From the NCBI GenBank assembly GCA_003216295.1, contig QCJB01000002.1, positions 62,001 to 126,000 on the forward strand: a stretch of DNA of 64,000 nucleotides. The letters are read 5' to 3'. Shown here piece after piece: positions 1 through 64,000 of this stretch. The position numbers and the translations under genes were made by a program. Source of the stretch: Prochlorococcus sp. AG-402-P16 (GTDB lineage: Bacteria; Cyanobacteriota; Cyanobacteriia; PCC-6307; Cyanobiaceae). The notes under the pieces are model-generated. The model saw only the letters and a program-made list of their open reading frames with translations, did no database searches and was not told where the DNA came from. Each line of letters begins with the position of its first letter. The stretch's first letter is position 1.

Positions 1-261
1 ACCACCAGTACTAACTTCTCCATGGCGTACTGTCCAATCCCATGTTCCTTGTAAGTCTCTAGGAATTCGTCCTTCTCGATCACGTCTGGCAACCAAATCT
101 AGGGATTCAACCAAACCAACTTGAATAGGATCTTTTCCATATGCTGGCGTAAGACTAAGTTCTAGCCTTACTGGATCTTCCTTCAACAACCTTAAACGAA
201 ACCTAGGAGGCAGCTTCAAATTTTTTAAAACTGCCGCGACTATGCGTGTTCTTTGTTCCAA
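1..261 (-). CDS. Conserved cyanobacterial hypothetical protein (3' part outside window)
   Basis: The visible 87 codons are the N-terminal part of a longer protein; the reading frame is still open at the left edge. It begins with TTG at 261, chosen because AAAGAGG lies 8-9 nt upstream and no ATG is available in frame. The sequence is rich in Arg and Leu (motifs LPPRFRLRLL, SLDLVARRDREGRIP and TWDWTVRHGE), with no membrane segment. It resembles a strongly conserved protein of unknown function in marine Synechococcus and Prochlorococcus. I assign no function. The neighbouring gene on the same strand begins about 60 bp upstream, so the two may be co-transcribed. Confidence 0.7.
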   Translation of the reverse strand, partial: MEQRTRIVAAVLKNLKLPPRFRLRLLKEDPVRLELSLTPAYGKDPIQVGLVESLDLVARRDREGRIPRDLQGTWDWTVRHGEVSTGG

Positions 262-321
262 AATTAAAACCTCTTTGAGAACTATTTAATTTAATGTCCA
301 ATCAAAAAAATCTAATGAAAA

Positions 322-597
322 TTATTCAGAAGGCTTTTCAAATGATTGTGGAGGATCAGTGTCCTTTGAAAAACGAACTGTAAGCAAATCTTCATCTGTA
401 ATACAACCATCTTTATTTAATAACTCAGGGTGAACGGTAACCAAACCAGTTCGATCCTCAGGTATTTCCTCAGAAAATGAATTTTGATTATTTATTGATT
501 GGCCTGACCAAAAACCTTTAAACATTGTCCTTACAGCAATAATCAACAAAACAAAAACTGAAAGGCCATAGAAAAAAGGTAAGAGATTGCTCAACAT
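322..597 (-). CDS. Small membrane-anchored protein, DUF2973-like
   Basis: A 91-residue protein with one hydrophobic segment near the N-terminus (about residues 5-24, FFYGLSVFVLLIIAVRTMF) and a polar C-terminal tail. The tail contains HPELLNKDGCITDEDLLTVRF, the kind of conserved block I associate with the cyanobacterial DUF2973 family, whose function is unknown. The ATG at 597 precedes the membrane segment. It lies upstream of the partial gene at the left edge, on the same strand, and is divergent from the HtrA-type protease at 830. The family assignment comes from memory of the tail motif and is moderately secure; the single-pass topology is visible directly. Confidence 0.7.
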   Translation of the reverse strand: MLSNLLPFFYGLSVFVLLIIAVRTMFKGFWSGQSINNQNSFSEEIPEDRTGLVTVHPELLNKDGCITDEDLLTVRFSKDTDPPQSFEKPSE

Positions 598-829
598 GGG
601 CTCAATGAGAAAATCAAAAGATTGAATGCCTAAATCAAATCAAATTTTTAAATTGCTGGAATTTAATCATTGATCTTTACAAGAATCACAATTCAATTCT
701 AGAAGAAATAAAGTTCAATTAGAAGCTTCTTTATTAAAAATCTAAGGTCATAGACTCTTCTGGATTTTCAATTTGAACATTAGCTATTATAAAAATGAGT
801 TTTTGTAGGACTATTAGCTCTGAAAAAAC

Positions 830-2008
830 ATGAATGGATTAGGCCTCAAATCATTGCTAATAGGTGCAATAAAAATAAAACAGCATAAATATTTTAAAAT
901 TTTTGTTTTAGTCTTCCTTATTGCTTGCAACTTCAGATTGGATCCTCCAATAAATTCTCGAGAAGCCTTTCTGCAACAAAATGAGAATGTAAATAATCAA
1001 TCTTTCGTATCACAAGCTCTAGAGATAAGTGGAGCAGCCGTTGTGACAATTGAAACTGAGCGTAAAGTTTTTTCATCAAGAGAAAGAATATTCCCCCCTG
1101 GTATTTTGATAGATCCTTATTTTGAACGTTTCTTTGGCCAACCAGGACTCCAAGTACCGCAATCCAGAATTGAAAGAGGTCAAGGAAGTGGAGTGATTTT
1201 TTCAAAGCAAGGTCTTGTCTTAACAAATGCTCACGTAATTGAAAAAACTGATCAACTTGTTGTTGGCTTATCAGATGGGCGAAGAGTAATTGGAAGTGTT
1301 ATAGGACAAGATTCACTAACGGATCTTGCAGTGATTAAGCTTGAAGCTCAAGGTCCATGGCCAATCGCTCCATTGGGTGATTCGGATCTTCTTAGGGTTG
1401 GAGATTGGGCAATTGCAGTAGGAAATCCTTTTGGACTTGAAAACACAGTAACTCTTGGAATAATCAGTAATCTCAATAGAGATGTAGCCCAACTAGGAAT
1501 ATCTGACAAAAGAATAGATCTTATTCAAACTGATGCAGCCATCAATCCAGGAAATTCGGGAGGTCCATTATTGAATACTTCTGGAGAAGTGATTGGAATT
1601 AATACTCTTGTGCGAACTGGTCCTGGAGCAGGACTAGCTTTTGCCATACCAATTAATAGGGCCAGCAAAATCGCTAAAGATTTAATAACTAGTGGTAGAG
1701 CAAAACATCCAATGATCGGTGTATCGCTTGCAAGTAATATCAAACAAAAAAGTAAGTTTCTTTCCCAAAGAGAAAGTGGAGCAGTCATTAAATATGTAGC
1801 ACCAAATGGGCCTGCAGAAAAAGGTGGATTAAAAATTAATGATTTAATAATTTCTATCGATAATAAGAAAATCTTAACACCTGCAGATGTAGTACAGAAA
1901 ATAAATCAAAACAATTTAAAATCAACTATGAAAATTAGAATATTGAGAAAAAATAGGGAATTAGTTAAATTCATCAATCCAATTGATATTTTTGAACTTC
2001 AGCTATAG
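830..2008 (+). CDS. HtrA/Deg-type serine protease with one PDZ domain and a lipobox
   Basis: A trypsin-fold periplasmic protease for quality control of misfolded or photodamaged proteins. The catalytic triad is visible as His135 (TNAHVI), Asp165 (TDLAVI) and Ser243 (GNSGGPL). A single PDZ domain follows at about residues 290-385. At 392 residues it has the usual length of cyanobacterial HhoA/HhoB/HtrA. The N-terminus has a hydrophobic stretch ending in LIAC (Cys33), which fits a lipoprotein lipobox, so the enzyme may be lipid-anchored; this is inferred from the motif only. The start is the only Met before the signal region. About 230 bp of non-coding DNA upstream leaves room for its own promoter. 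I cannot tell which Deg paralogue it is. Confidence 0.93.
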   Translation: MNGLGLKSLLIGAIKIKQHKYFKIFVLVFLIACNFRLDPPINSREAFLQQNENVNNQSFVSQALEISGAAVVTIETERKVFSSRERIFPPGILIDPYFERFFGQPGLQVPQSRIERGQGSGVIFSKQGLVLTNAHVIEKTDQLVVGLSDGRRVIGSVIGQDSLTDLAVIKLEAQGPWPIAPLGDSDLLRVGDWAIAVGNPFGLENTVTLGIISNLNRDVAQLGISDKRIDLIQTDAAINPGNSGGPLLNTSGEVIGINTLVRTGPGAGLAFAIPINRASKIAKDLITSGRAKHPMIGVSLASNIKQKSKFLSQRESGAVIKYVAPNGPAEKGGLKINDLIISIDNKKILTPADVVQKINQNNLKSTMKIRILRKNRELVKFINPIDIFELQL

Positions 2009-2051
2009 ATTCAAATATATAAAATATATATATGAATAATGATAATTTGTT

Positions 2052-3758
2052 TCATCTTTTTCTTTTCTTTTGCCTATCTCGATTAGATAGTCTCTTTTTT
2101 TCTCTTTCTGCCAATTTTAATTCTTTTTCTTTCTGTAACTTCTCTTCAATCTTCTTCTCTTTATAATATTTATAATCCCCATGATACTTTATTAATTGAC
2201 CATCTCTAATTTCAACAATCTTATTTGCAACTTTTGATATAAAATATCGATCATGAGAGACTAAAAATGCAGTGCCATTATAATTAGATAATGCCTTTTC
2301 CAACATTTGCTTTGAAGGTATATCTAAATGATTTGTAGGTTCATCAAGAATAAGAAGATTTGATGGTTTAATAATCATCAATGCTAATGCAAGACGTGCT
2401 TTTTCACCTCCACTAATTTTTCCTACTTCCTTAAAAACTGAGTCATTTGTCAACCCAAAACTACCTAACAAAGACCTAATTTCTGTTTGCGTCCAATTTG
2501 GCACAGCTTGAGACATTGTCTCAATAACAGTTTTATCTAATTCCAATGCTTCTGCCTGATTTTGTTCAAAATAGCTGGGAATTATATTATATTTTCCTAA
2601 TTCAATAGATCCTTCATCTGGTTTTTCTAAACCCATAATTAATCTCAGTAGAGTAGACTTACCAGAACCATTTGCACCTAAAAAAGCAATTTTTTCACCT
2701 GGTTCAACTTCCAAATTAGCTTCTAAAAATAAAATATTTTCTTCATAACTATGTGTTAAATCAACAATATTTAAAACATCCTGGCCAGAGCGAGGAGCAT
2801 CCATAAAACTAAAAATAGGTCCTTTTAAATTACTTTCAGGTGCTTCGATTCTTTCAACTTTATCTAATAATTTCTCTCTACTTTTTGCCTGTGTACTTCT
2901 TGTTGCACTAGCTCGAAATCTATCAATATAGGCCTTTTGAACTAGAATATCTTTTTGCTGTTTTTCATAGGCAGCTTTTGTTGATTCTAATTCAAAATCT
3001 TTCTGTTCAAGATATGATGAATAATTTCCTAAATAACTTTTAGATTGTCCTCTCTCTGTATTTACAATTTTTGTACAAACTTTATCTAAAAAAGATCTAT
3101 CATGACTAACAATTACCATGGCAACTTTCTGATTGAGTAAATAGTTCTCTAACCATTCAATAGTTGTTAAATCTAAATGGTTTGTTGGCTCATCTAATAA
3201 TAGTAAATTAGGACTTTGAAGGAGAATCTTCCCTAGGGCAATTCTCATTTGCCACCCTCCTGAAAAGTCTCCAACTAATCTATCGGCTTCTTTGTAAGCA
3301 AAGCCAATAGTAGGTAATAATTTCTCAACTTTTGACTCTAAATCGTAACCATTAATCGATTCAAATTTACTTTGAACAATACTTAATTCTTTAATTAATG
3401 AATCCAAATAATCTAAATCTTTTGCTGCTAACTCTGACTCCATTTTTTCCTGAATTATTTTTTGTTTATGAAGTAGAGAAGAAGCTTCCTTGAATGCTGA
3501 AAATAACTCTTCCCTAACAGTTCTAGTGACATCAACATCAAATTCCTGTTTTAAATATGCAATTAATGGATCACCTTCCGTAATCAAAGATCCATCGGTA
3601 GCCTCTTCCAATCCAGCAATGATTTTTAATTGCGTTGATTTTCCAGCTCCATTGACCCCTACCAGGCCAATCCTCTCTCCATTTTTGATTTCCCAACTGA
3701 CATCTTTTAAGACTTCACCAGTCGGATAAATCTTACTAATCCTTTCAAGTCGCAACAC
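2052..3758 (-). CDS. ABC-F family ATPase (Uup/EttA-like, soluble)
   Basis: A 568-residue protein with two ABC ATPase domains and no membrane segments, the architecture of ABC-F proteins that act on ribosomes (EttA, Uup, YbiT). Domain 1 has Walker A GVNGAGKST, signature FSGGWQMRIALGK and Walker B LLLLDEPTNHLDL. Domain 2 has GANGSGKST, ISGGEKARLALA and LLILDEPTNHLDI. The charged linker between them (about residues 240-310) is the P-site tRNA interaction region in known ABC-F proteins. The C-terminus is a Lys/Arg-rich tail, as in Uup. The start is GTG at 3758, immediately before the first ABC motif. It converges with the protease at 830-2008. A translation-factor role is inferred from the family. 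Confidence 0.92.
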   Translation of the reverse strand: MLRLERISKIYPTGEVLKDVSWEIKNGERIGLVGVNGAGKSTQLKIIAGLEEATDGSLITEGDPLIAYLKQEFDVDVTRTVREELFSAFKEASSLLHKQKIIQEKMESELAAKDLDYLDSLIKELSIVQSKFESINGYDLESKVEKLLPTIGFAYKEADRLVGDFSGGWQMRIALGKILLQSPNLLLLDEPTNHLDLTTIEWLENYLLNQKVAMVIVSHDRSFLDKVCTKIVNTERGQSKSYLGNYSSYLEQKDFELESTKAAYEKQQKDILVQKAYIDRFRASATRSTQAKSREKLLDKVERIEAPESNLKGPIFSFMDAPRSGQDVLNIVDLTHSYEENILFLEANLEVEPGEKIAFLGANGSGKSTLLRLIMGLEKPDEGSIELGKYNIIPSYFEQNQAEALELDKTVIETMSQAVPNWTQTEIRSLLGSFGLTNDSVFKEVGKISGGEKARLALALMIIKPSNLLILDEPTNHLDIPSKQMLEKALSNYNGTAFLVSHDRYFISKVANKIVEIRDGQLIKYHGDYKYYKEKKIEEKLQKEKELKLAEREKKRLSNRDRQKKRKR

Positions 3759-3843
3759 TAAAAGAAAACCTCATGTGAATTACCTTCAATCATCTAGCTT
3801 TAACAGATGCAAACTGATTAAATTACATCACAAATTTAAGCCT

Positions 3844-4008
3844 ATGCTGAGACTAGAACAAATTGCTGCTTTATTCCTAGCAGCAGCACTAGCAATTCCA
3901 AGTTATTGGTTTTTTTGGACTATGGCAGGTGGAGGTGGCTATGAAAGAAGAGGGATTGCAGACGATACTCAAGAGTCATTAAAAATGCCGTCTGAATTCA
4001 AAAAATAA
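3844..4008 (+). CDS. Small single-pass membrane protein of unknown function
   Basis: A 54-residue protein starting at ATG 3844 with one membrane segment (about residues 8-29, ending SYWFFWTMAG) followed by GGGGYERRGIADDTQESLK. A longer reading from a GTG at 3775 would add 23 residues that look unlike a coding N-terminus, so the shorter form is preferred; neither start has a clear Shine-Dalgarno. Its stop abuts the convergent gene ending at 4009. The Gly-rich hinge and acidic tail resemble other short thylakoid or plasma membrane proteins conserved in picocyanobacteria, but I do not recognise the family. Confidence 0.6.
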   Translation: MLRLEQIAALFLAAALAIPSYWFFWTMAGGGGYERRGIADDTQESLKMPSEFKK

Positions 4009-4239
4009 TTACAGCCCGCCTCTAGCTTTTATTAGCCATTGTTTAGTATCTAAATCATCAATAGTTGACAAATATTCTTTTACCTCTTCTTCGCTTACTG
4101 GCAAATTCATTTCATTCCCTAATGCACAAATAGATTGCATAGCACCTTTAGGGTTTTGAAGAGCTTGACGAAAAAGATCTTGTTTTTTTTCAGGGTCAGC
4201 ATTTATAAGCTTATACAGCTCTGCAGCATTGCTGCTCAT
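4009..4239 (-). CDS. Nif11-domain-like small protein
   Basis: A 76-residue soluble protein. The segment DLFRQALQNPKGAMQSICALG followed by NEMNLPVSEEEVKEYL matches the layout of the Nif11 domain (an L-x-x-F/L...DP...A-x-x-x-G pattern ending in VSEEE), seen in small proteins of unknown role and in leader peptides of ribosomally made natural products. It lacks a double-Gly leader site and an obvious core peptide, so I do not call it a precursor. ATG 4239 is preferred over a TTG at 4272, which would add a short hydrophobic extension; no good Shine-Dalgarno supports either. It lies 33 bp behind the gene at 4273-4629, in the same direction. Confidence 0.6.
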   Translation of the reverse strand: MSSNAAELYKLINADPEKKQDLFRQALQNPKGAMQSICALGNEMNLPVSEEEVKEYLSTIDDLDTKQWLIKARGGL

Positions 4240-4272
4240 AAGAAAAAAAGTAACTATTAAAAGATTATTCAA

Positions 4273-4629
4273 TTAAGCGGCTTTTGTCTGAAAACCAGAA
4301 GTTTCATGGCATTTTTCTAAATCACTTTCCTTTAAACCTAAAGCAGAAGCATCCTTCATACTTCTAGCATCCATACATAGCACTTTCCGAAGTTGAGCAA
4401 AATTAGCTGCTTGAGAAGATCTTCCTTCTTGATTTGCTCCATATTCGGCTCTTTGCAAAACATGGTGCAAATGAGTTAACAAATACGAGCTCACCACAGC
4501 AGAAATCAAAACATCTCCATTTGTGCTACTACGACGGGTCTTCCTTTTGGAGCGTTTTACAACTACTTCACTGCCAACAGCATTGGAAGACAGAGACTTA
4601 GATGGCTGAGGAAGAGATGGCTTAGACAT
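4273..4629 (-). CDS. Basic small hypothetical protein
   Basis: A 118-residue protein of unknown function. The start ATG 4629 is well supported: AAGGAG sits 7 nt upstream (AAGGAGTATTTC-ATG). A reading from farther upstream would add 47 residues and a spurious membrane segment. The first 40 residues are Ser/Pro-rich and basic (KRSKRKTRRSSTNGD). The central part contains a helix ending in SSYLLTHLHHVLQRAEYG, and two Cys occur in the C-terminal third. It is divergent from the ribbon-helix-helix gene at 4769, with a palindrome-rich spacer between them, so it may be a target of that regulator. No family is recognised. Confidence 0.7.
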   Translation of the reverse strand: MSKPSLPQPSKSLSSNAVGSEVVVKRSKRKTRRSSTNGDVLISAVVSSYLLTHLHHVLQRAEYGANQEGRSSQAANFAQLRKVLCMDARSMKDASALGLKESDLEKCHETSGFQTKAA

Positions 4630-4710
4630 GAAATACTCCTTGTAAATCAAAAAATTCAAGTAAACTTTGAAAAAAACAAAGCAGGCCAGGCTGAGAAGTA
4701 TCATACACAA

Positions 4711-4757
4711 GGATACTATCCCTGCGTACAAGTGTACACTATTTACTACCCGGTAGT
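4711..4757. promoter_or_regulatory. Cluster of three palindromes between divergent genes
   Basis: The 139-bp spacer between the divergent starts at 4629 and 4769 contains three perfect dyads: GGATA-C-TATCC at 4711-4721, AGTGTACACT at 4731-4740 and ACTACC-C-GGTAGT at 4745-4757. The last ends 11 bp before the ATG of the ribbon-helix-helix gene. The middle dyad overlaps GTACAAGTGTAC (4726-4737), which resembles a cyanobacterial LexA box core. The likely role is operator DNA for autoregulation by the RHH protein, for LexA, or for both. This is inferred from position and symmetry. Confidence 0.5.
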
Positions 4758-4768
4758 TTTTTAGAGTC

Positions 4769-5071
4769 ATGGCTACTCGTCAAAATTCATCTAACGGGAA
4801 GCAAAAATCTCCTCGTATACAAGTTGTCCTTCCAGAAGATTTATGTGAAAAGTTATCTGAATTAGCAGAGCAAGAATCTAGAACTGTTAGCAACATGGCC
4901 AAAGTTTTAATTCAGGAGGGTATTAAGCGTAATGAATGCAAAGAAAATTCATCATCCAAAGAATTAGACATAAGGAATAATAAAACTCAAGATTTTATAA
5001 ATGCACTTGAAAAACAAAAGACACAAAGATTAAAAGGGATTCCAAAAAGATTAAAGTTTAAAAGAAATTAA
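4769..5071 (+). CDS. Ribbon-helix-helix (CopG/Arc-type) DNA-binding protein
   Basis: A 100-residue protein with a short N-terminal RHH fold: beta strand PRIQVVLPEDL (about residues 14-24), then helix CEKLSELAEQESRTVSNMAK and a second helix VLIQEGIKR. The alternating strand pattern (R-x-Q-V-x-L) followed by S/T-x-S-x-x-A is typical of CopG/Arc repressors, which bind DNA as dimers through the strand. The C-terminal half is Lys/Asn-rich and probably disordered. No toxin gene follows directly, since the next gene is anmK on the other strand, so this looks like a stand-alone regulator rather than a toxin-antitoxin pair. The upstream palindromes suggest autoregulation. Confidence 0.75.
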   Translation: MATRQNSSNGKQKSPRIQVVLPEDLCEKLSELAEQESRTVSNMAKVLIQEGIKRNECKENSSSKELDIRNNKTQDFINALEKQKTQRLKGIPKRLKFKRN

Positions 5072-5088
5072 TTATTTAACTTATAAAA

Positions 5089-6225
5089 TCAAGGATCAAC
5101 TCGCACTCCATAAATAATTGATTTTTTAGCTCCAGTGATATGAATAGGGTTAACTTTTTTACCTATTAGATTCCACCAAGATAAAATTGCAAAAGCCATA
5201 GCCTCTCTAAATTGTGAAGGAAGACCTATTTCATCTATTTTTCTAACATGAACACCATGGCATTGTTTTTCAATTTGTCTCATTAAAAATAAATTTCTAG
5301 TCCCACCTCCAGCGACCAAAAGTTCAATCAAACGGATTTTTTTTCGCCTAAAAAGATTATCTAAATCCTGTGAGATAATTGAGGCAGTAAATGTTGTTAG
5401 AGTTGATAGCAAATCTTCTCTTGAAATATTACCTAATTCCATTTTTCTATTTTCTAAATCTTTAGAGCCAAATTGTTCTCTGCCGGTTGATCGAGGAGGT
5501 GCTTGATGAAAAAAAGGTTCTTGCAACCATTTTTCTATGACATTTGTTTGTGGAATCCCCATAGATGCTATGGATCCATTTTGATCAAATTTTAGGGATG
5601 AATTAGTACTGTCTTCTATAGCTAAATCAATTAAAGAATTTGCCGGTCCACAATCCCAACCCAGACAAAAAGAGTTCTTATCAAATCCAGTTTTAGGTGG
5701 AATAATTGTAAGATTAGCAATACCTCCAAGATTAAGGATCCCTCTCCATCCATTTACTCTTCCTACTAAAGTTTCATCCACTAGAGGGACTAAAGGCGCC
5801 CCTTGGCCTCCCAACGCAATATCCTTTGACCTGAAATCATAAACAACAATTTGATTTAAAATGCTTGCTAGCAATGGTCCCAGAATGATTTGCAGACTTC
5901 CCCCTCTTTCAAACTTATTTGCACTTCTATGAAAAATTGTCTGACCATGACACCCCACCACATCTGCAGTTGAAGAAGGATCGCAAGCTTTGGCGGCTTT
6001 AGCATTTAATTCAGTTATTTCCTCAGCCAACTCAAACCACTCTTTACTGCTAATTTTCAACCCTTGACCAACTCTTATGATTTTGTTTCTAGTTAGCAAA
6101 GGATATTGATGTGTATAGGTGTTAAGAATCTTCCATTTAGGCCTTGAAGGCTCTCCCTTGAATTCAACTAAAACTGCATCAATTGCGTCTCCACTCGTCC
6201 CGCTCATTAAACCAAGAGCACGCAT
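5089..6225 (-). CDS. anmK: Anhydro-N-acetylmuramic acid kinase
   Basis: This enzyme phosphorylates and hydrates 1,6-anhydro-MurNAc to MurNAc-6-phosphate during recycling of peptidoglycan fragments. The 378-residue protein has the hallmark N-terminus [19 protein letters not shown], followed by GCHGQTIFH, a nucleotide-binding NLGGIANLT and a C-terminal [10 protein letters not shown]. Length and motif order match the family throughout. It ends close to the RHH gene and is preceded by only 3 bp from ktrA on the same strand, so it is probably translated from a common message with the potassium genes, although the functions are unrelated. Confidence 0.95.
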
Positions 6226-6228
6226 ATA

Positions 6229-6933
6229 TCAAGTCTGAGGTAACTTTTGAAGATCTTCCATGGAACCCATAACTACAAGAACATGATCCTTTTCTAAAAT
6301 ATATTTAGCCGGGGGATTCACAGTTAGCAATTGAGCTGGGCCCGCGGCTAAGACATTCACAAAATAATTCTTTCTAAGATTTAAATCACGTAAAGAACGA
6401 CCTACAAAAACCTCAGGAACCTTAATCTCATCAATACCAGTCTTATCATCTAACTCTAATCTTTCAATTAAATTAGGTCTTACTAACTCCAAACCCAATC
6501 GCTCTCCTTGCATTCTTGAAGGGAAAACAACTCGATCCGCTCCCACTCTTTTCAGCATTTTTTCATGCAGATCACTTGTTGCTCTAGCAATAACCTGCTT
6601 CACTAAACTTCCTTCTGTGTCTTTTGCAATCAGAGTTGTCGTAATACTTGCCTCGATTGGCTCACTAATACCTACTACTACAGTTCCCATTTCAAGAACA
6701 CCTGCCTCTTTCATAGATTCTTCATCAGTTGAGTCAACTACTCTCGCTTCAATTGTTGGCTCTAGTTGACGTAATTCTTCAATTGCCTTCTCTGAGAAAT
6801 CAACAGCCAACACATCAGCTCCATTTCTCAATAGCTCTCTACATACCGCACTTCCAAAACGACCAATTCCCACTACAGCAAACCCAAGTTTCTCGTTTGC
6901 TTTTATGGGAGACCATTGCCACCAATCACTCAT
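6229..6933 (-). CDS. ktrA: K+ uptake regulatory subunit, RCK/TrkA-N domain (KtrA-like)
   Basis: A cytosolic gating ring subunit that binds nucleotide (NAD(H) or ATP/ADP) and controls the partner K+ channel-transporter. The 234-residue protein has a Rossmann RCK-N domain with VVGIGRFGSAV at about residues 20-30 and DVLAVDFSEKA at the second strand. An RCK-C (TrkA-C) domain lies at about residues 155-230 (EIKVPEVFVGRSLRDLNLRK). Its start lies 12 bp behind the stop of the membrane subunit gene, giving the order ktrB-ktrA-anmK. In cyanobacteria KtrAB systems are Na+-dependent and serve osmotic adaptation. Confidence 0.9.
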   Translation of the reverse strand: MSDWWQWSPIKANEKLGFAVVGIGRFGSAVCRELLRNGADVLAVDFSEKAIEELRQLEPTIEARVVDSTDEESMKEAGVLEMGTVVVGISEPIEASITTTLIAKDTEGSLVKQVIARATSDLHEKMLKRVGADRVVFPSRMQGERLGLELVRPNLIERLELDDKTGIDEIKVPEVFVGRSLRDLNLRKNYFVNVLAAGPAQLLTVNPPAKYILEKDHVLVVMGSMEDLQKLPQT

Positions 6934-6945
6934 GATTTGTCCTCC

Positions 6946-8331
6946 TTAAACATAGAGATCCTCCCTCGGATAGCCAATTCGATTGAGATGTTGAAGCTTG
7001 CTTTTATTAAGAGCTTGCCATACAGCACTCAAGAATAAAAGGATACCCAGTCTGCCAACAAACATTCCAATAATGAGAATTAATTGACCTACGTGTCCTA
7101 GCTTAGAGGTCACGCCAAGATCGAAACCTACAGTTGCAAAAGCAGAAATACAAGTGAAAAGCATTTCTAAAAAAGAAAAATTCTCTCCACTATTTAAACC
7201 ATTACTCAAACTTAATAATAAGGCCATCATTAATACAAATAAAAATGAACCAACTGTTATCCCAACAGCTTTAAGAATTACTTTGTCAGATATCTGACGA
7301 TTACGAATAATAATTTCATTTTGACCACGTAAGGTTGCTCTTGTGGCAGCCATTAATGCAGCAATAGTTGTCGTCTTAATTCCTCCTCCAGTACCACCTG
7401 GACTTGCACCAATAAACATAAGAAACATGATTAATAAAAGACCAGAGTCAGAGACACTCTCAATTGATATAGGTAAATTCGTAAAGCCTGCTGTTCTCGC
7501 ACTAACAGAAGTGAATAGAGCAGTGAAAATGCTATCATCAATATTAATTAACGAAAAGAAGCTACCCCTAGCCAATGATTCAGTAAAAATCAATCCGAAG
7601 AATCCCAGAGAAATTAATATGAAAGATGTTCTAATTACTAAACGTGTATGAAGACTTAAATTCCTCAATTTTAAAGATCTACGATTTATCCAAATATCAT
7701 TAGTTACTCTCCAACCAAAACCGCCTAATATGATTAAAATAATCAAAACAAAATTCACTACCCAATTGTTTCTATAATCTTGCAAACTGTTAGACCATAA
7801 ACTAAACCCAGCATTGTTATAAGCAGAAATACTATGAAAAATTGATACCCAAATCCTTTCGTTTATGTTAGTTATATCATTGAAACCAAAAAAATATAAA
7901 GTAATAGCACCAAGAAAAATAAGAATAGATGCCGTAATAGCAATCCCTTTAAAAGTTCTTCCCACTCCACCGACTCCAAATTCATCAAGGGTTTTTCCTC
8001 TATCAAGACGTGTTTTTAATTCTGTTCCACTAACAATAAAGCCCTGTAGGAATGTAGTAATAGCCATTAAACCCAGGCCACCAGTTAACAACATTATTGC
8101 TAAAATTACTTGCCCAAAAAATGTCAAATCAATTCCTATATCAATAATAGATAATCCCGTAACTGTGACAGCAGAAGTTGCAGTAAATAATGCCTCCCAC
8201 AAACCTACATTTGCATGAGAACATAAAGGTGAAGCTAATAATAAAGTTCCAACAGTAATGACGATTAAACCAGTTAAGACTGTGAACTGTGGAACCGTCA
8301 GCCTTCTGTAAGTGTCTTGCCTAATACTCAC
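6946..8331 (-). CDS. ktrB: Na+-dependent K+ transporter membrane subunit (TrkH/KtrB family)
   Basis: A 461-residue integral membrane protein of the Trk/Ktr/HKT superfamily. Four pore loops are recognisable by their selectivity-filter glycines: SAVTVTGLS, SAYNNAGFS, SARTAGFTN and SAFATVGFDL. These alternate with paired hydrophobic helices (M1-P-M2 repeats), as expected for a pseudo-tetrameric K+ pathway. The length and a final SAVWQALNKSKLQ tail favour KtrB over longer TrkH proteins. It is transcribed together with the RCK subunit 12 bp downstream. The start ATG 8331 gives a short cytosolic N-terminus. Confidence 0.92.
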   Translation of the reverse strand: MSIRQDTYRRLTVPQFTVLTGLIVITVGTLLLASPLCSHANVGLWEALFTATSAVTVTGLSIIDIGIDLTFFGQVILAIMLLTGGLGLMAITTFLQGFIVSGTELKTRLDRGKTLDEFGVGGVGRTFKGIAITASILIFLGAITLYFFGFNDITNINERIWVSIFHSISAYNNAGFSLWSNSLQDYRNNWVVNFVLIILIILGGFGWRVTNDIWINRRSLKLRNLSLHTRLVIRTSFILISLGFFGLIFTESLARGSFFSLINIDDSIFTALFTSVSARTAGFTNLPISIESVSDSGLLLIMFLMFIGASPGGTGGGIKTTTIAALMAATRATLRGQNEIIIRNRQISDKVILKAVGITVGSFLFVLMMALLLSLSNGLNSGENFSFLEMLFTCISAFATVGFDLGVTSKLGHVGQLILIIGMFVGRLGILLFLSAVWQALNKSKLQHLNRIGYPREDLYV

Positions 8332-8434
8332 TTTATTTGATAATAGAAGAGTATAAATCCATAAAAGTTTAAATAATTAAAATCAAATGAACACCCTGAA
8401 TTTTTTCCTAAATTAATAATCATATCTACTATAT

Positions 8435-10252
8435 TTAATAAATACCATATTTTAGCAAAATCAAACCAGGGACAAGAAAAGTCATCAAGATGGTCAAACC
8501 AGCTCCGTATCTAGTGACATCTAAAAACTGATAACGCCCAGGGCCAAATACCATAAGGTTTGTCTGGTAACCCATAGGAGTAAGAAACGATTGACTAGCG
8601 CCAAAAAGAACTGTTATCAATAAAGCTAAAGGAGGTAGGCCCATACTTGGCGCCAATTGAACAGCAATTGGTGCAAAAAGAGCTACAGAAGCAGCGTTAC
8701 TCACGAATTGAGTGAATATTGTAGTAAAAAGAAAAATTACAAGTAAAGCGGAGTAAGTAGATAAGTCTTCCAATATAAAAATTAAAATATTTGCAAAAGC
8801 ATCAGCAAGACCTGTGTTTTGCATGGCGACACTAAAACTAGAAAGAGATCCAAGCAAAAGAATGACATCAAGTCGAATTGATCTTTGAACCTCTGCGGGC
8901 CTTAAACATCCACCCCAAACCATGCCAACTACAGCCAATAAAACCGAAGCAACCAGAGGTAGGCCAGTAAGTGAAGGAAGAATCAACATAACAATGGCAA
9001 TACCAATCGCTATAGGTTTTCTCGTAACAGTTGGCAGATCATTATCAAATTGATCTAAAACAAGGAGGTCATTACTATCTTGCAATCCTCTAATTGAATC
9101 TCTTGGGGCTTGAAGAAGTAATACATCCCCCTCTCTTAAAATTGCTTGTCCCAATCTTTCTTGAACAGTTTGCTGTCCTCGTCTTAAAGCTAAAACAGTT
9201 GCATTATGCCTTTGCCTAAATCGCAGTTCTCGCAAACTCGCCCCAGCCAAGGTTGAGCCTGCTGGTAAAAGAACCTCTACAGTTTGTTGGCCTTCATCAG
9301 TATTAGATAGAAAAAAATTCTTTTCAATATTTAAATTTTTAGTTAATTGAACTGTATGTTCTTGTTTTAAACGCAAAAGATCTGAGCGTGTAATTCTTAT
9401 CAACAATCGATCTCCAGATTGAATTATTCGATCAGCTAGAGGGGGTAAAAGTCTTTCATTCTCTCGCTGTATTTCTAAAACATCGACATCAAATCTTCTT
9501 TGCAAGCGACTATTCCTTAAAGAATTCCCAACCAATTCAGAACCAGAAGGAATTGTGACTTCCGTAAAATACCCAGTTTGATCAGAACTACCTCCATACT
9601 CGGAACTAACTTTTCCTCTGTCAGGTAATAAAGATTGAGGAGCCAAAAGCATATACGCTGTCCCAAATAACCATATCGGTATCCCTATTGCAGTAAAAGT
9701 AAAAAGATCAAAAGGACCATAACCAAGTTGATCGCTAATATCGCTAACTAACAAATTTACTGAGCTCCCCAAAAGAGTTAAAGTGCCACCTAAAACCGTC
9801 GCGAAAGATAATGGCAACAACACACGAGAAGGAGATAATTTTCGCTTTACGCACCAAGCCTCAATAACGGGCAAAAGTGATGCCACCACTGGAGTATTAG
9901 GAACAACGCCTGAAACAGGAGCAACAACTAATCCAAGTAAAGCTATTAATCTACGCGGACTTCGAATACTTTCAGAAGCAATTAACTCTCTTAATCGATC
10001 AAGAGCACCACTTTTAAAAAGTGCAGCAGAAACAGCAAATAAGCCCATTAAAGTAATTAAAGCAGGGCTTCCAAAACCAGCTAATGCTTTTTGAGGAGAA
10101 AGAACTCCTGTTGCCATTAATAATGCAACACTCAAAAGTCCAGTCAGTTCAGGAGCCAGAGCACTACTTACGAATAAACAAACTGCACTAATTAACACTG
10201 CCAAAGTTATGACAGCTTTTGGATTTTCAAAAACAGCTAACATCTCATTCAT
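8435..10252 (-). CDS. SLC13/DASS-type ion transporter with two TrkA-C domains
   Basis: A 605-residue transporter with two sets of membrane helices around a soluble middle. The N-terminal half carries VVPNTPVVASLLPVI and the C-terminal half carries VSNAASVALFAP, the paired SNT/PNT-type hairpin motifs of divalent-anion:Na+ symporters. The central 220-400 region contains two TrkA-C (RCK_C) modules (SGSELVGNSLRNSRL and AGSTLAGASLRELRF). This architecture is shared with SAC1-like and sulfate/Na+ carriers in algae and cyanobacteria, so sulfate is a plausible substrate, though the sequence alone does not fix it. It lies upstream of ktrB on the same strand with a 103-bp gap, so any operon link is uncertain. 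Confidence 0.87.
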   Translation of the reverse strand: MNEMLAVFENPKAVITLAVLISAVCLFVSSALAPELTGLLSVALLMATGVLSPQKALAGFGSPALITLMGLFAVSAALFKSGALDRLRELIASESIRSPRRLIALLGLVVAPVSGVVPNTPVVASLLPVIEAWCVKRKLSPSRVLLPLSFATVLGGTLTLLGSSVNLLVSDISDQLGYGPFDLFTFTAIGIPIWLFGTAYMLLAPQSLLPDRGKVSSEYGGSSDQTGYFTEVTIPSGSELVGNSLRNSRLQRRFDVDVLEIQRENERLLPPLADRIIQSGDRLLIRITRSDLLRLKQEHTVQLTKNLNIEKNFFLSNTDEGQQTVEVLLPAGSTLAGASLRELRFRQRHNATVLALRRGQQTVQERLGQAILREGDVLLLQAPRDSIRGLQDSNDLLVLDQFDNDLPTVTRKPIAIGIAIVMLILPSLTGLPLVASVLLAVVGMVWGGCLRPAEVQRSIRLDVILLLGSLSSFSVAMQNTGLADAFANILIFILEDLSTYSALLVIFLFTTIFTQFVSNAASVALFAPIAVQLAPSMGLPPLALLITVLFGASQSFLTPMGYQTNLMVFGPGRYQFLDVTRYGAGLTILMTFLVPGLILLKYGIY

Positions 10253-10322
10253 ATTATTTAATTAATAACCTTTTCAACTGACTCTGTCCAAGTATTAATT
10301 TTAAGACTACTGCTAAAAGGAG

Positions 10323-11525
10323 CTAAGGAGATTGGGGAAATAAACGATTAATGATTTTTTTACTAAATAGCCATGAACCAGAGGATTTAAACGATAGAAG
10401 AAAACCTGGCATTCTAGTTAAATATGCAAAACGCCTAATTTGAAATGCAAGGGGTCCTGCCAAGGTGATTCCATATCCAGTAATAGATGCATTACCAATG
10501 CCAAGGCTCAACATTTCTCCAAGATCTTCAAATTTGAATGGTTTAAGTTCATTTCCCTTTCTAAGAGAAATAATATTTTGAGCCACTAAAGAACCTTGCT
10601 GCATTGCAACTTGAGCGGAAGAGGGGAAGGGAGCTTTTTCATAAAATGTGATATCTCCAACGAAAAAAATATTTTGATATTCATCCATTTGCAAAAATTC
10701 ATTTACTTTAATCTTCTGATTTTCATTCGAAAAATGATGTACAAATTTCGATTTAGAAGGTTTTAATCCTGCAGTCCATAATAAAGTAGAATAATCAATT
10801 TTAATAAAATTATTTGTTTCATTATCATTGCTAGAAAGTTCTAAAAAAGTTTTATCAACAGATTTTATATAATGCTCTAAATAAACTCTAATTTTTCTCT
10901 TACCTATTGCATCAATTGCTTTCTCTCTATTAAAAGATTTACAATTAGGTAGGATTCTATCCCCTTTCTCAACTAAAAATATCTCCACCCGATCTTGGAG
11001 TAAATCAGAAATTTTACATGCAAGCTCTACACCAGTTGGACCAGCTCCAGCAATCACTATCGGATTCGCAAATTCAGAAGAATTATTTATTGTAGCTATT
11101 AACTTTTTAATTATTCGAAAGTCATTTAAATTAGAAAAGCCACAAGCAAAGTATTGTAAATTTTCTAGATAGGAATAATCAGTTACAACTCCTGTGCTAA
11201 TAACAAGTTGAGAATACTTTATTTCAATCTCAGATGAAGTAATTAACTTTTGCGCGAGTTCATCAATCTCAACGATACGTTCTTGTAAAAAAATAAATCC
11301 TAATTCTGATGCTAAATCAGAATACTGAGGTGCGACCTCCCATAATTGAAGCTCCCCGCTTAATAACTCATAGAGCAATGGCTTAAAAAGAAATCTATTG
11401 CCTTCATCAATCAAAATTACTGATGTTCCATCTGACTTGGCTAACAAAGCTTGAAGAGTAGCCATTCCTCCAAAGCCACCACCTACAACAACTATTGGGT
11501 CAGATTTCAAATTGTTCAAGTCCAT
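10323..11525 (-). CDS. Type II NADH dehydrogenase (NDH-2)
   Basis: A 400-residue single-subunit flavoprotein that passes electrons from NAD(P)H to quinone without pumping protons. The FAD dinucleotide-binding motif VVVGGGFGGMATL is at about residues 13-25, and the second (NADH) Rossmann motif PIVIAGAGPTGVELA is at about residues 154-168. The FAD-contacting FFVGDITFYEKAPFPSSAQVA block lies at about residue 288. The C-terminus (ITGYGITLAGPLAFQIRRFAYL) is the amphipathic membrane anchor of the family. The start ATG 11525 immediately precedes the first strand. It is divergent from cysH. Cyanobacterial NDH-2 enzymes are thought to sense or poise redox rather than carry bulk flux. Confidence 0.9.
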   Translation of the reverse strand: MDLNNLKSDPIVVVGGGFGGMATLQALLAKSDGTSVILIDEGNRFLFKPLLYELLSGELQLWEVAPQYSDLASELGFIFLQERIVEIDELAQKLITSSEIEIKYSQLVISTGVVTDYSYLENLQYFACGFSNLNDFRIIKKLIATINNSSEFANPIVIAGAGPTGVELACKISDLLQDRVEIFLVEKGDRILPNCKSFNREKAIDAIGKRKIRVYLEHYIKSVDKTFLELSSNDNETNNFIKIDYSTLLWTAGLKPSKSKFVHHFSNENQKIKVNEFLQMDEYQNIFFVGDITFYEKAPFPSSAQVAMQQGSLVAQNIISLRKGNELKPFKFEDLGEMLSLGIGNASITGYGITLAGPLAFQIRRFAYLTRMPGFLLSFKSSGSWLFSKKIINRLFPQSP

Positions 11526-11595
11526 GGGACTAGATTTAAGATGATTTAAAAGACCCTAAACAAACTTTGACAAATTCGGCATTCAATTCTCAAAT

Positions 11596-12387
11596 ATGCA
11601 GAAAGAATCCCAAGACAATCACACCAGTGATTTGAGAGAATCAACTAACTTAGCTCAACCTTTTCTGGTGAAATCAATTGATGAAACAAGTAAATATCTT
11701 GAAAAACTTGCTCCGCAAGATCAACTTCAATGGGCCTATAAAAAATTTAATGAAGAATTTGTTTTAACAACCAGTTTTGGAATCCAATCTGCTGTTTTAC
11801 TGCATATGACAGTAGCTTTAAAATCCAGAAAAAAACCAAAGGTAATTTGGATAGATACTGGTTATCTACCTCAAGAAACTTATAACTATGCAGAAGAGCT
11901 AACAAAACTATTCAAATTAGATTTAATAGTGGCCCAAAGCCCTATCTCTCCCGCAAGGATGGAAGCATTGTATGGAAAACTTTGGGAAACAGGCGAAGTA
12001 AGAGATCTCAATAAATATCATCAAATACGAAAAATTGAACCTTTAGAGAATGTGTTATCAGAACTCAACGTTATTTGTTGGGCTAGCGGAGTACGTAAAG
12101 GTCAAACCAAAAACAGAGAATCCATGTCTCATATTGATTACATTAGGGGGCGCTTAACACTTCGACCTCTCTTGAACTGGACTAAAAAAGATATTTTTTA
12201 TTATATGGAAAATAATAATTTACCTCAACACCCTTTATTTGAAAAAGGTTATTCTACTGTTGGTGATTGGCATTCAAGCGTAGCAGAAAATAATAATTCC
12301 AAAGGAAGATCAACAAGGTTTGGAGGGGTCAGTGAAGAGTGTGGGATTCATGTTGATGAAAATAATTTTTTGGGAGAAGGTATTTAG
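11596..12387 (+). CDS. cysH: Phosphoadenylyl-sulfate (PAPS) reductase
   Basis: Reduces PAPS to sulfite with thioredoxin in assimilatory sulfate reduction. The 263-residue protein has the adenylyl-sulfate reductase fold: TTSFGIQSAVLLHM (PP-loop region), IWIDTGYLPQETYNYAEEL and the C-terminal catalytic ECGIHVD. The CC...CxxC iron-sulfur motif of APS-type enzymes is absent (the corresponding segment reads ICWASGVRKGQTKNRE), which points to PAPS rather than APS as substrate. The following coaX gene starts 4 nt after the stop, so the two are probably co-translated. Confidence 0.93.
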   Translation: MQKESQDNHTSDLRESTNLAQPFLVKSIDETSKYLEKLAPQDQLQWAYKKFNEEFVLTTSFGIQSAVLLHMTVALKSRKKPKVIWIDTGYLPQETYNYAEELTKLFKLDLIVAQSPISPARMEALYGKLWETGEVRDLNKYHQIRKIEPLENVLSELNVICWASGVRKGQTKNRESMSHIDYIRGRLTLRPLLNWTKKDIFYYMENNNLPQHPLFEKGYSTVGDWHSSVAENNNSKGRSTRFGGVSEECGIHVDENNFLGEGI

Positions 12388-12390
12388 CTG

Positions 12391-13092
12391 GTGTTTTTAG
12401 AAAAAAATTACTTAATGATTGGGAATACAAGATGGCATTGGGCAACCAAGATCCAAGAACATTGGAAATATTTTCATACCACTCCAAATCCAATCGAATT
12501 TAAAGATAAAAATTATTCTGAATTATCTTGGGCTTCAGTAGGTCCAATTCCTAAGAATCTTAAATTATGCCCTTCAAAAAAAATAAAATTAGATGATATT
12601 CCACTCATCAATCTTCCATCTAATTTAGGGATTGATAGAGCTCTAGCTTCATGGAGTGCTTATAAAAAGCAATCATCTTGCAAAAATAAAAAACAAGACT
12701 TAATTGTTATAGATGCAGGGACAATAATGAGCGTCACAAAAATAACAAAAAAAGGAGAGTTTGCTGGAGGGCAATTAATTTCTGGATTAAGACTTCAATT
12801 ATCTTCTATGGCAAATGGGTCATTAAATTTAGATAACCCAATCATCAAAAAAATACCAATAGAGACATTTCAATATAAAACAAAAAATGCAATGATCAGA
12901 GGTGCAATAAATGGCTTATTAGGAGTAATCTTACAGACTTTTGAGGAGACAAAATTACCAATATGGATCTGCGGAGGTGATGCACCAGTCCTATTAAATC
13001 AACTTAAAAATAAAAATATAAACATAAATCATTCTCCTAATCTAGTACTAGAAGGAATGATTGATATAGACCAAAAACTTAATTCAATTTAA
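12391..13092 (+). CDS. coaX: Type III pantothenate kinase
   Basis: Catalyses the first step of coenzyme A synthesis, the phosphorylation of pantothenate. The 233-residue protein has the ASKHA-fold phosphate motif MIGNTRWHWA near the N-terminus, the catalytic DAGTIMSVTKI at about residues 109-119, and GGQLISGLRLQLSSMA followed by a C-terminal WICGGDAP nucleotide site. The start is GTG 12391 with GAAGG upstream; the internal ATG at 12416 would cut into the first motif. Its 3' end overlaps the convergent bcp gene by 14 bp. It is shorter than many CoaX proteins but complete in motifs. Confidence 0.88.
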   Translation: MFLEKNYLMIGNTRWHWATKIQEHWKYFHTTPNPIEFKDKNYSELSWASVGPIPKNLKLCPSKKIKLDDIPLINLPSNLGIDRALASWSAYKKQSSCKNKKQDLIVIDAGTIMSVTKITKKGEFAGGQLISGLRLQLSSMANGSLNLDNPIIKKIPIETFQYKTKNAMIRGAINGLLGVILQTFEETKLPIWICGGDAPVLLNQLKNKNININHSPNLVLEGMIDIDQKLNSI

Positions 13093-13546
13093 GATCATTT
13101 AAAATCTGATTAGCCATATTTTCTGATTTAACTTTTAAATAAATTAATTCTATTTTCCCATCTTTATCTATAACGAAAGTATGTCTCATCATTCCATAAT
13201 ACTCTCTACCCATAAATTTCTTTAATCCATAACTTTCATATGATGCCGCCACAGGACAAGGCTCACTATCCGTTAAAAGTATAAAAGGTAAATTATGTTT
13301 ATCAATGAATTTTATATGCGATTTTGAGGCATCCTTACTAATACCTAAAACTTGAATATTGTTTGATTTAAAAAGCTCCCAATTATCTCGAAAGCTGCAA
13401 GCTTCCTTAGTGCACCCAGGAGTATCATCTTTTGGATAAAAATAAATTACGACTTTCGATCCTTGGAATGATGAGAGACTGGTATCAACACTATCTTGAT
13501 TAGGGAGAGTGAAATCTGGTGCAGAATCGCCTATACAGAGAGTCAT
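13079..13546 (-). CDS. bcp: Thioredoxin-dependent peroxiredoxin (Bcp/PrxQ)
   Basis: A 155-residue thiol peroxidase that reduces H2O2 and alkyl hydroperoxides with thioredoxin; cyanobacteria keep several PrxQ enzymes. The peroxidatic Cys is in DDTPGCTKEACSFRD (about residue 45), with the resolving Cys five residues later, as in Bcp/PrxQ. The C-terminal RHTFVIDKDGKI strand is typical. The start codon at 13546 shares bases with the ATG of the divergent phosphopantetheinyl transferase (13545), so the two genes have overlapping 5' ends and must use promoters inside one another. The 3' end overlaps coaX. Confidence 0.95.
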   Translation of the reverse strand: MTLCIGDSAPDFTLPNQDSVDTSLSSFQGSKVVIYFYPKDDTPGCTKEACSFRDNWELFKSNNIQVLGISKDASKSHIKFIDKHNLPFILLTDSEPCPVAASYESYGLKKFMGREYYGMMRHTFVIDKDGKIELIYLKVKSENMANQILNDLKLN

Positions 13547-14201
13547 GATTACAACTCAAATAAACAATAAAAGGGTACTAGGTCTTTGGCTTTTTTTGAT
13601 GCCATCAAAACTTTTACAAATAAGCAGCGAAGAAAAAAAATGGGTTCAAAAATTAACACCAAGGAGAGGTTTGAGTTACCACTTTTCTAGAGGCTGCCTA
13701 AGACATGTAATGTCCAACATGACGGGCTTAGGTCCACTTGAAATACCTCTAAAAGCCGATCCGGGAGCCCCACCTTCCTTACCCGAAGGATTTGGTCATA
13801 TCAGCATGAGTCACTGTTCTGATGCTTTATTAATAGGGTGGTCGTCAGCAAAAATTGGAGTCGATATAGAAAGAAAAGATAGACAGTTTCAAGCTCATAA
13901 ATTGTCAAAACGTTTTTTCAGTCAATCTGAGAATTGCGAAATGAAAAATTTAACGCCAAGTCAAGCTAAAGAACTAGTACTAAAAAGATGGGTAATAAAA
14001 GAAGCCGCAATTAAATGGCATCATGGAAAGATAGCAACTAATTTAAATCAATGGGTTTGGAAAAATAAATCATCCTTTGCATATCATAAAAAACTTGGAC
14101 ACAAAGTAAACATTTACGAACAAAATCATGATCAATGGACTTATGCTATTGCATTAAATGGAGATTTATCAACACATCAACCAATAATTTGCATTCATTA
14201 A
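13545..14201 (+). CDS. 4'-phosphopantetheinyl transferase (Sfp/HetI type)
   Basis: Transfers the phosphopantetheine arm of CoA to acyl carrier protein or other carrier domains. The family signature is visible as IGVDIERKDR (Mg-binding Asp and Glu, about residues 103-112) and WVIKEAAIKWHHGK (the W-x-x-KEA motif, about residues 149-162), preceded by FGHISMSHCSDALLIGW. ATG 13545 is taken as start; reading from 13509 would add 12 residues overlapping bcp. It sits next to coaX and bcp, and the CoA link with coaX is suggestive. The 3' end overlaps the convergent rarA fusion gene by 4 bp. In Prochlorococcus it most likely modifies the fatty acid ACP. Confidence 0.9.
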   Translation: MITTQINNKRVLGLWLFLMPSKLLQISSEEKKWVQKLTPRRGLSYHFSRGCLRHVMSNMTGLGPLEIPLKADPGAPPSLPEGFGHISMSHCSDALLIGWSSAKIGVDIERKDRQFQAHKLSKRFFSQSENCEMKNLTPSQAKELVLKRWVIKEAAIKWHHGKIATNLNQWVWKNKSSFAYHKKLGHKVNIYEQNHDQWTYAIALNGDLSTHQPIICIH

Positions 14202-16402
14202 TTCTTATTTTTAGCAAACAACTTTGTATGTATAAGCTTTTGTTTTATAGTCCTACCCTCCAATCTTTTAAATAATTTTTTTAATCGATTTAATTTTTCT
14301 TCATCACAATTTTTTAGAATAATTTCTCGATATTCACTTCCTTGATTAAGCCACCTTTTAATGATAGAACTATCAACTTGTTGATATACAAGCTCAGTCC
14401 ATTCTTCAATAAAAATATTCCAGCCTAATTTTTCTAATTGTAGAATAAATTTTTCTTTATGCTTTTGGTTATTCAACCAAATCTCTTCTTTATAAATTAA
14501 ATCACTCACTAATGAAAAATCAATCTTTTCATTAGTTCTATCAACTTCTAAGCTTTCCTTTAAAGAAAGGGCAGGACCAGAACATGGGTTACTTATAATC
14601 AAACTTAATTCTGTATTCGCTGTACATTTCTCAGTAAGAATTGGCCACAAAGTAGAAAAATTTGTTTCAGAAAAAACTTTCCAAGAAATCCTTCCTCCAA
14701 TTACCTCAAATTTGAGATTTTCTTCTAATTTTTTAATTGATTCAACTTTTGAATCAATTAAAACTGGTCGCTCCATCGGAGCCAAAACTTCTAATTCAGC
14801 TAATAACCTAGAATGATTATCTTCTGATACAGCCAAAATAACGCCACCTTGAGATGCCTCTCTTAAAGGCTTTAAAGACCAAAGCAAAGAACTGGGTGTT
14901 AAGACTAAAACCCTATGATTTTTTTTCCAAGTAATACCCGACCATAATTTAGTCATCAAGTTTTTTAATCGTTCCCCCTCTTGAGAAACTTGGCGAGATA
15001 GCCATTTCTCCAGATCATTTTCAACTTTTCCAGATGTAATAGTTAAAGGATTTTGTTGCTCAACTTCAACTAATGAAGCTAACTGTTCAGATCTTCTCTC
15101 ACGCAAAAGAGATCGTCTTTCTCCTTCCCAGCCATGTTCAGTTGGCTCCCAAAAAATCTCATTTAGCAAACTATCTGGCAAATATTGTTGTGGAACCCAA
15201 TTTTTTGAAAATGAATGGGGATATCTGTAACCCCTGCCATCTCCAAAAGCTTCTTTATCTCGATTCGCATCCTGAAGGTGAGATGGAACATTTTGCTTTT
15301 GGGAATCTTTAACTTTCTGAACTGCCTTAAAAATAGCCTTCACACTATTGCTTTTCTCAGTCGAAGCTAAGTACAAGGTTGCCTGAGCCAGAGGGTATAT
15401 ACCCTCTGGCAAACCTATTCGATCAAAAGCTGCGGCGCATGACTGAACTATGACAATTGCATTGGGATCAGCAAGACCAATATCTTCTCCTGCAGCGATG
15501 AGCATACGTCTAAAAATAAATCGTGGGCTTTCTCCAGCCTCCAACATTCGAGCAAGCCAAAACAATGCCGCATCAGGATCCGAACCTCGCAATGACTTGA
15601 TAAAAGCGCTGATCGTATCAAAATGAGCATCACCTTTTTTGTCGTATAACACCGCTCGTTCTTGAATTGAATCCTCAGCAATCTTGAGATCAATAATGAT
15701 TGAACTATCTTGATTTGCGATAGTGCTCTCTACAGCAAGTTCCAGCGCATTAAGCAGAACGCGTGCATCGCCATTACACACATCAACCAAATGATCCTCA
15801 GCTTCACTAGATAAATTGATCAATTTCAACCCATACCCCCTTTCCTTGTCGCTCAAAGCTCTTTGCAGCAATTGATGTAATGCTTTTGAATTCAGACTAT
15901 TCAAACGAAATAATCTAGATCTGCTTACTAAAGCTTTATTTACTTCAAAATATGGATTTTCCGTAGTTGCACCAATCAGAGTCAAAGTTCCATTCTCAAC
16001 CCAAGGTAATAAGGCATCTTGTTGCGAAGTATTAAATCTATGAACCTCATCAATAAATAAAATCGTGCGTTTACCGTATTTATTTAATCTCTCTATTGCA
16101 GACTCAATCTCAAATCTCAAATCCTTGATGCCAGCCAAGGCAGCATTTACAACACTAAAATGAGATAGGGTATTTGAGGCGATAATCCTAGCCAAAGTAG
16201 TCTTGCCAACTCCAGGTGGTCCATAAAGCAATAAATTGCCTACTTTATCAGCAACAATTGAACGTCTCAATAAACGTCCTTGAGCAAGAATGTGATCTTG
16301 ACCAACAAATTCATCAAGTGTTTGAGGCCGTAAGCGATCAGCTAAAGGAGCATTATTCTGTATTAGCTGTGCACCATGAAAAGCAAACAGATCTTTGGCC
16401 AA
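14198..16402 (-). CDS. rarA: RarA/MgsA AAA+ ATPase fused to a cyanobacterial C-terminal domain
   Basis: The N-terminal part (about residues 1-430) is a replication-fork maintenance ATPase of the clamp-loader family: Walker [12 protein letters not shown], Walker [12 protein letters not shown], sensor 1 GATTENPYF and the C-terminal [20 protein letters not shown] typical of RarA. The remaining 300 residues form a separate domain, with a strand-helix pattern ([29 protein letters not shown]) resembling a degenerate Rossmann or methyltransferase fold. This fusion is known in cyanobacteria, where the added domain has no assigned function. At 734 residues it is far longer than the roughly 450 of E. 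coli RarA. The 3' end overlaps the PPTase gene by 4 bp. Confidence 0.9.
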
Positions 16403-16490
16403 AGCTAATAAACAAACATTTTTGATACTCTAAAAGCAAAAAAAAACTTATAAAGTTGTTTTGATGATTTCCAATTAGAAGGTTTTTAAC

Positions 16491-18140
16491 CTAGGTAATA
16501 ACTGTAGGAGCGGACATGCCTGTTCTTTTTGAAATCTCAGCTAAAGAATCAATGCTTTTAATTAAAGGATCTAATGCTAATTGAGGATCTTGAGTGATAT
16601 CACCATCACTTGGAACAAAGGTTTCAAAGTACACTCTCAACGTCGCTCCTTGAGTGCCAGTGCCAGAAAGTCTCACTAACACTCGACTACCATCATCTAA
16701 TAAAATCCTTAAACCCTGATTAAGCGTAATTGAACCATCAACTGGATCTGTGTAACTAAAATCATCAGCATTTTTAACTGTCCTTCCAGCAAACGATTGA
16801 TCTTTCAAAGTAGGAAGCATATTGCTCAATCTGGAATAAAGGGAATTTGCAACATCAGATGGAATAGATTCATAGTCATGACGAGAATAGTAATGACGAC
16901 CAAAAAATAGCCAATGATTTCTCATTATCTCAGAAACAGACTTTTTCTTAGACGCAAGTATCTGCAACCAAAAGAGAACAGCCCACAATCCATCTTTCTC
17001 TCTTACATGATCACTTCCAGTCCCAAAGCTCTCCTCACCACATAAAGTAATTTGATTAGCGTCCAAAAGATTGCCAAAGAATTTCCATCCAGTAGGAGTT
17101 TCGAAGCAATTTATCCCTAAATGTTTTGCTACAACATCTACAGCTGAACTCGTCGGCATAGAACGAGCGACACCAGATAAACCTTTGGCATAGCCTGGCA
17201 CACAATCGTAATTAGCAGCTAAAATTGCAAGGCTATCACTAGGATTTACAAAGCAACCACGTCCTAAAATCATATTTCTATCACCATCACCATCACATGC
17301 TGCTCCGAAGGAAAATAAATTCCCTTTTAAAAGCAACTGAGCAAGATCTTTGGCATAGGTCAAATTTGGATCAGGATGAAGACCTCCAAAATCTTCCAAA
17401 GGTATTCCATTCCGCACCGTTTCAGACTTAGCTCCTAAATGATCAACAAAAAGACGCTTGGCATATGGCCCAGTAACAGCATTTAATGCATCAAAAACAA
17501 TCGGAAAATCTTTGTTGATATAGGTGCTAATCAAATCAAAGTCAAATATTTTTTTCATTAAATCTAAGTAATCATCTATTCCATCAACGATCTCAACAAT
17601 CATTGAAGCTAATTTATATTTGCCAAGTGAATAAGAATTATTTGATTGACATTTTATAATCTTATATTCTTTAAGATTCTTGGAGTAATGATAAATTTTA
17701 TCAGTTAAAGATTCAGATGCAGGCCCGCCGTTTGATCCATTTAGCTTGACTCCAAAATCACCTTCAAGTCCACCTGGATTGTGACTAGCAGATAAAATAA
17801 TTCCGCCTATTGCTTTATTAATTCGAATCAAATTAGAAGCTGCAGGGGTCGATAAAATCCCATCTACAGTTGTTATGACTTTTTGAATTCCATGTGCAGC
17901 TGCCATCCGAATAATAATATCAATCGCTCTTTTATTGCCATACCTACCATCACCTCCCACAACTAAAACACCTCCCTGCACCCCAGGAAGAGAACTCAAG
18001 ATTGATTCAATAAAACTCTCAAGATAATGAGCCTTTTCGAACTTCAAAGTACTTTTTCTTAATCCAGAGGTACCTGGTTTCTGATCCAGAAAGGGAGAGT
18101 TTAACTTAACTGTAAGTTGGCTAAATTCTTTAGAAAACAC
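16491..18140 (-). CDS. pgm: Phosphoglucomutase
   Basis: Interconverts glucose-1-phosphate and glucose-6-phosphate, linking glycogen and sugar-nucleotide pools to central metabolism. The 549-residue protein has the phosphoserine loop ILSASHNPGG (about residues 115-124), the Mg-binding loop ACDGDGDRNMI, the sugar-specificity loop CGEESFGTGSDH and a C-terminal phosphate-binding RLSGTGTQGATLRVYFE. The long, eukaryote-like form with GTGS identifies the glucose-specific PGM rather than a PMM/PGM. The start is GTG 18140. A supply of glucose-1-P would feed the surface-glycan genes farther right, but there is no direct genomic link. Confidence 0.95.
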   Translation of the reverse strand: MFSKEFSQLTVKLNSPFLDQKPGTSGLRKSTLKFEKAHYLESFIESILSSLPGVQGGVLVVGGDGRYGNKRAIDIIIRMAAAHGIQKVITTVDGILSTPAASNLIRINKAIGGIILSASHNPGGLEGDFGVKLNGSNGGPASESLTDKIYHYSKNLKEYKIIKCQSNNSYSLGKYKLASMIVEIVDGIDDYLDLMKKIFDFDLISTYINKDFPIVFDALNAVTGPYAKRLFVDHLGAKSETVRNGIPLEDFGGLHPDPNLTYAKDLAQLLLKGNLFSFGAACDGDGDRNMILGRGCFVNPSDSLAILAANYDCVPGYAKGLSGVARSMPTSSAVDVVAKHLGINCFETPTGWKFFGNLLDANQITLCGEESFGTGSDHVREKDGLWAVLFWLQILASKKKSVSEIMRNHWLFFGRHYYSRHDYESIPSDVANSLYSRLSNMLPTLKDQSFAGRTVKNADDFSYTDPVDGSITLNQGLRILLDDGSRVLVRLSGTGTQGATLRVYFETFVPSDGDITQDPQLALDPLIKSIDSLAEISKRTGMSAPTVIT

Positions 18141-18203
18141 TTTAAAAATTGATTAGTGAATGATACAAAAATGAATCGAGAGTCAAAATGGCAACACTTT
18201 AAT

Positions 18204-18374
18204 TCAGTGAGGCATTTCAGAAGTGCGAAGCATTGCGACAAACCAAAGAGTACTTAAAAGCAATGCACTTAAAACACCTGGACCCAAGCCGAAACGCTCA
18301 ATGGTAGTAGGGATTAATAAAGGGAAAATGATTGCACCTACTAAAGGAGTGAAGGCAACAATTAAGCGAGTCAT
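18204..18374 (-). CDS. Small two-helix membrane protein, unlisted short gene
   Basis: A 56-residue protein with an ATG at 18374. It begins MTRLIVAFTPLVGAIIFPLL and has a second hydrophobic stretch (GPGVLSALLLSTLWFVAML) before a short polar tail, so two membrane helices are likely. It lies immediately downstream of the DUF4912 gene (20 bp gap, same strand) and upstream of pgm. Codon use is ordinary for the window, and the hydrophobic pattern would be hard to get by chance. The plus-strand reading of the same DNA is Lys/Arg-rich and looks like a shadow. No family is recognised. Confidence 0.65.
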   Translation of the reverse strand: MTRLIVAFTPLVGAIIFPLLIPTTIERFGLGPGVLSALLLSTLWFVAMLRTSEMPH

Positions 18375-18393
18375 CAATCAATCCAGAAGAGGT

Positions 18394-19482
18394 TCAAAAC
18401 CATTCTGATTCAACTTTTGCATTGGGGTTAGTATTATCAACTGGAGTAACTCTTTCAAATTTCATTACTATATTTCTAGAATCTACTCCATCTTTATCAA
18501 TTGCTTTAATGGAATAATTTTGAATGCCATCTCTAAATGGAACTTGCAGCCTAAAGGTTCCATCATTAGCTAGAGGGACCTGCTCATCCTCGATAAATAA
18601 TTTAGCTGAGGGATCAGTAGCTCCATAAACTATTAATTCTGCATCAGCTACAAGCCAAAAAGAACGAGATGGAGCAACACCTCCTATACCCGATTCGTTT
18701 AATCCACTAGCCCAAAGCCCACTACCAGATTCAGTATTTAGATTTTGAGGACCTTGTATACCCTCTTGAAATTCTTCTGATCCAATTCGCCTTGTTCTGA
18801 ATTTTGTAGTAGCTGATTGATACAAACGCTCATGTAAACCACTATCTGGTTTTTCTTCTGTAGAAAAGATTTCTTTATTAGTTTCAGATGAAGTAACTGG
18901 TGCCTCAAGACTAAATGGAACGAATTGATCAAGAATTTGATCACTTGGATGCAATGAAGGAACCTTTGCTGAGGAAGAATGAGCCAAAGACATCCATTTA
19001 TAACCAATACGATATCCCAATTCAACCTTGTAATCCCTTCCTCCCAAAGGGATAGGTAAGTACCACTCTGTACTGTGACTATCAACTACAACTTCTTGAA
19101 GGGTTCCAGGATTGACTTCGCCATTATTTTTATCAGTAACATCAGCTAAACGTAAACATAGTCTGTTAGCTCCCTGATTTTGTGCATTCGAACGATCTTG
19201 ATCTGAGATTTCCCAAAACACATATCCCCACTCTGGATCGCGTGGTAGAAAAACGACTTTAGTCTGTGAAACATTTGAATATGTATTTTCTTCAGAAGAT
19301 TCATCTCTAGAATTTATCAACTGCTTTTCAAGTTCTTTTTTCTCTTCGTAAAGAAAAACTCCTCTAACTAGATCAGCTTTTGATTTTCTACTGTAAAGAG
19401 GAATACCTAGTTTGCTTGCTTTAAGACGCAATTGACGAAGTGTTAAACGTGACAGGGATTCTTGATCAATAGTCACGCCCAT
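18394..19482 (-). CDS. DUF4912 protein with N-terminal SAP/Rho-N-like module
   Basis: ATG 19482 is preferred because AAGGAGG lies 3 nt upstream; the longer reading to 19572 has no such site. The 362-residue protein starts with a helical SAP/Rho-N-like module (LSRLTLRQLRLKASKLG), a short nucleic-acid or protein-binding fold. The DUF4912 domain follows at about residues 75-200, with VVFLPRDPEWGYVFWEISDQD, the W-x-L-P strand and YKVELGYRI. The C-terminal third is less conserved and ends in a beta-rich IYGATDPSAKLFIEDEQVPL module resembling a carbohydrate-binding or Ig-like fold. The function is unknown. A shorter paralogue occurs at 61829. Confidence 0.8.
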   Translation of the reverse strand: MGVTIDQESLSRLTLRQLRLKASKLGIPLYSRKSKADLVRGVFLYEEKKELEKQLINSRDESSEENTYSNVSQTKVVFLPRDPEWGYVFWEISDQDRSNAQNQGANRLCLRLADVTDKNNGEVNPGTLQEVVVDSHSTEWYLPIPLGGRDYKVELGYRIGYKWMSLAHSSSAKVPSLHPSDQILDQFVPFSLEAPVTSSETNKEIFSTEEKPDSGLHERLYQSATTKFRTRRIGSEEFQEGIQGPQNLNTESGSGLWASGLNESGIGGVAPSRSFWLVADAELIVYGATDPSAKLFIEDEQVPLANDGTFRLQVPFRDGIQNYSIKAIDKDGVDSRNIVMKFERVTPVDNTNPNAKVESEWF

Positions 19483-19785
19483 AAACCTCCTTTTTTTGTT
19501 TGGGATCAGTGCGATCAGTATGTGATGAAATGTGCGCTTCTCGTTGATGTGGTCAGCATCTACTGACTCCAAGAGCAGACCAGAAAGTTGTATCTAAAGA
19601 TCAAAACCATTGCAGTAACTAGAGACCAGGAGTTGAAGCCCAAACAAAAAATTTTTCGAAAAAGGAAATCAATTCCAAGTCAATACAAATTAAATCAAGA
19701 AAAAATTTAAATCACTCAGACTTTTTCTTTGGGATCATCTTTTGCAAATCAACGGTTTGCTTGTTCCAATGGAATTAAAAACTTC

Positions 19786-20145
19786 TCATTTCTCATATTC
19801 ATCAATTAAATCTCTCAAAGTCAAATCCAATGGAGGGACCTTTAATACAGCAGATAAAGTCTCCAACTGAATAGCAGCTCCTGAAAATTGCTCAAACAAA
19901 ACCTGCACAAATTCATCATCCTCAACCATCCTTGGATTATTCAGACACCATTCCAACCAAACCTCTTTTGAAGGAATTAATCCTTTTTGGTTTCCATCAC
20001 TCATTGATTTGAAGCATGCCAGGCAATGAGCGAGCATTCTGAGATGATGTTTTTCACTGACTGATAAATTTGTTGATCCAATCAAATTTATGTCCTCTCT
20101 ACCAAGAGGGCTATTTGCCAAACCATCCACCAAATCAGATTCCAT
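19786..20145 (-). CDS. Conserved picocyanobacterial hypothetical protein
   Basis: A soluble 119-residue acidic protein without membrane segments. ATG 20145 is preferred to the adjacent GTG at 20148; no Shine-Dalgarno is seen for either. It is predominantly helical, with motifs SVSEKHHLRMLAHCLACFK and KEVWLEWCLNNP and a C-terminal LTLRDLIDEYEK; the His/Cys-rich helix is notable. It resembles a protein conserved in marine Synechococcus and Prochlorococcus near the suf genes, but I cannot name a family. It is divergent from sufB with a 480-bp spacer. Confidence 0.65.
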   Translation of the reverse strand: MESDLVDGLANSPLGREDINLIGSTNLSVSEKHHLRMLAHCLACFKSMSDGNQKGLIPSKEVWLEWCLNNPRMVEDDEFVQVLFEQFSGAAIQLETLSAVLKVPPLDLTLRDLIDEYEK

Positions 20146-20148
20146 CAC

Positions 20149-20625
20149 TAAACAGTGCTTGCATTAATCAAGAGGAAGTTTAAAAGAATATTTATCTTTT
20201 GATAGATTGAATCATGGTTTCTCTTAATTAGAATCAAATTTAGAGTATTTTTGCATAAGCTATTCTCATTCTCAGAACTTGATATAGAGGCTGGATCAAT
20301 AATATTGATAGGACTTGATAGTGCTTTAATATTTTTTGGATCTTTAAGGAATACAAAAAATATTATTGTTTTTATTCAAGCAAAATTACAAGCTTAAACG
20401 TTTCCATCTATTCTGGTTTAATGTGGCAAAGTTTGAAAGCTATTTTCGTCAACACTGAGTTTTACCCCTTAATTTGACTTAGAATGTGATTTGAGGACCA
20501 ACTATCAAAACCACTTGATCCTATGATGAGCTTCCAACCTAAGCATTGAAAAACTATCTGGGATCTAATCGCTCAAACTTCGCATAAATACCAAGTCACT
20601 ACTACTTGATTTAATCAAAATAAAA
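20149..20625. other. Non-coding spacer upstream of sufB
   Basis: 477 bp without a convincing gene. One plus-strand frame is open for about 65 codons ending at the TAA near 20397, but it has no ATG and no Shine-Dalgarno, so I do not call it. No SufR gene is present here, and I see no CAAC-N6-GTTG type SufR operator. The spacer should contain the suf promoter and that of the divergent small gene. Confidence 0.6.
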
Positions 20626-22068
20626 ATGAACCAAACTAATACTGTTGAAGAAATTGTATCCCAACCTTATAAATACGGTTTTATCACAGATATAGAAACT
20701 GAAAAAATACCAAAAGGATTAAATGAGGATGTTATTAAATTAATTTCAAAGAAAAAGAAAGAACCAGAATTCTTATTGAAATTTCGTTTAAGAGCCTATG
20801 AGCAATGGCTAAGGATGAAAGAACCAGATTGGTCTGGTTTAAATTATTCAAAAGTTGATTATCAAAATTTAGTTTATTACGCAGCACCTAAGCAAGATAT
20901 AAAAAAGAAAAGTTTAGATGAAGTTGATCCTAAACTACTTGAGACTTTTGATAAGCTTGGGATACCACTAAGTGAGCAAAAAAGATTATCAAATGTCGCT
21001 GTAGATGCTGTTTTTGACAGTGTTTCAATAGCAACTACATACAAGGAAAAGCTAGCTGAACATGGAGTTATTTTCTGTTCTATTAGTGAAGCAATAAATG
21101 AATATCCAGATTTAATTGAAAAATATATGGGAACTGTTGTTCCCATTAATGATAATTTTTTCGCTGCTTTAAATTCAGCAGTTTTCAGTGACGGTTCTTT
21201 TGTTTTTATACCGAAGGGTATTGAATGCCCAATGGAATTATCATCTTATTTTAGAATTAACTCAGGAGATACTGGACAATTTGAACGAACTTTGATTATT
21301 GCGGAGGAGTCTTCTTCTGTAAGTTATTTAGAGGGATGTACAGCCCCTATGTTTGATACAAATACTTTGCATGCAGCAGTGGTTGAACTTGTCGCACTAG
21401 ATAATGCATCCATTAAATATTCCACAGTTCAAAATTGGTATGCCGGGAATGAAAAAGGTATCGGAGGAATATACAATTTCGTAACTAAAAGAGGCGAATG
21501 CAGAGGCAAAAAAAGCAAAATCAGTTGGTCTCAAGTTGAAACAGGATCTGCCATTACCTGGAAATACCCAAGCTGTATCCTTCAAGGAGACAATTCAATT
21601 GGAGAGTTTTATTCAATTGCCTTAACAAATAATTTTCAAAAAGCTGATACTGGAACAAAAATGATTCATATAGGCAAAAATACAAAATCAAAAATCGTAA
21701 GCAAAGGAATCAGCGCTGGAAAATCTAAAAACAGTTATCGAGGTCTCGTCTCCATCAGTCCTAGTGCTGAAGGGTCAAGAAATTACAGTCAATGCGATTC
21801 CATGCTGATCGGCGACAACGCGAGTGCAAATACATATCCATATATTCAATCAAAGCAACCTCAATCAAATATTGAACATGAAGCTAGTACTTGTAGAATT
21901 TCCGAAGATCAACTTTTTTATTTACAAAGTAGAGGTATCGATTTTGAAGAGTCTGTCTCAATGCTAATTAGTGGATTTTGTAGTGATGTTTTTAATGAGT
22001 TACCTATGGAATTTGCCTCTGAAGCAGATAAGCTACTTGCCTTAAAGTTGGAGGGTTCAGTTGGATAA
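20626..22068 (+). CDS. sufB: Fe-S cluster assembly scaffold SufB
   Basis: A core subunit of the SufBC2D scaffold on which Fe-S clusters are built for photosystem I, ferredoxins and other proteins. The 480-residue protein contains [21 protein letters not shown], the beta-helix core with [11 protein letters not shown] (a conserved Cys region) and the C-terminal [22 protein letters not shown] block that ligates or accepts sulfur. This matches cyanobacterial Ycf24/SufB in length and order. It is the first gene of the operon sufB-sufC-sufD-sufS. No inteins or insertions are seen. Confidence 0.97.
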
Positions 22069-22118
22069 AAATACACTCAATCGATACTTTTCCCTTAAAC
22101 AACATTCCATTTAATTTA

Positions 22119-22910
22119 GTGAATTTATCAACTCCAGAAACAATATTATCTATTCAAGATCTTCATGCCAGTGTGGAGGATCAACAAATACTTTATGGAG
22201 TCAATCTATTAATAAAAGAAGGTGAAATTCATGCTATAATGGGACGAAATGGAAGTGGAAAGAGTACTCTTTCAAAAGTTATAGCTGGCCATCCAGCTTA
22301 CAAAGTTCTATCAGGTTCAATCAACTTTAAAGGTACAAATATTCTCGAACTTGCACCTGAAGAAAGAGCAAGAGTTGGGATTTTTCTAGGTTTTCAATAC
22401 CCAGTAGAAATCCCTGGTGTTAGTAATCTAGAATTCCTAAGGGTTGCCACAAATTCAAGAAGAAAAGAATTACTGAAAAATGAATTAGATACTTTTGAAT
22501 TTGAAGATCTAGTTAAGGAAAGACTGAAAATAGTAGAAATGGATCCTGCCTTTTTGGAAAGAAGCGTAAATGAAGGTTTTTCTGGCGGGGAGAAAAAACG
22601 TAACGAAATTCTTCAAATGGCTCTGCTAGAACCAGTCATATCAATTCTCGATGAAACTGACTCAGGTCTTGATATTGATGCTCTAAGAATTGTTGCATCT
22701 GGCATCAATAAACTCTCACACCCAAATTCTGCAACAATTTTAATAACACATTATCAACGATTACTAAATGAAATCACTCCTGACTTTGTACATATTATGG
22801 CTGATGGAAAAATCATCAAAACTGGTAACAAAGAACTAGCAATAGACCTTGAAAAATCGGGCTATGACTTTATTGACAAAAATACCAAAGATAAGGAGCT
22901 CGCAAAATGA
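22119..22910 (+). CDS. sufC: Fe-S cluster assembly ATPase SufC
   Basis: The ABC-type ATPase of the SufBC2D complex, which drives conformational change of the scaffold. The 263-residue protein has Walker [13 protein letters not shown] (about residues 43-54), a Q-loop FLGFQYP, the SufC-type signature [17 protein letters not shown] and Walker [13 protein letters not shown]. The SufC-specific replacement of EP by ET/TD in Walker B is present. The start is GTG 22119, 50 bp after sufB. Its stop overlaps sufD by 4 bp, consistent with translational coupling. Confidence 0.97.
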
Positions 22911-24157
22911 AATCATCGGCTATTTGCCGAGAATGGCTTAACTCTCTTCCGCCTACTCAAGGTTATTTAAAAGAAGAACAATCAATCGGGCGAAAATTAC
23001 TCTCTACAAAGGGTATGCCATCTAATAAAGATGAAGCTTGGCGATTATGCAACTTCAATAGATTAAATAGTTTCTTATCGTTGCCAATAATCATTAATAA
23101 GAAAGATTTCACATCAAAATTAAAATATATATTGCCCGAGAAGGAGAAAGATAGAGAGAGAATTATTATTAATCTAACTGAAAATCCAAGTAAAAATATT
23201 AATTTACCTAATGGTGTTGAAAAACTAAATGATATAGAAATTAAACAGAATCTAGGAAAAATAGTTAAATTAATGAATATAAAAAATGACATTTCAGTAG
23301 GCCTTAATCAGGCTTCAAGCTCAGAGCTTTTAGCTTTAAAAGTCAAGAGAAATATGATCGAATCATTAGAGATAGTTATTCCATCGATAGAGAAAAAGTC
23401 AATTTCAACGAGAATATTTCTTCTTATAGAAGAAGGAGCAAAATTAGATCTTTTACAAGTTTTTCTGGGTAATAAGAATTCAGCACAAAATCATTTAATG
23501 GAAATTAAAGTTGAATCCAACGTAGAGATGACGCATGGTTTAATTTCTATGGGTGAAGAGAAAGAATCCTCCTCAATTTGCACGTTAGCTGTAGAACAAT
23601 CGAAAAATAGTAAATATTCTCTCCATTCAATACATCATGGTTGGAATTATGCCCGATTCGAACCAAGAATCATTCAAAACGAAGGAGAAGCCTCAACAAT
23701 TGTAAAAGGTCTACAAGTAACTAAATCAAAAGAACAAATAGCCACGCACTCTCTTATTAGATTCGAAGGACCAAATGGAAAGCTTGATCAATTACAGAAA
23801 GCCGTAGCTTCTGAATATTCTCATTGCATATTTAATGGTTCGATTGAAGTCCCCAAAAAAGCACAAAAAACAGAAGCTGCTCAACTAAGTAGAAATTTGC
23901 TCCTTTCTAAACGCGCCAGAATAGATACAAAACCAGAGCTTGAAATAGTTGCAGATGATGTCAGGTGTACTCACGGAGCAACTGTAAGCCAGCTTCAAGA
24001 TGAAGAGTTATTTTATTTACTTAGTAGAGGTATTGATAATGAACATGCTAATTCTTTATTATTAAAAGGATATTATGATGAAATTCTCTCACACTTTCCT
24101 AAAAGCGCAGGCAAATGGAATGTCATTGAAAAGTTGATAAAAGATATAATAAAGTGA
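22907..24157 (+). CDS. sufD: Fe-S cluster assembly protein SufD
   Basis: A SufB paralogue that completes the SufBC2D scaffold and helps iron entry. The 416-residue protein has a variable, Lys/Ile-rich N-terminal half and a conserved beta-helix C-terminal half with [23 protein letters not shown], the SufD counterpart of the SufB C-terminal block. The His in CTHGATV matches the conserved SufD His. ATG 22907 overlaps the sufC stop (ATGA), and the stop at 24157 overlaps the GTG start of sufS, so the whole set is translationally coupled. Confidence 0.95.
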
Positions 24158-25401
24158 AAAACTTAGTAAAACAATTTGCTGAAATAAGTAGAAATGATTT
24201 CCCACTATTTAATGGAAGTCATAATAACTTAATATATTTAGATCATGCAGCTACTAGTCAAAAACCAAAACAAGTTATTGATTCTTTAAAAAAATATTAT
24301 AGCTTTCAAAATGCCAATGTTCACAGAGGTGCTCATCAACTCAGTGCAATCGCAACAGAGAAATTTGAAAACTCAAGAAAATTAGCAGCCAATTTCATAA
24401 ATAGTAATAATGAAAAAGAAATTATTTTCACTAGAAATGCTACCGAAGCTATCAACCTCGTAGCTTATGCATGGGGTAATAACAAACTTCAGAAAGGCGA
24501 CGAAATATTAATAAGTTTAATGGAACATCATAGCAACATAGTTCCTTGGCAATTAATAGCCAAAGAAAAAAAATGCAAACTTAATTATATTAATATAGAT
24601 AAGAATGGAGAATTAGATCTTGATGATTTCAGGAAAAAGTTGACTGATAAAACTAAACTAGTAAGTCTTGTTCATGTAAGTAATACTTTAGGTTGTTGCA
24701 ATCCTATTGAAGAAATTTCTTATCTTGCACATAAAAAAGGTAGTTTAGTTCTTTTAGATGCTTGTCAAAGTCTTGCTCATAAGCCCATAGATATTAAAAG
24801 CCTAGGTATTGATTTTCTTGCGGGATCTTCTCATAAACTTTGCGGTCCTACTGGAATAGGTTTTTTGTGGGGTAAAGAAGAAATTTTAGAAAAAATGCCC
24901 CCTTTTCTTGGTGGAGGAGAAATGATTGATGAAGTATTTGAGGAGAGGAGCACTTGGGCAGACTTACCGCATAAATTCGAAGCCGGTACTCCTGCCATTG
25001 GAGAAGCAATTGGTATGGGGGTCGCCATGAATTACTTGCAAAAAATTGGATTAAACGAAATACATAATTATGAGAAAGAATTAACAAAATATCTTTTTGA
25101 AAAATTAGAAGAAATTGATAATTTAAAAATTTTTGGTCCTAGTCCATTAATTCAGCCTGATAGAGGACCATTAGCAACCTTTCATATACAAGGAATCCAC
25201 TCCAATGATGTTGCAGAATTACTTGATAGCAGCAATATTTGCATAAGAAGTGGTCATCATTGCTGCCAACCGCTCCATCGCTTCTATGGAATAAAAAGCA
25301 CAGCTAGAGCAAGCTTGAGCTTTACATCTACTCCATCAGAAATTGATTCGCTTACTGAAGAATTAAAATCAATAATTTCTTTTTTAAAGAAAAATTCTTA
25401 A
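24154..25401 (+). CDS. sufS: Cysteine desulfurase SufS
   Basis: A PLP-dependent group II cysteine desulfurase that supplies persulfide sulfur to SufB, usually through SufE. The 415-residue protein shows the cofactor His and Asp regions (LMEHHSNIVPWQL, VLLDACQSLAHKP), the Schiff-base Lys in GSSHKLCGPTG (about residue 229) and the catalytic Cys in IRSGHHCCQPLH (about residue 366). The start is GTG 24154, within the sufD stop. The last gene of the suf operon, it overlaps the convergent peptidase gene by 4 bp. No sufE gene is present in the window. Confidence 0.96.
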   Translation: MKNLVKQFAEISRNDFPLFNGSHNNLIYLDHAATSQKPKQVIDSLKKYYSFQNANVHRGAHQLSAIATEKFENSRKLAANFINSNNEKEIIFTRNATEAINLVAYAWGNNKLQKGDEILISLMEHHSNIVPWQLIAKEKKCKLNYINIDKNGELDLDDFRKKLTDKTKLVSLVHVSNTLGCCNPIEEISYLAHKKGSLVLLDACQSLAHKPIDIKSLGIDFLAGSSHKLCGPTGIGFLWGKEEILEKMPPFLGGGEMIDEVFEERSTWADLPHKFEAGTPAIGEAIGMGVAMNYLQKIGLNEIHNYEKELTKYLFEKLEEIDNLKIFGPSPLIQPDRGPLATFHIQGIHSNDVAELLDSSNICIRSGHHCCQPLHRFYGIKSTARASLSFTSTPSEIDSLTEELKSIISFLKKNS

Positions 25402-27317
25402 ATATTGAGATGTTTTCTAAAAAAAGCCTCTGTTTTTTTCAATACATCAACCTTTGTCTTGCCGTCCTTAAATCCATGACCTTCATTATGAAATAAGTTA
25501 ATTTCTACAGGAATTTTACGTTTTAATAATTCATCTTTAATTGCAATAGATTGATCAGACCGTATAACTTTATCTTTTAATCCATGAAATAAAATCAAAG
25601 GAGCATTAATTTTATCAACATTTTCACTTGGCGATCTTTTAATAAGCTTTTGTCGATCGGATTCAACATTACCTATTAAATAATCCAAATAAAACTCTTC
25701 AAATCTATGAGTTGAATTAGCCATATTTACTAGGTCAGTAACAGCATATTTACATGCTGCGATATTAAAAATGTCAGTGGATATTAGACAACCTAAAGCT
25801 GTAAAACCCGATGCGCTACTACCCATGATTGCTACGCAATCCTTGTTAGCCTTACCGGAGTCAATTAATGATTGAGCAGCTTTAGTACAATCAAGAACAT
25901 CAACTAAGCCCCAATTACCTTTTAAGCGATCTCTATAGTCCCTGCCGAAACCAGAAGAACCACCATAATTCACATCAACTACAGCCCAACCTCTGGACGT
26001 CCAAAATTGTACTTCCATATCCAATCCACAACTAGCCATACCAGTAGGTCCACTATGACTTTTTACCAATAAAGGAGGTAACAATATTTTGCTATTTAAA
26101 GGTGGATAGTACCAAGCATGGACATCGTCATCATTTGACCCGATAAACCAAAAAGATTCGCCAATACTAATTTTCGTTGGATCCAATCTCAATGATGAGG
26201 CAGGAATATGCTTCCAACTTTTATCCAATATATTTAGTTCAAAAATTCCTTCACTAATGACTGAACTACTTGCGATTGCAACAAGCCGATTATCGGACGA
26301 ATGAATACCTGAGAAATCTCTAAAAGGTTGATCAATACTTTGGATAAATCCATTATTTTTAAACAAAGCCAAATTCCAAATTCCGTCCTTAGCAAAAGCC
26401 CCAACAACATCATCCCCTACACATGAAAAGCTGGACATACCAAGAACCCATTGCGGAAATGCAATTTCAGCTTGAATAGTCCATTTATTTTGATTAATGG
26501 CAATGGATGAAAAATCATTATCAGACTTGATCTGAGTTATGTTCCACCAACCACTACTATCTTCAGCAACAAAAAGATCACCTTTATCAGACCAAACAGG
26601 ATTAAAAAATGATATTTGTCCATTAAATTGAAAGTATTCACTATTAAAAGTTACTATTTTTTTTATATTTCCCTTCTTATGAAATTGAGCTAATTTTAAT
26701 TCATTCGAATCCCAAGGCATGGAAGTCTTTCCCCACTCAACCCATGCCAACTTTCTATCTTTAGAGTTCAGCGAAAGGTAACCTAAAAAGCCATCAGATG
26801 AATATATAAATTTTGGATTTTGATAAGTCTTGTCTAAAGAAAAAGACACTATATGATCTCCTTCATGATCTTCCATCAACCCAATCCAAATATTTTTTTC
26901 TAGGTCGATAACACCACCTGCAAGAAAATAATTATTTTCTTTCGAAAGACAAATTGATTGTATTTTAGGTATTAATTTAAAAGAAGAAGATTTTTGATTT
27001 TCTTTTTGTGAAGTCCAAGATCTCATCCATAAGCAATTATCGTAATTATCAACCCAAGTTAATATCAAATCTGATCCATGAAGAGTAGCCGTTAAGGGAG
27101 CGCCACCATAGCCATGAATTTTTGTCCTCAAATCACTTGGATAAGGTGTTAACTCCTGAGGAGAAAAGTCTTTTTGTCCCCAAGGTTTAATTAAAGCTGT
27201 AGTTCTGCCCTTTTCGTTTGGTCTTTGTTCTAACCAGATAATCCAATCACCTATTATCCGAGGCTCTTTAAATATGGGGGCTTGTCCATACACTTTTTCA
27301 GCATCCAATTGTGTCAT
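25398..27317 (-). CDS. S9 family prolyl oligopeptidase / acylaminoacyl-peptidase-like protein
   Basis: A 639-residue alpha/beta-hydrolase peptidase. The C-terminal catalytic domain (about residues 420-639) has the nucleophile Ser in IMGSSASGFTAL, the acid in LILFHGLKDKVI and the His in FHNEGHGF. The N-terminal 400 residues form a beta-propeller (repeated W-strand blocks such as KLAWVEWGKTSMPWDSNEL) that limits access to small peptides. PVDVNYGGSSGFGRDYRDRL-type oxyanion loops are present (here VVDVNYGGSSGFGRDY). It probably trims peptides in the cytosol. It converges with sufS and is divergent from def. Confidence 0.9.
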   Translation of the reverse strand: MTQLDAEKVYGQAPIFKEPRIIGDWIIWLEQRPNEKGRTTALIKPWGQKDFSPQELTPYPSDLRTKIHGYGGAPLTATLHGSDLILTWVDNYDNCLWMRSWTSQKENQKSSSFKLIPKIQSICLSKENNYFLAGGVIDLEKNIWIGLMEDHEGDHIVSFSLDKTYQNPKFIYSSDGFLGYLSLNSKDRKLAWVEWGKTSMPWDSNELKLAQFHKKGNIKKIVTFNSEYFQFNGQISFFNPVWSDKGDLFVAEDSSGWWNITQIKSDNDFSSIAINQNKWTIQAEIAFPQWVLGMSSFSCVGDDVVGAFAKDGIWNLALFKNNGFIQSIDQPFRDFSGIHSSDNRLVAIASSSVISEGIFELNILDKSWKHIPASSLRLDPTKISIGESFWFIGSNDDDVHAWYYPPLNSKILLPPLLVKSHSGPTGMASCGLDMEVQFWTSRGWAVVDVNYGGSSGFGRDYRDRLKGNWGLVDVLDCTKAAQSLIDSGKANKDCVAIMGSSASGFTALGCLISTDIFNIAACKYAVTDLVNMANSTHRFEEFYLDYLIGNVESDRQKLIKRSPSENVDKINAPLILFHGLKDKVIRSDQSIAIKDELLKRKIPVEINLFHNEGHGFKDGKTKVDVLKKTEAFFRKHLNI

Positions 27318-27412
27318 TGTTTGATTCGTCTTTGATGTTGAGAGTCAATGATTAATTCACTCATGGAACTTAAAACAAAGTAAAGTGTAAAAGTTGTTGT
27401 TTTAAGACTCCT

Positions 27413-28021
27413 TTGGCTGGCAGTTTTGCTCAACTTGCAAAAAATGCAGAAAAGAAGAAGCCTTCCATCGCAGTTTCGAAAGAACCTGTTACGAACCCTC
27501 CTTTAAGGGTTTATCAACTGGGACACGAGGCTTTAAGAACACCAGCTCATCGTATCGTCAAAGTTGATGATTCAATTCGAAAGTTGGTTAAAGATATGCT
27601 GATAACTATGTATTCTGCAAAAGGGATTGGTTTAGCCGCTCCTCAGGTAGGGATAGGGAAAAGGCTTTTAGTGATTGATTTAAATTTTGAAGACCCGACG
27701 GAACCCCCCTATGTATTTATAAATCCTGAGATAATTTCATCTAGTGCCAGCTTAGATACATATGAAGAAGGTTGTCTAAGTATCCCTGGTGTTTACCTAA
27801 ATGTTTTAAGGCCCTCCTCAATCAAATTAAGTTATCGAGATGAAATGGGAAGGCCAAAAAAAATGAATGCAGATGGTCTAATGGCAAGATGTATTCAGCA
27901 CGAAATAGACCACCTAAATGGTGTTTGTTTTGTTGATAAAGTGACTGATGAAGATGAGCTTAAAAAGCAATTAAATGAAAATAATTTCAATCAAAATGAT
28001 GTAATAAAAGAAACGAATTGA
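27413..28021 (+). CDS. def: Peptide deformylase
   Basis: Removes the formyl group from N-terminal fMet of new proteins. The 202-residue protein shows the three family motifs: GIGLAAPQVG, EEGCLSIPG (metal Cys) and QHEIDHLNGVCF (metal His residues and catalytic Glu). The start is TTG 27413 because no ATG occurs before the first motif; no clear Shine-Dalgarno is present. A 25-residue basic N-terminal extension precedes the core. The C-terminus is a short charged tail (EDELKKQLNEN). The HIT gene follows 67 bp downstream on the same strand. This is the housekeeping form. Confidence 0.95.
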   Translation: MAGSFAQLAKNAEKKKPSIAVSKEPVTNPPLRVYQLGHEALRTPAHRIVKVDDSIRKLVKDMLITMYSAKGIGLAAPQVGIGKRLLVIDLNFEDPTEPPYVFINPEIISSSASLDTYEEGCLSIPGVYLNVLRPSSIKLSYRDEMGRPKKMNADGLMARCIQHEIDHLNGVCFVDKVTDEDELKKQLNENNFNQNDVIKETN

Positions 28022-28088
28022 AAGAATAATTTCATTTCAAACTAAAAAATAAAATTAGATTCTTATTTTTTCTCATTCTCCAAATTCA

Positions 28089-28424
28089 ATGACAACAATT
28101 TTCGATAAAATTCTTAGTGGTGAAATACCCTGTGAGGAGGTTTTTAGTGATGAGAAATGCCTGGCTTTTAAAGATATAAATCCCCAAGCTCCTACGCATA
28201 TTTTAATAATTCCTAGAAAACGTATTCCAAGTCTGAAAGAAATAAAAAAAGAAGATCAAGAATTACTTGGTCACCTACTCCTAAAAAGTACTGAAGTAGC
28301 TAATGCTGCTGGTTTAACAAGTTGGAGAACAGTTATTAATACAGGAGAGGAAGCAGGCCAAATAGTTTTTCATATGCACATTCACATCATTGGAGGAAGA
28401 AAATTAAATTGGCCACCTGGATAA
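28089..28424 (+). CDS. HIT family nucleotide-binding protein (HINT-like)
   Basis: A 111-residue member of the histidine-triad superfamily, HINT branch, which hydrolyses adenosine phosphoramidates and AMP conjugates. The catalytic triad motif reads HMHIHIIGGR at about residues 96-105. The N-terminal TIFDKILSGEIPCEEV and CLAFKDINPQAPTHILIIPRK are the conserved HINT strands. ATG 28089 is taken as the start. In cyanobacteria this gene is widely conserved, but its physiological substrate is not defined. It lies downstream of def on the same strand. Confidence 0.93.
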   Translation: MTTIFDKILSGEIPCEEVFSDEKCLAFKDINPQAPTHILIIPRKRIPSLKEIKKEDQELLGHLLLKSTEVANAAGLTSWRTVINTGEEAGQIVFHMHIHIIGGRKLNWPPG

Positions 28425-28539
28425 ATATAAATTTCTACAATTGATTCCTACTGACTCAGCACGATTAAATTACTGGCTTATTTGTTGCCTCATCTCTACC
28501 CAGTAATGCGCTATAAACATATTTGAATGATAGTATTTA

Positions 28540-28821
28540 ATGGAATCCAATTCTGCAGTAGATAAAAAAAGCTTCATTTTCAAAGTAAACACAAATTTAC
28601 AAGACTTTTGGTTAAATCTCAGTGATTCACAGAGATCAATTCTAAAGAAAATTTGGTCGATTTTAACTTATAAATGGCAATGGCAAATAATTTTGAATTC
28701 GCCTTTTTTAGTTATTTGGATTTTGGATCAGACGATACCTGCTGTTCATGCATTTGATATTGAGCTAATTTCCTCAATTCCAATTCCAATGACAATAAAA
28801 ACACTTTTAGGTTTTGGCTAA
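28540..28821 (+). CDS. Hypothetical protein with C-terminal hydrophobic region
   Basis: A 93-residue protein of unknown function. The N-terminal half is polar and helical (LQDFWLNLSDSQRSILKKIW). The C-terminal half has a hydrophobic stretch (IILNSPFLVIWILDQTIPAV) followed by a shorter one (LISSIPIPMTIKTLLGFG), so it is likely a peripheral or single-pass membrane protein. ATG 28540 is the start, with no Shine-Dalgarno. It lies between the HIT gene and an ABC transporter gene on the same strand, with 115-bp and 126-bp gaps, so it may have its own promoter. No family is recognised. Confidence 0.65.
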   Translation: MESNSAVDKKSFIFKVNTNLQDFWLNLSDSQRSILKKIWSILTYKWQWQIILNSPFLVIWILDQTIPAVHAFDIELISSIPIPMTIKTLLGFG

Positions 28822-28947
28822 GCTATAAAAATAAATCTTTTTTATTCGTTTTAGCTCTTCAAAATTTAAGTCTGAGTTGAACTTCAAAAATTTCAGCTAG
28901 CCTTTTACTAATCATTTAATCATTGACTTTGTAATAATCAAATTAAT

Positions 28948-30936
28948 ATGACCTCATCAATTTCTAATGCTCAAAAAGGACTAATAAGCCAACTCATTAA
29001 ATTAAGAAGGCTGACTCAACCATATTTCCTTCCTTACACAGAAAATAATGGCTGGCTATTCCTCTATTTATTAATAGCTTTATTGTTCTGCGTAGGTGGA
29101 ACAGTTTTATTTTTATTAACAGGTTTAATGAGCCTGTTAACTAATTTAGCTCCCGAAATAACAAATCAATTTTTAGGAGGGGTTCAAAATGCTTTAAAAG
29201 TAATTTGGAATGGTCCTCCAGGAATAATAATTTCAAGCTTATTTTCCTTGGGAATCTTTTCATTTATCACAATACGAGGTCAATTAAGACAAAAAAGATG
29301 GCTCCCATGGATTCTGTTAGGGTTCATAATATTAATGTTATTGTCTGTCAATGGAATTAACGCTGGAATAACTTTTCTTGTTAGAGATATTACTAATGCT
29401 TTGATTCAAAAAGATGAAAACGAAAGTTATAAAAACTTATGGATCCTAGGAATATGTTTTATTGCAGCGCTTCCAATAAGAAGCTTCCAATTTTATTTTC
29501 AGGCAAAACTTCAACTGTTATGGAGAGAATGGTTGTCGAAAAGCCTGATAACAGATTACTTAGACGATAGAACATATTATATATTGAATCCCAACGATGA
29601 ATCTGAAACAAATATCGATAATCCTGATCAAAGAATTACAGAAGATGCAAGAGACTTTACTGCACAAACAATTGATCTATCTCTAAATATTTTTGATTCC
29701 TTATTAGTATTTTCATTAAATATTTTTATTTTACTTAGCATCAGCAAAGAGCTTACGCTTGCTCTAATAATTTATGCCACATTAGTTTCAACTTTACTTA
29801 TTTTTGCAAGTAGAAAACTTTTTAAATTAAATTATGATCAATTAAGATTTGAAGCTGATTTTCGTTATGGTCTTGTTCATGTAAGAAATAATGCAGAATC
29901 AATTGCTTTTTATTCTGGTGAAAATCAAGAAGAAAAAGAAGTCAGTAGAAGATTAAAATCTGTAGTCGATAATTTTAATCTTTTAATAATATGGGAAGCA
30001 TTATTAAGAGTTCTTCAACGCTCTGGTATCTATGGAAGTGTCTTTATTCCTTTTATTATTCTTGCAGGTCCAATACTTAGTGGCCAAATGGATTATGGAA
30101 GTTTTCAACAAGCTAATTTGAACTACAATCTTCTCGAGGGTTCATTATTTTTTATAATTTATAAAATAGAAGCTTTAGCAAGATTCTCGGCATCCATAGG
30201 CAGACTTGAAGGATTTCAATCAAACATGAATGACGTAAAAGATAATAAATATGATGATTTTAAAGTAGAAATTAAACCTTCAGATTCTATCATTCTCAAA
30301 AACGTTAGTATTAAAACTCCTGGAAAAGATAATTTCCTAATTAATAATTTAAATTTAAGTATTGAGACAGGTCAAAGTTTACTTGTAGTAGGACCTTCTG
30401 GCTGTGGAAAGACTTCTCTACTGAGAGCTATCAGCGGACTATGGGCAATACAATCCGGCACAATAGAGACACCCTCAAATGGAGAGTTGCTTTTTATTCC
30501 ACAAAAACCATATATGACACTTGGCTCCTTGAGAGAACAGCTTTGTTACCCATTGGACAAACATAGATTTAGTGATGATCATTTAAAAGCCGTTTTAGAA
30601 GAAGTAAAACTTCCTCAAATTATCCAAAGATATCCTGACCTTGATATCAAGCAAGATTGGCAAAGACTTTTATCCCTTGGAGAACAACAAAGACTTGCTT
30701 TTGCAAGGCTTTTACTGAATTCCCCAAAATATGTAGTTTTAGATGAAGCAACAAGTGCATTAGATGTAAATACAGAAAAACATCTTTATGAACTTCTTAA
30801 CCAACGAGATATGGCTTGCATTAGCGTTGGTCATAGACCAACCTTAAAGAACTATCATGATACCGTGCTTGAAATCACAGAAAACAAAGGCTGGCGCTTA
30901 TTGCCCGCTGCAAATTACAAGTTTAACGAGAACTAG
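28948..30936 (+). CDS. SbmA/BacA-like (ABC-D type) transporter with fused ATPase
   Basis: A half-transporter of 662 residues. It has six or so membrane helices in the first 370 residues, then an ABC ATPase with Walker A GPSGCGKTSLLRA, signature LSLGEQQRLAFAR and Walker B YVVLDEATSALD. The membrane part carries REWLSKSLITDYL and the NPDQRITEDARDFT motif characteristic of the SbmA/BacA and ABCD families (YddA, Rv1819c), which move peptides, very-long-chain fatty acids or cobalamin. The substrate here is unknown. In chloroplast-lineage cyanobacteria this family is broadly conserved. Hli follows 9 bp downstream. Confidence 0.9.
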   Translation: MTSSISNAQKGLISQLIKLRRLTQPYFLPYTENNGWLFLYLLIALLFCVGGTVLFLLTGLMSLLTNLAPEITNQFLGGVQNALKVIWNGPPGIIISSLFSLGIFSFITIRGQLRQKRWLPWILLGFIILMLLSVNGINAGITFLVRDITNALIQKDENESYKNLWILGICFIAALPIRSFQFYFQAKLQLLWREWLSKSLITDYLDDRTYYILNPNDESETNIDNPDQRITEDARDFTAQTIDLSLNIFDSLLVFSLNIFILLSISKELTLALIIYATLVSTLLIFASRKLFKLNYDQLRFEADFRYGLVHVRNNAESIAFYSGENQEEKEVSRRLKSVVDNFNLLIIWEALLRVLQRSGIYGSVFIPFIILAGPILSGQMDYGSFQQANLNYNLLEGSLFFIIYKIEALARFSASIGRLEGFQSNMNDVKDNKYDDFKVEIKPSDSIILKNVSIKTPGKDNFLINNLNLSIETGQSLLVVGPSGCGKTSLLRAISGLWAIQSGTIETPSNGELLFIPQKPYMTLGSLREQLCYPLDKHRFSDDHLKAVLEEVKLPQIIQRYPDLDIKQDWQRLLSLGEQQRLAFARLLLNSPKYVVLDEATSALDVNTEKHLYELLNQRDMACISVGHRPTLKNYHDTVLEITENKGWRLLPAANYKFNEN

Positions 30937-30945
30937 CTTATTTCT

Positions 30946-31185
30946 ATGAACTCAAATACTGAAACAAACCTTGATAATCAGTCAATAGAACAAGAAAAAA
31001 CTGATTCAGAAATAAAAAATCTTACTCCAAGTGCAACTACAAATGACATTCCTGAGTTTGGATGGAGTGGTTATGCTGAAAGGATAAATGGAAGATTTGC
31101 AATGATTGGTTTAATGGCAGTTCTACTTATAGAAGCTCTCAGTAAAATATCTTTTTTGGAATGGGCTGGAATAATTAATCAATGA
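30946..31185 (+). CDS. hli: High-light-inducible protein (Hli, single-helix LHC-like)
   Basis: A 79-residue single-helix chlorophyll-binding protein of the LHC/ELIP superfamily, used in photoprotection and pigment handling of photosystem assembly. The helix contains ERINGRFAMIGLMAVLLIEAL with the conserved E-x-x-N-G-R-x-A-M-x-G chlorophyll-binding motif at about residues 44-55. The N-terminus is long, polar and probably disordered. It sits 9 bp after the ABC transporter stop, so the two are likely co-transcribed, which is unusual for an Hli gene. It converges with ycf66, 11 bp away. Confidence 0.93.
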   Translation: MNSNTETNLDNQSIEQEKTDSEIKNLTPSATTNDIPEFGWSGYAERINGRFAMIGLMAVLLIEALSKISFLEWAGIINQ

Positions 31186-31196
31186 AACAAAGTTGA

Positions 31197-32210
31197 TTAA
31201 TCATCAAATCTTGAACTGTTATCTCTTGGTCTTGGCTTTCTAGAAGAGGATGAATAAGAACTTTTGGAAGATGATCTTTGAGTGGGAGTTTTGGGGCTAG
31301 GGTCTTTGGAAGGTCTTCTATTAGATCTACTAGGAGCTTGGCCTGAACTAGAAAATGCAGCGTCCTCAATAATATTGTCATTCTTAGAAAACCTATTAGA
31401 TCCTGAGGAAGGCTCAGAAGGTCGAGAAGGTCGAGAAGGTCGAGAAGGTCGAGAAGGTCGAGTTACATTATCGCTATCTAATCTTGAAGATGATTGTTGA
31501 AAAGTATTGGATGAAGCAGTTCTTCTACGACTGGATGTTTGACCACTAGCTGACGGACGACTCCCTCTCCTGGTTTCTTGTCGGCTAGTTCGCCTATCTC
31601 CAAAATTTGAGGCTCTATCTGAAGAAATTTCTGCATTATTAAATCGTTCCATTCTCCTATCTCTTTCAGATCCTCGAGAGTTAATTTCTGAAGAACTACT
31701 ATTTCTTGACCTTCTACTTACAGCCTGTTCAGGGATTGCCGCCCTTGATGGTCGTCTTTCATAATTTTCATCATCTGAATATTCTTCTTGATAATCGTCT
31801 CTACCTGAAAATCTTCTATTGATGGGTTGAGATTCCTCAAATCGATCATAATTCCTATCAGATCCTTCACCAGACAAGCCTCCTCGAGAGGATCTTGGCA
31901 ACTCAGGTTCATCATCAAAATATGCAGATCTTCGTGCTTGATCAGTTGCGATACCTCTCAGTCGAACACTTTCATAAGCAAAGAAAACAGTCGTACCTGC
32001 AAGCAAAAACTGTCCAAACTGAAGAATGGGATCTAAGCGCCATCCTTGAAAAAAAAGTATTCCGCCACAAAGCAAGCCTATAGCAGCAAAGAAAACATCG
32101 TAATCTCTTGCCAATGCTGGCTTAAAAGATCTAAGAAAATATAAGCCAGCTCCGCATACAGCAAGAACTATGCCAACAATGCTGGCCCAATTTAGACTGG
32201 CATTGACCAA
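31197..32210 (-). CDS. ycf66: Ycf66 family protein with long Ser/Arg-rich tail
   Basis: The first 100 residues are the Ycf66 domain: a membrane segment (WASIVGIVLAVCGAGLYFL), a second pair of helices (FFAAIGLLCGGILFF, FGQFLLAGTTVFFAYESVRLRG) and a polar end. Ycf66 occurs in plastid and cyanobacterial genomes; its function is unknown. The remaining 235 residues are low-complexity, rich in Ser, Arg and Pro, with (RPS)5 encoded by a 9-bp tandem repeat at 31416-31460. The start is TTG 32210 with AGAGGG upstream. It ends 11 bp from hli (convergent) and lies downstream of psbX on the same strand. Confidence 0.87.
   Translation of the reverse strand: MVNASLNWASIVGIVLAVCGAGLYFLRSFKPALARDYDVFFAAIGLLCGGILFFQGWRLDPILQFGQFLLAGTTVFFAYESVRLRGIATDQARRSAYFDDEPELPRSSRGGLSGEGSDRNYDRFEESQPINRRFSGRDDYQEEYSDDENYERRPSRAAIPEQAVSRRSRNSSSSEINSRGSERDRRMERFNNAEISSDRASNFGDRRTSRQETRRGSRPSASGQTSSRRRTASSNTFQQSSSRLDSDNVTRPSRPSRPSRPSRPSEPSSGSNRFSKNDNIIEDAAFSSSGQAPSRSNRRPSKDPSPKTPTQRSSSKSSYSSSSRKPRPRDNSSRFDD
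31416..31460. repeat. Five-copy 9-bp tandem repeat inside ycf66
   Basis: Five exact copies of AGAAGGTCG in direct succession on the plus strand. On the minus strand they encode five consecutive Arg-Pro-Ser triplets, followed by one diverged EPS. Length-neutral 9-bp units keep the frame, so copy number can change by slippage without a frameshift. Confidence 0.95.
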
Positions 32211-32293
32211 ATTTGCCCTCTTAAATAAACATTTTCAGGTTGAAAACAACCTTATTTCCATCAGTCTATGGCATAAATAGGTGATTGCTAGGG

Positions 32294-32464
32294 CTATCTA
32301 CTCAATGAATCTTTTTGACTAACCCAGATCAATGCAGCTGCAGCAGGTGCGACTATCAATGCTCCAGCTGCAAGAAAACTTCCTATCATTCCAACAGCAG
32401 AACTTGTAGCAACTTCACTGGAAGCTCCTGCACTCAGGAACAAATTTAATAAATGAAAAGCCAT
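32294..32464 (-). CDS. psbX: Photosystem II subunit PsbX
   Basis: A 56-residue single-helix PSII protein, too short for most gene finders. It starts at ATG 32464 ([20 protein letters not shown]) and continues with [19 protein letters not shown], ending SQKDSLSR. The GMIGSF-x-AA-x-LIV-x-PA-x-x-x-LI-x-VSQKDSL pattern is the signature of cyanobacterial PsbX. Known role of the family: near the QB site of PSII, affecting plastoquinone exchange and PSII stability. It is followed on the same strand by ycf66 (84 bp gap), an arrangement I believe is conserved in Prochlorococcus. Confidence 0.88.
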
Positions 32465-32539
32465 TTCAGCTAATTCTTATGCAAGACCGAGTAATCTTAC
32501 GCAATAAAAGATGATTTATACCATCTATTAAATAATGCT

Positions 32540-32851
32540 TTGAGCTTTGTGATGCCACTGTTGATCAAAAACCTACCAAATCTCGTTTTTTTAATGAGTT
32601 TTTTAATAGGGACCCTAACACTCACCTTCCTTCTTCGAATTATTTTGACTTGGTATCCCAAAATCAATCTGAGGTCAGGTTTATGGCTAATTATCTTTTT
32701 GCCAACTGAGCCAGTGTTAGTAGCAACTAGAAAAATTGTTAAACCTATTGGTGGTGTAGATGTGACTCCGATTATTTGGGTAGGTCTCTTAAGTCTTTTT
32801 CGAGAATTGTTTTTGGGGCAACAGGGTTTACTTACACAAATTATATTTTGA
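32540..32851 (+). CDS. YggT/Ycf19 family membrane protein
   Basis: A 103-residue protein with two YggT-type membrane segments (FLMSFLIGTLTLTFLLRIIL and VTPIIWVGLLSLFRELFL). The intervening motif WYPKINLRSGLWLIIFLPTEP with ATRKIVKPIGGVDVTP is diagnostic for YggT/YlmG/Ycf19, proteins linked to thylakoid or nucleoid organisation and cytochrome b6 maturation in plastids. The start is either TTG 32540 or ATG 32552; the reading makes little difference and no Shine-Dalgarno decides. It converges with accC, whose 3' end is 17 bp away. Confidence 0.88.
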   Translation: MSFVMPLLIKNLPNLVFLMSFLIGTLTLTFLLRIILTWYPKINLRSGLWLIIFLPTEPVLVATRKIVKPIGGVDVTPIIWVGLLSLFRELFLGQQGLLTQIIF

Positions 32852-32868
32852 GACTCAATATTTCTAAG

Positions 32869-34212
32869 CTATAACATTTCTTGTTCAACAAACTTCGTAT
32901 GAACATCTCCTGTTAAAAATTCTTTTCTTTTTAACAATTTCAAATGGAAATCAATTGTGGTGGTAATGCCTGTGACTGCACATTCATTCAAAGCTCTTTC
33001 CATCCGTTTAAGGGCCGCTTCTCTATCTCTTCCCCAAACAATTAATTTTCCTATTAAAGAATCATAAAAAGGTGGTATGTCATAACCAGTATATACATGA
33101 CTATCTACCCGAACACCTGGACCACCTGGTGGCAACCATCCAGTGATTTTGCCTGGTGAAGGTCGAAAGTTGTGACTAGGATCTTCTGCATTAATTCTAC
33201 ATTCAATTGCATGACCTTGAAGCCTAATTTCCTCCTGACTAAATTGTAATTTCTCTCCTCCAGCAATTCTTAATTGTTCTGATATTAAATCCATTCCAGT
33301 CACTAGCTCTGTCACTGGATGTTCAACTTGTATTCGAGTATTCATTTCCATAAAGTAAAAATTTCCTTTTCTGTCAAGAAGGAATTCAACTGTCCCAGCA
33401 CCCTCATACTTAATACTTTTTGCTGCAGCAACTGCAGCCTTCCCCATTTGAAGTCTTAATTGATCATCTAAAGCTGGACTTGGTGATTCCTCTAATAATT
33501 TCTGATGTCTTCTTTGAATCGAACAATCTCTTTCCCCTAGGTGAACAACATTTCCAAATCGATCAGCAAGAATCTGAACCTCTACATGCCTAGGACGATC
33601 AATAAATTTCTCCATGTATAGTCCTGGATTACCAAATGCAGCTTCAGCTTCTCCCTGGGCAGCCTTAAACAAATTCTCCAACTCATCTCCATGTCCAACT
33701 AAACGCATCCCTCTTCCACCACCACCTGCAGTTGCTTTAATCATTACTGGATACCCCATCTCTGATGCAAGGTTCTCAGCATCTGAGACACTTTCAAGCA
33801 ACCCCTCACTTCCAGGGACGGTTGGAACACCAACCTTTTGCATAGTCGATTTAGCAGTCGACTTATCGCCCATAGAACGAATTGCATGAGGAGATGGGCC
33901 TACAAAAATCAGTCCATGATCTCCGCAAATTTCTGCAAATCGATCATTCTCAGCCAAAAAACCATATCCAGGATGAATAGCATCAACTCCTCTTGAAGTT
34001 GCGGCAGCTAAGATATTTGGAATATTTAGATAACTTTTACTGCTTGGAGAGTCTCCAACACACACAGCTTCATCGGCTAGTTGAACATGTAATGCATTTT
34101 TATCCACTGTGCTGTAAACAGCAACTGTGGCAATCCCCATCTCACGACAGGATCGGAGAATTCTTAAAGCTATTTCGCCACGGTTAGCTATCAGCAGTTT
34201 GCCTATGGGCAT
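32869..34212 (-). CDS. accC: Biotin carboxylase subunit of acetyl-CoA carboxylase
   Basis: ATP-dependent carboxylation of biotin on AccB, the first half-reaction of fatty acid synthesis. The 447-residue protein has the N-terminal ATP-grasp pre-fold ([22 protein letters not shown]), the glycine-rich ATP lid [14 protein letters not shown], the catalytic [23 protein letters not shown] and [14 protein letters not shown]. The length is normal for AccC alone. A tRNA-Leu gene lies upstream in the opposite orientation. AccB is not in the window. Confidence 0.97.
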
Positions 34213-34310
34213 TCTGAATTATTAAGTCCTCAGCCGGATCGTATCAGTATTAGTGCCCAAGACAAACAACCATTCAGTAGAAGCTTAATAGGTTTAGCAT
34301 TATGATCATG

Positions 34311-34337
34311 GTTAACTTAGTGTTTAACTAAGTTAAC
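34311..34337. repeat. Perfect 11-bp inverted repeat directly upstream of tRNA-Leu
   Basis: GTTAACTTAGT at 34311-34321 and ACTAAGTTAAC at 34327-34337 are exact reverse complements around a 5-base loop (GTTTA). The repeat ends 2 nt before the first tRNA base. It may be a promoter-region dyad or a hairpin in the tRNA 5' leader. Confidence 0.7.
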
Positions 34338-34339
34338 TT

Positions 34340-34421
34340 GCGGATGTGGCGGAATTGGTATACGCGCATGTCTAAGGAACATGTGGCTTCGGCCTTGCGA
34401 GTTCAAGTCTCGCCATCCGCA
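34340..34421 (+). tRNA. trnL-UAA: tRNA-Leu (UAA)
   Basis: An 82-nt class II tRNA. The acceptor stem GCGGATG pairs with CATCCGC at 34414-34420, with A at 34421 as discriminator. The anticodon stem-loop CATGT-CTAAGGA-ACATG gives UAA, so it reads UUA/UUG codons. A long variable arm (GGCTTCGGCC region) and T-loop GTTCAAGTC are present. CCA is not encoded. No group I intron interrupts the anticodon loop, unlike the tRNA-Leu(UAA) of many other cyanobacteria and plastids. Confidence 0.96.
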
Positions 34422-34448
34422 TTTTTCCAAACTAATACTCATCAATAA

Positions 34449-35726
34449 ATGAGTAAAGATTCTTTATCTATAATCATGGTCTCAAATGGACCAGGTGAAT
34501 TAACAACATGGGTAAAGCCAATTGCAGAAGAATTACATAAACAAATTTCTCTCAAACCTAAAGCAAATCGATCCCAAGCATCGTTAAACTTAGTTTTAGT
34601 ACCATGCCCTAATGCAAATGGGAACGAGCATATTGCTGCAACCAAATGGCAAATATTCGACAAAATAATAGAGGCAAGAAATTTCTGGGAACTACTTTTA
34701 AAACCTCATAAATTTGGATTATGGCCCTCCAAAGGACTTGTCATTTTTTTAGGAGGAGATCAATTTTGGAGCGTTCTGCTCTCAGCAAGAATGGGATATT
34801 TACATATGACATATGCAGAATGGATAGCAAGATGGCCATTTTGGAATGATCGGATTTTGGCGATGTCAGAGAGAATTGTTCAGAAGCTTCCTAAAAGATT
34901 TAAAAGCCGTTGTTCAGTAGTAGGGGACCTGACCGCTGATTTAACTTCATCTGCAAAAATTAATGATCCACTTCCATCGGGTAAATGGATTGCTTTAATG
35001 CCAGGTTCCAAAAGTGCAAAACTTAAAATTGGGATTCCTTTTTTCCTTGATGTGGCTGATAAAATTGCTGAATTAATGCCAGATTGTAAGTTCTTAATAC
35101 CTCTTGCTCCTACAACAAATATTGAAGAAATTAAATATTTTAGTAGTAATAAAAATCCAATAACAAAACAATATCAATCTGGAATCAAATCAATTACTCA
35201 AGCAAACAAGAAAGAAACAAGAGGAATATTAATCACAAAAAATTCTACAGAAATTTCAATTCAGGAAAAGTTTCCTGCACATAATGATCTAAGCCAGTGT
35301 GACTTAGCATTAACAACAGTAGGAGCGAATACTTCTGAACTTGGATCATTAAGTATCCCAATGATAGTAGTTGTCCCAACACAACATATTTTAGTTATGG
35401 AAGCTTGGGATGGTTTGATTGGCCTGATTGCAAGATTACCAATTTTAAAGTGGTGTCTTGGCTTATTAATTACCTTTTTCAAAATGAGAAGAAGAGGATT
35501 CATGTCTTGGCCAAATATATACGCAAGAAGAATGATTGTACCTGAAAGAGTTGGGAATATAACTCCTCAACAAATAGCTTTAGAAGCAGTAGATTGGCTA
35601 AGGTCTCCTTCAAGACTTTTAGGCCAAAAGAACGACCTACAAGCATTGAGAGGAGTGAAAGGTGCTACAAAAAATTTTTGTAAGGAAATTATTAGTATTT
35701 TAGAAGAATCGAAACTTATAAGTTAA
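34449..35726 (+). CDS. LpxB-like conserved cyanobacterial protein (GT-B fold)
   Basis: A 425-residue protein related to lipid-A-disaccharide synthase but distinct from LpxB itself. It begins with SIIMVSNGPGELTTWVKPIAEEL, the LpxB-type GxGEL region, and has VIFLGGDQFWSVLLSARMG and a GSKSAKLKIGIPFFLD donor-binding region. DLALTTVGANTSELGSLSIPMIVV marks the C-terminal GT-B domain. Members of this cyanobacterial group are annotated as lipid-A-disaccharide synthase-related, with no proven substrate. It lies alone between the tRNA and a convergent PRC-barrel gene (abutting at 35726/35727). A sugar-transfer role is inferred from the fold. Confidence 0.75.
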   Translation: MSKDSLSIIMVSNGPGELTTWVKPIAEELHKQISLKPKANRSQASLNLVLVPCPNANGNEHIAATKWQIFDKIIEARNFWELLLKPHKFGLWPSKGLVIFLGGDQFWSVLLSARMGYLHMTYAEWIARWPFWNDRILAMSERIVQKLPKRFKSRCSVVGDLTADLTSSAKINDPLPSGKWIALMPGSKSAKLKIGIPFFLDVADKIAELMPDCKFLIPLAPTTNIEEIKYFSSNKNPITKQYQSGIKSITQANKKETRGILITKNSTEISIQEKFPAHNDLSQCDLALTTVGANTSELGSLSIPMIVVVPTQHILVMEAWDGLIGLIARLPILKWCLGLLITFFKMRRRGFMSWPNIYARRMIVPERVGNITPQQIALEAVDWLRSPSRLLGQKNDLQALRGVKGATKNFCKEIISILEESKLIS

Positions 35727-36770
35727 TTACCAAGGATCTTCAATATCTAACATATCTTTATCATTTGGGATAGAATCTAATGATTTCTTTTTCTTCAATT
35801 CATGAATAGGCTCAACATCCATAGGTTCTTCATCTCGTAATATTTGCGATCTATTTTTATTATTACTTGATGATATTTTTATTCTAGAAGAATCGGATCT
35901 ATTTATATAATTTGACTGGCTATGAGTAGTCTGATTGTCTTCGATCTCCGAATAAATTGAAGATTGATTAGGTTCATCAAGATATCTTAATTCTTGATTA
36001 TATTGCTCTTCTTCATCATCAGATAATTCTTCATATTCCATCTCTTCTTCTTGAAATCTCTCATCTTGCGATTGTTCTAAAAGTCTTGGTTCTTCATTCA
36101 AATTTTCACCAGAAGTTAATTGATTTTCAACTGGAACGAGGTTAACTCTGTATCTCTCTCTTTCACTTTCCTCCCATCCAGAATTTCCTACACCTAACTT
36201 CTCAAGAAAACCACTATTTAACTGTTTTAATTTTTCTTCAGCGCCCTCATAAACAATTATTCGATCAGGTCCACTACTCACAATTTCATCAACTGGCATT
36301 TCCCAAGTACTTAAAACCCCTTCACCCAAAAGAGGCACTCCAATTGCTCCCATAACCAAAGTAAGTAATTCTCCGGTTTCTATATCAAAAGAAAAACCAA
36401 GAACTCTGCCTAACTGGTCTCCAGATTCAGTAATAACTTGACAGTTAATAACTTTATTAAACCTTTCTGGAGCAAAATTTTCACTTAGCGAATCTATTGT
36501 ATCTACTAGAATCACGTCACCTACTTGACGAATCTGGTCGAGGGGCATCCAACGTGGTAATCCAGGTAAAAAACGAGTTAGAGGATTATCTCTGAGTCCT
36601 AACGCAACAACTTCTCTTCGATCTATATCAACAACGACTTCGCCAACAAGACCTAATCTTCGTCCAGTGTCACGAGTAATAACCTGAGTTCCCATCAACT
36701 CAGAACGAAGCCATAACCTGTCACTTGGGACAGTAGATGTTGATTCCTGTGGGGCTTGAGTGTTAATCAA
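35727..36770 (-). CDS. PRC-barrel domain protein with acidic tail
   Basis: A 347-residue protein with two PRC-barrel domains. The first is near residues 20-100 (LMGTQVITRDTGRRLGLVGEVVVDIDRREVVALGL) and the second near residues 105-175 (CQVITESGDQLGRVLGFSFDIETGELLTLVMG). PRC-barrels bind partners such as ribosome maturation factors or photosynthetic complexes. The last 150 residues are acidic (EEMEYEELSDDEEEQYNQEL) and then Ser/Asn-rich, probably disordered. Cyanobacterial relatives (Slr-type PRC proteins) have a structural role proposed in thylakoids, not proven. The start is TTG 36770. It lies downstream of smc on the opposite side of a 58-bp gap. Confidence 0.82.
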   Translation of the reverse strand: MINTQAPQESTSTVPSDRLWLRSELMGTQVITRDTGRRLGLVGEVVVDIDRREVVALGLRDNPLTRFLPGLPRWMPLDQIRQVGDVILVDTIDSLSENFAPERFNKVINCQVITESGDQLGRVLGFSFDIETGELLTLVMGAIGVPLLGEGVLSTWEMPVDEIVSSGPDRIIVYEGAEEKLKQLNSGFLEKLGVGNSGWEESERERYRVNLVPVENQLTSGENLNEEPRLLEQSQDERFQEEEMEYEELSDDEEEQYNQELRYLDEPNQSSIYSEIEDNQTTHSQSNYINRSDSSRIKISSSNNKNRSQILRDEEPMDVEPIHELKKKKSLDSIPNDKDMLDIEDPW

Positions 36771-36828
36771 CTCAACAATGCAGAAAAGAAGTTAATAAAA
36801 CCATATGAGGTCATTCTAATAAATTAAA

Positions 36829-39800
36829 TCATGCTGCGATTGGCAAACCAACAACTTGCGTGTGATTACCTCTGGCCTGAGTAACTCCAATAGTCCTCAT
36901 TGAGGCTCCAATCATAGGTCTTCTATGGCTTACAACAAGAAATTGTGCATGCTCAGCTTGTCTAGCAATCAAAGCAGCCAATCTTTCAACATTAACCCCA
37001 TCCAAGAAACTATCTACTTCGTCAAGAGCATAAAAAGGAGAAGGTCTAAAACGTTGAAGTGCAAACAGAAAACTCAATGCTGTTAATGATTTTTCACCAC
37101 CAGACATTGCTGCGAGTCTTCTTACAGGTTTACCTTTCGGATGAGCTACTAATGTCAATCCCCCTTCCAAAGGTTCATCAGGGTTTTCAAGTTGTAAGTG
37201 CCCATCACCCTCAGAAAGACTTGCAAAAATTTCTCGAAAATGTACATCAACTTCTTGAAAAGCTTCCATAAAAGCCTCTTGACGCAAGGTTGAAACAGTC
37301 TCTATGCGCAGTAAAAGTTCAGATCTTTCATCAGTTAACACTTGAAGTCTACTTGCAAGTTCATCAAGCCTCTCTTCCAATTTTGAAAGTTCCTCCAACG
37401 CAAGCATATTGACAGGTTCCAATTCTTCCATTCTTTTTTGCAAATCTTCCAATTGCGAAAGTAAAGCATTGAGACCATTACCTCTGATTTCATCAGAAAT
37501 CAAAGGCAAGGGATCAGGAAGCTTTTTCTCTAATTCATTACATCGAATAGTTTCCATTCGAATTTCATCCTGAATATTTTTTTGGTCTTCCTTTAATCGT
37601 TGAAGACTCCATTGTAATTCTTGAAGTTTTAATCTTTGTTGAGATACATCTGCCTCAACGGAATCTCGCTCACGTCGCTGTTCTCCAAAACGGGTTTCCA
37701 TCTCTTTTTGTTCATTTATTAAATCTTGGCGTGTTGAATTAAGTTTTTTACTTTGATCACGCCAATTCATATGAGCAGTAGCAAGCGACTCAATTGAATC
37801 CTTTAAGCGTTTTTCTTCATTTAATAAAGAATTTTCTTGATCATTTAAACGATTAATAGCTAGTTTATTTTGTGATTGTGTATTAGCAATATCATCTCTA
37901 TTTTTTCTTAAATCAAGAAGATTTTGATCAGCATTTTCTAGTTCCTTTTGTAATTTAGACCATATGGTTGAATCACTTGATTTCTCAAGTATTTTTTCCT
38001 CCTGTTCTATTCGTAATAAATCATTTTCTAAAGGTCTAATATTTAAGTTAATAGATTCTAATTGACTAATTTTTTGTTTTCTCGACTGTATAAGATCATC
38101 AATCCTTTTTGAACGAAGATTTTGTCGTTCTAATAAAGGTGAGTTTGATCTCTTAGAGGTTGCTCTTGCTGCGTCCAAGGCTGCCTTTTTCTGCTCTAAC
38201 TTATTTAGCTCGTTTCTCAGATTATCAAGTTTAGTAATCAGTTTATTTTCGATCTGTTGACAATTAACAAGTGTCTCTCCAACTTCTAATAATCTACACT
38301 TTAATGGATCATAATCGTCATTATCATTTACTCTGCCAAAACTCAAACCTAAAGATCTATTATTCAAACTTCCACCAGTCATTGCACCACTTCTTTCTAA
38401 CAATTCACCCTCTAAAGTGACAGCTCTTTTAACACCAAGTTGATTACGAGCTGATGACAAATCACCAAATACAACTGTCTCACCAAATACGTATTCAAAA
38501 ACATGTTTATAAATTGAATCAAATTTAATTAAATCAATCGCCTTACCAATAAAGCCAGAAGTCTTATTTAGATCAACAGAAGATGGTCTCTTGAAAGCTT
38601 CAGATATTTTTTGAGAGTTCTTTAAAATCTTGTTTAAAGGTAAAAATGTCAATCTTCCCGCTCGTTTACGTTTCAAAAGATCAATTGAATGAGCTGCAAT
38701 TCGGTCATTGTCTACAACAACTTGTCCAAGCCTTGCTCCAGCAGCGACCTCAAGGGCAATTCGAAAGCGATCTTCAACCTCACCCAAATTAGCAACAGGT
38801 CCATGTATCCCATCCAAACCAGACTCTAATAACAAAGTTATTGCGCTTGTGCCTCGACTTTCATGTATAATTTCTTTTCTACTTTCCAAGCGAGCAATAT
38901 CATTTTCAAGCTTTGATTGTTGTTTTTCCAATCTCAATCTAGTACGCTCTTGTATCCCTCTTTCAGTAATTAAAGTTTGGAACTCTTCTTTTTTAGTTGA
39001 TATTAAGCCTAAAATATTATCCCACTCTTGATTCAAAGTAATAATTTCAGAATGTACCTTTTGATTAGAATTCTTATCAGATTCTTGATCACTCTCTAAT
39101 TCTTCTAAAATAACATTCAATTGTAATAGGCTTTCTTCAAGATTTTGCTTTTCTGATCTTTTTGGATTTAATTTTAATTGAATTTGATTTCTATCATTTC
39201 TAACCTTCTGATGTTTTTCTATCCAAGCCCCAGATTGACCAGCCACATCTGAAAGTTTTCTTCTAGCTGATTCAACCCATGCCTCAGCTTCCTTACACTT
39301 TAATTCCGCTTCATCAAATTCATTTGGATCAATTTTATTCAATCTATTTTGCAATTCATTTTGATAATTTTTCTTTTTTTCATTAAGATTATTACGATAT
39401 TCCTGTAATTTTTCACCTTCATTTTTATGATTAATGGCTTGCCTTTCTAACTCTCGATTTTGAGAATCAATACCAGCTATTTTGCCTTGAATTGAAAGTA
39501 ACTTATCTTCCCCTAGTTCTTTGACATTTTTCTGTAAAATATCTAATTTTTCAATTGATTTATTTAACTTATTTTCATTTTCAAGTAAATTTTCAGAATA
39601 TTTTTTTTCTTTTTTAATTAATTCCTTATTATTTATATCTAATTTTTCAAGACCAGATTTCGCATCTTCATAAGATAAGACTAATTCTTGCTGTCTTCCA
39701 ACCAATAATTTATTTTTAAGATCTTTATATAAGGTTGCTTTCTCACAATCTTTTTGCAAACGCTGTTTAGATATATTTAATTCTTGCTCAACAATCCTGC

Positions 39801-40434
39801 AGCGTTCCTGTCTTTCATACACATCATCTAATTTAGAACGAGTTTGATTAATACGGGTGTCAAACAAAGCAACACCAGCGAGTTCGTCTATCAAGCCTCT
39901 GCGATCTTTGTTGCTCATGGAAACAATTCGAGTAACATCTCCTTGCATGACAACATTGCTGCCTTCAGGATCAATCCTTAGTCGCCTTAATTGAGTTTGC
40001 AATTGCTGCAAATTACAAGTTTCACCATCAGCCGTGTATGTGGAAGCATATGAACCGCCAGGCATGACTTTTAATCTTCTTGATACTACCCATTCTTTTT
40101 GACCAGGTTTAATCCAAGGTCCCTCTTCTGTTTGCTCTATACCCTCCTCAGCCTCATCTGGTTCCCAATCAGTTAAATCGAATTTAACAGTTACTTTGGT
40201 TTCAGATGATTTTCCTGCTTTCAAGACACCACTATTAACCAAGTCAGGCAATCTATCTGCTCTCATGCCTCTGCTGTTTGCAAGTCCTAGACAAAACAAA
40301 ACACCATCAAGAATATTGCTTTTACCTGAGCCATTCGGACCTGTTACAACAGTAAATCCTTCTTCCAACGGAATCGACATCGATCCACCAAAGGACTTAA
40401 AATGAGACAAATCTACGTGGTTGATATGGACCAA
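36829..40434 (-). CDS. smc: Chromosome segregation protein SMC
   Basis: A 1201-residue condensin ATPase. The N-terminal head has Walker A VVTGPNGSGKSNILDG (about residue 33). Long coiled coils (roughly residues 170-500 and 680-1010) flank a hinge domain (about residues 515-655, with VVVDNDRIAAHSIDLLK and VTLEGELLERSGAMTGG). The C-terminal head has the signature MSGGEKSLTALSFLFAL and Walker B FYALDEVDSFLDG. Length and layout are complete. The start is TTG 40434, just before VHINHVDLSHFKSFGG, with no better codon. SMC acts with ScpA/ScpB, which are not in the window. Confidence 0.97.
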   Translation of the reverse strand: MVHINHVDLSHFKSFGGSMSIPLEEGFTVVTGPNGSGKSNILDGVLFCLGLANSRGMRADRLPDLVNSGVLKAGKSSETKVTVKFDLTDWEPDEAEEGIEQTEEGPWIKPGQKEWVVSRRLKVMPGGSYASTYTADGETCNLQQLQTQLRRLRIDPEGSNVVMQGDVTRIVSMSNKDRRGLIDELAGVALFDTRINQTRSKLDDVYERQERCRIVEQELNISKQRLQKDCEKATLYKDLKNKLLVGRQQELVLSYEDAKSGLEKLDINNKELIKKEKKYSENLLENENKLNKSIEKLDILQKNVKELGEDKLLSIQGKIAGIDSQNRELERQAINHKNEGEKLQEYRNNLNEKKKNYQNELQNRLNKIDPNEFDEAELKCKEAEAWVESARRKLSDVAGQSGAWIEKHQKVRNDRNQIQLKLNPKRSEKQNLEESLLQLNVILEELESDQESDKNSNQKVHSEIITLNQEWDNILGLISTKKEEFQTLITERGIQERTRLRLEKQQSKLENDIARLESRKEIIHESRGTSAITLLLESGLDGIHGPVANLGEVEDRFRIALEVAAGARLGQVVVDNDRIAAHSIDLLKRKRAGRLTFLPLNKILKNSQKISEAFKRPSSVDLNKTSGFIGKAIDLIKFDSIYKHVFEYVFGETVVFGDLSSARNQLGVKRAVTLEGELLERSGAMTGGSLNNRSLGLSFGRVNDNDDYDPLKCRLLEVGETLVNCQQIENKLITKLDNLRNELNKLEQKKAALDAARATSKRSNSPLLERQNLRSKRIDDLIQSRKQKISQLESINLNIRPLENDLLRIEQEEKILEKSSDSTIWSKLQKELENADQNLLDLRKNRDDIANTQSQNKLAINRLNDQENSLLNEEKRLKDSIESLATAHMNWRDQSKKLNSTRQDLINEQKEMETRFGEQRRERDSVEADVSQQRLKLQELQWSLQRLKEDQKNIQDEIRMETIRCNELEKKLPDPLPLISDEIRGNGLNALLSQLEDLQKRMEELEPVNMLALEELSKLEERLDELASRLQVLTDERSELLLRIETVSTLRQEAFMEAFQEVDVHFREIFASLSEGDGHLQLENPDEPLEGGLTLVAHPKGKPVRRLAAMSGGEKSLTALSFLFALQRFRPSPFYALDEVDSFLDGVNVERLAALIARQAEHAQFLVVSHRRPMIGASMRTIGVTQARGNHTQVVGLPIAA

Positions 40435-40510
40435 TAGACTGCATCTACAATATGAATGACGTTAGCGAAATCTCAGAGAAACTCAAGTCTTTAGAAGTCT
40501 CAAGAAATAT

Positions 40511-40900
40511 TTAATTTTTTGTGCTTAAAAGTCTGCATCCTTTTTGGTCTATGACCAAATCAACTTCAATATTTTCCCATTTGAGAGATAAATTTATCAA
40601 TTGATATTTAATCTTTGGGAGTTCCTGGACAAAAAAACCTTTTTTTATTCTTTTTGCAACGCCTCGATTACCAGAAACAACCTTTTCTTTTATGTCCAAC
40701 CAGTCAAGTTTATGAGGGGCTATATGTACTGCTTCAACATAAGGACCGTCGATCAAAGGAATTTCGCTTAAGCGCCATGCTTGACAGAACTCAGTACCTT
40801 CTAAAAGCAAATCAAAATGAATGCCTTTTAAGTCATCAGGTGCTCCAATATGACTTAATAAAACCCACCTGTAAGAATTGTTTTGGTTAGTAGAGCTCAA
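40511..40900 (-). CDS. Conserved cyanobacterial hypothetical protein
   Basis: A soluble 129-residue protein with beta-strand-rich composition and no membrane segment. It contains RWVLLSHIGAPDDLKGIHFD, AWRLSEIPLIDGPYVEAVHIAPHKL and a C-terminal EVDLVIDQKGCRLLSTKN. It resembles a small protein found across cyanobacteria upstream of smc, with unknown function. The ATG at 40900 is the only good start. It sits 77 bp upstream of smc, on the same strand, so it may be co-transcribed with it. I do not assign a role. Confidence 0.75.
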   Translation of the reverse strand: MSSTNQNNSYRWVLLSHIGAPDDLKGIHFDLLLEGTEFCQAWRLSEIPLIDGPYVEAVHIAPHKLDWLDIKEKVVSGNRGVAKRIKKGFFVQELPKIKYQLINLSLKWENIEVDLVIDQKGCRLLSTKN

Positions 40901-40992
40901 TTAAAAACGAGTAAGAAGATCTCACAGGAAATTCTCGTTAAATTTCCAAGAGTCTAGGCTCAAAAATTAATATTCAATGAAGGACAAACCTA

Positions 40993-41130
40993 TTAGCTTT
41001 TAGCTTCAGGTACAAACCTTAAGGCAATCAAGAGAAGGCTGCCAGCACCTGCTATTGCAGCTAATACAAGGCCAAAATCAGTAGGGATTGTATTGGAAGC
41101 AAAAACCATTGATGAAATTCCGACGCCCAT
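40993..41130 (-). CDS. Very small single-helix membrane protein (45 residues)
   Basis: A 45-residue open frame from ATG 41130: polar start (MGVGISSMVFASNTIPTDFG), then a single helix LVLAAIAGAGSLLLIALRFV and a short charged end PEAKS. It lies in the space upstream of the conserved hypothetical gene at 40511-40900 and on the same strand, separated by 92 bp. The length and one-helix layout match low-molecular-weight photosystem or cytochrome b6f subunits, but it does not match PsbM, PsbK, PetN, PetM or PsaM as I know them. Unknown. Confidence 0.6.
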   Translation of the reverse strand: MGVGISSMVFASNTIPTDFGLVLAAIAGAGSLLLIALRFVPEAKS

Positions 41131-41291
41131 GGGTTGTTATGGAGATACCAGTGACCTTTAGCACTAGAAGCATTCAAATAGCAATATTTGTAAGCAAAGA
41201 CGACGAAAAAAATGTATGAAATTTTGGACTTCAAACATTTGAAATTCCAGAAAAAAGCTGCAGAATAAGAATTATTTTAAAAATTGAATTG

Positions 41292-41348
41292 AACCCAGGG
41301 GTTTCGATTCAGGCAGTATCTCTCTATTCTTTGTTAAAGCTCTGGGTT
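41292..41348 (+). promoter_or_regulatory. Inverted repeat spanning the leader of the gene at 41350
   Basis: AACCCAG at 41292-41298 is complementary to CTGGGTT at 41342-41348, which ends one base before the ATG at 41350. The gene has no Shine-Dalgarno in its usual place. If transcribed, the arms could pair and occlude the start. The short stem and long loop (43 nt) make this a weak call. Confidence 0.3.
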
Positions 41349-41349
41349 T

Positions 41350-41814
41350 ATGGAATCAGTGAATTCCTCATCATCGCCATCCGCAAATCCAGCTGAAACT
41401 GAAGAAGTTTTTGCTGAAAAGTTATCTGACAAATGGTTCAGTGAACAATTTGATAATTTATTGCCAAAAATTCAAGAGCGATGGCCCGATCTAGCAAAGC
41501 AAACCTTAGAAGCTACCAAAGGCAGTCTTGATGATTTGATTAGCGTCATATCTTCACATTCAGGCAATAATAGTTTTGGAGTAAAAGAACAATTAGAAGA
41601 ACTTTTTCATTCGGCAAGTGATACCACGAGGGGTCTCGCAGAGTCTCTAGAACCACTTGAGAAACAACTGGAAGAGCTTCTCGATGAATTAAATACTGCT
41701 TTAAGACCTCGGATAGAAAAACCGGTAAGAAAAAGGCCCTTACTGGCTATAGGGATTGCTGCTGGCATTGGAGTTTTATTTGGTCTATTACTTAGCGGAG
41801 GCAGAAGAAATTAA
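41350..41814 (+). CDS. DUF883/ElaB-like membrane-anchored protein
   Basis: A 154-residue protein with an acidic, Ser-rich N-terminus, a helical middle (SASDTTRGLAESLEPLEKQLEELLDELNTAL) and a C-terminal membrane anchor (PLLAIGIAAGIGVLFGLLLSGG) with a final GGRRN. This arrangement fits DUF883 (ElaB/YqjD), whose E. coli members bind ribosomes at the inner membrane in stationary phase. Here the match is by architecture only. The stop overlaps the next start (TAATG), so the two proteins are probably co-translated and may act together at the membrane. Confidence 0.75.
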   Translation: MESVNSSSSPSANPAETEEVFAEKLSDKWFSEQFDNLLPKIQERWPDLAKQTLEATKGSLDDLISVISSHSGNNSFGVKEQLEELFHSASDTTRGLAESLEPLEKQLEELLDELNTALRPRIEKPVRKRPLLAIGIAAGIGVLFGLLLSGGRRN

Positions 41815-42200
41815 TGTCAAACACAGATCGCAAAAAAGGCTTAGGTGCGGCAGCACGAGTCACTGCTCTGGCCAGCTCTGTAATGGATCTTCATGTGCGC
41901 ATTGCACTTCAAGAAATGGACAGAGAAAAGCGACGACTGATAAGTGGTGGGATTTTCCTCGCTACTGGTGGAGTTTTAATGTTTTTTGCACTCCTAGGAA
42001 CTGAATTGATTCTTGGATTGTGGATTAAAGCTTTATTTGAATTAGAGATAAAATCAACAATTTTAATTTTGGTTTTTTTCAATCTTGTAATAGCTGGGAT
42101 GAGTTTACGAATTGGAGGATATTTAGCCCGCGGTCCCTATTTACCTGAAACTTTAGAGGGAATTACAAAGACTACAAAAGCAGTTTTAGGTAGAAAATAA
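41814..42200 (+). CDS. Holin-superfamily (Phage_holin_3_6-like) membrane protein
   Basis: A 128-residue protein with a polar helical start (ARVTALASSVMDLHVRIALQEMDREKRR) followed by two membrane segments (GGIFLATGGVLMFFALLGTELIL and STILILVFFNLVIAGMSLRIG). The layout fits the holin-like family found in chromosomes of many non-lysogenic bacteria and often paired with YqjD/DUF883 genes, as here. There is no lysis module or phage gene nearby, so a phage origin is not supported. ATG 41814 overlaps the upstream stop. It converges with the methyltransferase at 42202. Confidence 0.75.
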   Translation: MSNTDRKKGLGAAARVTALASSVMDLHVRIALQEMDREKRRLISGGIFLATGGVLMFFALLGTELILGLWIKALFELEIKSTILILVFFNLVIAGMSLRIGGYLARGPYLPETLEGITKTTKAVLGRK

Positions 42201-42201
42201 A

Positions 42202-43326
42202 TTATTTAATTTCATAATTTAACCATCGACAGTCAATCGAACCATTATTCACCTGAAAACGTCTACTCGCTTTCATCCCAATATATTTGCTTAATTTTGG
42301 ATTACCATTAAGTAACCAGAGATTCCAGCCAGAAGCATTTTCTTTGCAAAAATAGCCAAGTTCTTTATAAAGATTAGGTAATTGATTTTCATCACCTATT
42401 CTTTTTCCATATGGAGGATTGCAAACTAAAACACCCGATCCAGCAGGTAATTTTAATTCTTGAAAAGGGCAATTAATAATTTCTATATAATTTTCTAAGC
42501 CCGATTTTATAATATTCTCTATAGCTAAATTAGCAATTACTTCATCTAATTCACACCCAATTATTTTTGGTAATTTTCCTTTAAAACTATCAACTTTCTT
42601 TGCAAGTTTTAATTCTCTATTCCATAAAGATACATCAAAATCTGGCCAATTTTCAAAAAGAAAATGCCTCTCTAAACCAGGGGCAATATTAAGAAAATCA
42701 TTTACTGCCTCAATTAATAATGTCCCGGATCCACATAATGGATCCACCAAATGATCAGTTCCATCCCATCCTGTCATTCTCATCAATCCTGCAGCCAAAG
42801 TCTCTTTAATGGGAGCCAATCCAACTGCGGGTCTATAACCACGTTTATGAAGACTGGAATTACTACCATCCACACTTAAAACAGCTTGCCGATTTGATAA
42901 GTGCAAATGAAAACAGAAATCTGGTTTGATTAAATCTATGCTTGAACGGGAACCCCATTGTTCCCTCTGCATATCAATAATTGAATTTTTAACTTGCAAC
43001 GCGGTGTAATGAGAGTGCGATAACCCATCGCCAATTCCAGTAACGTCAACCCGAAAACTTTTTTGAGGTAATAACCACTTCTTCCAATTAATGGCTCTTT
43101 GAACACCGCTATATAATTCACGTGGTCCATTGCAAGGAAATCTAGCAATTTCTCTTAAAAACCTAAAACACAAGCGGGACTTCAAATGTAATCGATATAG
43201 ACAAGACATATCGGCTTCAAATAATAAATGCCTTCTTGAGGCTTTAACTGATTTTGCTCCAAGTTCGCTTACCTCTTGAACACCTTCTTTTTCAAGACCT
43301 TGTGAAATAGAAGCTACTACTTTCAT
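42202..43326 (-). CDS. THUMP-domain 23S rRNA guanine-N2 methyltransferase (RlmL N-terminal type)
   Basis: A 374-residue SAM-dependent methyltransferase. The THUMP domain (about residues 45-155, with WKKWLLPQKSFRVDVTG and SHYTALQVKNSIIDMQRE) binds RNA. The catalytic domain shows DPLCGSGTLLIEAV (SAM motif) and VLVCNPPYGKRIG (NPPY, which places the base for methylation). This matches the YcbY/RlmL N-terminal half and related rRNA MTases that modify G2445. The RlmK half is absent, as usual outside gammaproteobacteria. It converges with the holin-like gene and lies upstream of the tmRNA. Confidence 0.9.
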   Translation of the reverse strand: MKVVASISQGLEKEGVQEVSELGAKSVKASRRHLLFEADMSCLYRLHLKSRLCFRFLREIARFPCNGPRELYSGVQRAINWKKWLLPQKSFRVDVTGIGDGLSHSHYTALQVKNSIIDMQREQWGSRSSIDLIKPDFCFHLHLSNRQAVLSVDGSNSSLHKRGYRPAVGLAPIKETLAAGLMRMTGWDGTDHLVDPLCGSGTLLIEAVNDFLNIAPGLERHFLFENWPDFDVSLWNRELKLAKKVDSFKGKLPKIIGCELDEVIANLAIENIIKSGLENYIEIINCPFQELKLPAGSGVLVCNPPYGKRIGDENQLPNLYKELGYFCKENASGWNLWLLNGNPKLSKYIGMKASRRFQVNNGSIDCRWLNYEIK

Positions 43327-43399
43327 TATTTTGAATAATTAGAAAATGACTAAAGCTTTGTTTAAAACTAATACATCAAATTTCAAATGATCTGTCACA

Positions 43400-43690
43400 A
43401 TGAGTATGTCCATTTTGCAATGGACTAGGTGATTCACACCAGTATCTCGGACAGCGGTTCGATTCCGCTCAGCTCCACTTCAAGGGGCTGCAATGGCTTC
43501 GACGGGGTATCAGGCGAGTGACTGAAGCCTGCTCGGTCAGAGCAAAACCATAACTGCTAACAACATAGTTAGTTTCTCCCGTCAAACAGCCCCTGTTGCT
43601 GCTTGATCTTTTTTCGGAGATGGGGTTAGATCAACCTTATTACCCAATTGATCCACGAGGCCTGCGAGGGCCTCACTTCTTTCCAGTAGA
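43400..43690 (+). ncRNA. ssrA: Two-piece (permuted) tmRNA
   Basis: The gene is circularly permuted. The 3' acceptor piece comes first: T-stem AGCGG/CCGCT at 43453-43469 with loop TTCGATT, then CAGCTCCA ending at 43477. Six bases later the 5' piece begins with GGGGCTGCAATGGCTTCGACGG at 43484; GGGGCTG pairs with CAGCTCC. The resume frame at 43556-43606 encodes ANNIVSFSRQTAPVAA-stop, very close to known Prochlorococcus tags. Further hairpins (GTCCAT/ATGGAC at 43408-43425; GAGGCC/GGCCTC at 43657-43674) mark both outer ends, which are approximate. It rescues stalled ribosomes and tags products for ClpXP-type proteases. Confidence 0.93.
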
Positions 43691-43885
43691 ACAAGTCTCA
43701 AAAAATCATAAAAATAAAGTTGTGGGAAAATCAAATAATTCTCTTAAAACAATTCTCAATAGTCTCAAAACTCAAGTGGCTTTTATCTAGTGGATTATGA
43801 AGTCAGGAATCTGAATAATTTTTACTAAGCAAGCATTCAGAATTTAATAATCCAATATAAATTCTCTCAGAACAAGAAAATTCAC

Positions 43886-44056
43886 ATGCAATCACAAACA
43901 TTAGCGTTAGCTTTCTCAGAATGGGGAATAGGTAGATTCCCTTTGGATTTAATTATTTTCTTATCGGTTGTACTAATTTTTGCTTTACCAGCCGGTATCA
44001 ATAGAAAAAAGATTTTTGTTGAGGGTAATGCCTTTACTACTCGTTTAAAAAACTAA
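43886..44056 (+). CDS. Small membrane protein with SEWG-x-x-RF motif (paralogue 1)
   Basis: A 56-residue protein starting at ATG 43886. It has a short N-terminal stretch LALAFSEWGIGRFPLDLIIF, a hydrophobic helix (LIIFLSVVLIFALPAGI) and a basic-polar end containing VEGNAFTTRLKN. The same pattern recurs in the gene at 48158: SEWG, then RF, then D, one helix, a charged stretch and G-N-A-x-x-x-R near the end. Length, spacing and the shared pattern make both real genes, not noise. It lies downstream of tmRNA. Function unknown; a thylakoid or photosystem-associated subunit would be in keeping with size and topology. Confidence 0.72.
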   Translation: MQSQTLALAFSEWGIGRFPLDLIIFLSVVLIFALPAGINRKKIFVEGNAFTTRLKN

Positions 44057-44374
44057 TAAAAAGGTACTGACCGAATTCAGCCCTTCTGGTTCCGATAGCA
44101 ATGGCTATCAACATTCTTTAATTCAACCAGAAGCTTTTTATCTACTCCATATCCATTGGTGAATTAACTTAAGAGCCTTTGCATTTTGGATGGTTTTTAT
44201 CCCAGACACCATTCCCGCATGCGAGTAGCAATTTTTTCTTTTTAGTTCTTTTTCTTCTCTGAGCTCATATCTCAATATAAAAGCCGTATTCTGGGCAATG
44301 AGCGTCTAAAGCAATGCTAAATTGTCTGAAAAACATAAACAGAAGTTAACTTTGGGAACCCAACCATTTAGTAA
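44057..44374. other. Non-coding spacer with a nested hairpin
   Basis: 318 bp without a gene. The outer arms CTTCTGGTT (44083-44091) and AACCAGAAG (44125-44133) are exact reverse complements and enclose a second perfect hairpin GATAGC-AATG-GCTATC (44094-44109). CTTTTTA follows the outer arm at 44134-44140, so the structure could be an intrinsic terminator for the small membrane gene or part of a small RNA. The remaining 230 bp show runs of T (near 44210-44235) but no recognised element. Confidence 0.55.
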
Positions 44375-45058
44375 TCAAGGCATGTAATTTTGTTTTTTTA
44401 ATGTTTCCAATCTATTTTCATCAGATCTTTTTAATGGCGCAATTTTAATTTCTTCATCCTCTTCTTTTTCTTTAAGCGAGGAATCAAATCCCTCTGATTC
44501 TAATCTTTTTATTTGAGCTAGACTTCTTTTTTCTCCCATAGTTAGATCAGTCAATAATAAAAGTTCTTGAGTCAACCTCTCAATATCTGGCTTCTTAAAT
44601 AAATCAACTTGAACTGTCGCTCTCTTACCATCAGCATCAAATCCTTTAACTACGAAGCTATATCTATGTTTCTTAGATAAAAAACCAAGAGCACCTAAAG
44701 GTCCAAAGAGAATGGTTGTAGTAACACCTGTATTAACTCTTCGGTTTGAATATCCACTCTTAACCCAAGAAGTGACACGAGTAAGAGGAATTGAAACTTC
44801 AGGTGAAGATATAGCCTCTCCAGTCAATTCAATAGGTACTCGACACTTCTTCGCTGCTCGTCTTATTTTACTTTCTAAGCTTTGAGGACCTGACTCGTCA
44901 GGATCGTATCTCAAGCTTGGTTTATAGTTTTTTCTAATATCTTCTTCTATTTTTATCAGTTGACTCGCTGGACAAGTTGATTGATATGTCCCGCTTTTAG
45001 CACTCGGTATTTGAATAATTAATGAAGTTAGCAATAGAGCAATTACAGGCCTTCTCAT
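44375..45058 (-). CDS. Exported hypothetical protein
   Basis: A 227-residue protein with an N-terminal signal peptide (RRPVIALLLTSLIIQIPSAKS) followed by a soluble domain. ATG 45058 is preferred to the adjacent TTG at 45061. The domain contains CPASQLIKIEEDIRKNYKPS and a central strand-rich part with RVTSWVKSGYSNRRVNTGVTT and GPLGALGFLSKKHRYSF. Two conserved-looking Cys (CPAS and KKCRVP) could form a periplasmic disulfide. The C-terminus is a charged helix (KEKEEDEEIKIAPLKRSDEN). It resembles a protein conserved in Prochlorococcus and Synechococcus, with no known function. Confidence 0.7.
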   Translation of the reverse strand: MRRPVIALLLTSLIIQIPSAKSGTYQSTCPASQLIKIEEDIRKNYKPSLRYDPDESGPQSLESKIRRAAKKCRVPIELTGEAISSPEVSIPLTRVTSWVKSGYSNRRVNTGVTTTILFGPLGALGFLSKKHRYSFVVKGFDADGKRATVQVDLFKKPDIERLTQELLLLTDLTMGEKRSLAQIKRLESEGFDSSLKEKEEDEEIKIAPLKRSDENRLETLKKQNYMP

Positions 45059-45212
45059 CAAGAGGACATAGATAGTCTAGTTAATTTATATGATGGTAAT
45101 GCGTTAACAAAAAAATTCATAAAAAGATTTCCTGTATTACCCAATTTATCCATGGACGCTGAAGGGCATGCTTTTGATTAAATAGCAATCGACTATTAAT
45201 CAAGCCTAATCA

Positions 45213-45650
45213 TCATTCAACATTGGTAAGAGTAGGAATCCCCTCGGCTGCCGCAACAGTTACCCACATAACTGCTGGTACTTTTCCATTATTAGCCATT
45301 GTATGAGGAGGAGTATCAACTGATAAGACAAAAGAATCACCCTCTCGGAAAGTTGTGCTTTTACCTTTTTTAGTCTTCAATGTTAATTGTCCCTCTTCGA
45401 TATAACTAGTTAATGGTGCCTCATGAAAATGAAGGGGAACCACGCCACCAGGTTGGACGTCAACCTTATAAAGACGCATTTCTCCTTTGCCTTCTGGGTA
45501 GGTAAATGACTCACCATAAATTGGCTTTGTGCTTGTAAAAAGCTCTTGCACATCTACAGGTGGCTTGTCTTCAACTGCCAAAGCAATTGGCGCATAACTC
45601 ATTAATGAAAAAAACATTAACGCTATGAGGCTGAAGATTTTAGAAAGCAT
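45213..45650 (-). CDS. Exported cupin-domain protein
   Basis: A 145-residue protein with a signal peptide (SKIFSLIALMFFSLMSYAPIALA) and a single cupin barrel: VQPGGVVPLHFHEAPLTSYIEEGQL carries the first motif (H-x-H and E) and GDSFVLSVDTPPHTMANNGKVPAVMWVTVA the second with its metal-binding His. It probably binds a metal in the periplasm or acts as a sugar-binding or oxygenase-like protein; nothing identifies the substrate. The start ATG 45650 gives the signal peptide. It lies at the edge of the accessory block, upstream of a 460-bp gap. Confidence 0.85.
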   Translation of the reverse strand: MLSKIFSLIALMFFSLMSYAPIALAVEDKPPVDVQELFTSTKPIYGESFTYPEGKGEMRLYKVDVQPGGVVPLHFHEAPLTSYIEEGQLTLKTKKGKSTTFREGDSFVLSVDTPPHTMANNGKVPAVMWVTVAAAEGIPTLTNVE

Positions 45651-46112
45651 TAATTAAAAAATATATTCATCTAATTTTATCCATTGAGAACAAACCGTGA
45701 AGTCAGAATTAATACAACAGAGCTAAATCAAGCCAGATCGAGACACTTATCAAATTTAAACTTTTGGATTCTTATAATCCAACTTATCCATAGAACCAGG
45801 GAAGGCTCCGTATTTATTACATTGAATATCATCAAAGCGCTATCAAAAAATTGACTTTATTTGTAGTATGAAAATTATAAGCAAGTAAGACTATCAATAT
45901 TTTCATGAGTTTTAGACAGTGAATCCAAGTGATAATTTAGTATGCAACCTTTACCATAGTTACATGCTTGGTTGCTTTAGTAATAAGCAAGGATTTACTC
46001 AAAGGATGTTAGTTAGCTATGGCCAAGCGAAATCAATTTAAAAAAAGGAGGGGTTACTAGCCGCTCAAAACATGCTTCACATATTATGTTATCTGTTATT
46101 GCGTAACTGTTA
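45651..46112. other. Non-coding spacer, 462 bp
   Basis: No convincing gene. A weak stem TTGCTT/AAGCAA (45972-45990) and a 13-codon ATG frame at 46019 rich in Lys/Arg are visible but unsupported. A run GGAGGGG at 46049 resembles a ribosome-binding site but has no start within 10 nt; the next gene starts at 46113. Promoter elements cannot be fixed by eye. Confidence 0.5.
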
Positions 46113-47819
46113 ATGAGCAATACTAGTTATTACGAACAAATCAATACAGATCTTCTTGGAAGGATACCTTTAACAGCAAAGGTGGTTTTAGAAGTAGGCT
46201 GTGGTGCTGGTGCTCTTGGAGAAGCATATAAAAAAAGAAACCCTAAAGCACTTTACATAGGTATAGAGAACGAAAAAGAACCCTCTGAAATTGCAAAAAA
46301 GAGATTAGATCAAGTCATACATGGTAATGCTGAAATTGAAAATATTATGCCTCAAAAAATTCCTAAAATTGATTGTATTGTCTACGGCGATGTTTTAGAG
46401 CACTTAATCAATCCATGTGAATTAGTCAAGAGACAAGCAACGTATCTAAGAAATGGTGGTGTTCTTCTAGCTTGTATTCCTAATGCTCAACATTGGACAT
46501 TAATTAGGAATTTGTTGCATGGAAATTGGTTATTAGAAGATCATGGCTTATTTGATAGAACCCATCTCCGGTGGTTTACATATAAAAGTATTTTAAATCT
46601 GATTAAAAACGCAGAATTAGACCTTTGCGAGATTACTCCAAGAGTCTTTAAAGAAGATTTAAGAAAATGTAAAATTTTTCTAGAAGAAATTCAAGATTCA
46701 CTTCCAAAAATGGGAATAGAAAAAGAATACTTTTTGTCTAAAATAGCGCCATTTCAATATATAGTAAGAGCAACAAAAGGGAAAGAAGTAAATCAAACTA
46801 TAGATGTCAGAATTGGTAATGTCAAAGTAGAGGGGATAGTTAAATCAAGAGTTCTCGTGCCTATACAAGGTATGTTTAGTTTGCCGAAAAAAAATTTCAG
46901 AATAGGAAATTCATTAGATTTAATACAAGGGAAATCTGATCATCCAAAGATCACGGTTATTAGTAGACCAATACATTTACGTAGGGAAAATGATATTGGT
47001 CAAATCAAAAGACTAATTAATAATGATTATTTGGTGATTATTGATTATGACGATGATCCAAATATTATTCCTAAACAATATGAAGGATGGGATTTTACAT
47101 TTACTAGCGCCCATGGAATTCAAACAACCAACAAAAAACTTGCTAAGTATTTAAAAAAATTTAATCCTGAGGTTAAAGTTTTTCAAAATTCAGTTTTAGA
47201 AATAGGTCCAGAAAAAAAACCAATAAATTCTTCTTCTCTAAAAGTATTTTTTGGTGCTATTAATCGAAAAAAAGATTGGCAGCCATGGATTGAAACTCTT
47301 AATAATATTTTCTTAGAAATGCCAGAAAATTGGGAATTTGAAGTTATTCACGATATAGATTTCTTTAACTCTTTAAAATTACCAATCAACCGAAAAAGAT
47401 TCACACCCACTTGTCACTACCAAAATTATCTTGAAATAATGAAAGAATGTGATATTTGTTTTCTTCCATTAAATGATAATAATTTCAATAATTATAAATC
47501 TGATTTAAAAGCAATAGAAGCGGGGTCTTTTGGACTTGCTCTACTTGCATCACCAGTAGTCTATAATGAAAATTTTGAAAATAACGTAAACGCATCATTT
47601 TTTGATAGTGAAGAATCATTAAAAAATATATTAACTAATTGGATAAATAACCCACACGAAGTTAGAAGATTAGGAAAGAATGCACAAAAATATATAGAAA
47701 ATAATAGACTATTATGTTACCAATTAGATGAAAGACAGAAATGGTATACAGAATTGTGGGATAGGAAAAAAGAACTAACTAAGATGATTTTCAATAGAGA
47801 ACCAATTTTATTTGACTAA
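46113..47819 (+). CDS. SAM methyltransferase fused to a glycosyltransferase-like domain
   Basis: A 568-residue two-domain protein. Residues 1-225 form a class I SAM methyltransferase: VVLEVGCGAGALGEAYKKR (motif I), YIGIENEKEP, DCIVYGDVLEHL (motif post-II/IV) and LRNGGVLLACIPNAQHW, as in Methyltransf_23-type surface polysaccharide enzymes. Residues 280-565 resemble a GT-B glycosyltransferase C-terminal half: NDYLVIIDYDDDPNI and YKSDLKAIEAGSFGLALLASPVVYNE, where E and the following G match a GT4 nucleotide-binding E-x7-E region. Expected role: methylation and sugar transfer in O-antigen or S-layer-like glycan. It is flanked by non-coding gaps of 462 and 338 bp. Confidence 0.8.
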   Translation: MSNTSYYEQINTDLLGRIPLTAKVVLEVGCGAGALGEAYKKRNPKALYIGIENEKEPSEIAKKRLDQVIHGNAEIENIMPQKIPKIDCIVYGDVLEHLINPCELVKRQATYLRNGGVLLACIPNAQHWTLIRNLLHGNWLLEDHGLFDRTHLRWFTYKSILNLIKNAELDLCEITPRVFKEDLRKCKIFLEEIQDSLPKMGIEKEYFLSKIAPFQYIVRATKGKEVNQTIDVRIGNVKVEGIVKSRVLVPIQGMFSLPKKNFRIGNSLDLIQGKSDHPKITVISRPIHLRRENDIGQIKRLINNDYLVIIDYDDDPNIIPKQYEGWDFTFTSAHGIQTTNKKLAKYLKKFNPEVKVFQNSVLEIGPEKKPINSSSLKVFFGAINRKKDWQPWIETLNNIFLEMPENWEFEVIHDIDFFNSLKLPINRKRFTPTCHYQNYLEIMKECDICFLPLNDNNFNNYKSDLKAIEAGSFGLALLASPVVYNENFENNVNASFFDSEESLKNILTNWINNPHEVRRLGKNAQKYIENNRLLCYQLDERQKWYTELWDRKKELTKMIFNREPILFD

Positions 47820-48157
47820 TCAGATCAAGTAAATCGTTTATAAAGATATTTACTTAAAATAGTCTTATCAAAAGAGTAAAAAGATAAATATAATCGCAAA
47901 TTTTTCTTTTATTAAACAATAAATTTAGTGCAATACCAAAAATTATATTTTAGAAATATCTACAGCAAGAAGTTAGTATAATCGACAAAAGAATAAATGA
48001 AGAATTGCCAATCAAAACAAAAGAAAACACAAATTACCTTTTATATACAATTAAAAGAACAACAATCAAGCCTTAGTAAGACATAATAATTTTTAATAAG
48101 AAAAAGTAGTTTAATAAATAATCTGATAAAATTATTAAAAATAATCTAGGGATTTCT
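47820..48157. other. Non-coding AT-rich spacer, 338 bp
   Basis: No frame with coding character. The segment is almost entirely A/T with repeated ATAAA and TTAAT tracts. AGGGA at 48148 lies 5-6 nt before the next ATG at 48158 and probably serves its ribosome binding. No hairpin terminator is seen after the upstream gene. Confidence 0.5.
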
Positions 48158-48337
48158 ATGCATTTATCTATTATCGCTTTAGCCTCGTCAGAATGGGGTG
48201 TTGCTCGATTCACTACAGATTCTTTCGCTTTGCTCGCACTAGGAATATTAATCAGCCTCCCAATTATTTTGCTTAAAGATAAAGCAGGATTAAAAAATAT
48301 CTGGTCTACAGGTAATGCTTTATCTAATCGCCAATAG
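48158..48337 (+). CDS. Small membrane protein with SEWG-x-x-RF motif (paralogue 2)
   Basis: A 59-residue protein from ATG 48158 with GGGA upstream. It starts MHLSIIALASSEWGVARFTTD and has a helix (FALLALGILISLPIILL) and a charged end (KDKAGLKNIW, then TGNALSNRQ). It shares SEWG-x-x-RF-x-x-D before the helix and GNA near the C-terminus with the gene at 43886, so the two form a small family. The pattern is visible directly; membership in a known Pfam family is not known to me. It lies just downstream of a 338-bp spacer and upstream of the convergent gene at 48387. Confidence 0.72.
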   Translation: MHLSIIALASSEWGVARFTTDSFALLALGILISLPIILLKDKAGLKNIWSTGNALSNRQ

Positions 48338-48386
48338 TTTGATCCAAGCTAAATATTAAAGAGTTAGCTGAATTTAAAAAGCAAAG

Positions 48387-48704
48387 TTATGACATTTTTG
48401 CAAATAAATCTTTGTGGTAGTCAACGACATTTTGACAACTGATTACAGGAGTAATTTCCATATCAATACCAAATTGAGCTCTCCATGGGGCAAAGTGTAG
48501 GAAGAGCTCCTTGTCACCATTTGCATTGCAGAGAATTACAACACGACCTTCTCCTGGTGCATGGACACGAAAAAGCATTTCAAATCCATCAAATTTATCT
48601 TGCTTAGACATCTCACCATTTTCCCAAAACTCCACAAATTGCTTATAAGCAGCAACTTGATTTTCAATATTAGGAAACTGGCAATCAACCAAATAGAGTT
48701 GCAT
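48387..48704 (-). CDS. Conserved hypothetical protein, DUF3303-like
   Basis: A soluble 105-residue protein: QLYLVDCQFPNIENQVAAYKQF, then KFDGFEMLFRVHAPGEGRVVILCNANGDKELFLHF and APWRAQFGIDMEITPVISCQNVV. The pattern of strand-helix-strand with short ferredoxin-like (dimeric alpha/beta barrel) spacing fits small dimeric proteins such as DUF3303, a tentative match. Two Cys and no catalytic signature are visible. ATG 48704 is the start. It converges with the SEWG protein. It is common in marine cyanobacteria, function unknown. Confidence 0.72.
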   Translation of the reverse strand: MQLYLVDCQFPNIENQVAAYKQFVEFWENGEMSKQDKFDGFEMLFRVHAPGEGRVVILCNANGDKELFLHFAPWRAQFGIDMEITPVISCQNVVDYHKDLFAKMS

Positions 48705-48865
48705 TGGTGATACGATAAAAACTAATTTTAGCTAGAAAAGCAAAAGAAATGATTCATATAGCGATCCATACACAAATCATGTTCTAAAAAGAAGACATAA
48801 TAATTATGAGCCAACCCATAAAAACGATTGATTGATCAAAAAAGATAAAGAATTCACAACCACAA

Positions 48866-49786
48866 ATGCACTTGATCTTTTCAATATCTAATCAACTTTT
48901 AAAGGCAAGCAGACCAAGACATTGGACAAAAAATCTATTAGTTTTTGCTGCTCCTCTTTTTAGTTTTCAGCTAGAGCTATTGATTTGGCTAAAATCATTG
49001 CAATCTCTTGTTTGCTTCTGTTTATTATCATCTGCTATTTATATATTTAACGATATTATTGATGCCCACTCCGACCGACTACATCCAATCAAAAAATATA
49101 GGCCAATAGCAGCTAAATTATTATCACCACAAATTGCATCAATATTTTCATTCATTCTAATTATCATCAGTTTATATCTAGGTTACTATGTATCAAATTC
49201 TCTTTTATTAATTCTATTAATCTATCTATCTATACAAATAAGTTACTGCCTAAAGCTTAAAGATGAGCCTTTATTTGACTTGATTTGCATAGCAAGTGGC
49301 TTTCTTTTACGGGCAATTGCAGGAGGAGTATCCTCAGATCTGATTATCTCTCCATGGTTTTTATTATCTATAGGTCTATTAGCCTTATTTCTTGCCTTAG
49401 AAAAAAGAAAAGCTGAGATGAGAAATATCAATATTAATTACTCGACAACTAGAAAAGTACTAAAAAGATATTCTTTACCACTGCTTTTAAGATTTGAAAG
49501 TCTTGTAGCAACAAGCTCATTTGTAACTTATTCACTATGGGCAGCTGGTCCTGCACTACAAGGAGCCAAAACAAGTTGGATGCTATTAACAGTTCCATTT
49601 GTTTTAATAGGAATTTTTCAATACCAATTACTTAGTGATCCGGATGAAGCTAATCGCAGAAATAATGGGACTTCAGTTCGAACAGCAGAAAATCCTGAAG
49701 AAATTCTTCTCAAGGATAAAGGTATACGTCTTACAATCATTATTTGGTTGATCTCCACAATATTTATTGGCTTAATTACTACATAA
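48866..49786 (+). CDS. ubiA: Polyprenyl-phosphate phosphoribosyltransferase (UbiA family, Rv3806c-like)
   Basis: Predicted to transfer phosphoribose from PRPP to a polyprenyl phosphate, giving polyprenyl-P-ribose-5-P, the first step of the DPA pathway. The 306-residue protein has 8-9 membrane helices. The first Asp-rich motif is NDIIDAHSDRLHPIKKYRPIAA, and the second reads DLICIASGFLLRAIAGGV. Both are close to those of the mycobacterial DPPR synthase and differ from the quinone and chlorophyll branches of UbiA. It starts a four-gene block with short gaps. The start is ATG 48866. Substrate is inferred from the neighbours and motif similarity. Confidence 0.85.
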   Translation: MHLIFSISNQLLKASRPRHWTKNLLVFAAPLFSFQLELLIWLKSLQSLVCFCLLSSAIYIFNDIIDAHSDRLHPIKKYRPIAAKLLSPQIASIFSFILIIISLYLGYYVSNSLLLILLIYLSIQISYCLKLKDEPLFDLICIASGFLLRAIAGGVSSDLIISPWFLLSIGLLALFLALEKRKAEMRNININYSTTRKVLKRYSLPLLLRFESLVATSSFVTYSLWAAGPALQGAKTSWMLLTVPFVLIGIFQYQLLSDPDEANRRNNGTSVRTAENPEEILLKDKGIRLTIIIWLISTIFIGLITT

Positions 49787-49795
49787 TTCTTCGAT

Positions 49796-51382
49796 ATGAG
49801 CATTGCAGTATTTGATGTAGACAGAACTTTACTTGAGGGGGACGCCCTTTTATTAGCCGCAAGAAAATCAAATAGCAATGCTAAGCTTCTTTGGCTCAGT
49901 ATAAGTTTCTTGCCTTATTTAATTTTATGGAAACTCAAAATTCTTACAACGCAAAGAATCAAAGAAATATTTATAAATAAATTTAAAATTTGTGATAGAT
50001 ATAATATAGAAACAAAAAGAAATAATCAAGACTGGTTAATTAATGATTTAAAAAAAATGATAAGGAAAGAAGCATTAATTAGACTAGATATGCATAGAGA
50101 AAAAGGTGACATTGTTGTATTGTGCTCGGCATCTCCAGATATGATACTTAATCCATTAGCGAAATCATTAAATGTTGATCTTATATGTACTAATTTAGTC
50201 AAGCAAGAAAATCAATGGCTACCAAAAATTATTGGTAAGAACTGTAAAGGTAATGAGAAGTTAAAAAGACTAGAAGATAAATATGGATTAATAAAAAATC
50301 AAAAATTAGAAGTTTACGGAGATAGCAATGGTGACAAAGAGATATTAAATGCAGCTTCGATTCCTCACTACCGAGATTTTTCTGATCTACCAAAAGAATA
50401 TCCCACATTCTCGTTCAACTCAATAATTCCAATCATTGGATTTACCTTTTTATTTTATCTAATAATTAATAATTTCGGCAAATATAGTACTCCAGAAAAA
50501 GAATGGAATGACATTTGGATAAATATTTTAACAGGAGAGATTTTAATCATAACTAGTTACCTTATAAGATTTTTTAGGTGGAAAATCATCTTAAAAAAAA
50601 TTAATTTAAATCCACATCCGATTCAAAATTTTTATATCTGGATGGGATCATTTGCTTTTACTGCAACCCCAGGGAAAGCGGGGGAAGGAATTCGAGTTAT
50701 AATGCTAAATAAGGAGTGTAATTTACCTATTTTTGAAACAACTTGTGCACTTCTGGTGGAAAGATTAACTGATATAATTGCTATTTTAATAATATTGATA
50801 TCTAATTTAAATTTACTCCCAAATATATATTACAAGAATATTATTACTTTTGTCTTCATGATAATTATTACTATAAGTTTACTTATTATTTTTTTTGTTA
50901 AGAGAAATCTAATCAAAAATATTGCATTATTTATCATTCGAAGATTTTATCCAAATAAAATAGTGCATCTAAATAATTTAAATATTGTAAAACTTCTTAT
51001 ACACCCAAAAAATATAACTATTGCAATAATTCTTGGATTAATTGCCTGGGTTTTCGAAGGTATCAGCCTTTTAATTATATTAAAAGGCTTTAATTTCTCA
51101 ATAAGTTGGCTTGGTTGTACTTTTGCTCATACAACTTCAGCTCTAATTGGTGCCTTGACATTGATGCCTGGAGGTGTCGGACCTACCGAGGCAAGTACAA
51201 TAGGACTTTTATCTTTGCAAAGTATACCCTTATCAATTGCAACCTCTTCAACTTTATTAATTCGTCTCATGACACTATGGTTTGCAACTTTTCTAGGATT
51301 CATTTGTCTAATATTAAATAGCTATATGTTTAGAAAAAACTCTTTAGCATATAGAAATCAATCCAATAATCAAATCAATTGA
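49796..51382 (+). CDS. HAD phosphatase fused to flippase-like membrane domain (UPF0104/LPG synthase TM)
   Basis: Two domains in 528 residues. Residues 1-205 are a HAD-IB phosphatase: nucleophile motif FDVDRTLLEGD, motif II CSASPDMIL and motif III YGDSNGDKEILNAA. Residues 215-520 have 8 or more membrane helices of the UPF0104/AglD2 type with KAGEGIRVIMLNKE and LMPGGVGPTEAS motifs, like lysyl-PG synthetase membrane domains and glycolipid flippases. In the pathway this could remove the 5-phosphate from polyprenyl-P-ribose-5-P and move the product across the membrane. It follows the UbiA gene by 9 bp and overlaps dprE2 by 4 bp. Both activities are inferred. Confidence 0.85.
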   Translation: MSIAVFDVDRTLLEGDALLLAARKSNSNAKLLWLSISFLPYLILWKLKILTTQRIKEIFINKFKICDRYNIETKRNNQDWLINDLKKMIRKEALIRLDMHREKGDIVVLCSASPDMILNPLAKSLNVDLICTNLVKQENQWLPKIIGKNCKGNEKLKRLEDKYGLIKNQKLEVYGDSNGDKEILNAASIPHYRDFSDLPKEYPTFSFNSIIPIIGFTFLFYLIINNFGKYSTPEKEWNDIWINILTGEILIITSYLIRFFRWKIILKKINLNPHPIQNFYIWMGSFAFTATPGKAGEGIRVIMLNKECNLPIFETTCALLVERLTDIIAILIILISNLNLLPNIYYKNIITFVFMIIITISLLIIFFVKRNLIKNIALFIIRRFYPNKIVHLNNLNIVKLLIHPKNITIAIILGLIAWVFEGISLLIILKGFNFSISWLGCTFAHTTSALIGALTLMPGGVGPTEASTIGLLSLQSIPLSIATSSTLLIRLMTLWFATFLGFICLILNSYMFRKNSLAYRNQSNNQIN

Positions 51383-52128
51383 GTAAAAGATCTTATAAAC
51401 AAATTCACAGTGCTTTTGTGTTAGGAAGTACAAGTACAGTAGCAAAAGCTATATGTATAGAACTTGCAAAAAATCATAACTGTAAACGATTTCATTTAGT
51501 TGCGAGGAATAAAAATTCTAATCATGAATTAACTCATAGATTAGAAACTTCATTCGATGCATTAGTCACAGAAGAAATAGTTGATTTAATAGATAGCTCT
51601 AGTCTTACAAGTTTGAATATACCAAAAGTAGACAATTATGAACTTTATATAATAGCTGCAGGTTCACTAGGAAAAGCAGAGCTTGCAAGAAAAGATATCA
51701 AAGAAGCTTTAGAAATTACAGCAGTAAACTATACAGGTATAGTAACTTGGATTACTTCAATAGTGACAAAAGAGCGCATTTCACAAAAAGGAATGTTGTG
51801 GGTTTTTTGTTCTGTTGCTGGGGATAAAGGAAGACCAAGCAACTATCATTACGGTGCAGCAAAGTCAGCCCTGTCAACTTTTTGTGAAGGTCTATTTCTG
51901 AGATGTCAAGGTAGACCCTTTTCAGTGCGAATTATAAAAGCAGGATATATAAATTCACCCATGACAAAAGGAAAAGTACCTAAATTACTATGCATTGATC
52001 CAAGGACTGTTGCAAAAATTCTTCTTAAAAAACCTAATCGACGTGGGACCGAATATCTACCATGGTGGTGGACCTTGATTATGTTTATTGTAAAAATTAT
52101 GCCTCATTCAATAATATCTAAGCTATGA
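51379..52128 (+). CDS. dprE2: DprE2-like 2-ketoribose reductase (short-chain dehydrogenase)
   Basis: A 249-residue SDR predicted to reduce polyprenyl-P-2-keto-erythro-pentofuranose to polyprenyl-P-arabinose with NADH. The Rossmann motif FVLGSTSTVAKAI is at about residues 13-25, and the catalytic set is CSVAGDKGRPSNYHYGAAKSAL (Ser, Tyr and Lys in S-x...Y-x-x-x-K), close to Rv3791. The C-terminus is a hydrophobic helix (WWWTLIMFIVKIMP). The start is TTG 51379, overlapping the previous stop by 4 nt. Its ATGA end overlaps dprE1. Best supported by co-location with the oxidase. Confidence 0.85.
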   Translation: MSKRSYKQIHSAFVLGSTSTVAKAICIELAKNHNCKRFHLVARNKNSNHELTHRLETSFDALVTEEIVDLIDSSSLTSLNIPKVDNYELYIIAAGSLGKAELARKDIKEALEITAVNYTGIVTWITSIVTKERISQKGMLWVFCSVAGDKGRPSNYHYGAAKSALSTFCEGLFLRCQGRPFSVRIIKAGYINSPMTKGKVPKLLCIDPRTVAKILLKKPNRRGTEYLPWWWTLIMFIVKIMPHSIISKL

Positions 52129-53513
52129 ATTTAATTTTAAAAAAAAATTACCCTAGGAAATTTAATAAAATAAGTGGTTGGGGCAAAACTAAAGCTGTAG
52201 ATGTGGAAATAATCAACCCTAAAACAATAAGAGAAATTCAAGATATTATTCGCAATTCCCATCCAAAATCGATCATTGCAAGGGGAGCAGGAAGATCATA
52301 TGGTGATGCAGCGCAAATCAAAAAAGGGAAAGTATTGAAATTAGAAAATTTCAAAGAAATTTTTCCTAATTATATAAATAATGAAGTTACGGCTCAAGCT
52401 GGGGCTTCATTTGAAGAAATTCTGAGAAAGATAATCCCTAGAGGTTTTTTTCTACCTGTAACACCTGGAACAAAAAAAATTACATTAGGAGGTGCAATAG
52501 CTGCAGATGTTCATGGGAAAAATCATCATCGAGATGGAAGCTTTGGGGATTATGTTAAAAGAGTTATCCTTATTGATGGGAATGGTAAAAGAATCACTTT
52601 AAGTCCATATAAAGAAGATAATTTAGAAATAAATGAACTATTTTGGGCAACAATAGGAGGAATGGGTCTAACTGGAATAATTATTGAGGCTACATTTTCA
52701 ATCATTCCAATTCAAACATCATTTATCAAAGAAGAAACTAATCGTTTTACAAACTTAGATGATTTAATGAAAGAAATGATCAGATTGGATGATCAAAATA
52801 AATATAGCGTCGCATGGATTGATAGCATGAATAACAATTTCAGAGGGATACTGAGCCGGGGAAATCATGCTACGAAACAGGAAATTAAGAAGTTAAAAGA
52901 TATAGATTATTTATCTTTTAATCCACATCCATTTACAAAAATTCCCCGCTTTATACCAATTAATTTAATGAATAGACAATTTGTAAAAATATTCAACGAA
53001 TGGTGGTTTCGAAAAACACCTATTAAAATAGTCAAAAGAATCATAACTATAGAAAAGTTCTTTTATCCGCTAGATGCAATTGAAAATTGGAATAATATTT
53101 ATGGTGTGAATGGATTTATTCAATATCAGATTATTGTGCCTGAAACATGTCGTTATATGATTCGAAAAGTCTTAGAGAAATTAAATCATATTAATGCTTG
53201 CAGCTTTTTACCAGTCTTAAAAAGGCTAGGGAAATCTAATAAGAGTTATTTATCATTTCCATCAAAGGGATGGACACTATCAATTGATCTACCAGCGAAT
53301 AATCAAAAAATCGACAAGTTATTAGAAGAACTTGATCAAGAAATAATAAAAGTTGGAGGTAAACTTTATCTTGCTAAAGACGCAAGACAATCTGATAGTA
53401 CTTTTAAAAAAACTTATAAATCACTAGATACTTGGCAGAAGAATAAAAAAATATTAGACCCAAACTGTATATTCATATCAGATATAGCTAATAGATTAAA
53501 AATATGCAATTAG
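52125..53513 (+). CDS. dprE1: DprE1-like FAD-dependent polyprenyl-P-ribose 2-oxidase
   Basis: Oxidises the 2-OH of polyprenyl-P-ribofuranose, the first half of the epimerisation to arabinose. The 462-residue protein matches Mycobacterium DprE1 in length. The FAD motif is RGAGRSYGDAAQ (about residues 53-64), and the covalent/flavin region PGTKKITLGGAIAADVHGKNHH follows. The active-site Lys in LYLAKDAR is at residue 418, the same number as in M. tuberculosis. The segment GWTLSIDLP has Ser386 where Mycobacterium has Cys387 (WNVCVDFP). It ends FISDIANRLKICN. It overlaps both neighbours by 4 bp. The substrate is inferred. Confidence 0.9.
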   Translation: MNLILKKNYPRKFNKISGWGKTKAVDVEIINPKTIREIQDIIRNSHPKSIIARGAGRSYGDAAQIKKGKVLKLENFKEIFPNYINNEVTAQAGASFEEILRKIIPRGFFLPVTPGTKKITLGGAIAADVHGKNHHRDGSFGDYVKRVILIDGNGKRITLSPYKEDNLEINELFWATIGGMGLTGIIIEATFSIIPIQTSFIKEETNRFTNLDDLMKEMIRLDDQNKYSVAWIDSMNNNFRGILSRGNHATKQEIKKLKDIDYLSFNPHPFTKIPRFIPINLMNRQFVKIFNEWWFRKTPIKIVKRIITIEKFFYPLDAIENWNNIYGVNGFIQYQIIVPETCRYMIRKVLEKLNHINACSFLPVLKRLGKSNKSYLSFPSKGWTLSIDLPANNQKIDKLLEELDQEIIKVGGKLYLAKDARQSDSTFKKTYKSLDTWQKNKKILDPNCIFISDIANRLKICN

Positions 53514-55006
53514 TGTATATTTATTAAATATGAACTATCATGATTGGTGCAACCATTTGATTCCGTATCTAGTAAATAAGGGTCTGAACAGATTAATTTG
53601 ATCAACTTACTTTTAACATTTTTATCCTTAAATTTATTATAACTTTCAATCACTTCCCAACTACCGGCAATATATTTTGCTCCATCATTTTTCCATTCTA
53701 AAATCTTTTGATCATTTATAGATATTGGAGAAACTAACCAACCCTTCCTATCTGAGAGATATAGCAAAGTAGGATCTCCACCTGTAACAGAAATAATAAG
53801 ATCTGATTTCTCTGTATTCCTTTTAATCATCTGAGCTGTTGCCCAAACTGGTTGTCGTATAGGGTCCTCCATATCCCAATAATCGATCTTTAGCATAAGC
53901 AAGCTCGCAACAAATAATAAGCTAATGAATATTGTAATAAAAGCTTTCTTTTTATATAAATTATTTTTTAATCTTACAAACCCAAGGCCCATTAAAGGAC
54001 AACTAAACAGCATTATAGGAAGCTGATAATATTCATGAATTGCAAAAGAGCTAGGATTGATAAATCCAGTTAATAAAACTGATAAAATACCAACTATAAA
54101 AATATTATTAATTGCTAGCTTTTGAATTGAGAAATAAATCGGTACAATTCCAATAATAAGAAAATTCCTAAATATTATTCTGAATAAAAGGTCCAAATAA
54201 AAACGCAATTCTAATAATGTTAACCAGGAGTACCTATCAGTATCCGAACCCCAGAGACCAAAAGTTAATCCTGTTGATTGACCAAGTTTATATGAATATG
54301 AATACCAAAAGAAACTAATTAAAATTGTTAGTATAGGGAATATATACAATTTGTATTTAAAAATTAATGACCTTTGGTATGCGCTTATCAATATAGGAAT
54401 ACCTATCCAAAATAATGGTAAAACCTTAATTAATACTGCTAATGTAAAAGATATCCAAGATGCTATTAGAAAAAATTTATTATTAATTTTAAGAAATTCA
54501 ACCCACCTCTCTAATGAGAAAATGCCTAGAAATATCATTAATGATTCTGGTTGGATAGTTCTACTATAAAAAACAGAGATTGGTAGAATCGCATAAAAGA
54601 ATGTTCCCCACCAGGCAACTTCAACATTAAAAACTCTTTTTGTTAATCTAAATAAGAAGTATAATGTTAAGCATCCAAATATTACCGAAAGTAGTCTGGC
54701 AAATATTTCATTAACTCCAAATAACTTATATAAACTTGCTACTAAATATTGATATAATGGAAATTCACATTCAACCAAACCATTAGTTGAACCAGACCAA
54801 TTTACTTGTGGCTGAAAAAAATTTAAGTTGGTAGAGAGAAAGTTTTTTGCTATTGATGCAGTATCAGCTTGGCGCCAACTATGAATTCCTATTACTGGTG
54901 CATTAATATTGATTAACCTTATAAATAAGCCAATTAATATAATTGGCCAAATAGAAAAATTACCTAATAAATTATATAAACTTAAACGAAAATTTCTATA
55001 AATCAT
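53510..55006 (-). CDS. GT-C family lipid-linked sugar glycosyltransferase (ArnT/PMT-like)
   Basis: A 498-residue membrane glycosyltransferase with about 10-12 helices. The first loop after helix 1 is INAPVIGIHSWRQADTASIAKNF, with acidic D residues and QAD that resemble the GT-C metal and donor-binding loop (DE/DD-type). FFYAILPISVFYSRTIQPES follows. A C-terminal soluble domain has SDRKGWLVSPISINDQKI and possible disulfide Cys (LICSDPYLLDTESNGCTNHD). Family members use a polyprenyl-phosphate sugar (for example undecaprenyl-P-arabinose). The convergent position beside the polyprenyl-P-pentose genes makes it a likely user of that donor. It overlaps dprE1 by 4 bp. Confidence 0.8.
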   Translation of the reverse strand: MIYRNFRLSLYNLLGNFSIWPIILIGLFIRLININAPVIGIHSWRQADTASIAKNFLSTNLNFFQPQVNWSGSTNGLVECEFPLYQYLVASLYKLFGVNEIFARLLSVIFGCLTLYFLFRLTKRVFNVEVAWWGTFFYAILPISVFYSRTIQPESLMIFLGIFSLERWVEFLKINNKFFLIASWISFTLAVLIKVLPLFWIGIPILISAYQRSLIFKYKLYIFPILTILISFFWYSYSYKLGQSTGLTFGLWGSDTDRYSWLTLLELRFYLDLLFRIIFRNFLIIGIVPIYFSIQKLAINNIFIVGILSVLLTGFINPSSFAIHEYYQLPIMLFSCPLMGLGFVRLKNNLYKKKAFITIFISLLFVASLLMLKIDYWDMEDPIRQPVWATAQMIKRNTEKSDLIISVTGGDPTLLYLSDRKGWLVSPISINDQKILEWKNDGAKYIAGSWEVIESYNKFKDKNVKSKLIKLICSDPYLLDTESNGCTNHDSSYLINIH

Positions 55007-55054
55007 ACTAAACCTTTTTTATTAGAATAGTTGATCCTCCTAGAAAACAACAAA

Positions 55055-55228
55055 TTAGCCAGGTGAAGTAAAGAATCCATTTGAAAATAAAAATAAGCAC
55101 ATAAGAACTAAAGGACCCACACCAAATACAAAAAGAACAATTTTTGCATTTCTTGGACTTGTTGTTTTCTCATTAGTGGAATAATTTATCTTAGAATTAA
55201 TTTTATTCTTTGTTTTTTTACCAGGCAT
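55055..55228 (-). CDS. Small single-helix membrane protein (57 residues)
   Basis: A 57-residue frame from ATG 55228 with a Lys/Asn-rich start (MPGKKTKNKINSK), then a short linker and one helix (AKIVLFVFGVGPLVLMCLFL), ending SNGFFTSPG. It sits between the GT-C gene and the GT4 gene, on the same strand, with 48-bp and 193-bp gaps. The basic N-terminus gives a clear inside-positive anchor. Similar tiny Prochlorococcus proteins exist in my memory, but I cannot name a family or function. Confidence 0.6.
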   Translation of the reverse strand: MPGKKTKNKINSKINYSTNEKTTSPRNAKIVLFVFGVGPLVLMCLFLFSNGFFTSPG

Positions 55229-55421
55229 ACTTAAAATAGAGTTTAGAAAAATATTTTAGCATTATGACTTTTAAACAAAATTTATTCATTTCAAGTAATT
55301 TTACCTAAGTGTATGCACAATTGATTAAAGCGAATTTATCGATCTAAATAATTCATATACTGACTGAAAAAATATACTAAATTCAAGTCTTCTGAAATAT
55401 TCCGTAAGAATAACAAATAAA

Positions 55422-56486
55422 TTAATCCATTTCCTGAATAATTTTTTCTATTTCGCGAGCAGTGTCAAACCAATTAAAAGAGGCGGCTCGTTGAGGTCCT
55501 TGATTGAGACATTCTTCAAATATGTTTTTATCGTGAATAAGCACATTCATCGCAGAGGCAATTGATTCAATGCTTAGTGGATTAATCAAATAGCCATAAT
55601 CACCCATAACTTCTGGAAGCGCTCCTCTGTTAGAAGCTATTACTGGAGTACCACAAGCCATTGCCTCAAGAGCTGGAAGACCAAATCCTTCCCAAAGACT
55701 GGCAATAATTAATCCTTGACATTCATTTAATAATGATAATTTTTCATTATCATCGATCCAACCTTTCCATTCACAACAGCTTTGAAGATTCAGTTTATTA
55801 ATAAGTTTCAAAAGTCCTGGTGTATACCTTCGATCAAATGAGCCAACAAAAACAATCTTGTAATCATAAAGTTTAGCTAATGAAAATGCTTTTATAACCC
55901 TTTTCAAATTTTTATGCGGATTATGCCTGCCAATAATGAGAAAAAATTTCTTTCTATTTTTTTTTATGGGATAATATTGTTTATTATTAAAACCTAATTT
56001 AATTGGAAATAATTTTTTCTTGGGTACTTTATAGAACAAAGATAAGTCATTAGCCGTCGAAATAGAATTACATAAAACAACATGAGATTGTTTTAAAATT
56101 AATGGAATATAAATTAAATGATATAAAGTTAAAAATGATAGAGAAGGATATCTTAATGGTATCAGATCATGAGCCAAAACTATAGATTTGACATTGGTAA
56201 ATAATGGTGCCTCTAATAAGGGAGAGAAAAAATATTTAGAGTTTAATTTTTTCATGATTTTTGGTACTGATTTTTGAAGCCAGTACAAACGCCTAAAATG
56301 ACTTACAAAGCCATTGCCTGGCGAAAGATTATTAGGAATATAAATATCACCGACCATCCCCACACCTTGTGGAATAAGTGTAGTAATTTTTTCAACAGAC
56401 ATTGAATTTGCAAGGTCTCTAGAAACCACTCCTATGCCGGTATTTTTTTGAGTTATATAGCTCCCATTAAAAACTATAGATGACAT
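55422..56486 (-). CDS. GT4-family glycosyltransferase
   Basis: A 354-residue retaining glycosyltransferase of the GT-B fold. The C-terminal half shows [25 protein letters not shown] (start of donor domain), [64 protein letters not shown] (E-x7-E and GTPV nucleotide-sugar site). The N-terminal domain begins [20 protein letters not shown], typical of mannosyl or related transferases. No signal peptide. The sugar is not predictable. It is divergent from the 56535 gene and is probably part of the surface glycan cluster. Confidence 0.9.
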
Positions 56487-56534
56487 GGTTATAATATTCT
56501 CAGAATGATTCTATTTTAGACAATAGTAAGTCAG

Positions 56535-57047
56535 ATGTTAAGATCAAGAATTTTTAATAGGTTTTTCAAACGCAAGAAAAGTAAAAGAGTTGAGATTATC
56601 AAATATAATCCATCTACAAAATTTGACTTAAATAATGAAATTCAAACTAAAATAATAAAAATTGATAGAAAAATCTCTGAGAATAGTAAAGCTATGATGG
56701 AAGCACAAATTGTAAAATTTAGATCGACATTTTACAAATCAAATAATTTATTTGATCAAATTGGAAAAAATGTCTATAAAACTAAATTAGAAGATTCAAT
56801 TAATTGGTACCAGAAACAACTCAAAGAATTATATAAAGAACGAAGACTTCTACAAATTAATCAAGAAAAGCTCAAAGGTATTTTCTGGTTAAATAGCATG
56901 AAAAGATTTATTTGTATTTTATTAATAGGTTGTTTCTTATTTTTTACTCTATTAATCCTTATCTCTGGTTTTATGGTCATCATTTATTTACTACCTATAA
57001 TTTTATTGATTTTGTTCGGATATTTTATATTCAATAAAAAATATTAA
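56535..57047 (+). CDS. Hypothetical protein with coiled coil and C-terminal membrane anchor
   Basis: A 170-residue protein. The first 120 residues are strongly basic and helical (KRKKSKRVEIIKYNPS; YQKQQLKELYKERRLLQINQEKL-type repeats), with a likely coiled coil. Two adjacent hydrophobic segments (FICILLIGCFLFFTLLILISGF and VIIYLLPIILLILFGYFIF) make a hairpin anchor at the C-terminus. It lies between the GT4 gene and the ABC exporter gene (170-bp gap), in the direction of the exporter. No homologue is recognised. Possibly a structural partner of the glycan export machinery, a guess from location only. Confidence 0.6.
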   Translation: MLRSRIFNRFFKRKKSKRVEIIKYNPSTKFDLNNEIQTKIIKIDRKISENSKAMMEAQIVKFRSTFYKSNNLFDQIGKNVYKTKLEDSINWYQKQLKELYKERRLLQINQEKLKGIFWLNSMKRFICILLIGCFLFFTLLILISGFMVIIYLLPIILLILFGYFIFNKKY

Positions 57048-57215
57048 ATATTTTTAAATTGCTCTCAAACAAGAAATTTATTTATCTGATAACCAAACTT
57101 TAATAAAAAAATTTAATGACTTTCATCCCTTTAAGCGAAACACATCATAATTAAACACCCAAGGAACTGGCTTATAGATCATAAATAATTACTCAAATGT
57201 AAGTAATTTTATAAT

Positions 57216-59051
57216 ATGATTCGCACCAGCAAAACTTATCACCTACTTGTACGTCTGCTAAAGGCACTGCCAGCCAAGAGAAGAAGGTCGCTTTTAAAAT
57301 TAATTCCTGTAGCAGCATTGACCGGTTTAGTAGATGTAATTGTAGTTGGAATTGTTTCTAGGTTATTTACTGTATTTATAGGTCAGCCCAATCAACCACC
57401 CTTGCCGTTTCAAAGTTTTATACCTGAAGATGCAAAAACAAAGGTGCTCAGTCTGGTAATTATATATATATCAATGAATTGGCTTGCCTCATTTTCAAAA
57501 TTATTTCTTAAGGCAGCTCAAGAAAGGCTTCGAGTCGCAATTTGGAGAGATTTATCAGAACTGGCCCAGAAAAAATTACTTTCACAAGAATATGAATTCT
57601 TTTTAAATAAAAAAACATCTGATCTATCATCAAAAGTTCTTATAAACATTTCAAGAGTTTCCGAGTTTCTAGTTAGGCCAATCCTCCAAATATCTAGTGG
57701 ATTCTGTGTCATAACTTTCATATGCATTGCTGTTCTTTTTATCGCTAAATCAGTAGCACTATATTTAATTATTAGTCTTGTTATTTTTTATATTTTCATA
57801 TCATCATTTGTTACACCATTTATAAGATACTCCTCTCGTCAAAGAATAAAGCTTGAGAAGGAAACAAATAATATTCTGACTGAATCAATGAGAACAATCA
57901 TTGATGTACATCTAACTAGCTCAGAAAAATACTTCGAAAAAAGATACAAATTAGCTGGGAAAAATTCATTTCCCTTTATTTGGAAAGCAGAAGTCTTACC
58001 TGAATTTCCACGTTCATTAATTGAACCTTTTGGAATTACATTAATTTTTGCTATTGGTCTTTTACCTTACATAATGAATGAAAAAGATACCAACTTAATT
58101 GAAATAGTTCCATTTTTGGCAACTATTGCAGTTGCAGCTCTTAAATTAACACCTCCATTACAAGATTCATTTAGAGCTTTAACATCGATGAGAGCGTCAA
58201 TTCCAGATTTAGAAGAAATTTTAAAGTTAGTGGAACTTCCATCTAGCAGACTTACTAATAGATCAATAGGAGTTCCATCAAAAGAAGGCATCGAGCCAAG
58301 AAACAATATAAAACTTGAAAAAGTTAGTTATAAATATCCCAACAGCGATGTTTATACATTAAAAAACATTAGTCTTACAATTCCTATTGGTGCAAGAATT
58401 GCTTTCGTTGGAGCAACTGGTAGTGGAAAAACGACCACAGCTAATCAATTGCTATGCCTCCTAAGGCCTACAGAGGGCAATTTATTAATAGATGGCGTGG
58501 AAGTTACCAATTCTGAAGTTCCTGCATGGCAAGATTGTTGTTCCTATGTTCCACAAGAGATAACATTGCTCAATAGTAATATTATTGAAAATATTGCATA
58601 CGGATTAGATGAAAAATTTATCGATCATAAAAGAGTTTGGGATGCACTTAAAGCCGCTCAACTAGCAAACTTAGTATCAGATATGTCCATGGGTTTATAT
58701 ACAGCAATTGGTGATAATGGAATTAGATTATCTGGGGGGCAACGACAAAGATTGGCATTAGCAAGAGCATTTTATAGACAATCAAAGTTATTAGTTTTAG
58801 ACGAAGCAACTAGTGCTTTAGATAACAAGACAGAAGCAGAAGTAATGGATGCCATTGAAATCATAGGTAGGCGATGCACAATCGTAACAATAGCGCACAG
58901 ATTAACTACAATCGAGCGATCAGATTGTATATATGAATTTAAAGATGGTCAAATCAATGAATATGGAACATATGAGGATCTACTAGATAAATCCAACAGT
59001 TTTTACGATATGGTTGATATTGCAAAAAGATCAAACAAATCAAATATATAG
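57216..59051 (+). CDS. MsbA-like ABC exporter (half-transporter)
   Basis: A 611-residue fused permease-ATPase. Six helices occupy residues 20-320; the ATPase domain has Walker A VGATGSGKTTTANQ, a Q-loop with CCSYVPQEI, signature IRLSGGQRQRLALARAF, Walker B LLVLDEATSALDNKTE and H-loop TIAHRLTTI. Exporters of this type flip lipid-linked oligosaccharide, glycolipid or peptide. The start ATG 57216 has a TATAAT immediately upstream (57210-57215). If that is a real -10 box, transcription would start inside the gene, so the TATAAT is probably coincidental. The position beside glycosyltransferases suggests a polysaccharide or lipid-linked glycan substrate. Confidence 0.9.
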   Translation: MIRTSKTYHLLVRLLKALPAKRRRSLLKLIPVAALTGLVDVIVVGIVSRLFTVFIGQPNQPPLPFQSFIPEDAKTKVLSLVIIYISMNWLASFSKLFLKAAQERLRVAIWRDLSELAQKKLLSQEYEFFLNKKTSDLSSKVLINISRVSEFLVRPILQISSGFCVITFICIAVLFIAKSVALYLIISLVIFYIFISSFVTPFIRYSSRQRIKLEKETNNILTESMRTIIDVHLTSSEKYFEKRYKLAGKNSFPFIWKAEVLPEFPRSLIEPFGITLIFAIGLLPYIMNEKDTNLIEIVPFLATIAVAALKLTPPLQDSFRALTSMRASIPDLEEILKLVELPSSRLTNRSIGVPSKEGIEPRNNIKLEKVSYKYPNSDVYTLKNISLTIPIGARIAFVGATGSGKTTTANQLLCLLRPTEGNLLIDGVEVTNSEVPAWQDCCSYVPQEITLLNSNIIENIAYGLDEKFIDHKRVWDALKAAQLANLVSDMSMGLYTAIGDNGIRLSGGQRQRLALARAFYRQSKLLVLDEATSALDNKTEAEVMDAIEIIGRRCTIVTIAHRLTTIERSDCIYEFKDGQINEYGTYEDLLDKSNSFYDMVDIAKRSNKSNI

Positions 59052-59101
59052 GATGATTATTTAGATTTAAATATTAATAAGGATATGCTAGAAAATAAAA
59101 A

Positions 59102-59338
59102 TTAGAAAAGAATTGTAAAATCAATCAATTGATTAACTGATAGATACAAGATTATACCAGTACCAATAATCGATCCTGTTAAACCTCCCACAAAACCAAA
59201 AAATAATATACTTAAATTTTTGCTATCTGTTGTGGGATTGGGGCTGGAAAGAGGAAGTTTTTCAACTACCTTTAAGCGCTCAGTGGTAGGTCTTCGACTG
59301 ATTTGTTGATGTCTAATAAGTGCTTCGAAATCAGGCAT
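59102..59338 (-). CDS. Small protein with C-terminal membrane helix, overlapping parA
   Basis: A 78-residue protein whose ATG at 59338 lies inside parA (67-bp overlap, different frame). It begins MPDFEALIRHQQISRRPTTE and ends with a membrane segment ILFFGFVGGLTGSIIGTGII. The first 50 residues are basic and polar, with a short Pro/Ser/Thr-rich linker. The pairing with a ParA ATPase is suggestive of a membrane tether or partner, since no ParB is present. A longer reading from 59374 would add an unlikely N-terminus. Function unknown. Confidence 0.6.
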   Translation of the reverse strand: MPDFEALIRHQQISRRPTTERLKVVEKLPLSSPNPTTDSKNLSILFFGFVGGLTGSIIGTGIILYLSVNQLIDFTILF

Positions 59339-59943
59339 TGAATTTGTTGAGCAATGGAACAATAGGCCGACCAACCGGACATTCGCCGAGGATCGGATCG
59401 ACCTTTATCATCAACTGCATCAATTACTGCCGCCCCAAGATTTTCTGCTTTATCAAATGCTGATAACAATGGAATGTCTCCATCCAAAACACACAAGTCA
59501 AATTTCTCTAATGCTTCTCTTGCTTCCTTTGCAGTTCTCTTCTGGCGAAAATCGACTTTAACAAGCAACACCGCATGGGGAATATTTAATTGCTTTAATA
59601 ATGAGGCTAGTTCAACGGTTAACTCTACTGATCTTGCCTTTGGCGCCGTCGGTAATAGTACAAGATCAGATCCAGCAGCTAAATGTTTCAACTCTTCTTC
59701 ATCAGTGCTTGCTTGACCATCAGTGATAACAATTTCTGAGATTCTTGTTGCTTTAGCGGCAGCTTCAACTGGAACAATATTAAATTTAAGATTGCCTCTT
59801 GTTCCATATGCAAGAGCTGAACGATTTCTATCTGCATCAACTAAACAAACATTTTTACCTTGAGAAGACCAAACGCTCGCAAGATGGATTGAAGTACAAG
59901 TTTTTGCTACTCCACCCTTTTGACCGCATACAGTTATGAACAA
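59272..59943 (-). CDS. Orphan ParA/MinD-type ATPase
   Basis: A 223-residue deviant-Walker ATPase. The P-loop is GQKGGVAKTCTSIHLA (residues 7-22) with the signature Lys, CLVDADRNRSALAY is the Mg-binding strand, and SDLVLLPTAPKARSVEL is the switch. No ParB, parS or plasmid functions are nearby, and the chromosomal SMC is far off. Family members position chromosomes, plasmids or protein organelles such as carboxysomes. It lacks the C-terminal amphipathic helix of MinD. The start is TTG 59943. The small overlapping downstream gene is a possible partner. Confidence 0.87.
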   Translation of the reverse strand: MFITVCGQKGGVAKTCTSIHLASVWSSQGKNVCLVDADRNRSALAYGTRGNLKFNIVPVEAAAKATRISEIVITDGQASTDEEELKHLAAGSDLVLLPTAPKARSVELTVELASLLKQLNIPHAVLLVKVDFRQKRTAKEAREALEKFDLCVLDGDIPLLSAFDKAENLGAAVIDAVDDKGRSDPRRMSGWSAYCSIAQQIQCLISKHLLDINKSVEDLPLSA

Positions 59944-60193
59944 TGTAAAAGGTTAACATCTAAAAATAATTTGCAAGATCTGATTACAAAGTCAAGTACC
60001 AAGACAAAGATCAATCAAGCAATGCTAATAACAGATAGATTTAAATATAAGAAAAACAAATAATTAAAAGATTATTTTGTATATTAAATTACTTTTTAGC
60101 CAATTATTGTTGGTTGAATCATACGAAGATAATATTTAAGCTTGCAAGATATTTTTTTGGATGCATATTTAGAGAAAGTAACAATGTAAAGAA

Positions 60194-60463
60194 ATGTACA
60201 TCGAAAAAATTTTATTAAAAACAAAAAGAAAAATATCAAACATTTTTAATCTCCTCAAGAAACCAAGAGAGGAGATATCAGCCCGATGCGAAAACCTTAC
60301 ATCTATTCCTGGAATAGGAGCAAAAAATTGTAATAACTTCTACAAAGCTGGATATATGACACCAGAATCAATTATTTCTGCCTCTGACGAAGAACTTTTA
60401 TTGATCCCTGGAGTAGGTATTAGCTTTGTTAAAAAACTCAGAAAAACATTAGGTAGAATATAA
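60194..60463 (+). CDS. Helix-hairpin-helix domain protein
   Basis: An 89-residue basic protein with two HhH motifs: LTSIPGIGAKNCNNFYKAG and DEELLLIPGVGISFVKKLRK, each with the G-I/V-G hairpin that contacts the DNA backbone. The N-terminal 30 residues are Lys-rich. Such stand-alone HhH proteins are found in cyanobacteria, either as DNA repair accessories or as domains recruited to ribosomal or other complexes. ATG 60194 is the start with no clear Shine-Dalgarno. It is preceded by a 250-bp non-coding gap and converges with the SDR at 60490. Confidence 0.8.
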   Translation: MYIEKILLKTKRKISNIFNLLKKPREEISARCENLTSIPGIGAKNCNNFYKAGYMTPESIISASDEELLLIPGVGISFVKKLRKTLGRI

Positions 60464-60489
60464 ATAAGAAAGCTATTCATTGAAAAATT

Positions 60490-61155
60490 TCACCAGGGTA
60501 ATATCTCACCATTTGCGTGCCAAAAAGTTCCAGTAGTTTCAATAGTAAGTTCATCAATTCTTTGAATGAGTCCTTGCACTGATTCTTGGGGTTCAATTCC
60601 ACTAGAAGTGAATCCAGTCATTCGAGTACTTACTAATCCAGGATGCAAAATTGCTACTGGAATGTTCTTAGACTTTAGATCTACTGACAAAGATTTACCT
60701 GCCATGCACAAAGCTACTTTGGACATTCTATATCCATAAGATCCTCCAGATGTATTATCCTCTATTGATCCCATACGACTAGTTATTAGAGCTATCTTTG
60801 AAGAGCTGCGAAGGTTATTGAGCAAAGTCTTGACGAAGCAAAGTGGACTTAAGGCGTTAACTTCAAATTGATGCATAATACTTACAGGATCCAAATTAGA
60901 GAGAGAATTAAATTCAGCAATCCCTGCATTTTGAATCAAAACATCAATTTTCTTACCATTTAACTTCTCTCTAAGCTTTATCACAGAGTCTCCTGAAGTT
61001 ATATCTATTCCATCCTCAACTCTTACTGAAATTGAATCTAATTCTGAAGAGCTACTTCTACAAGTTGCAATCACATCATCTCCTCTCGCTTTCAATTGAC
61101 TAACTAGTTCTAGTCCAATTCCTCTATTGGCTCCTGTTATTAAATAAGTAGACAC
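60490..61155 (-). CDS. Short-chain dehydrogenase/reductase
   Basis: A 221-residue classical SDR. It has the coenzyme motif YLITGANRGIGLELV at the N-terminus, VLIQNAGIAEF (structural NNAG-equivalent) and a catalytic Ser in ALITSRMGSI followed by Tyr and Lys in YGYRMSKVAL (Y-x-x-x-K, here YRMSK). Sequence around GLVSTRMTG is typical of the C-fold substrate loop. The start is GTG 61155. Substrate not predictable. It lies away from the glycan operon, so it is not assigned to that pathway. Confidence 0.9.
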   Translation of the reverse strand: MSTYLITGANRGIGLELVSQLKARGDDVIATCRSSSSELDSISVRVEDGIDITSGDSVIKLREKLNGKKIDVLIQNAGIAEFNSLSNLDPVSIMHQFEVNALSPLCFVKTLLNNLRSSSKIALITSRMGSIEDNTSGGSYGYRMSKVALCMAGKSLSVDLKSKNIPVAILHPGLVSTRMTGFTSSGIEPQESVQGLIQRIDELTIETTGTFWHANGEILPW

Positions 61156-61273
61156 AAAAAAATATTTTATTATTTTGAGCCTAAATCAAAAGATATTAAA
61201 AGTAAAATAACAAACTCTAATTGATACAAACAAAATCCTAGTGCATAAATTATTTAAAAAAGTCAAATAATTT

Positions 61274-61690
61274 TTAACAATCAAAATCATCATGAATTGA
61301 ATTAGAAAACTCAGCAGAAGGTCCCAACAAAATATTTGGGCCGTATAGAAATGCATATCTTCTGTTCTTATTGAACTCTCCCTCCAAGCGAATACAACAA
61401 AAACCTTTTTTAATTACAAGTAAACGCCAAAATTCACTCCAATCTATACATTGATCTAAAATTTCATTTATATGAGATGTATCATCTAGAGAATTTAAAT
61501 TAATATTTAATTTATCTCTAAGAAAAAAATATTTAGCCATTCTTTCATTTTTAGAAAAACAGCTGCCAATATATCTAGTTTTATCTAGCTGATAATCTAA
61601 AGTTTCTAAATAATTAAGAATTTGATCAATTTCAATCATAGAGAAACCTTTCTTTTTCAAAATCTCTATAATATGAAGATCTTTATGCAT
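61274..61690 (-). CDS. Hypothetical protein, lineage-specific
   Basis: A 138-residue soluble protein of unknown function. The N-terminal 60 residues are helical (HIIEILKKKGFSMIEIDQILNYLETLDYQLDKTR) and the C-terminal half is strand-rich (FCCIRLEGEFNKNRRYAFLYGPNILLGPSAEF). ATG 61690 follows no strong Shine-Dalgarno. It shows ordinary codon usage for the window and stands on the same strand as the SDR (118-bp gap) and the DUF4912-like gene upstream (138-bp gap). No family recognised. Confidence 0.6.
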   Translation of the reverse strand: MHKDLHIIEILKKKGFSMIEIDQILNYLETLDYQLDKTRYIGSCFSKNERMAKYFFLRDKLNINLNSLDDTSHINEILDQCIDWSEFWRLLVIKKGFCCIRLEGEFNKNRRYAFLYGPNILLGPSAEFSNSIHDDFDC

Positions 61691-61828
61691 TTTTCTATTA
61701 ATCAGAAGTCAATCATATTTATAACTATCAATCATTTAGACTAAAAAAGTCAATTTTTAATAAAATTAAATAAAAAGAGAATCTAAATAAATGTTTTAAC
61801 TATAATTTAGTCGTTCATAAAAAATTAA

Positions 61829-62362
61829 TTAACGAGAAAATATGTTTTCAGAGCCACCTAATTTATTATTAAAAGATAGTTGATAGGCTTGCTCATGTGG
61901 TCCGATCATGGAAGATAAACCAGCATGTGAGCTATTAAACCAACAATCTTTCTCTAATCTTTTAATAATTTTTTTTATCCGATATCCCAAGTGCAAATCT
62001 TGGCAAGCAAGTAATCTCCACTCACCATTTTTCTTTCTATAGCCAAATTCAAAATAATAAACTCCTTTATTAATTGGAATAGGAAATGAGATAGAAGATT
62101 GAAATTTACTAACTTGAATTTCTTTCATAATACAAGTAGCCTTATTTTTATTTCTATTGTTACTAATATCAAATAGCCTAATGGCATAAAAACAACTTTT
62201 ACTAAATTTGATCTTTAAATTATCCAAGGGACTAATTTCCCATAAACATTTTATATAACCATTTCCAATATTTTTTACTACAAGTCTACTAAAATTATTT
62301 GTAGTTCTTTTAACTGTATCCCAAATATATTTGCTAACATTTGTCTTTATACTTGCTTTCAT
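61829..62362 (-). CDS. Short DUF4912-like protein (paralogue of the 18394 gene)
   Basis: A 177-residue protein, start ATG 62362 preferred because residues upstream (to 62434) are unlike the rest. It contains YIKCLWEISPLDNLKI, FYAIRLFDISNNRNKN, FQSSISFPIPINKGVYYFEFGYRKKNGEWRLLACQDLHLGYR, which line up with the DUF4912 core of the 18394 gene (FWEISDQD...CLRLADVTDKN...YKVELGYRIGYKWMSLA). The N-terminal SAP-like module and the C-terminal domain of the longer protein are missing. Function unknown; the family core looks like an Ig-like beta domain that could bind carbohydrate. Confidence 0.62.
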   Translation of the reverse strand: MKASIKTNVSKYIWDTVKRTTNNFSRLVVKNIGNGYIKCLWEISPLDNLKIKFSKSCFYAIRLFDISNNRNKNKATCIMKEIQVSKFQSSISFPIPINKGVYYFEFGYRKKNGEWRLLACQDLHLGYRIKKIIKRLEKDCWFNSSHAGLSSMIGPHEQAYQLSFNNKLGGSENIFSR

Positions 62363-62538
62363 CTTTTCTATATATAAATATTTACTATTATAATGAATCA
62401 ATCGATAAACAATGTAAACTTTTATGAGTAACAATCATTTCATCGAGATATAGAAATAATTCCGGATTAACTAATAGTTATTAAAAGTATGGTTATTAAA
62501 TCTAGGAAAGCTTTTTCAGTATCAATAACTACATTGTC

Positions 62539-62697
62539 TCAAGCGGCTTTACTTCCGAGCCTTTCGCTTAGCATGACTTCTACAAGATCTGCCGTAGATT
62601 TTCTAGATGATATATTACTTGTCCTCCAATGCTTGATCAATGTTTTCAGCTCAATTATCCTTTTTTCTGCTACTTCAATTTTTTCATCATTAGACAT
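62539..62697 (-). CDS. Small helical protein (52 residues)
   Basis: A 52-residue frame starting at ATG 62697: MSNDEKIEVAEKRIIELKTL is a strong amphipathic helix, followed by IKHWRTSNISSRKSTADLVE, ending MLSERLGSKAA. The opposite-strand frame through the same DNA is Ser/Leu-rich and looks like a shadow. The charged coiled-coil-like composition fits small Prochlorococcus proteins of unknown function. The upstream AGG is too far (about 17 nt) to be a convincing Shine-Dalgarno. No family known. Confidence 0.55.
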   Translation of the reverse strand: MSNDEKIEVAEKRIIELKTLIKHWRTSNISSRKSTADLVEVMLSERLGSKAA

Positions 62698-62837
62698 AGT
62701 AATTAAATAAATACCTGCATGTTTAAAGATTAACCTTTTTTAAATTGATATCAAGTGTAAGTAAAAAATAGTTCTAAAAACTTCTGAATAAGAGGTTATG
62801 TACTAATCATATCAAATATTCTTATTGAAAAGGAAAA

Positions 62838-62878
62838 AATAAAAAAGGCCAGCTACTATGTAACTGGCCTTTTTTATT
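62838..62878. terminator. Strong bidirectional intrinsic terminator
   Basis: AATAAAAAAGGCCAG (62838-62852) and CTGGCCTTTTTTATT (62864-62878) are perfect 15-bp reverse complements around an 11-base loop. The core is GGCCAG/CTGGCC with A/T tracts on both sides, so it can end transcription from either direction. On the minus strand it lies 15 nt after the stop of the 33-codon frame at 62893-62994. Confidence 0.92.
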
Positions 62879-62892
62879 AATAGATAGAATTA

Positions 62893-62994
62893 CTATATAA
62901 ATCTATTAATAATAAAACCTTTCAAGGCAGGAGTAACAGAATGACAAAGTCTTTTGATTTCCATTGACTCTTGACAGAACGGTAGATGCGACAA
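62893..62994 (-). CDS. Candidate small gene (33 codons) with a perfect Shine-Dalgarno
   Basis: A 33-residue frame starting TTG at 62994 and ending TAG at 62893: MSHLPFCQESMEIKRLCHSV followed by TPALKGFIINRFI. The ribosome-binding site AGGAGGTGATCC (positions 63007-62996) is complementary to the whole 12-nt 16S 3' tail and ends 1 nt before the start. A strong terminator follows 15 nt after the stop, so SD, start, short frame and terminator form a complete transcription unit. It has two Cys and a positive net charge. No family is recognised. Confidence rests on the translation signals. Confidence 0.5.
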   Translation of the reverse strand: MSHLPFCQESMEIKRLCHSVTPALKGFIINRFI

Positions 62995-62995
62995 T

Positions 62996-63007
62996 GGATC
63001 ACCTCCT
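62996..63007 (-). promoter_or_regulatory. Ribosome-binding site with full 16S-tail complementarity
   Basis: On the minus strand this reads AGGAGGTGATCC, the complement of the 16S 3' end GGATCACCTCCT over 12 bases. AGGAGG lies 7 nt before the TTG at 62994. Most genes here have weak or no Shine-Dalgarno, so a 12-nt match is remarkable. On the plus strand the same DNA equals the 16S tail itself, but no rRNA is nearby. Confidence 0.75.
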
Positions 63008-63191
63008 AAAAATAAACTTAAAAAGATCATAGCTAAGAAATATGAGATATTTGTAAATTACATAACAATTTTTGAAAAAAAAAAGATTTGATCATATTCA
63101 AATTAAAAGAATTGATGTCTTAAAAGATCTAATTTCATTTGAAAGATTTTGTTTTCGGCTAAGTTAGAACCATTTCCAAAGCAAAAATTTC

Positions 63192-63722
63192 ATGCGCCTA
63201 ACAAGTTCAAAAGGATGCCTTTTGGCGATAGGTAAATACCCACATTTTAAATATAATGCTAATGGGGGAGGAGGCGAAGCAATACTCCTAGAAAAAAAAG
63301 TTAATAACACCAAATATATTGAATTCTGTCCAAATACATTTCAAATTCCTTCATTAAATTGGAAAACAACAAAGTTCCTGAATCTACCCTTACCTCCAGG
63401 AATAAATATCAAAATAACAATGGATAAATTAGCAGGAACAATAAATACAGACTCAGGTGAAATAAATTTGGACTTCGAAGCAAGATTTACTTTGCAAATA
63501 TTTTCCAAAATAGAATTTCCAAATTTAAAAATCATAAGTTGTCTAACTACTAATAAAGTTAAGACAAAACATTTTTCGAGCGAAGGACAAACTATGCAAC
63601 CAAATGGTGAAGCAAGAATTGTTGGTATATCAAATATAAAAAAAACTAATGATTATATTTTAGACAAATTTCTTGGTTTACCTACGGAAGCATTGGCAGA
63701 ACTGCAATGTGTAGTCGGATAA
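63192..63722 (+). CDS. Conserved cyanobacterial hypothetical protein
   Basis: A 176-residue soluble protein, strand-rich: it starts LTSSKGCLLAIGKYPHFKYNANGGGGEAILL and continues FQIPSLNWKTTKFLNLPLPPGINIKITMDKLAGTINTDSGEINLDFEARFTLQIF. The C-terminus is FLGLPTEALAELQCVVG. The pattern of P-L-P-P-G and LDRFLGLP resembles a conserved protein of marine cyanobacteria with unknown role. No signal peptide or membrane helix. ATG 63192 is the start. Nothing nearby clarifies function. Confidence 0.75.
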   Translation: MRLTSSKGCLLAIGKYPHFKYNANGGGGEAILLEKKVNNTKYIEFCPNTFQIPSLNWKTTKFLNLPLPPGINIKITMDKLAGTINTDSGEINLDFEARFTLQIFSKIEFPNLKIISCLTTNKVKTKHFSSEGQTMQPNGEARIVGISNIKKTNDYILDKFLGLPTEALAELQCVVG

Positions 63723-63969
63723 AGTTGATTTCCAAGACTGACGAAGAGAAAAAGAATAAATTAAATCTCCCGGCATTGTGAGAAAAATCAGGTAATAAAA
63801 CATTTTACAGTGATAAGTAAATTAATTCTCGGTGATTGACTTACATACAAGCCTCAATAGAGCCATAATTTAATTAGATAGAGGCGGAGACATAGATTTT
63901 GAAGAAATCAAAAGAATACTCTGCATGAGCAAAAGAATAGATAAAATTTCCATACGAAGTAACTGCTTT

Positions 63970-63983
63970 AGTACAAGTGTACC
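63970..63983. promoter_or_regulatory. Candidate LexA (SOS) box at right edge
   Basis: AGTACAAGTGTACC fits RGTACNNNDGTWCB, the cyanobacterial LexA consensus as I remember it. A plus-strand ATG at 63991 (ATGGGTTGCG, open to the edge) begins 8 bp downstream and could be the start of a damage-inducible gene. The same 12-mer core GTACAAGTGTAC occurs at 4726-4737. Confidence 0.45.
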
Positions 63984-64000
63984 ATAAGAAATGGGTTGCG

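Follow-up and report, generated by a model that had tools for sequence, protein, structure and literature searches.

How would a picocyanobacterium make and export D-arabinofuranose, a rare sugar best known from mycobacterial walls? The question is raised by five adjacent genes in the window, that is, the whole stretch of 64,000 nucleotides analysed from Prochlorococcus sp. AG-402-P16. The initial annotation had assigned this DNA to a picocyanobacterium, which fits (a relative in the family is Cyanobium usitatum), and the five open reading frames it described, their positions and spacing and the motif NDIIDAHSDRLHPIKKYRPIAA are all present. The features of the locus are as follows.

48866..49786, + strand: UbiA-type polyprenyl-phosphate 5-phosphoribosyltransferase (DPPR-synthase family), 306 aa
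49796..51382, + strand: HAD phosphatase-flippase fusion, with HAD at aa ~1-205 and a flippase-like membrane domain at aa ~206-528
51379..52128, + strand: DprE2-like SDR, predicted 2-keto-pentofuranose reductase, 249 aa, TTG start
52125..53513, + strand: DprE1 FAD oxidase, 462 aa
53510..55006, - strand: GT-C type integral-membrane glycosyltransferase of the PMT_2 family, proposed pentofuranosyltransferase, 498 aa, convergent
48800..55051, unstranded: presence/absence block holding all five cassette genes, from DNA comparison and flank spacing
48387..48704, - strand: left flank, conserved 105-aa gene with orthologues in relatives; context, outside the cassette
55422..56486, - strand: right flank, conserved GT4 glycosyltransferase, present in 8/8 cassette-less loci read; context, outside the cassette

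An ORF check places 9 bp between the UbiA and fusion genes, overlaps of 4 and 4 bp at the fusion/SDR and SDR/DprE1 junctions, and a 4 bp overlap between the convergent DprE1 and GT-C genes. All five frames are intact, and three pairwise comparisons put their omega at 0.08-0.25. Low omega, together with co-inheritance as a single block, puts the cassette well beyond chance. A promoter scan was uninformative, with 23 sites versus 41.5 expected.

We consider it probable that these genes form a self-contained cassette that builds, flips and attaches D-arabinofuranose by a mycobacterial-type route. UbiA would first move 5-phosphoribose from PRPP onto polyprenyl phosphate (probably undecaprenyl) to give polyprenyl-P-ribose-5-P, from which the HAD domain of the fusion would strip the 5'-phosphate. 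DprE1 would then oxidize polyprenyl-P-ribofuranose at C2, using FAD, and DprE2 would reduce the product to polyprenyl-P-D-arabinofuranose; both reactions are presumed to be cytoplasmic. Flipping of the lipid-linked pentose may fall to the MprF-like membrane part of the fusion, and the convergent GT-C may hand the pentose to a periplasmic acceptor. The first and third steps are proposed from family relationship and active-site conservation, the second and fourth from fold, domain fusion and co-occurrence, and the fifth, more narrowly, from co-inheritance and fold. The genome also encodes a member of the polyprenyl-diphosphate synthase family (PF01255).

The presence/absence block and the glycosyltransferase

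The five cassette genes are present or absent together, as a single block. The distance between the flanking genes, measured in 17 of 20 genomes searched, is 2.33-2.38 kb in 14 genus genomes and 8.49-8.55 kb in 3. By DNA comparison, seven of the eight cassette-less loci read lack the whole block in a single piece and have 30-89 bp where it would sit. In a search of the same 20 genomes, 17 relatives proved to have an orthologue of the left-flank gene, at 90-97% identity. The GT4, ABC transporter and 170-aa genes were rejected as cassette parts because cassette-less loci keep them (8/8, 7/8 and 8/8, respectively).

The GT-C protein matches only PMT_2 in Pfam (PF13231, E 4.5e-10), and a PDB sequence search with it returned nothing below E 0.4. 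Its structure model (pLDDT 85.5, pTM 0.88) matches OST subunits, ArnT (5ezm), AftA (8if8) and EmbB in a fold search that assigns the GT-C class and cannot tell the donor. The initial annotation had the lipid-linked pentose used through this enzyme for an outer-membrane or O-antigen glycan. The first part of that proposal gains indirect support from the shared block and the GT-C fold, and is weakened by the wider subfamily, which occurs in 74 of the 400 family genomes, 60 of these being without DprE1. Nothing found speaks directly for the second part; an O-antigen-like acceptor is possible, given a single Wzy_C-family gene elsewhere in the genome.

The most serious alternative, to which we give a minor but real share of probability, is that the four-gene donor part works as proposed while the GT-C uses another lipid-linked sugar and an enzyme encoded elsewhere in the genome uses the arabinose. 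The DprE1-less relatives point that way, as does a subfamily member that adjoins a GT2+GtrA gene, likely encoding a hexose-donor enzyme, in two loci. One genome (G029) has a tight GT-C orthologue with neither an adjacent cassette nor DprE1. The membrane proteins beside other cassettes, where compared, are mostly unlike this GT-C and unlike each other, a comparison that does not support a single GT-C partner common to all cassettes. Against this alternative, the GT-C gene here sits within the presence/absence block, and three of the four other tight orthologues (G015, G038, G067) lie beside DprE1. The identity of the sugar, and the donor and acceptor of the GT-C, are what we infer.

Predicted enzymes for a lipid-linked pentofuranose

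DprE1 occurs in 31 of the 400 family genomes (this window counted). UbiA lies less than 5 kb from it in 30 of these, the exception being at a contig end, and DprE2 is beside it on the same strand in all 31.

The UbiA protein scores 238.1 bits against the NCBIfam model for decaprenyl-phosphate phosphoribosyltransferase (NF008978, cut-off 207), and is under the cut-offs of the sister models NF008977 (213.8, cut-off 234) and NF008976 (200.1, cut-off 474). A PDB sequence search at E 0.1 found only 8j8j (E 4e-43) and 8j8k, both decaprenyl-phosphate phosphoribosyltransferase. All 11 mapped Rv3806c residues are identical (R22, K28, Y70, N73, D77, D81, K87, R90, Y138, K143 and K208); the available text of PMC10994848 names ten of them as Mg/PRPP-binding, and D81 was taken from its equivalent, D255, in the available text of PMC11127046. 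The initial annotation had specified in advance that a UbiA grouping with quinone or chlorophyll enzymes, together with an oxidase grouping with unrelated FAD oxidases, would count against it; UbiA and DprE1 score and group instead with DPPR synthases and DprE1. We regard the enzyme assignments as strong, though the DprE1 and DprE2 scores fall short of their curated thresholds.

The fusion is recognized by family models for a HAD domain (PF12710) and a flippase-like domain (PF03706/TIGR00374). Residues D7, D9, K155, D176 and D180, which we take to be the HAD motif residues, are invariant in 18 aligned fusions. In the structure model (pLDDT 81) the HAD part resembles 3fvv/SerB and the membrane part MprF (9goe, 7duw). 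With a search profile derived from the fusions of DprE1 loci, the full-length fusion is found in 23 of 31 DprE1 genomes versus 1 of 369 others (Fisher p ~1e-29, kinship ignored). It is missing in eight DprE1 genomes, in one of which a contig end cuts it; partial matches occur in three genomes (G086, G166, G258), all without DprE1. A relative from another genus with the same gene order (G067) had no HAD in the 20 kb read. The sole DprE1-less genome with a full fusion (G305, listed as 100% complete) keeps, one after another, genes for UbiA, the fusion and a protein of 407 aa and roughly 7 hydrophobic helices; the genome has no DprE1 at E 1e-5, and neither DprE1 nor DprE2 was found in the 20 kb read around the locus. 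By its gene content, we read this arrangement as a natural ribose-type variant of the same module.

The FAD oxidase scores 454 bits (E 7e-136) against the DprE1 model NF053785, under the curated equivalog cut-off of 500, which the DprE1 of one relative (G031) clears with 519 bits. Its strong PDB sequence matches are DprE1 alone (4aut, E 1e-83), with other oxidases from E 6e-9. For DprE1 we compared 12 positions that we take, with their numbering, to be FAD/substrate positions. Ten are identical (R58, Y60, G117, H132, K134, L317, Q334, Q336, K367 and K418) and two are changed (N385 to Thr, C387 to Ser). The SDR scores 101 bits (E 6e-29) against the DprE2 model NF053786, under its curated equivalog cut-off of 250; its top PDB match is DprE2 (21gq chain C, E 6e-14), and YG..K (Y-x3-K) is present in 30/30 family DprE2 loci scanned.

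The sub-cut-off scores, the two changed DprE1 residues and the variant with UbiA and fusion but no epimerases would suit a reading in which a polyprenyl-P-pentofuranose is made and DprE1 and DprE2 have drifted, so that the end sugar is something other than D-arabinofuranose (e.g., ribofuranose or a 2-keto product). We consider this improbable. DprE1 and DprE2 are paired in all 31 genomes, ten DprE1 residues are kept, and the two genes have omega values of 0.14-0.25. Among the 29 other family loci read, 28 have Thr or equivalent at position 385, and at 387 they have Ala in 26 cases and Ser in 2, so the changes are a family trait and not decay of this copy; in the 29th locus (L085) the 385/387 motif was not found.

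Distribution and history of the cassette

The cassette looks old and maintained at this site, judging from comparisons of its genes with their neighbours. Values of dS are 0.84-1.34 for cassette genes versus 0.78-1.20 for two flanking genes, though estimates of dS close to 1 lack precision. A single change, a loss being the simplest, is enough for the flank tree, and the flanking genes may have moved together with the cassette. Recent arrival is disfavoured by the flank-like dS and the single change. A passenger island that is decaying or newly acquired and has no current function, to which the patchy occurrence in the genus (5/41 genomes) and a DprE1 split over two frames in one genome (G030) might point, is very unlikely given the intact frames, the low omega across all five genes and the flank-like dS.

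More broadly, picocyanobacterial DprE1 groups with Actinomycetota, not with other cyanobacteria, in a tree sampled by a profile scan that kept the best 80 of 580 relatives; a single one carries a cyanobacterial title, and the sample is biased towards Actinomycetota. A genome scan with this DprE1 alone gave 27 pattern matches, with no relative among them.

Known systems and a possible modular reading

The closest known chemistry is the mycobacterial decaprenyl-P-arabinose pathway (Rv3806c, Rv3807c, DprE1, DprE2, Rv3789, Emb/Aft), which has homologous UbiA, DprE1 and DprE2 and acceptor enzymes of the same GT-C fold class. Mycobacteria use the phosphatase Rv3807c and the SMR-type Rv3789 (roles as given in the available text of PMC11127046), whereas the cassette joins a HAD phosphatase to an MprF-like flippase in one protein. 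The lipid here is probably undecaprenyl rather than decaprenyl, and the mycobacterial arabinan polymer is not part of the likeness.

The available text of Kelly et al. 2024 (PMC11127046) describes three-component pentofuranose systems of Citrobacter youngae O1/O2 that share with the cassette a UbiA-type synthase, HAD phosphatase, flippase and GT-C, with epimerase genes as add-ons, and names DprE1/E2 homologues for Araf-containing glycans. The cassette has this component set, its HAD matched by family and not against the paper's PRP subfamily. It lacks the prototype MATE-family flippase and HAD-UbiA fusion: in Citrobacter HAD is fused to UbiA and a MATE flippase is separate, whereas here HAD is fused to the MprF-like flippase (PF03706/TIGR00374). 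The string 'cyanobacter' has no occurrence in the main text of that paper.

Alphaproteobacterial plasmid cassettes (Rhizobium sophoriradicis, Azospirillum thermophilum, Paracoccus sp. AK26) also bring UbiA-family, DprE1-like and SDR genes together, with one gene interposed in Azospirillum. Large hypothetical proteins lie nearby, two in Rhizobium with about 7 hydrophobic helices. These cassettes have a separate GtrA gene and a HAD-UbiA fusion (by Pfam for Rhizobium only), and their DprE1 is in the other half of the DprE1 tree. In Gram-negative bacteria, Harvey et al. in 2011 reportedly described D-Araf pilin glycosylation in Pseudomonas aeruginosa PA7/Pa5196 and proposed a polyprenyl-P-D-Araf donor route. 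The acceptor there is type IV pilin, whereas no pilin was found among nine proteins scanned in and around the cassette.

The chemistry is thus already known, from mycobacteria and Kelly et al. 2024; the host group and the HAD-flippase fusion set this cassette apart. New here are the single presence/absence block, the DprE1-DprE2 pairing, the distribution of the fusion with its ribose-type variant, and the DprE1 grouping with Actinomycetota.

A wider scheme is possible, and we offer it tentatively. The fusion may act as the gate that commits sugars to export in a modular picocyanobacterial surface-sugar system, in which UbiA and the fusion would give ribofuranose, addition of DprE1/DprE2 would give D-arabinofuranose, and a swap of the GT-C would change the acceptor; DprE1 would have been acquired from Actinomycetota. 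On that view, having or lacking the cassette would amount to a surface polymorphism, with phage or grazers as plausible selective agents. The phage-receptor link is a suggestion only. UbiA matched one of 50,697 phage records, at 32% identity and from human faecal samples, with no cyanophage link; of 40 pattern matches to DprE1 in viral contigs, 0 were confirmed. A PHROGs scan of four of the five cassette proteins gave one marginal match, to the HAD part of the fusion. The fusion and its natural epimerase-less variant make the flippase assignment testable.

A five-gene block and its empty sites

The initial annotation had placed five closely spaced open reading frames here, and all were recovered with the claimed positions and spacing. 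The window (G000:C2:62001-126000) belongs to a 1.59-Mb genome in 51 contigs that is 83% complete.

48866-49786, + strand: UbiA protein
49796-51382, + strand: HAD phosphatase joined to an MprF-like flippase domain (the fusion)
51379-52128, + strand: DprE2-like SDR
52125-53513, + strand: DprE1
53510-55006, - strand: GT-C transferase

The GT-C and DprE1 genes share 4 bp at their 3' ends.

The genomic evidence that these five genes form one unit is clean. Our flanking-gene search covered 20 of the 41 genus genomes. In 17 of the 20, the 105-aa gene left of the cassette (48387-48704, - strand) and an ABC transporter gene lie near each other, with a spacing of 2,332-2,376 bp in 14 genomes and 8,488-8,554 bp in three (the window's genome, G015, and G038). 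At seven of eight cassette-less loci read, DNA similarity to the window ends at ~55,051-55,071 and restarts at ~48,800, with 30-89 bp in the block's place; given where similarity stops and resumes, the block consists of the five genes and little else. The block is also absent from the eighth locus, in G029, where the site is rearranged and no ABC gene turned up. The block is present in G015 and G038, where its proteins are 61-83% identical to those of the window, and G067, from another genus, has the order GT4, GT-C, DprE1, DprE2, UbiA as in the window, without the fusion gene. G031 has an empty site here and a different cassette elsewhere in its genome. A tree built from two flanking proteins unites the seven empty-site genomes (91/96) and leaves the carriers and G067 outside, so a single loss is the simplest account of the empty sites. 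Across three genomes, dS of the five cassette genes (0.84-1.34) is like that of two flanking genes (0.78-1.20), values near 1 being imprecise, and omega of the cassette genes is 0.08-0.25.

A tmRNA gene (43388-43697) lies ~5 kb left of the cassette, and the stretch between them is common only in part to the two other carriers. Within it, the protein encoded at 46113-47819 joins methyltransferase and glycosyltransferase domains; no similar open reading frame occurs in the stretches read of two comparison loci (L026 and L027).

The encoded proteins

The proposal that the UbiA protein is of the DPPR-synthase type was borne out. It exceeds the cut-off of the curated family model NF008978, its only PDB relatives at E 0.1 are two DPPR-synthase sequences, and 11 of 11 mapped Rv3806c residues are identical, with roles as described in parts of PMC10994848 and in section 7 of PMC11127046. 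In a tree of 69 rows, 66 DPPR-type rows stand apart from the genome's three other UbiA proteins (SH-aLRT 96); because the method was quick and the end branches of those three are ~9-10, this separation is supported by the scores as much as by the tree.

The second gene encodes HAD and LPG_synthase_TM domains. In its structure model (pLDDT 81) the first part resembles SerB-type phosphatases and the second MprF (9goe, 7duw, 7f47); at a pTM of 0.54, the model is not reliable on how the two halves are placed relative to each other.

DprE1 scores 285 bits against the best solved DprE1 structure and 454 bits on the curated model, under the cut-off of 500. The structure nearest to the SDR is DprE2, and the SDR scores 101 bits on its curated model, under the cut-off of 250. 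The pair are thus homologues of DprE1 and DprE2 by sequence, context, and most residues, and not members by curated cut-offs. The equivalents of N385 and C387 are Thr and Ser in the window; among 29 other family loci read, the former is Thr in 28, and the latter is Ala (26) or Ser (2). Residue 386 (Ser) of the window protein corresponds to C387 of M. tuberculosis DprE1, the benzothiazinone adduct site. The DprE1 gene of G030 (L028:3357-4752) lies in two frames, reflecting a broken gene or an assembly error; its UbiA, fusion, and DprE2 frames are open.

The closest described system is that of PMC11127046, in whose main text "cyanobacter" occurs 0 times. Among the papers listed by searches of the open-licence PMC literature, none looks, judging by its title and the opening of its abstract, like a description of such a system in cyanobacteria. 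The chemistry is already known, and the host group is one for which no report was found in the literature searched. The HAD-flippase fusion was seen in none of the systems compared here.

Distribution and origin

DprE1 proper occurs in 5 of the 41 genus genomes. At E 0.001 a match was found in 36, but in 31 the sole match, of 22-32 bits, was taken as another FAD oxidase. DprE1 was detected at E 1e-30 in 31 of 400 family genomes, and in 16 of 386 genomes of a phylum sample (five of the 16 from the family). All 31 of these family genomes have DprE2 next to DprE1, and 30 have UbiA no more than 5 kb away. The fusion profile matches 30 of the 400 at E 1e-40, and 24 have the full-length protein: 23 of the 31 with DprE1 versus 1 of the 369 without. 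The eight DprE1 genomes lacking a full fusion include G116, whose locus a contig end cuts off; two with a HAD match alone, G300 and G330; and G338, where HAD sits on UbiA. In the one genome with a full fusion but without DprE1, G305, UbiA (61% identical) and the fusion are kept alongside a protein with ~7 hydrophobic helices; DprE1 is missing from the whole genome and DprE2 from the 20 kb read, the layout expected of a ribofuranose system. In G258 the fusion gene is broken and the genome has no DprE1; G086 and G166 match only the flippase part of the profile.

Family cassettes show two layouts. The first, as in the window, is UbiA-fusion-DprE2-DprE1; the second combines UbiA, DprE2, and DprE1 with an extended SDR, a PRK07233 FAD oxidase, and often GtrA, and in many of these loci the fusion is present but more distant. 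Across the DprE1 regions L060-L084 (e.g., L060:10424-13081), the extended SDR occurs in 14 loci, the PRK07233 oxidase in 17, and GtrA in 10. L085, from G338, is another kind of cassette in one family genome, with a HAD-UbiA fusion, GtrA, DprE1, and DprE2.

In a DprE1 tree of 67 rows, built by a quick method, the window clusters with 28 of 29 family rows (99). Together with six Actinomycetota rows, of which several have titles pointing to lakes or estuaries, they make up a group of 35 (99). This group falls within the half of the tree that is rich in Actinomycetota (51 rows, 100); the other half holds all 11 other cyanobacterial rows, G338, and four proteobacterial or Bacteroidota rows. In the UbiA tree the window groups with 27 of 28 family rows (97); sister to this group are two of eight other cyanobacterial rows (97), then Actinomycetota. 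DprE1 and UbiA of G338 each cluster with non-family rows in their respective trees. The DprE1 grouping suggests transfer from Actinomycetota, an interpretation affected by the drawing of the Actinomycetota sample with a profile of picocyanobacterial proteins. The UbiA tree differs, so the cassette may have a mosaic origin.

The GT-C transferase and its donor

The GT-C model (pLDDT 85.5) matches folds of OST subunits, ArnT, AftA, and EmbB at ~10-13% identity, matches that indicate the enzyme class rather than the donor. Counting for an arabinose role are the position of the gene inside the block and the tight orthologues (>850 bits), four of five of which adjoin DprE1. Counting against a fixed role is the spread of relatives at E 1e-15 to 74 of 400 family genomes, 60 of them without DprE1. 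We inspected six GT-C loci away from a cassette (L211-L216), scanning ten neighboring proteins; among their genomes, G116 has DprE1 elsewhere. Beside the GT-C gene are a GT2-GtrA fusion in two loci, a DegT aminotransferase in one, and two further PMT-type proteins in another. We read this GT-C subfamily as served by different donor modules.

A 193-aa open reading frame with a PF00239 resolvase domain (L211:7417-7998) lies in G029, 2 kb away from the GT-C orthologue that has no cassette beside it. A similar-looking 193-aa frame (L029:17419-18000) occurs on the window's contig, ~17 kb beyond the right end of the window.
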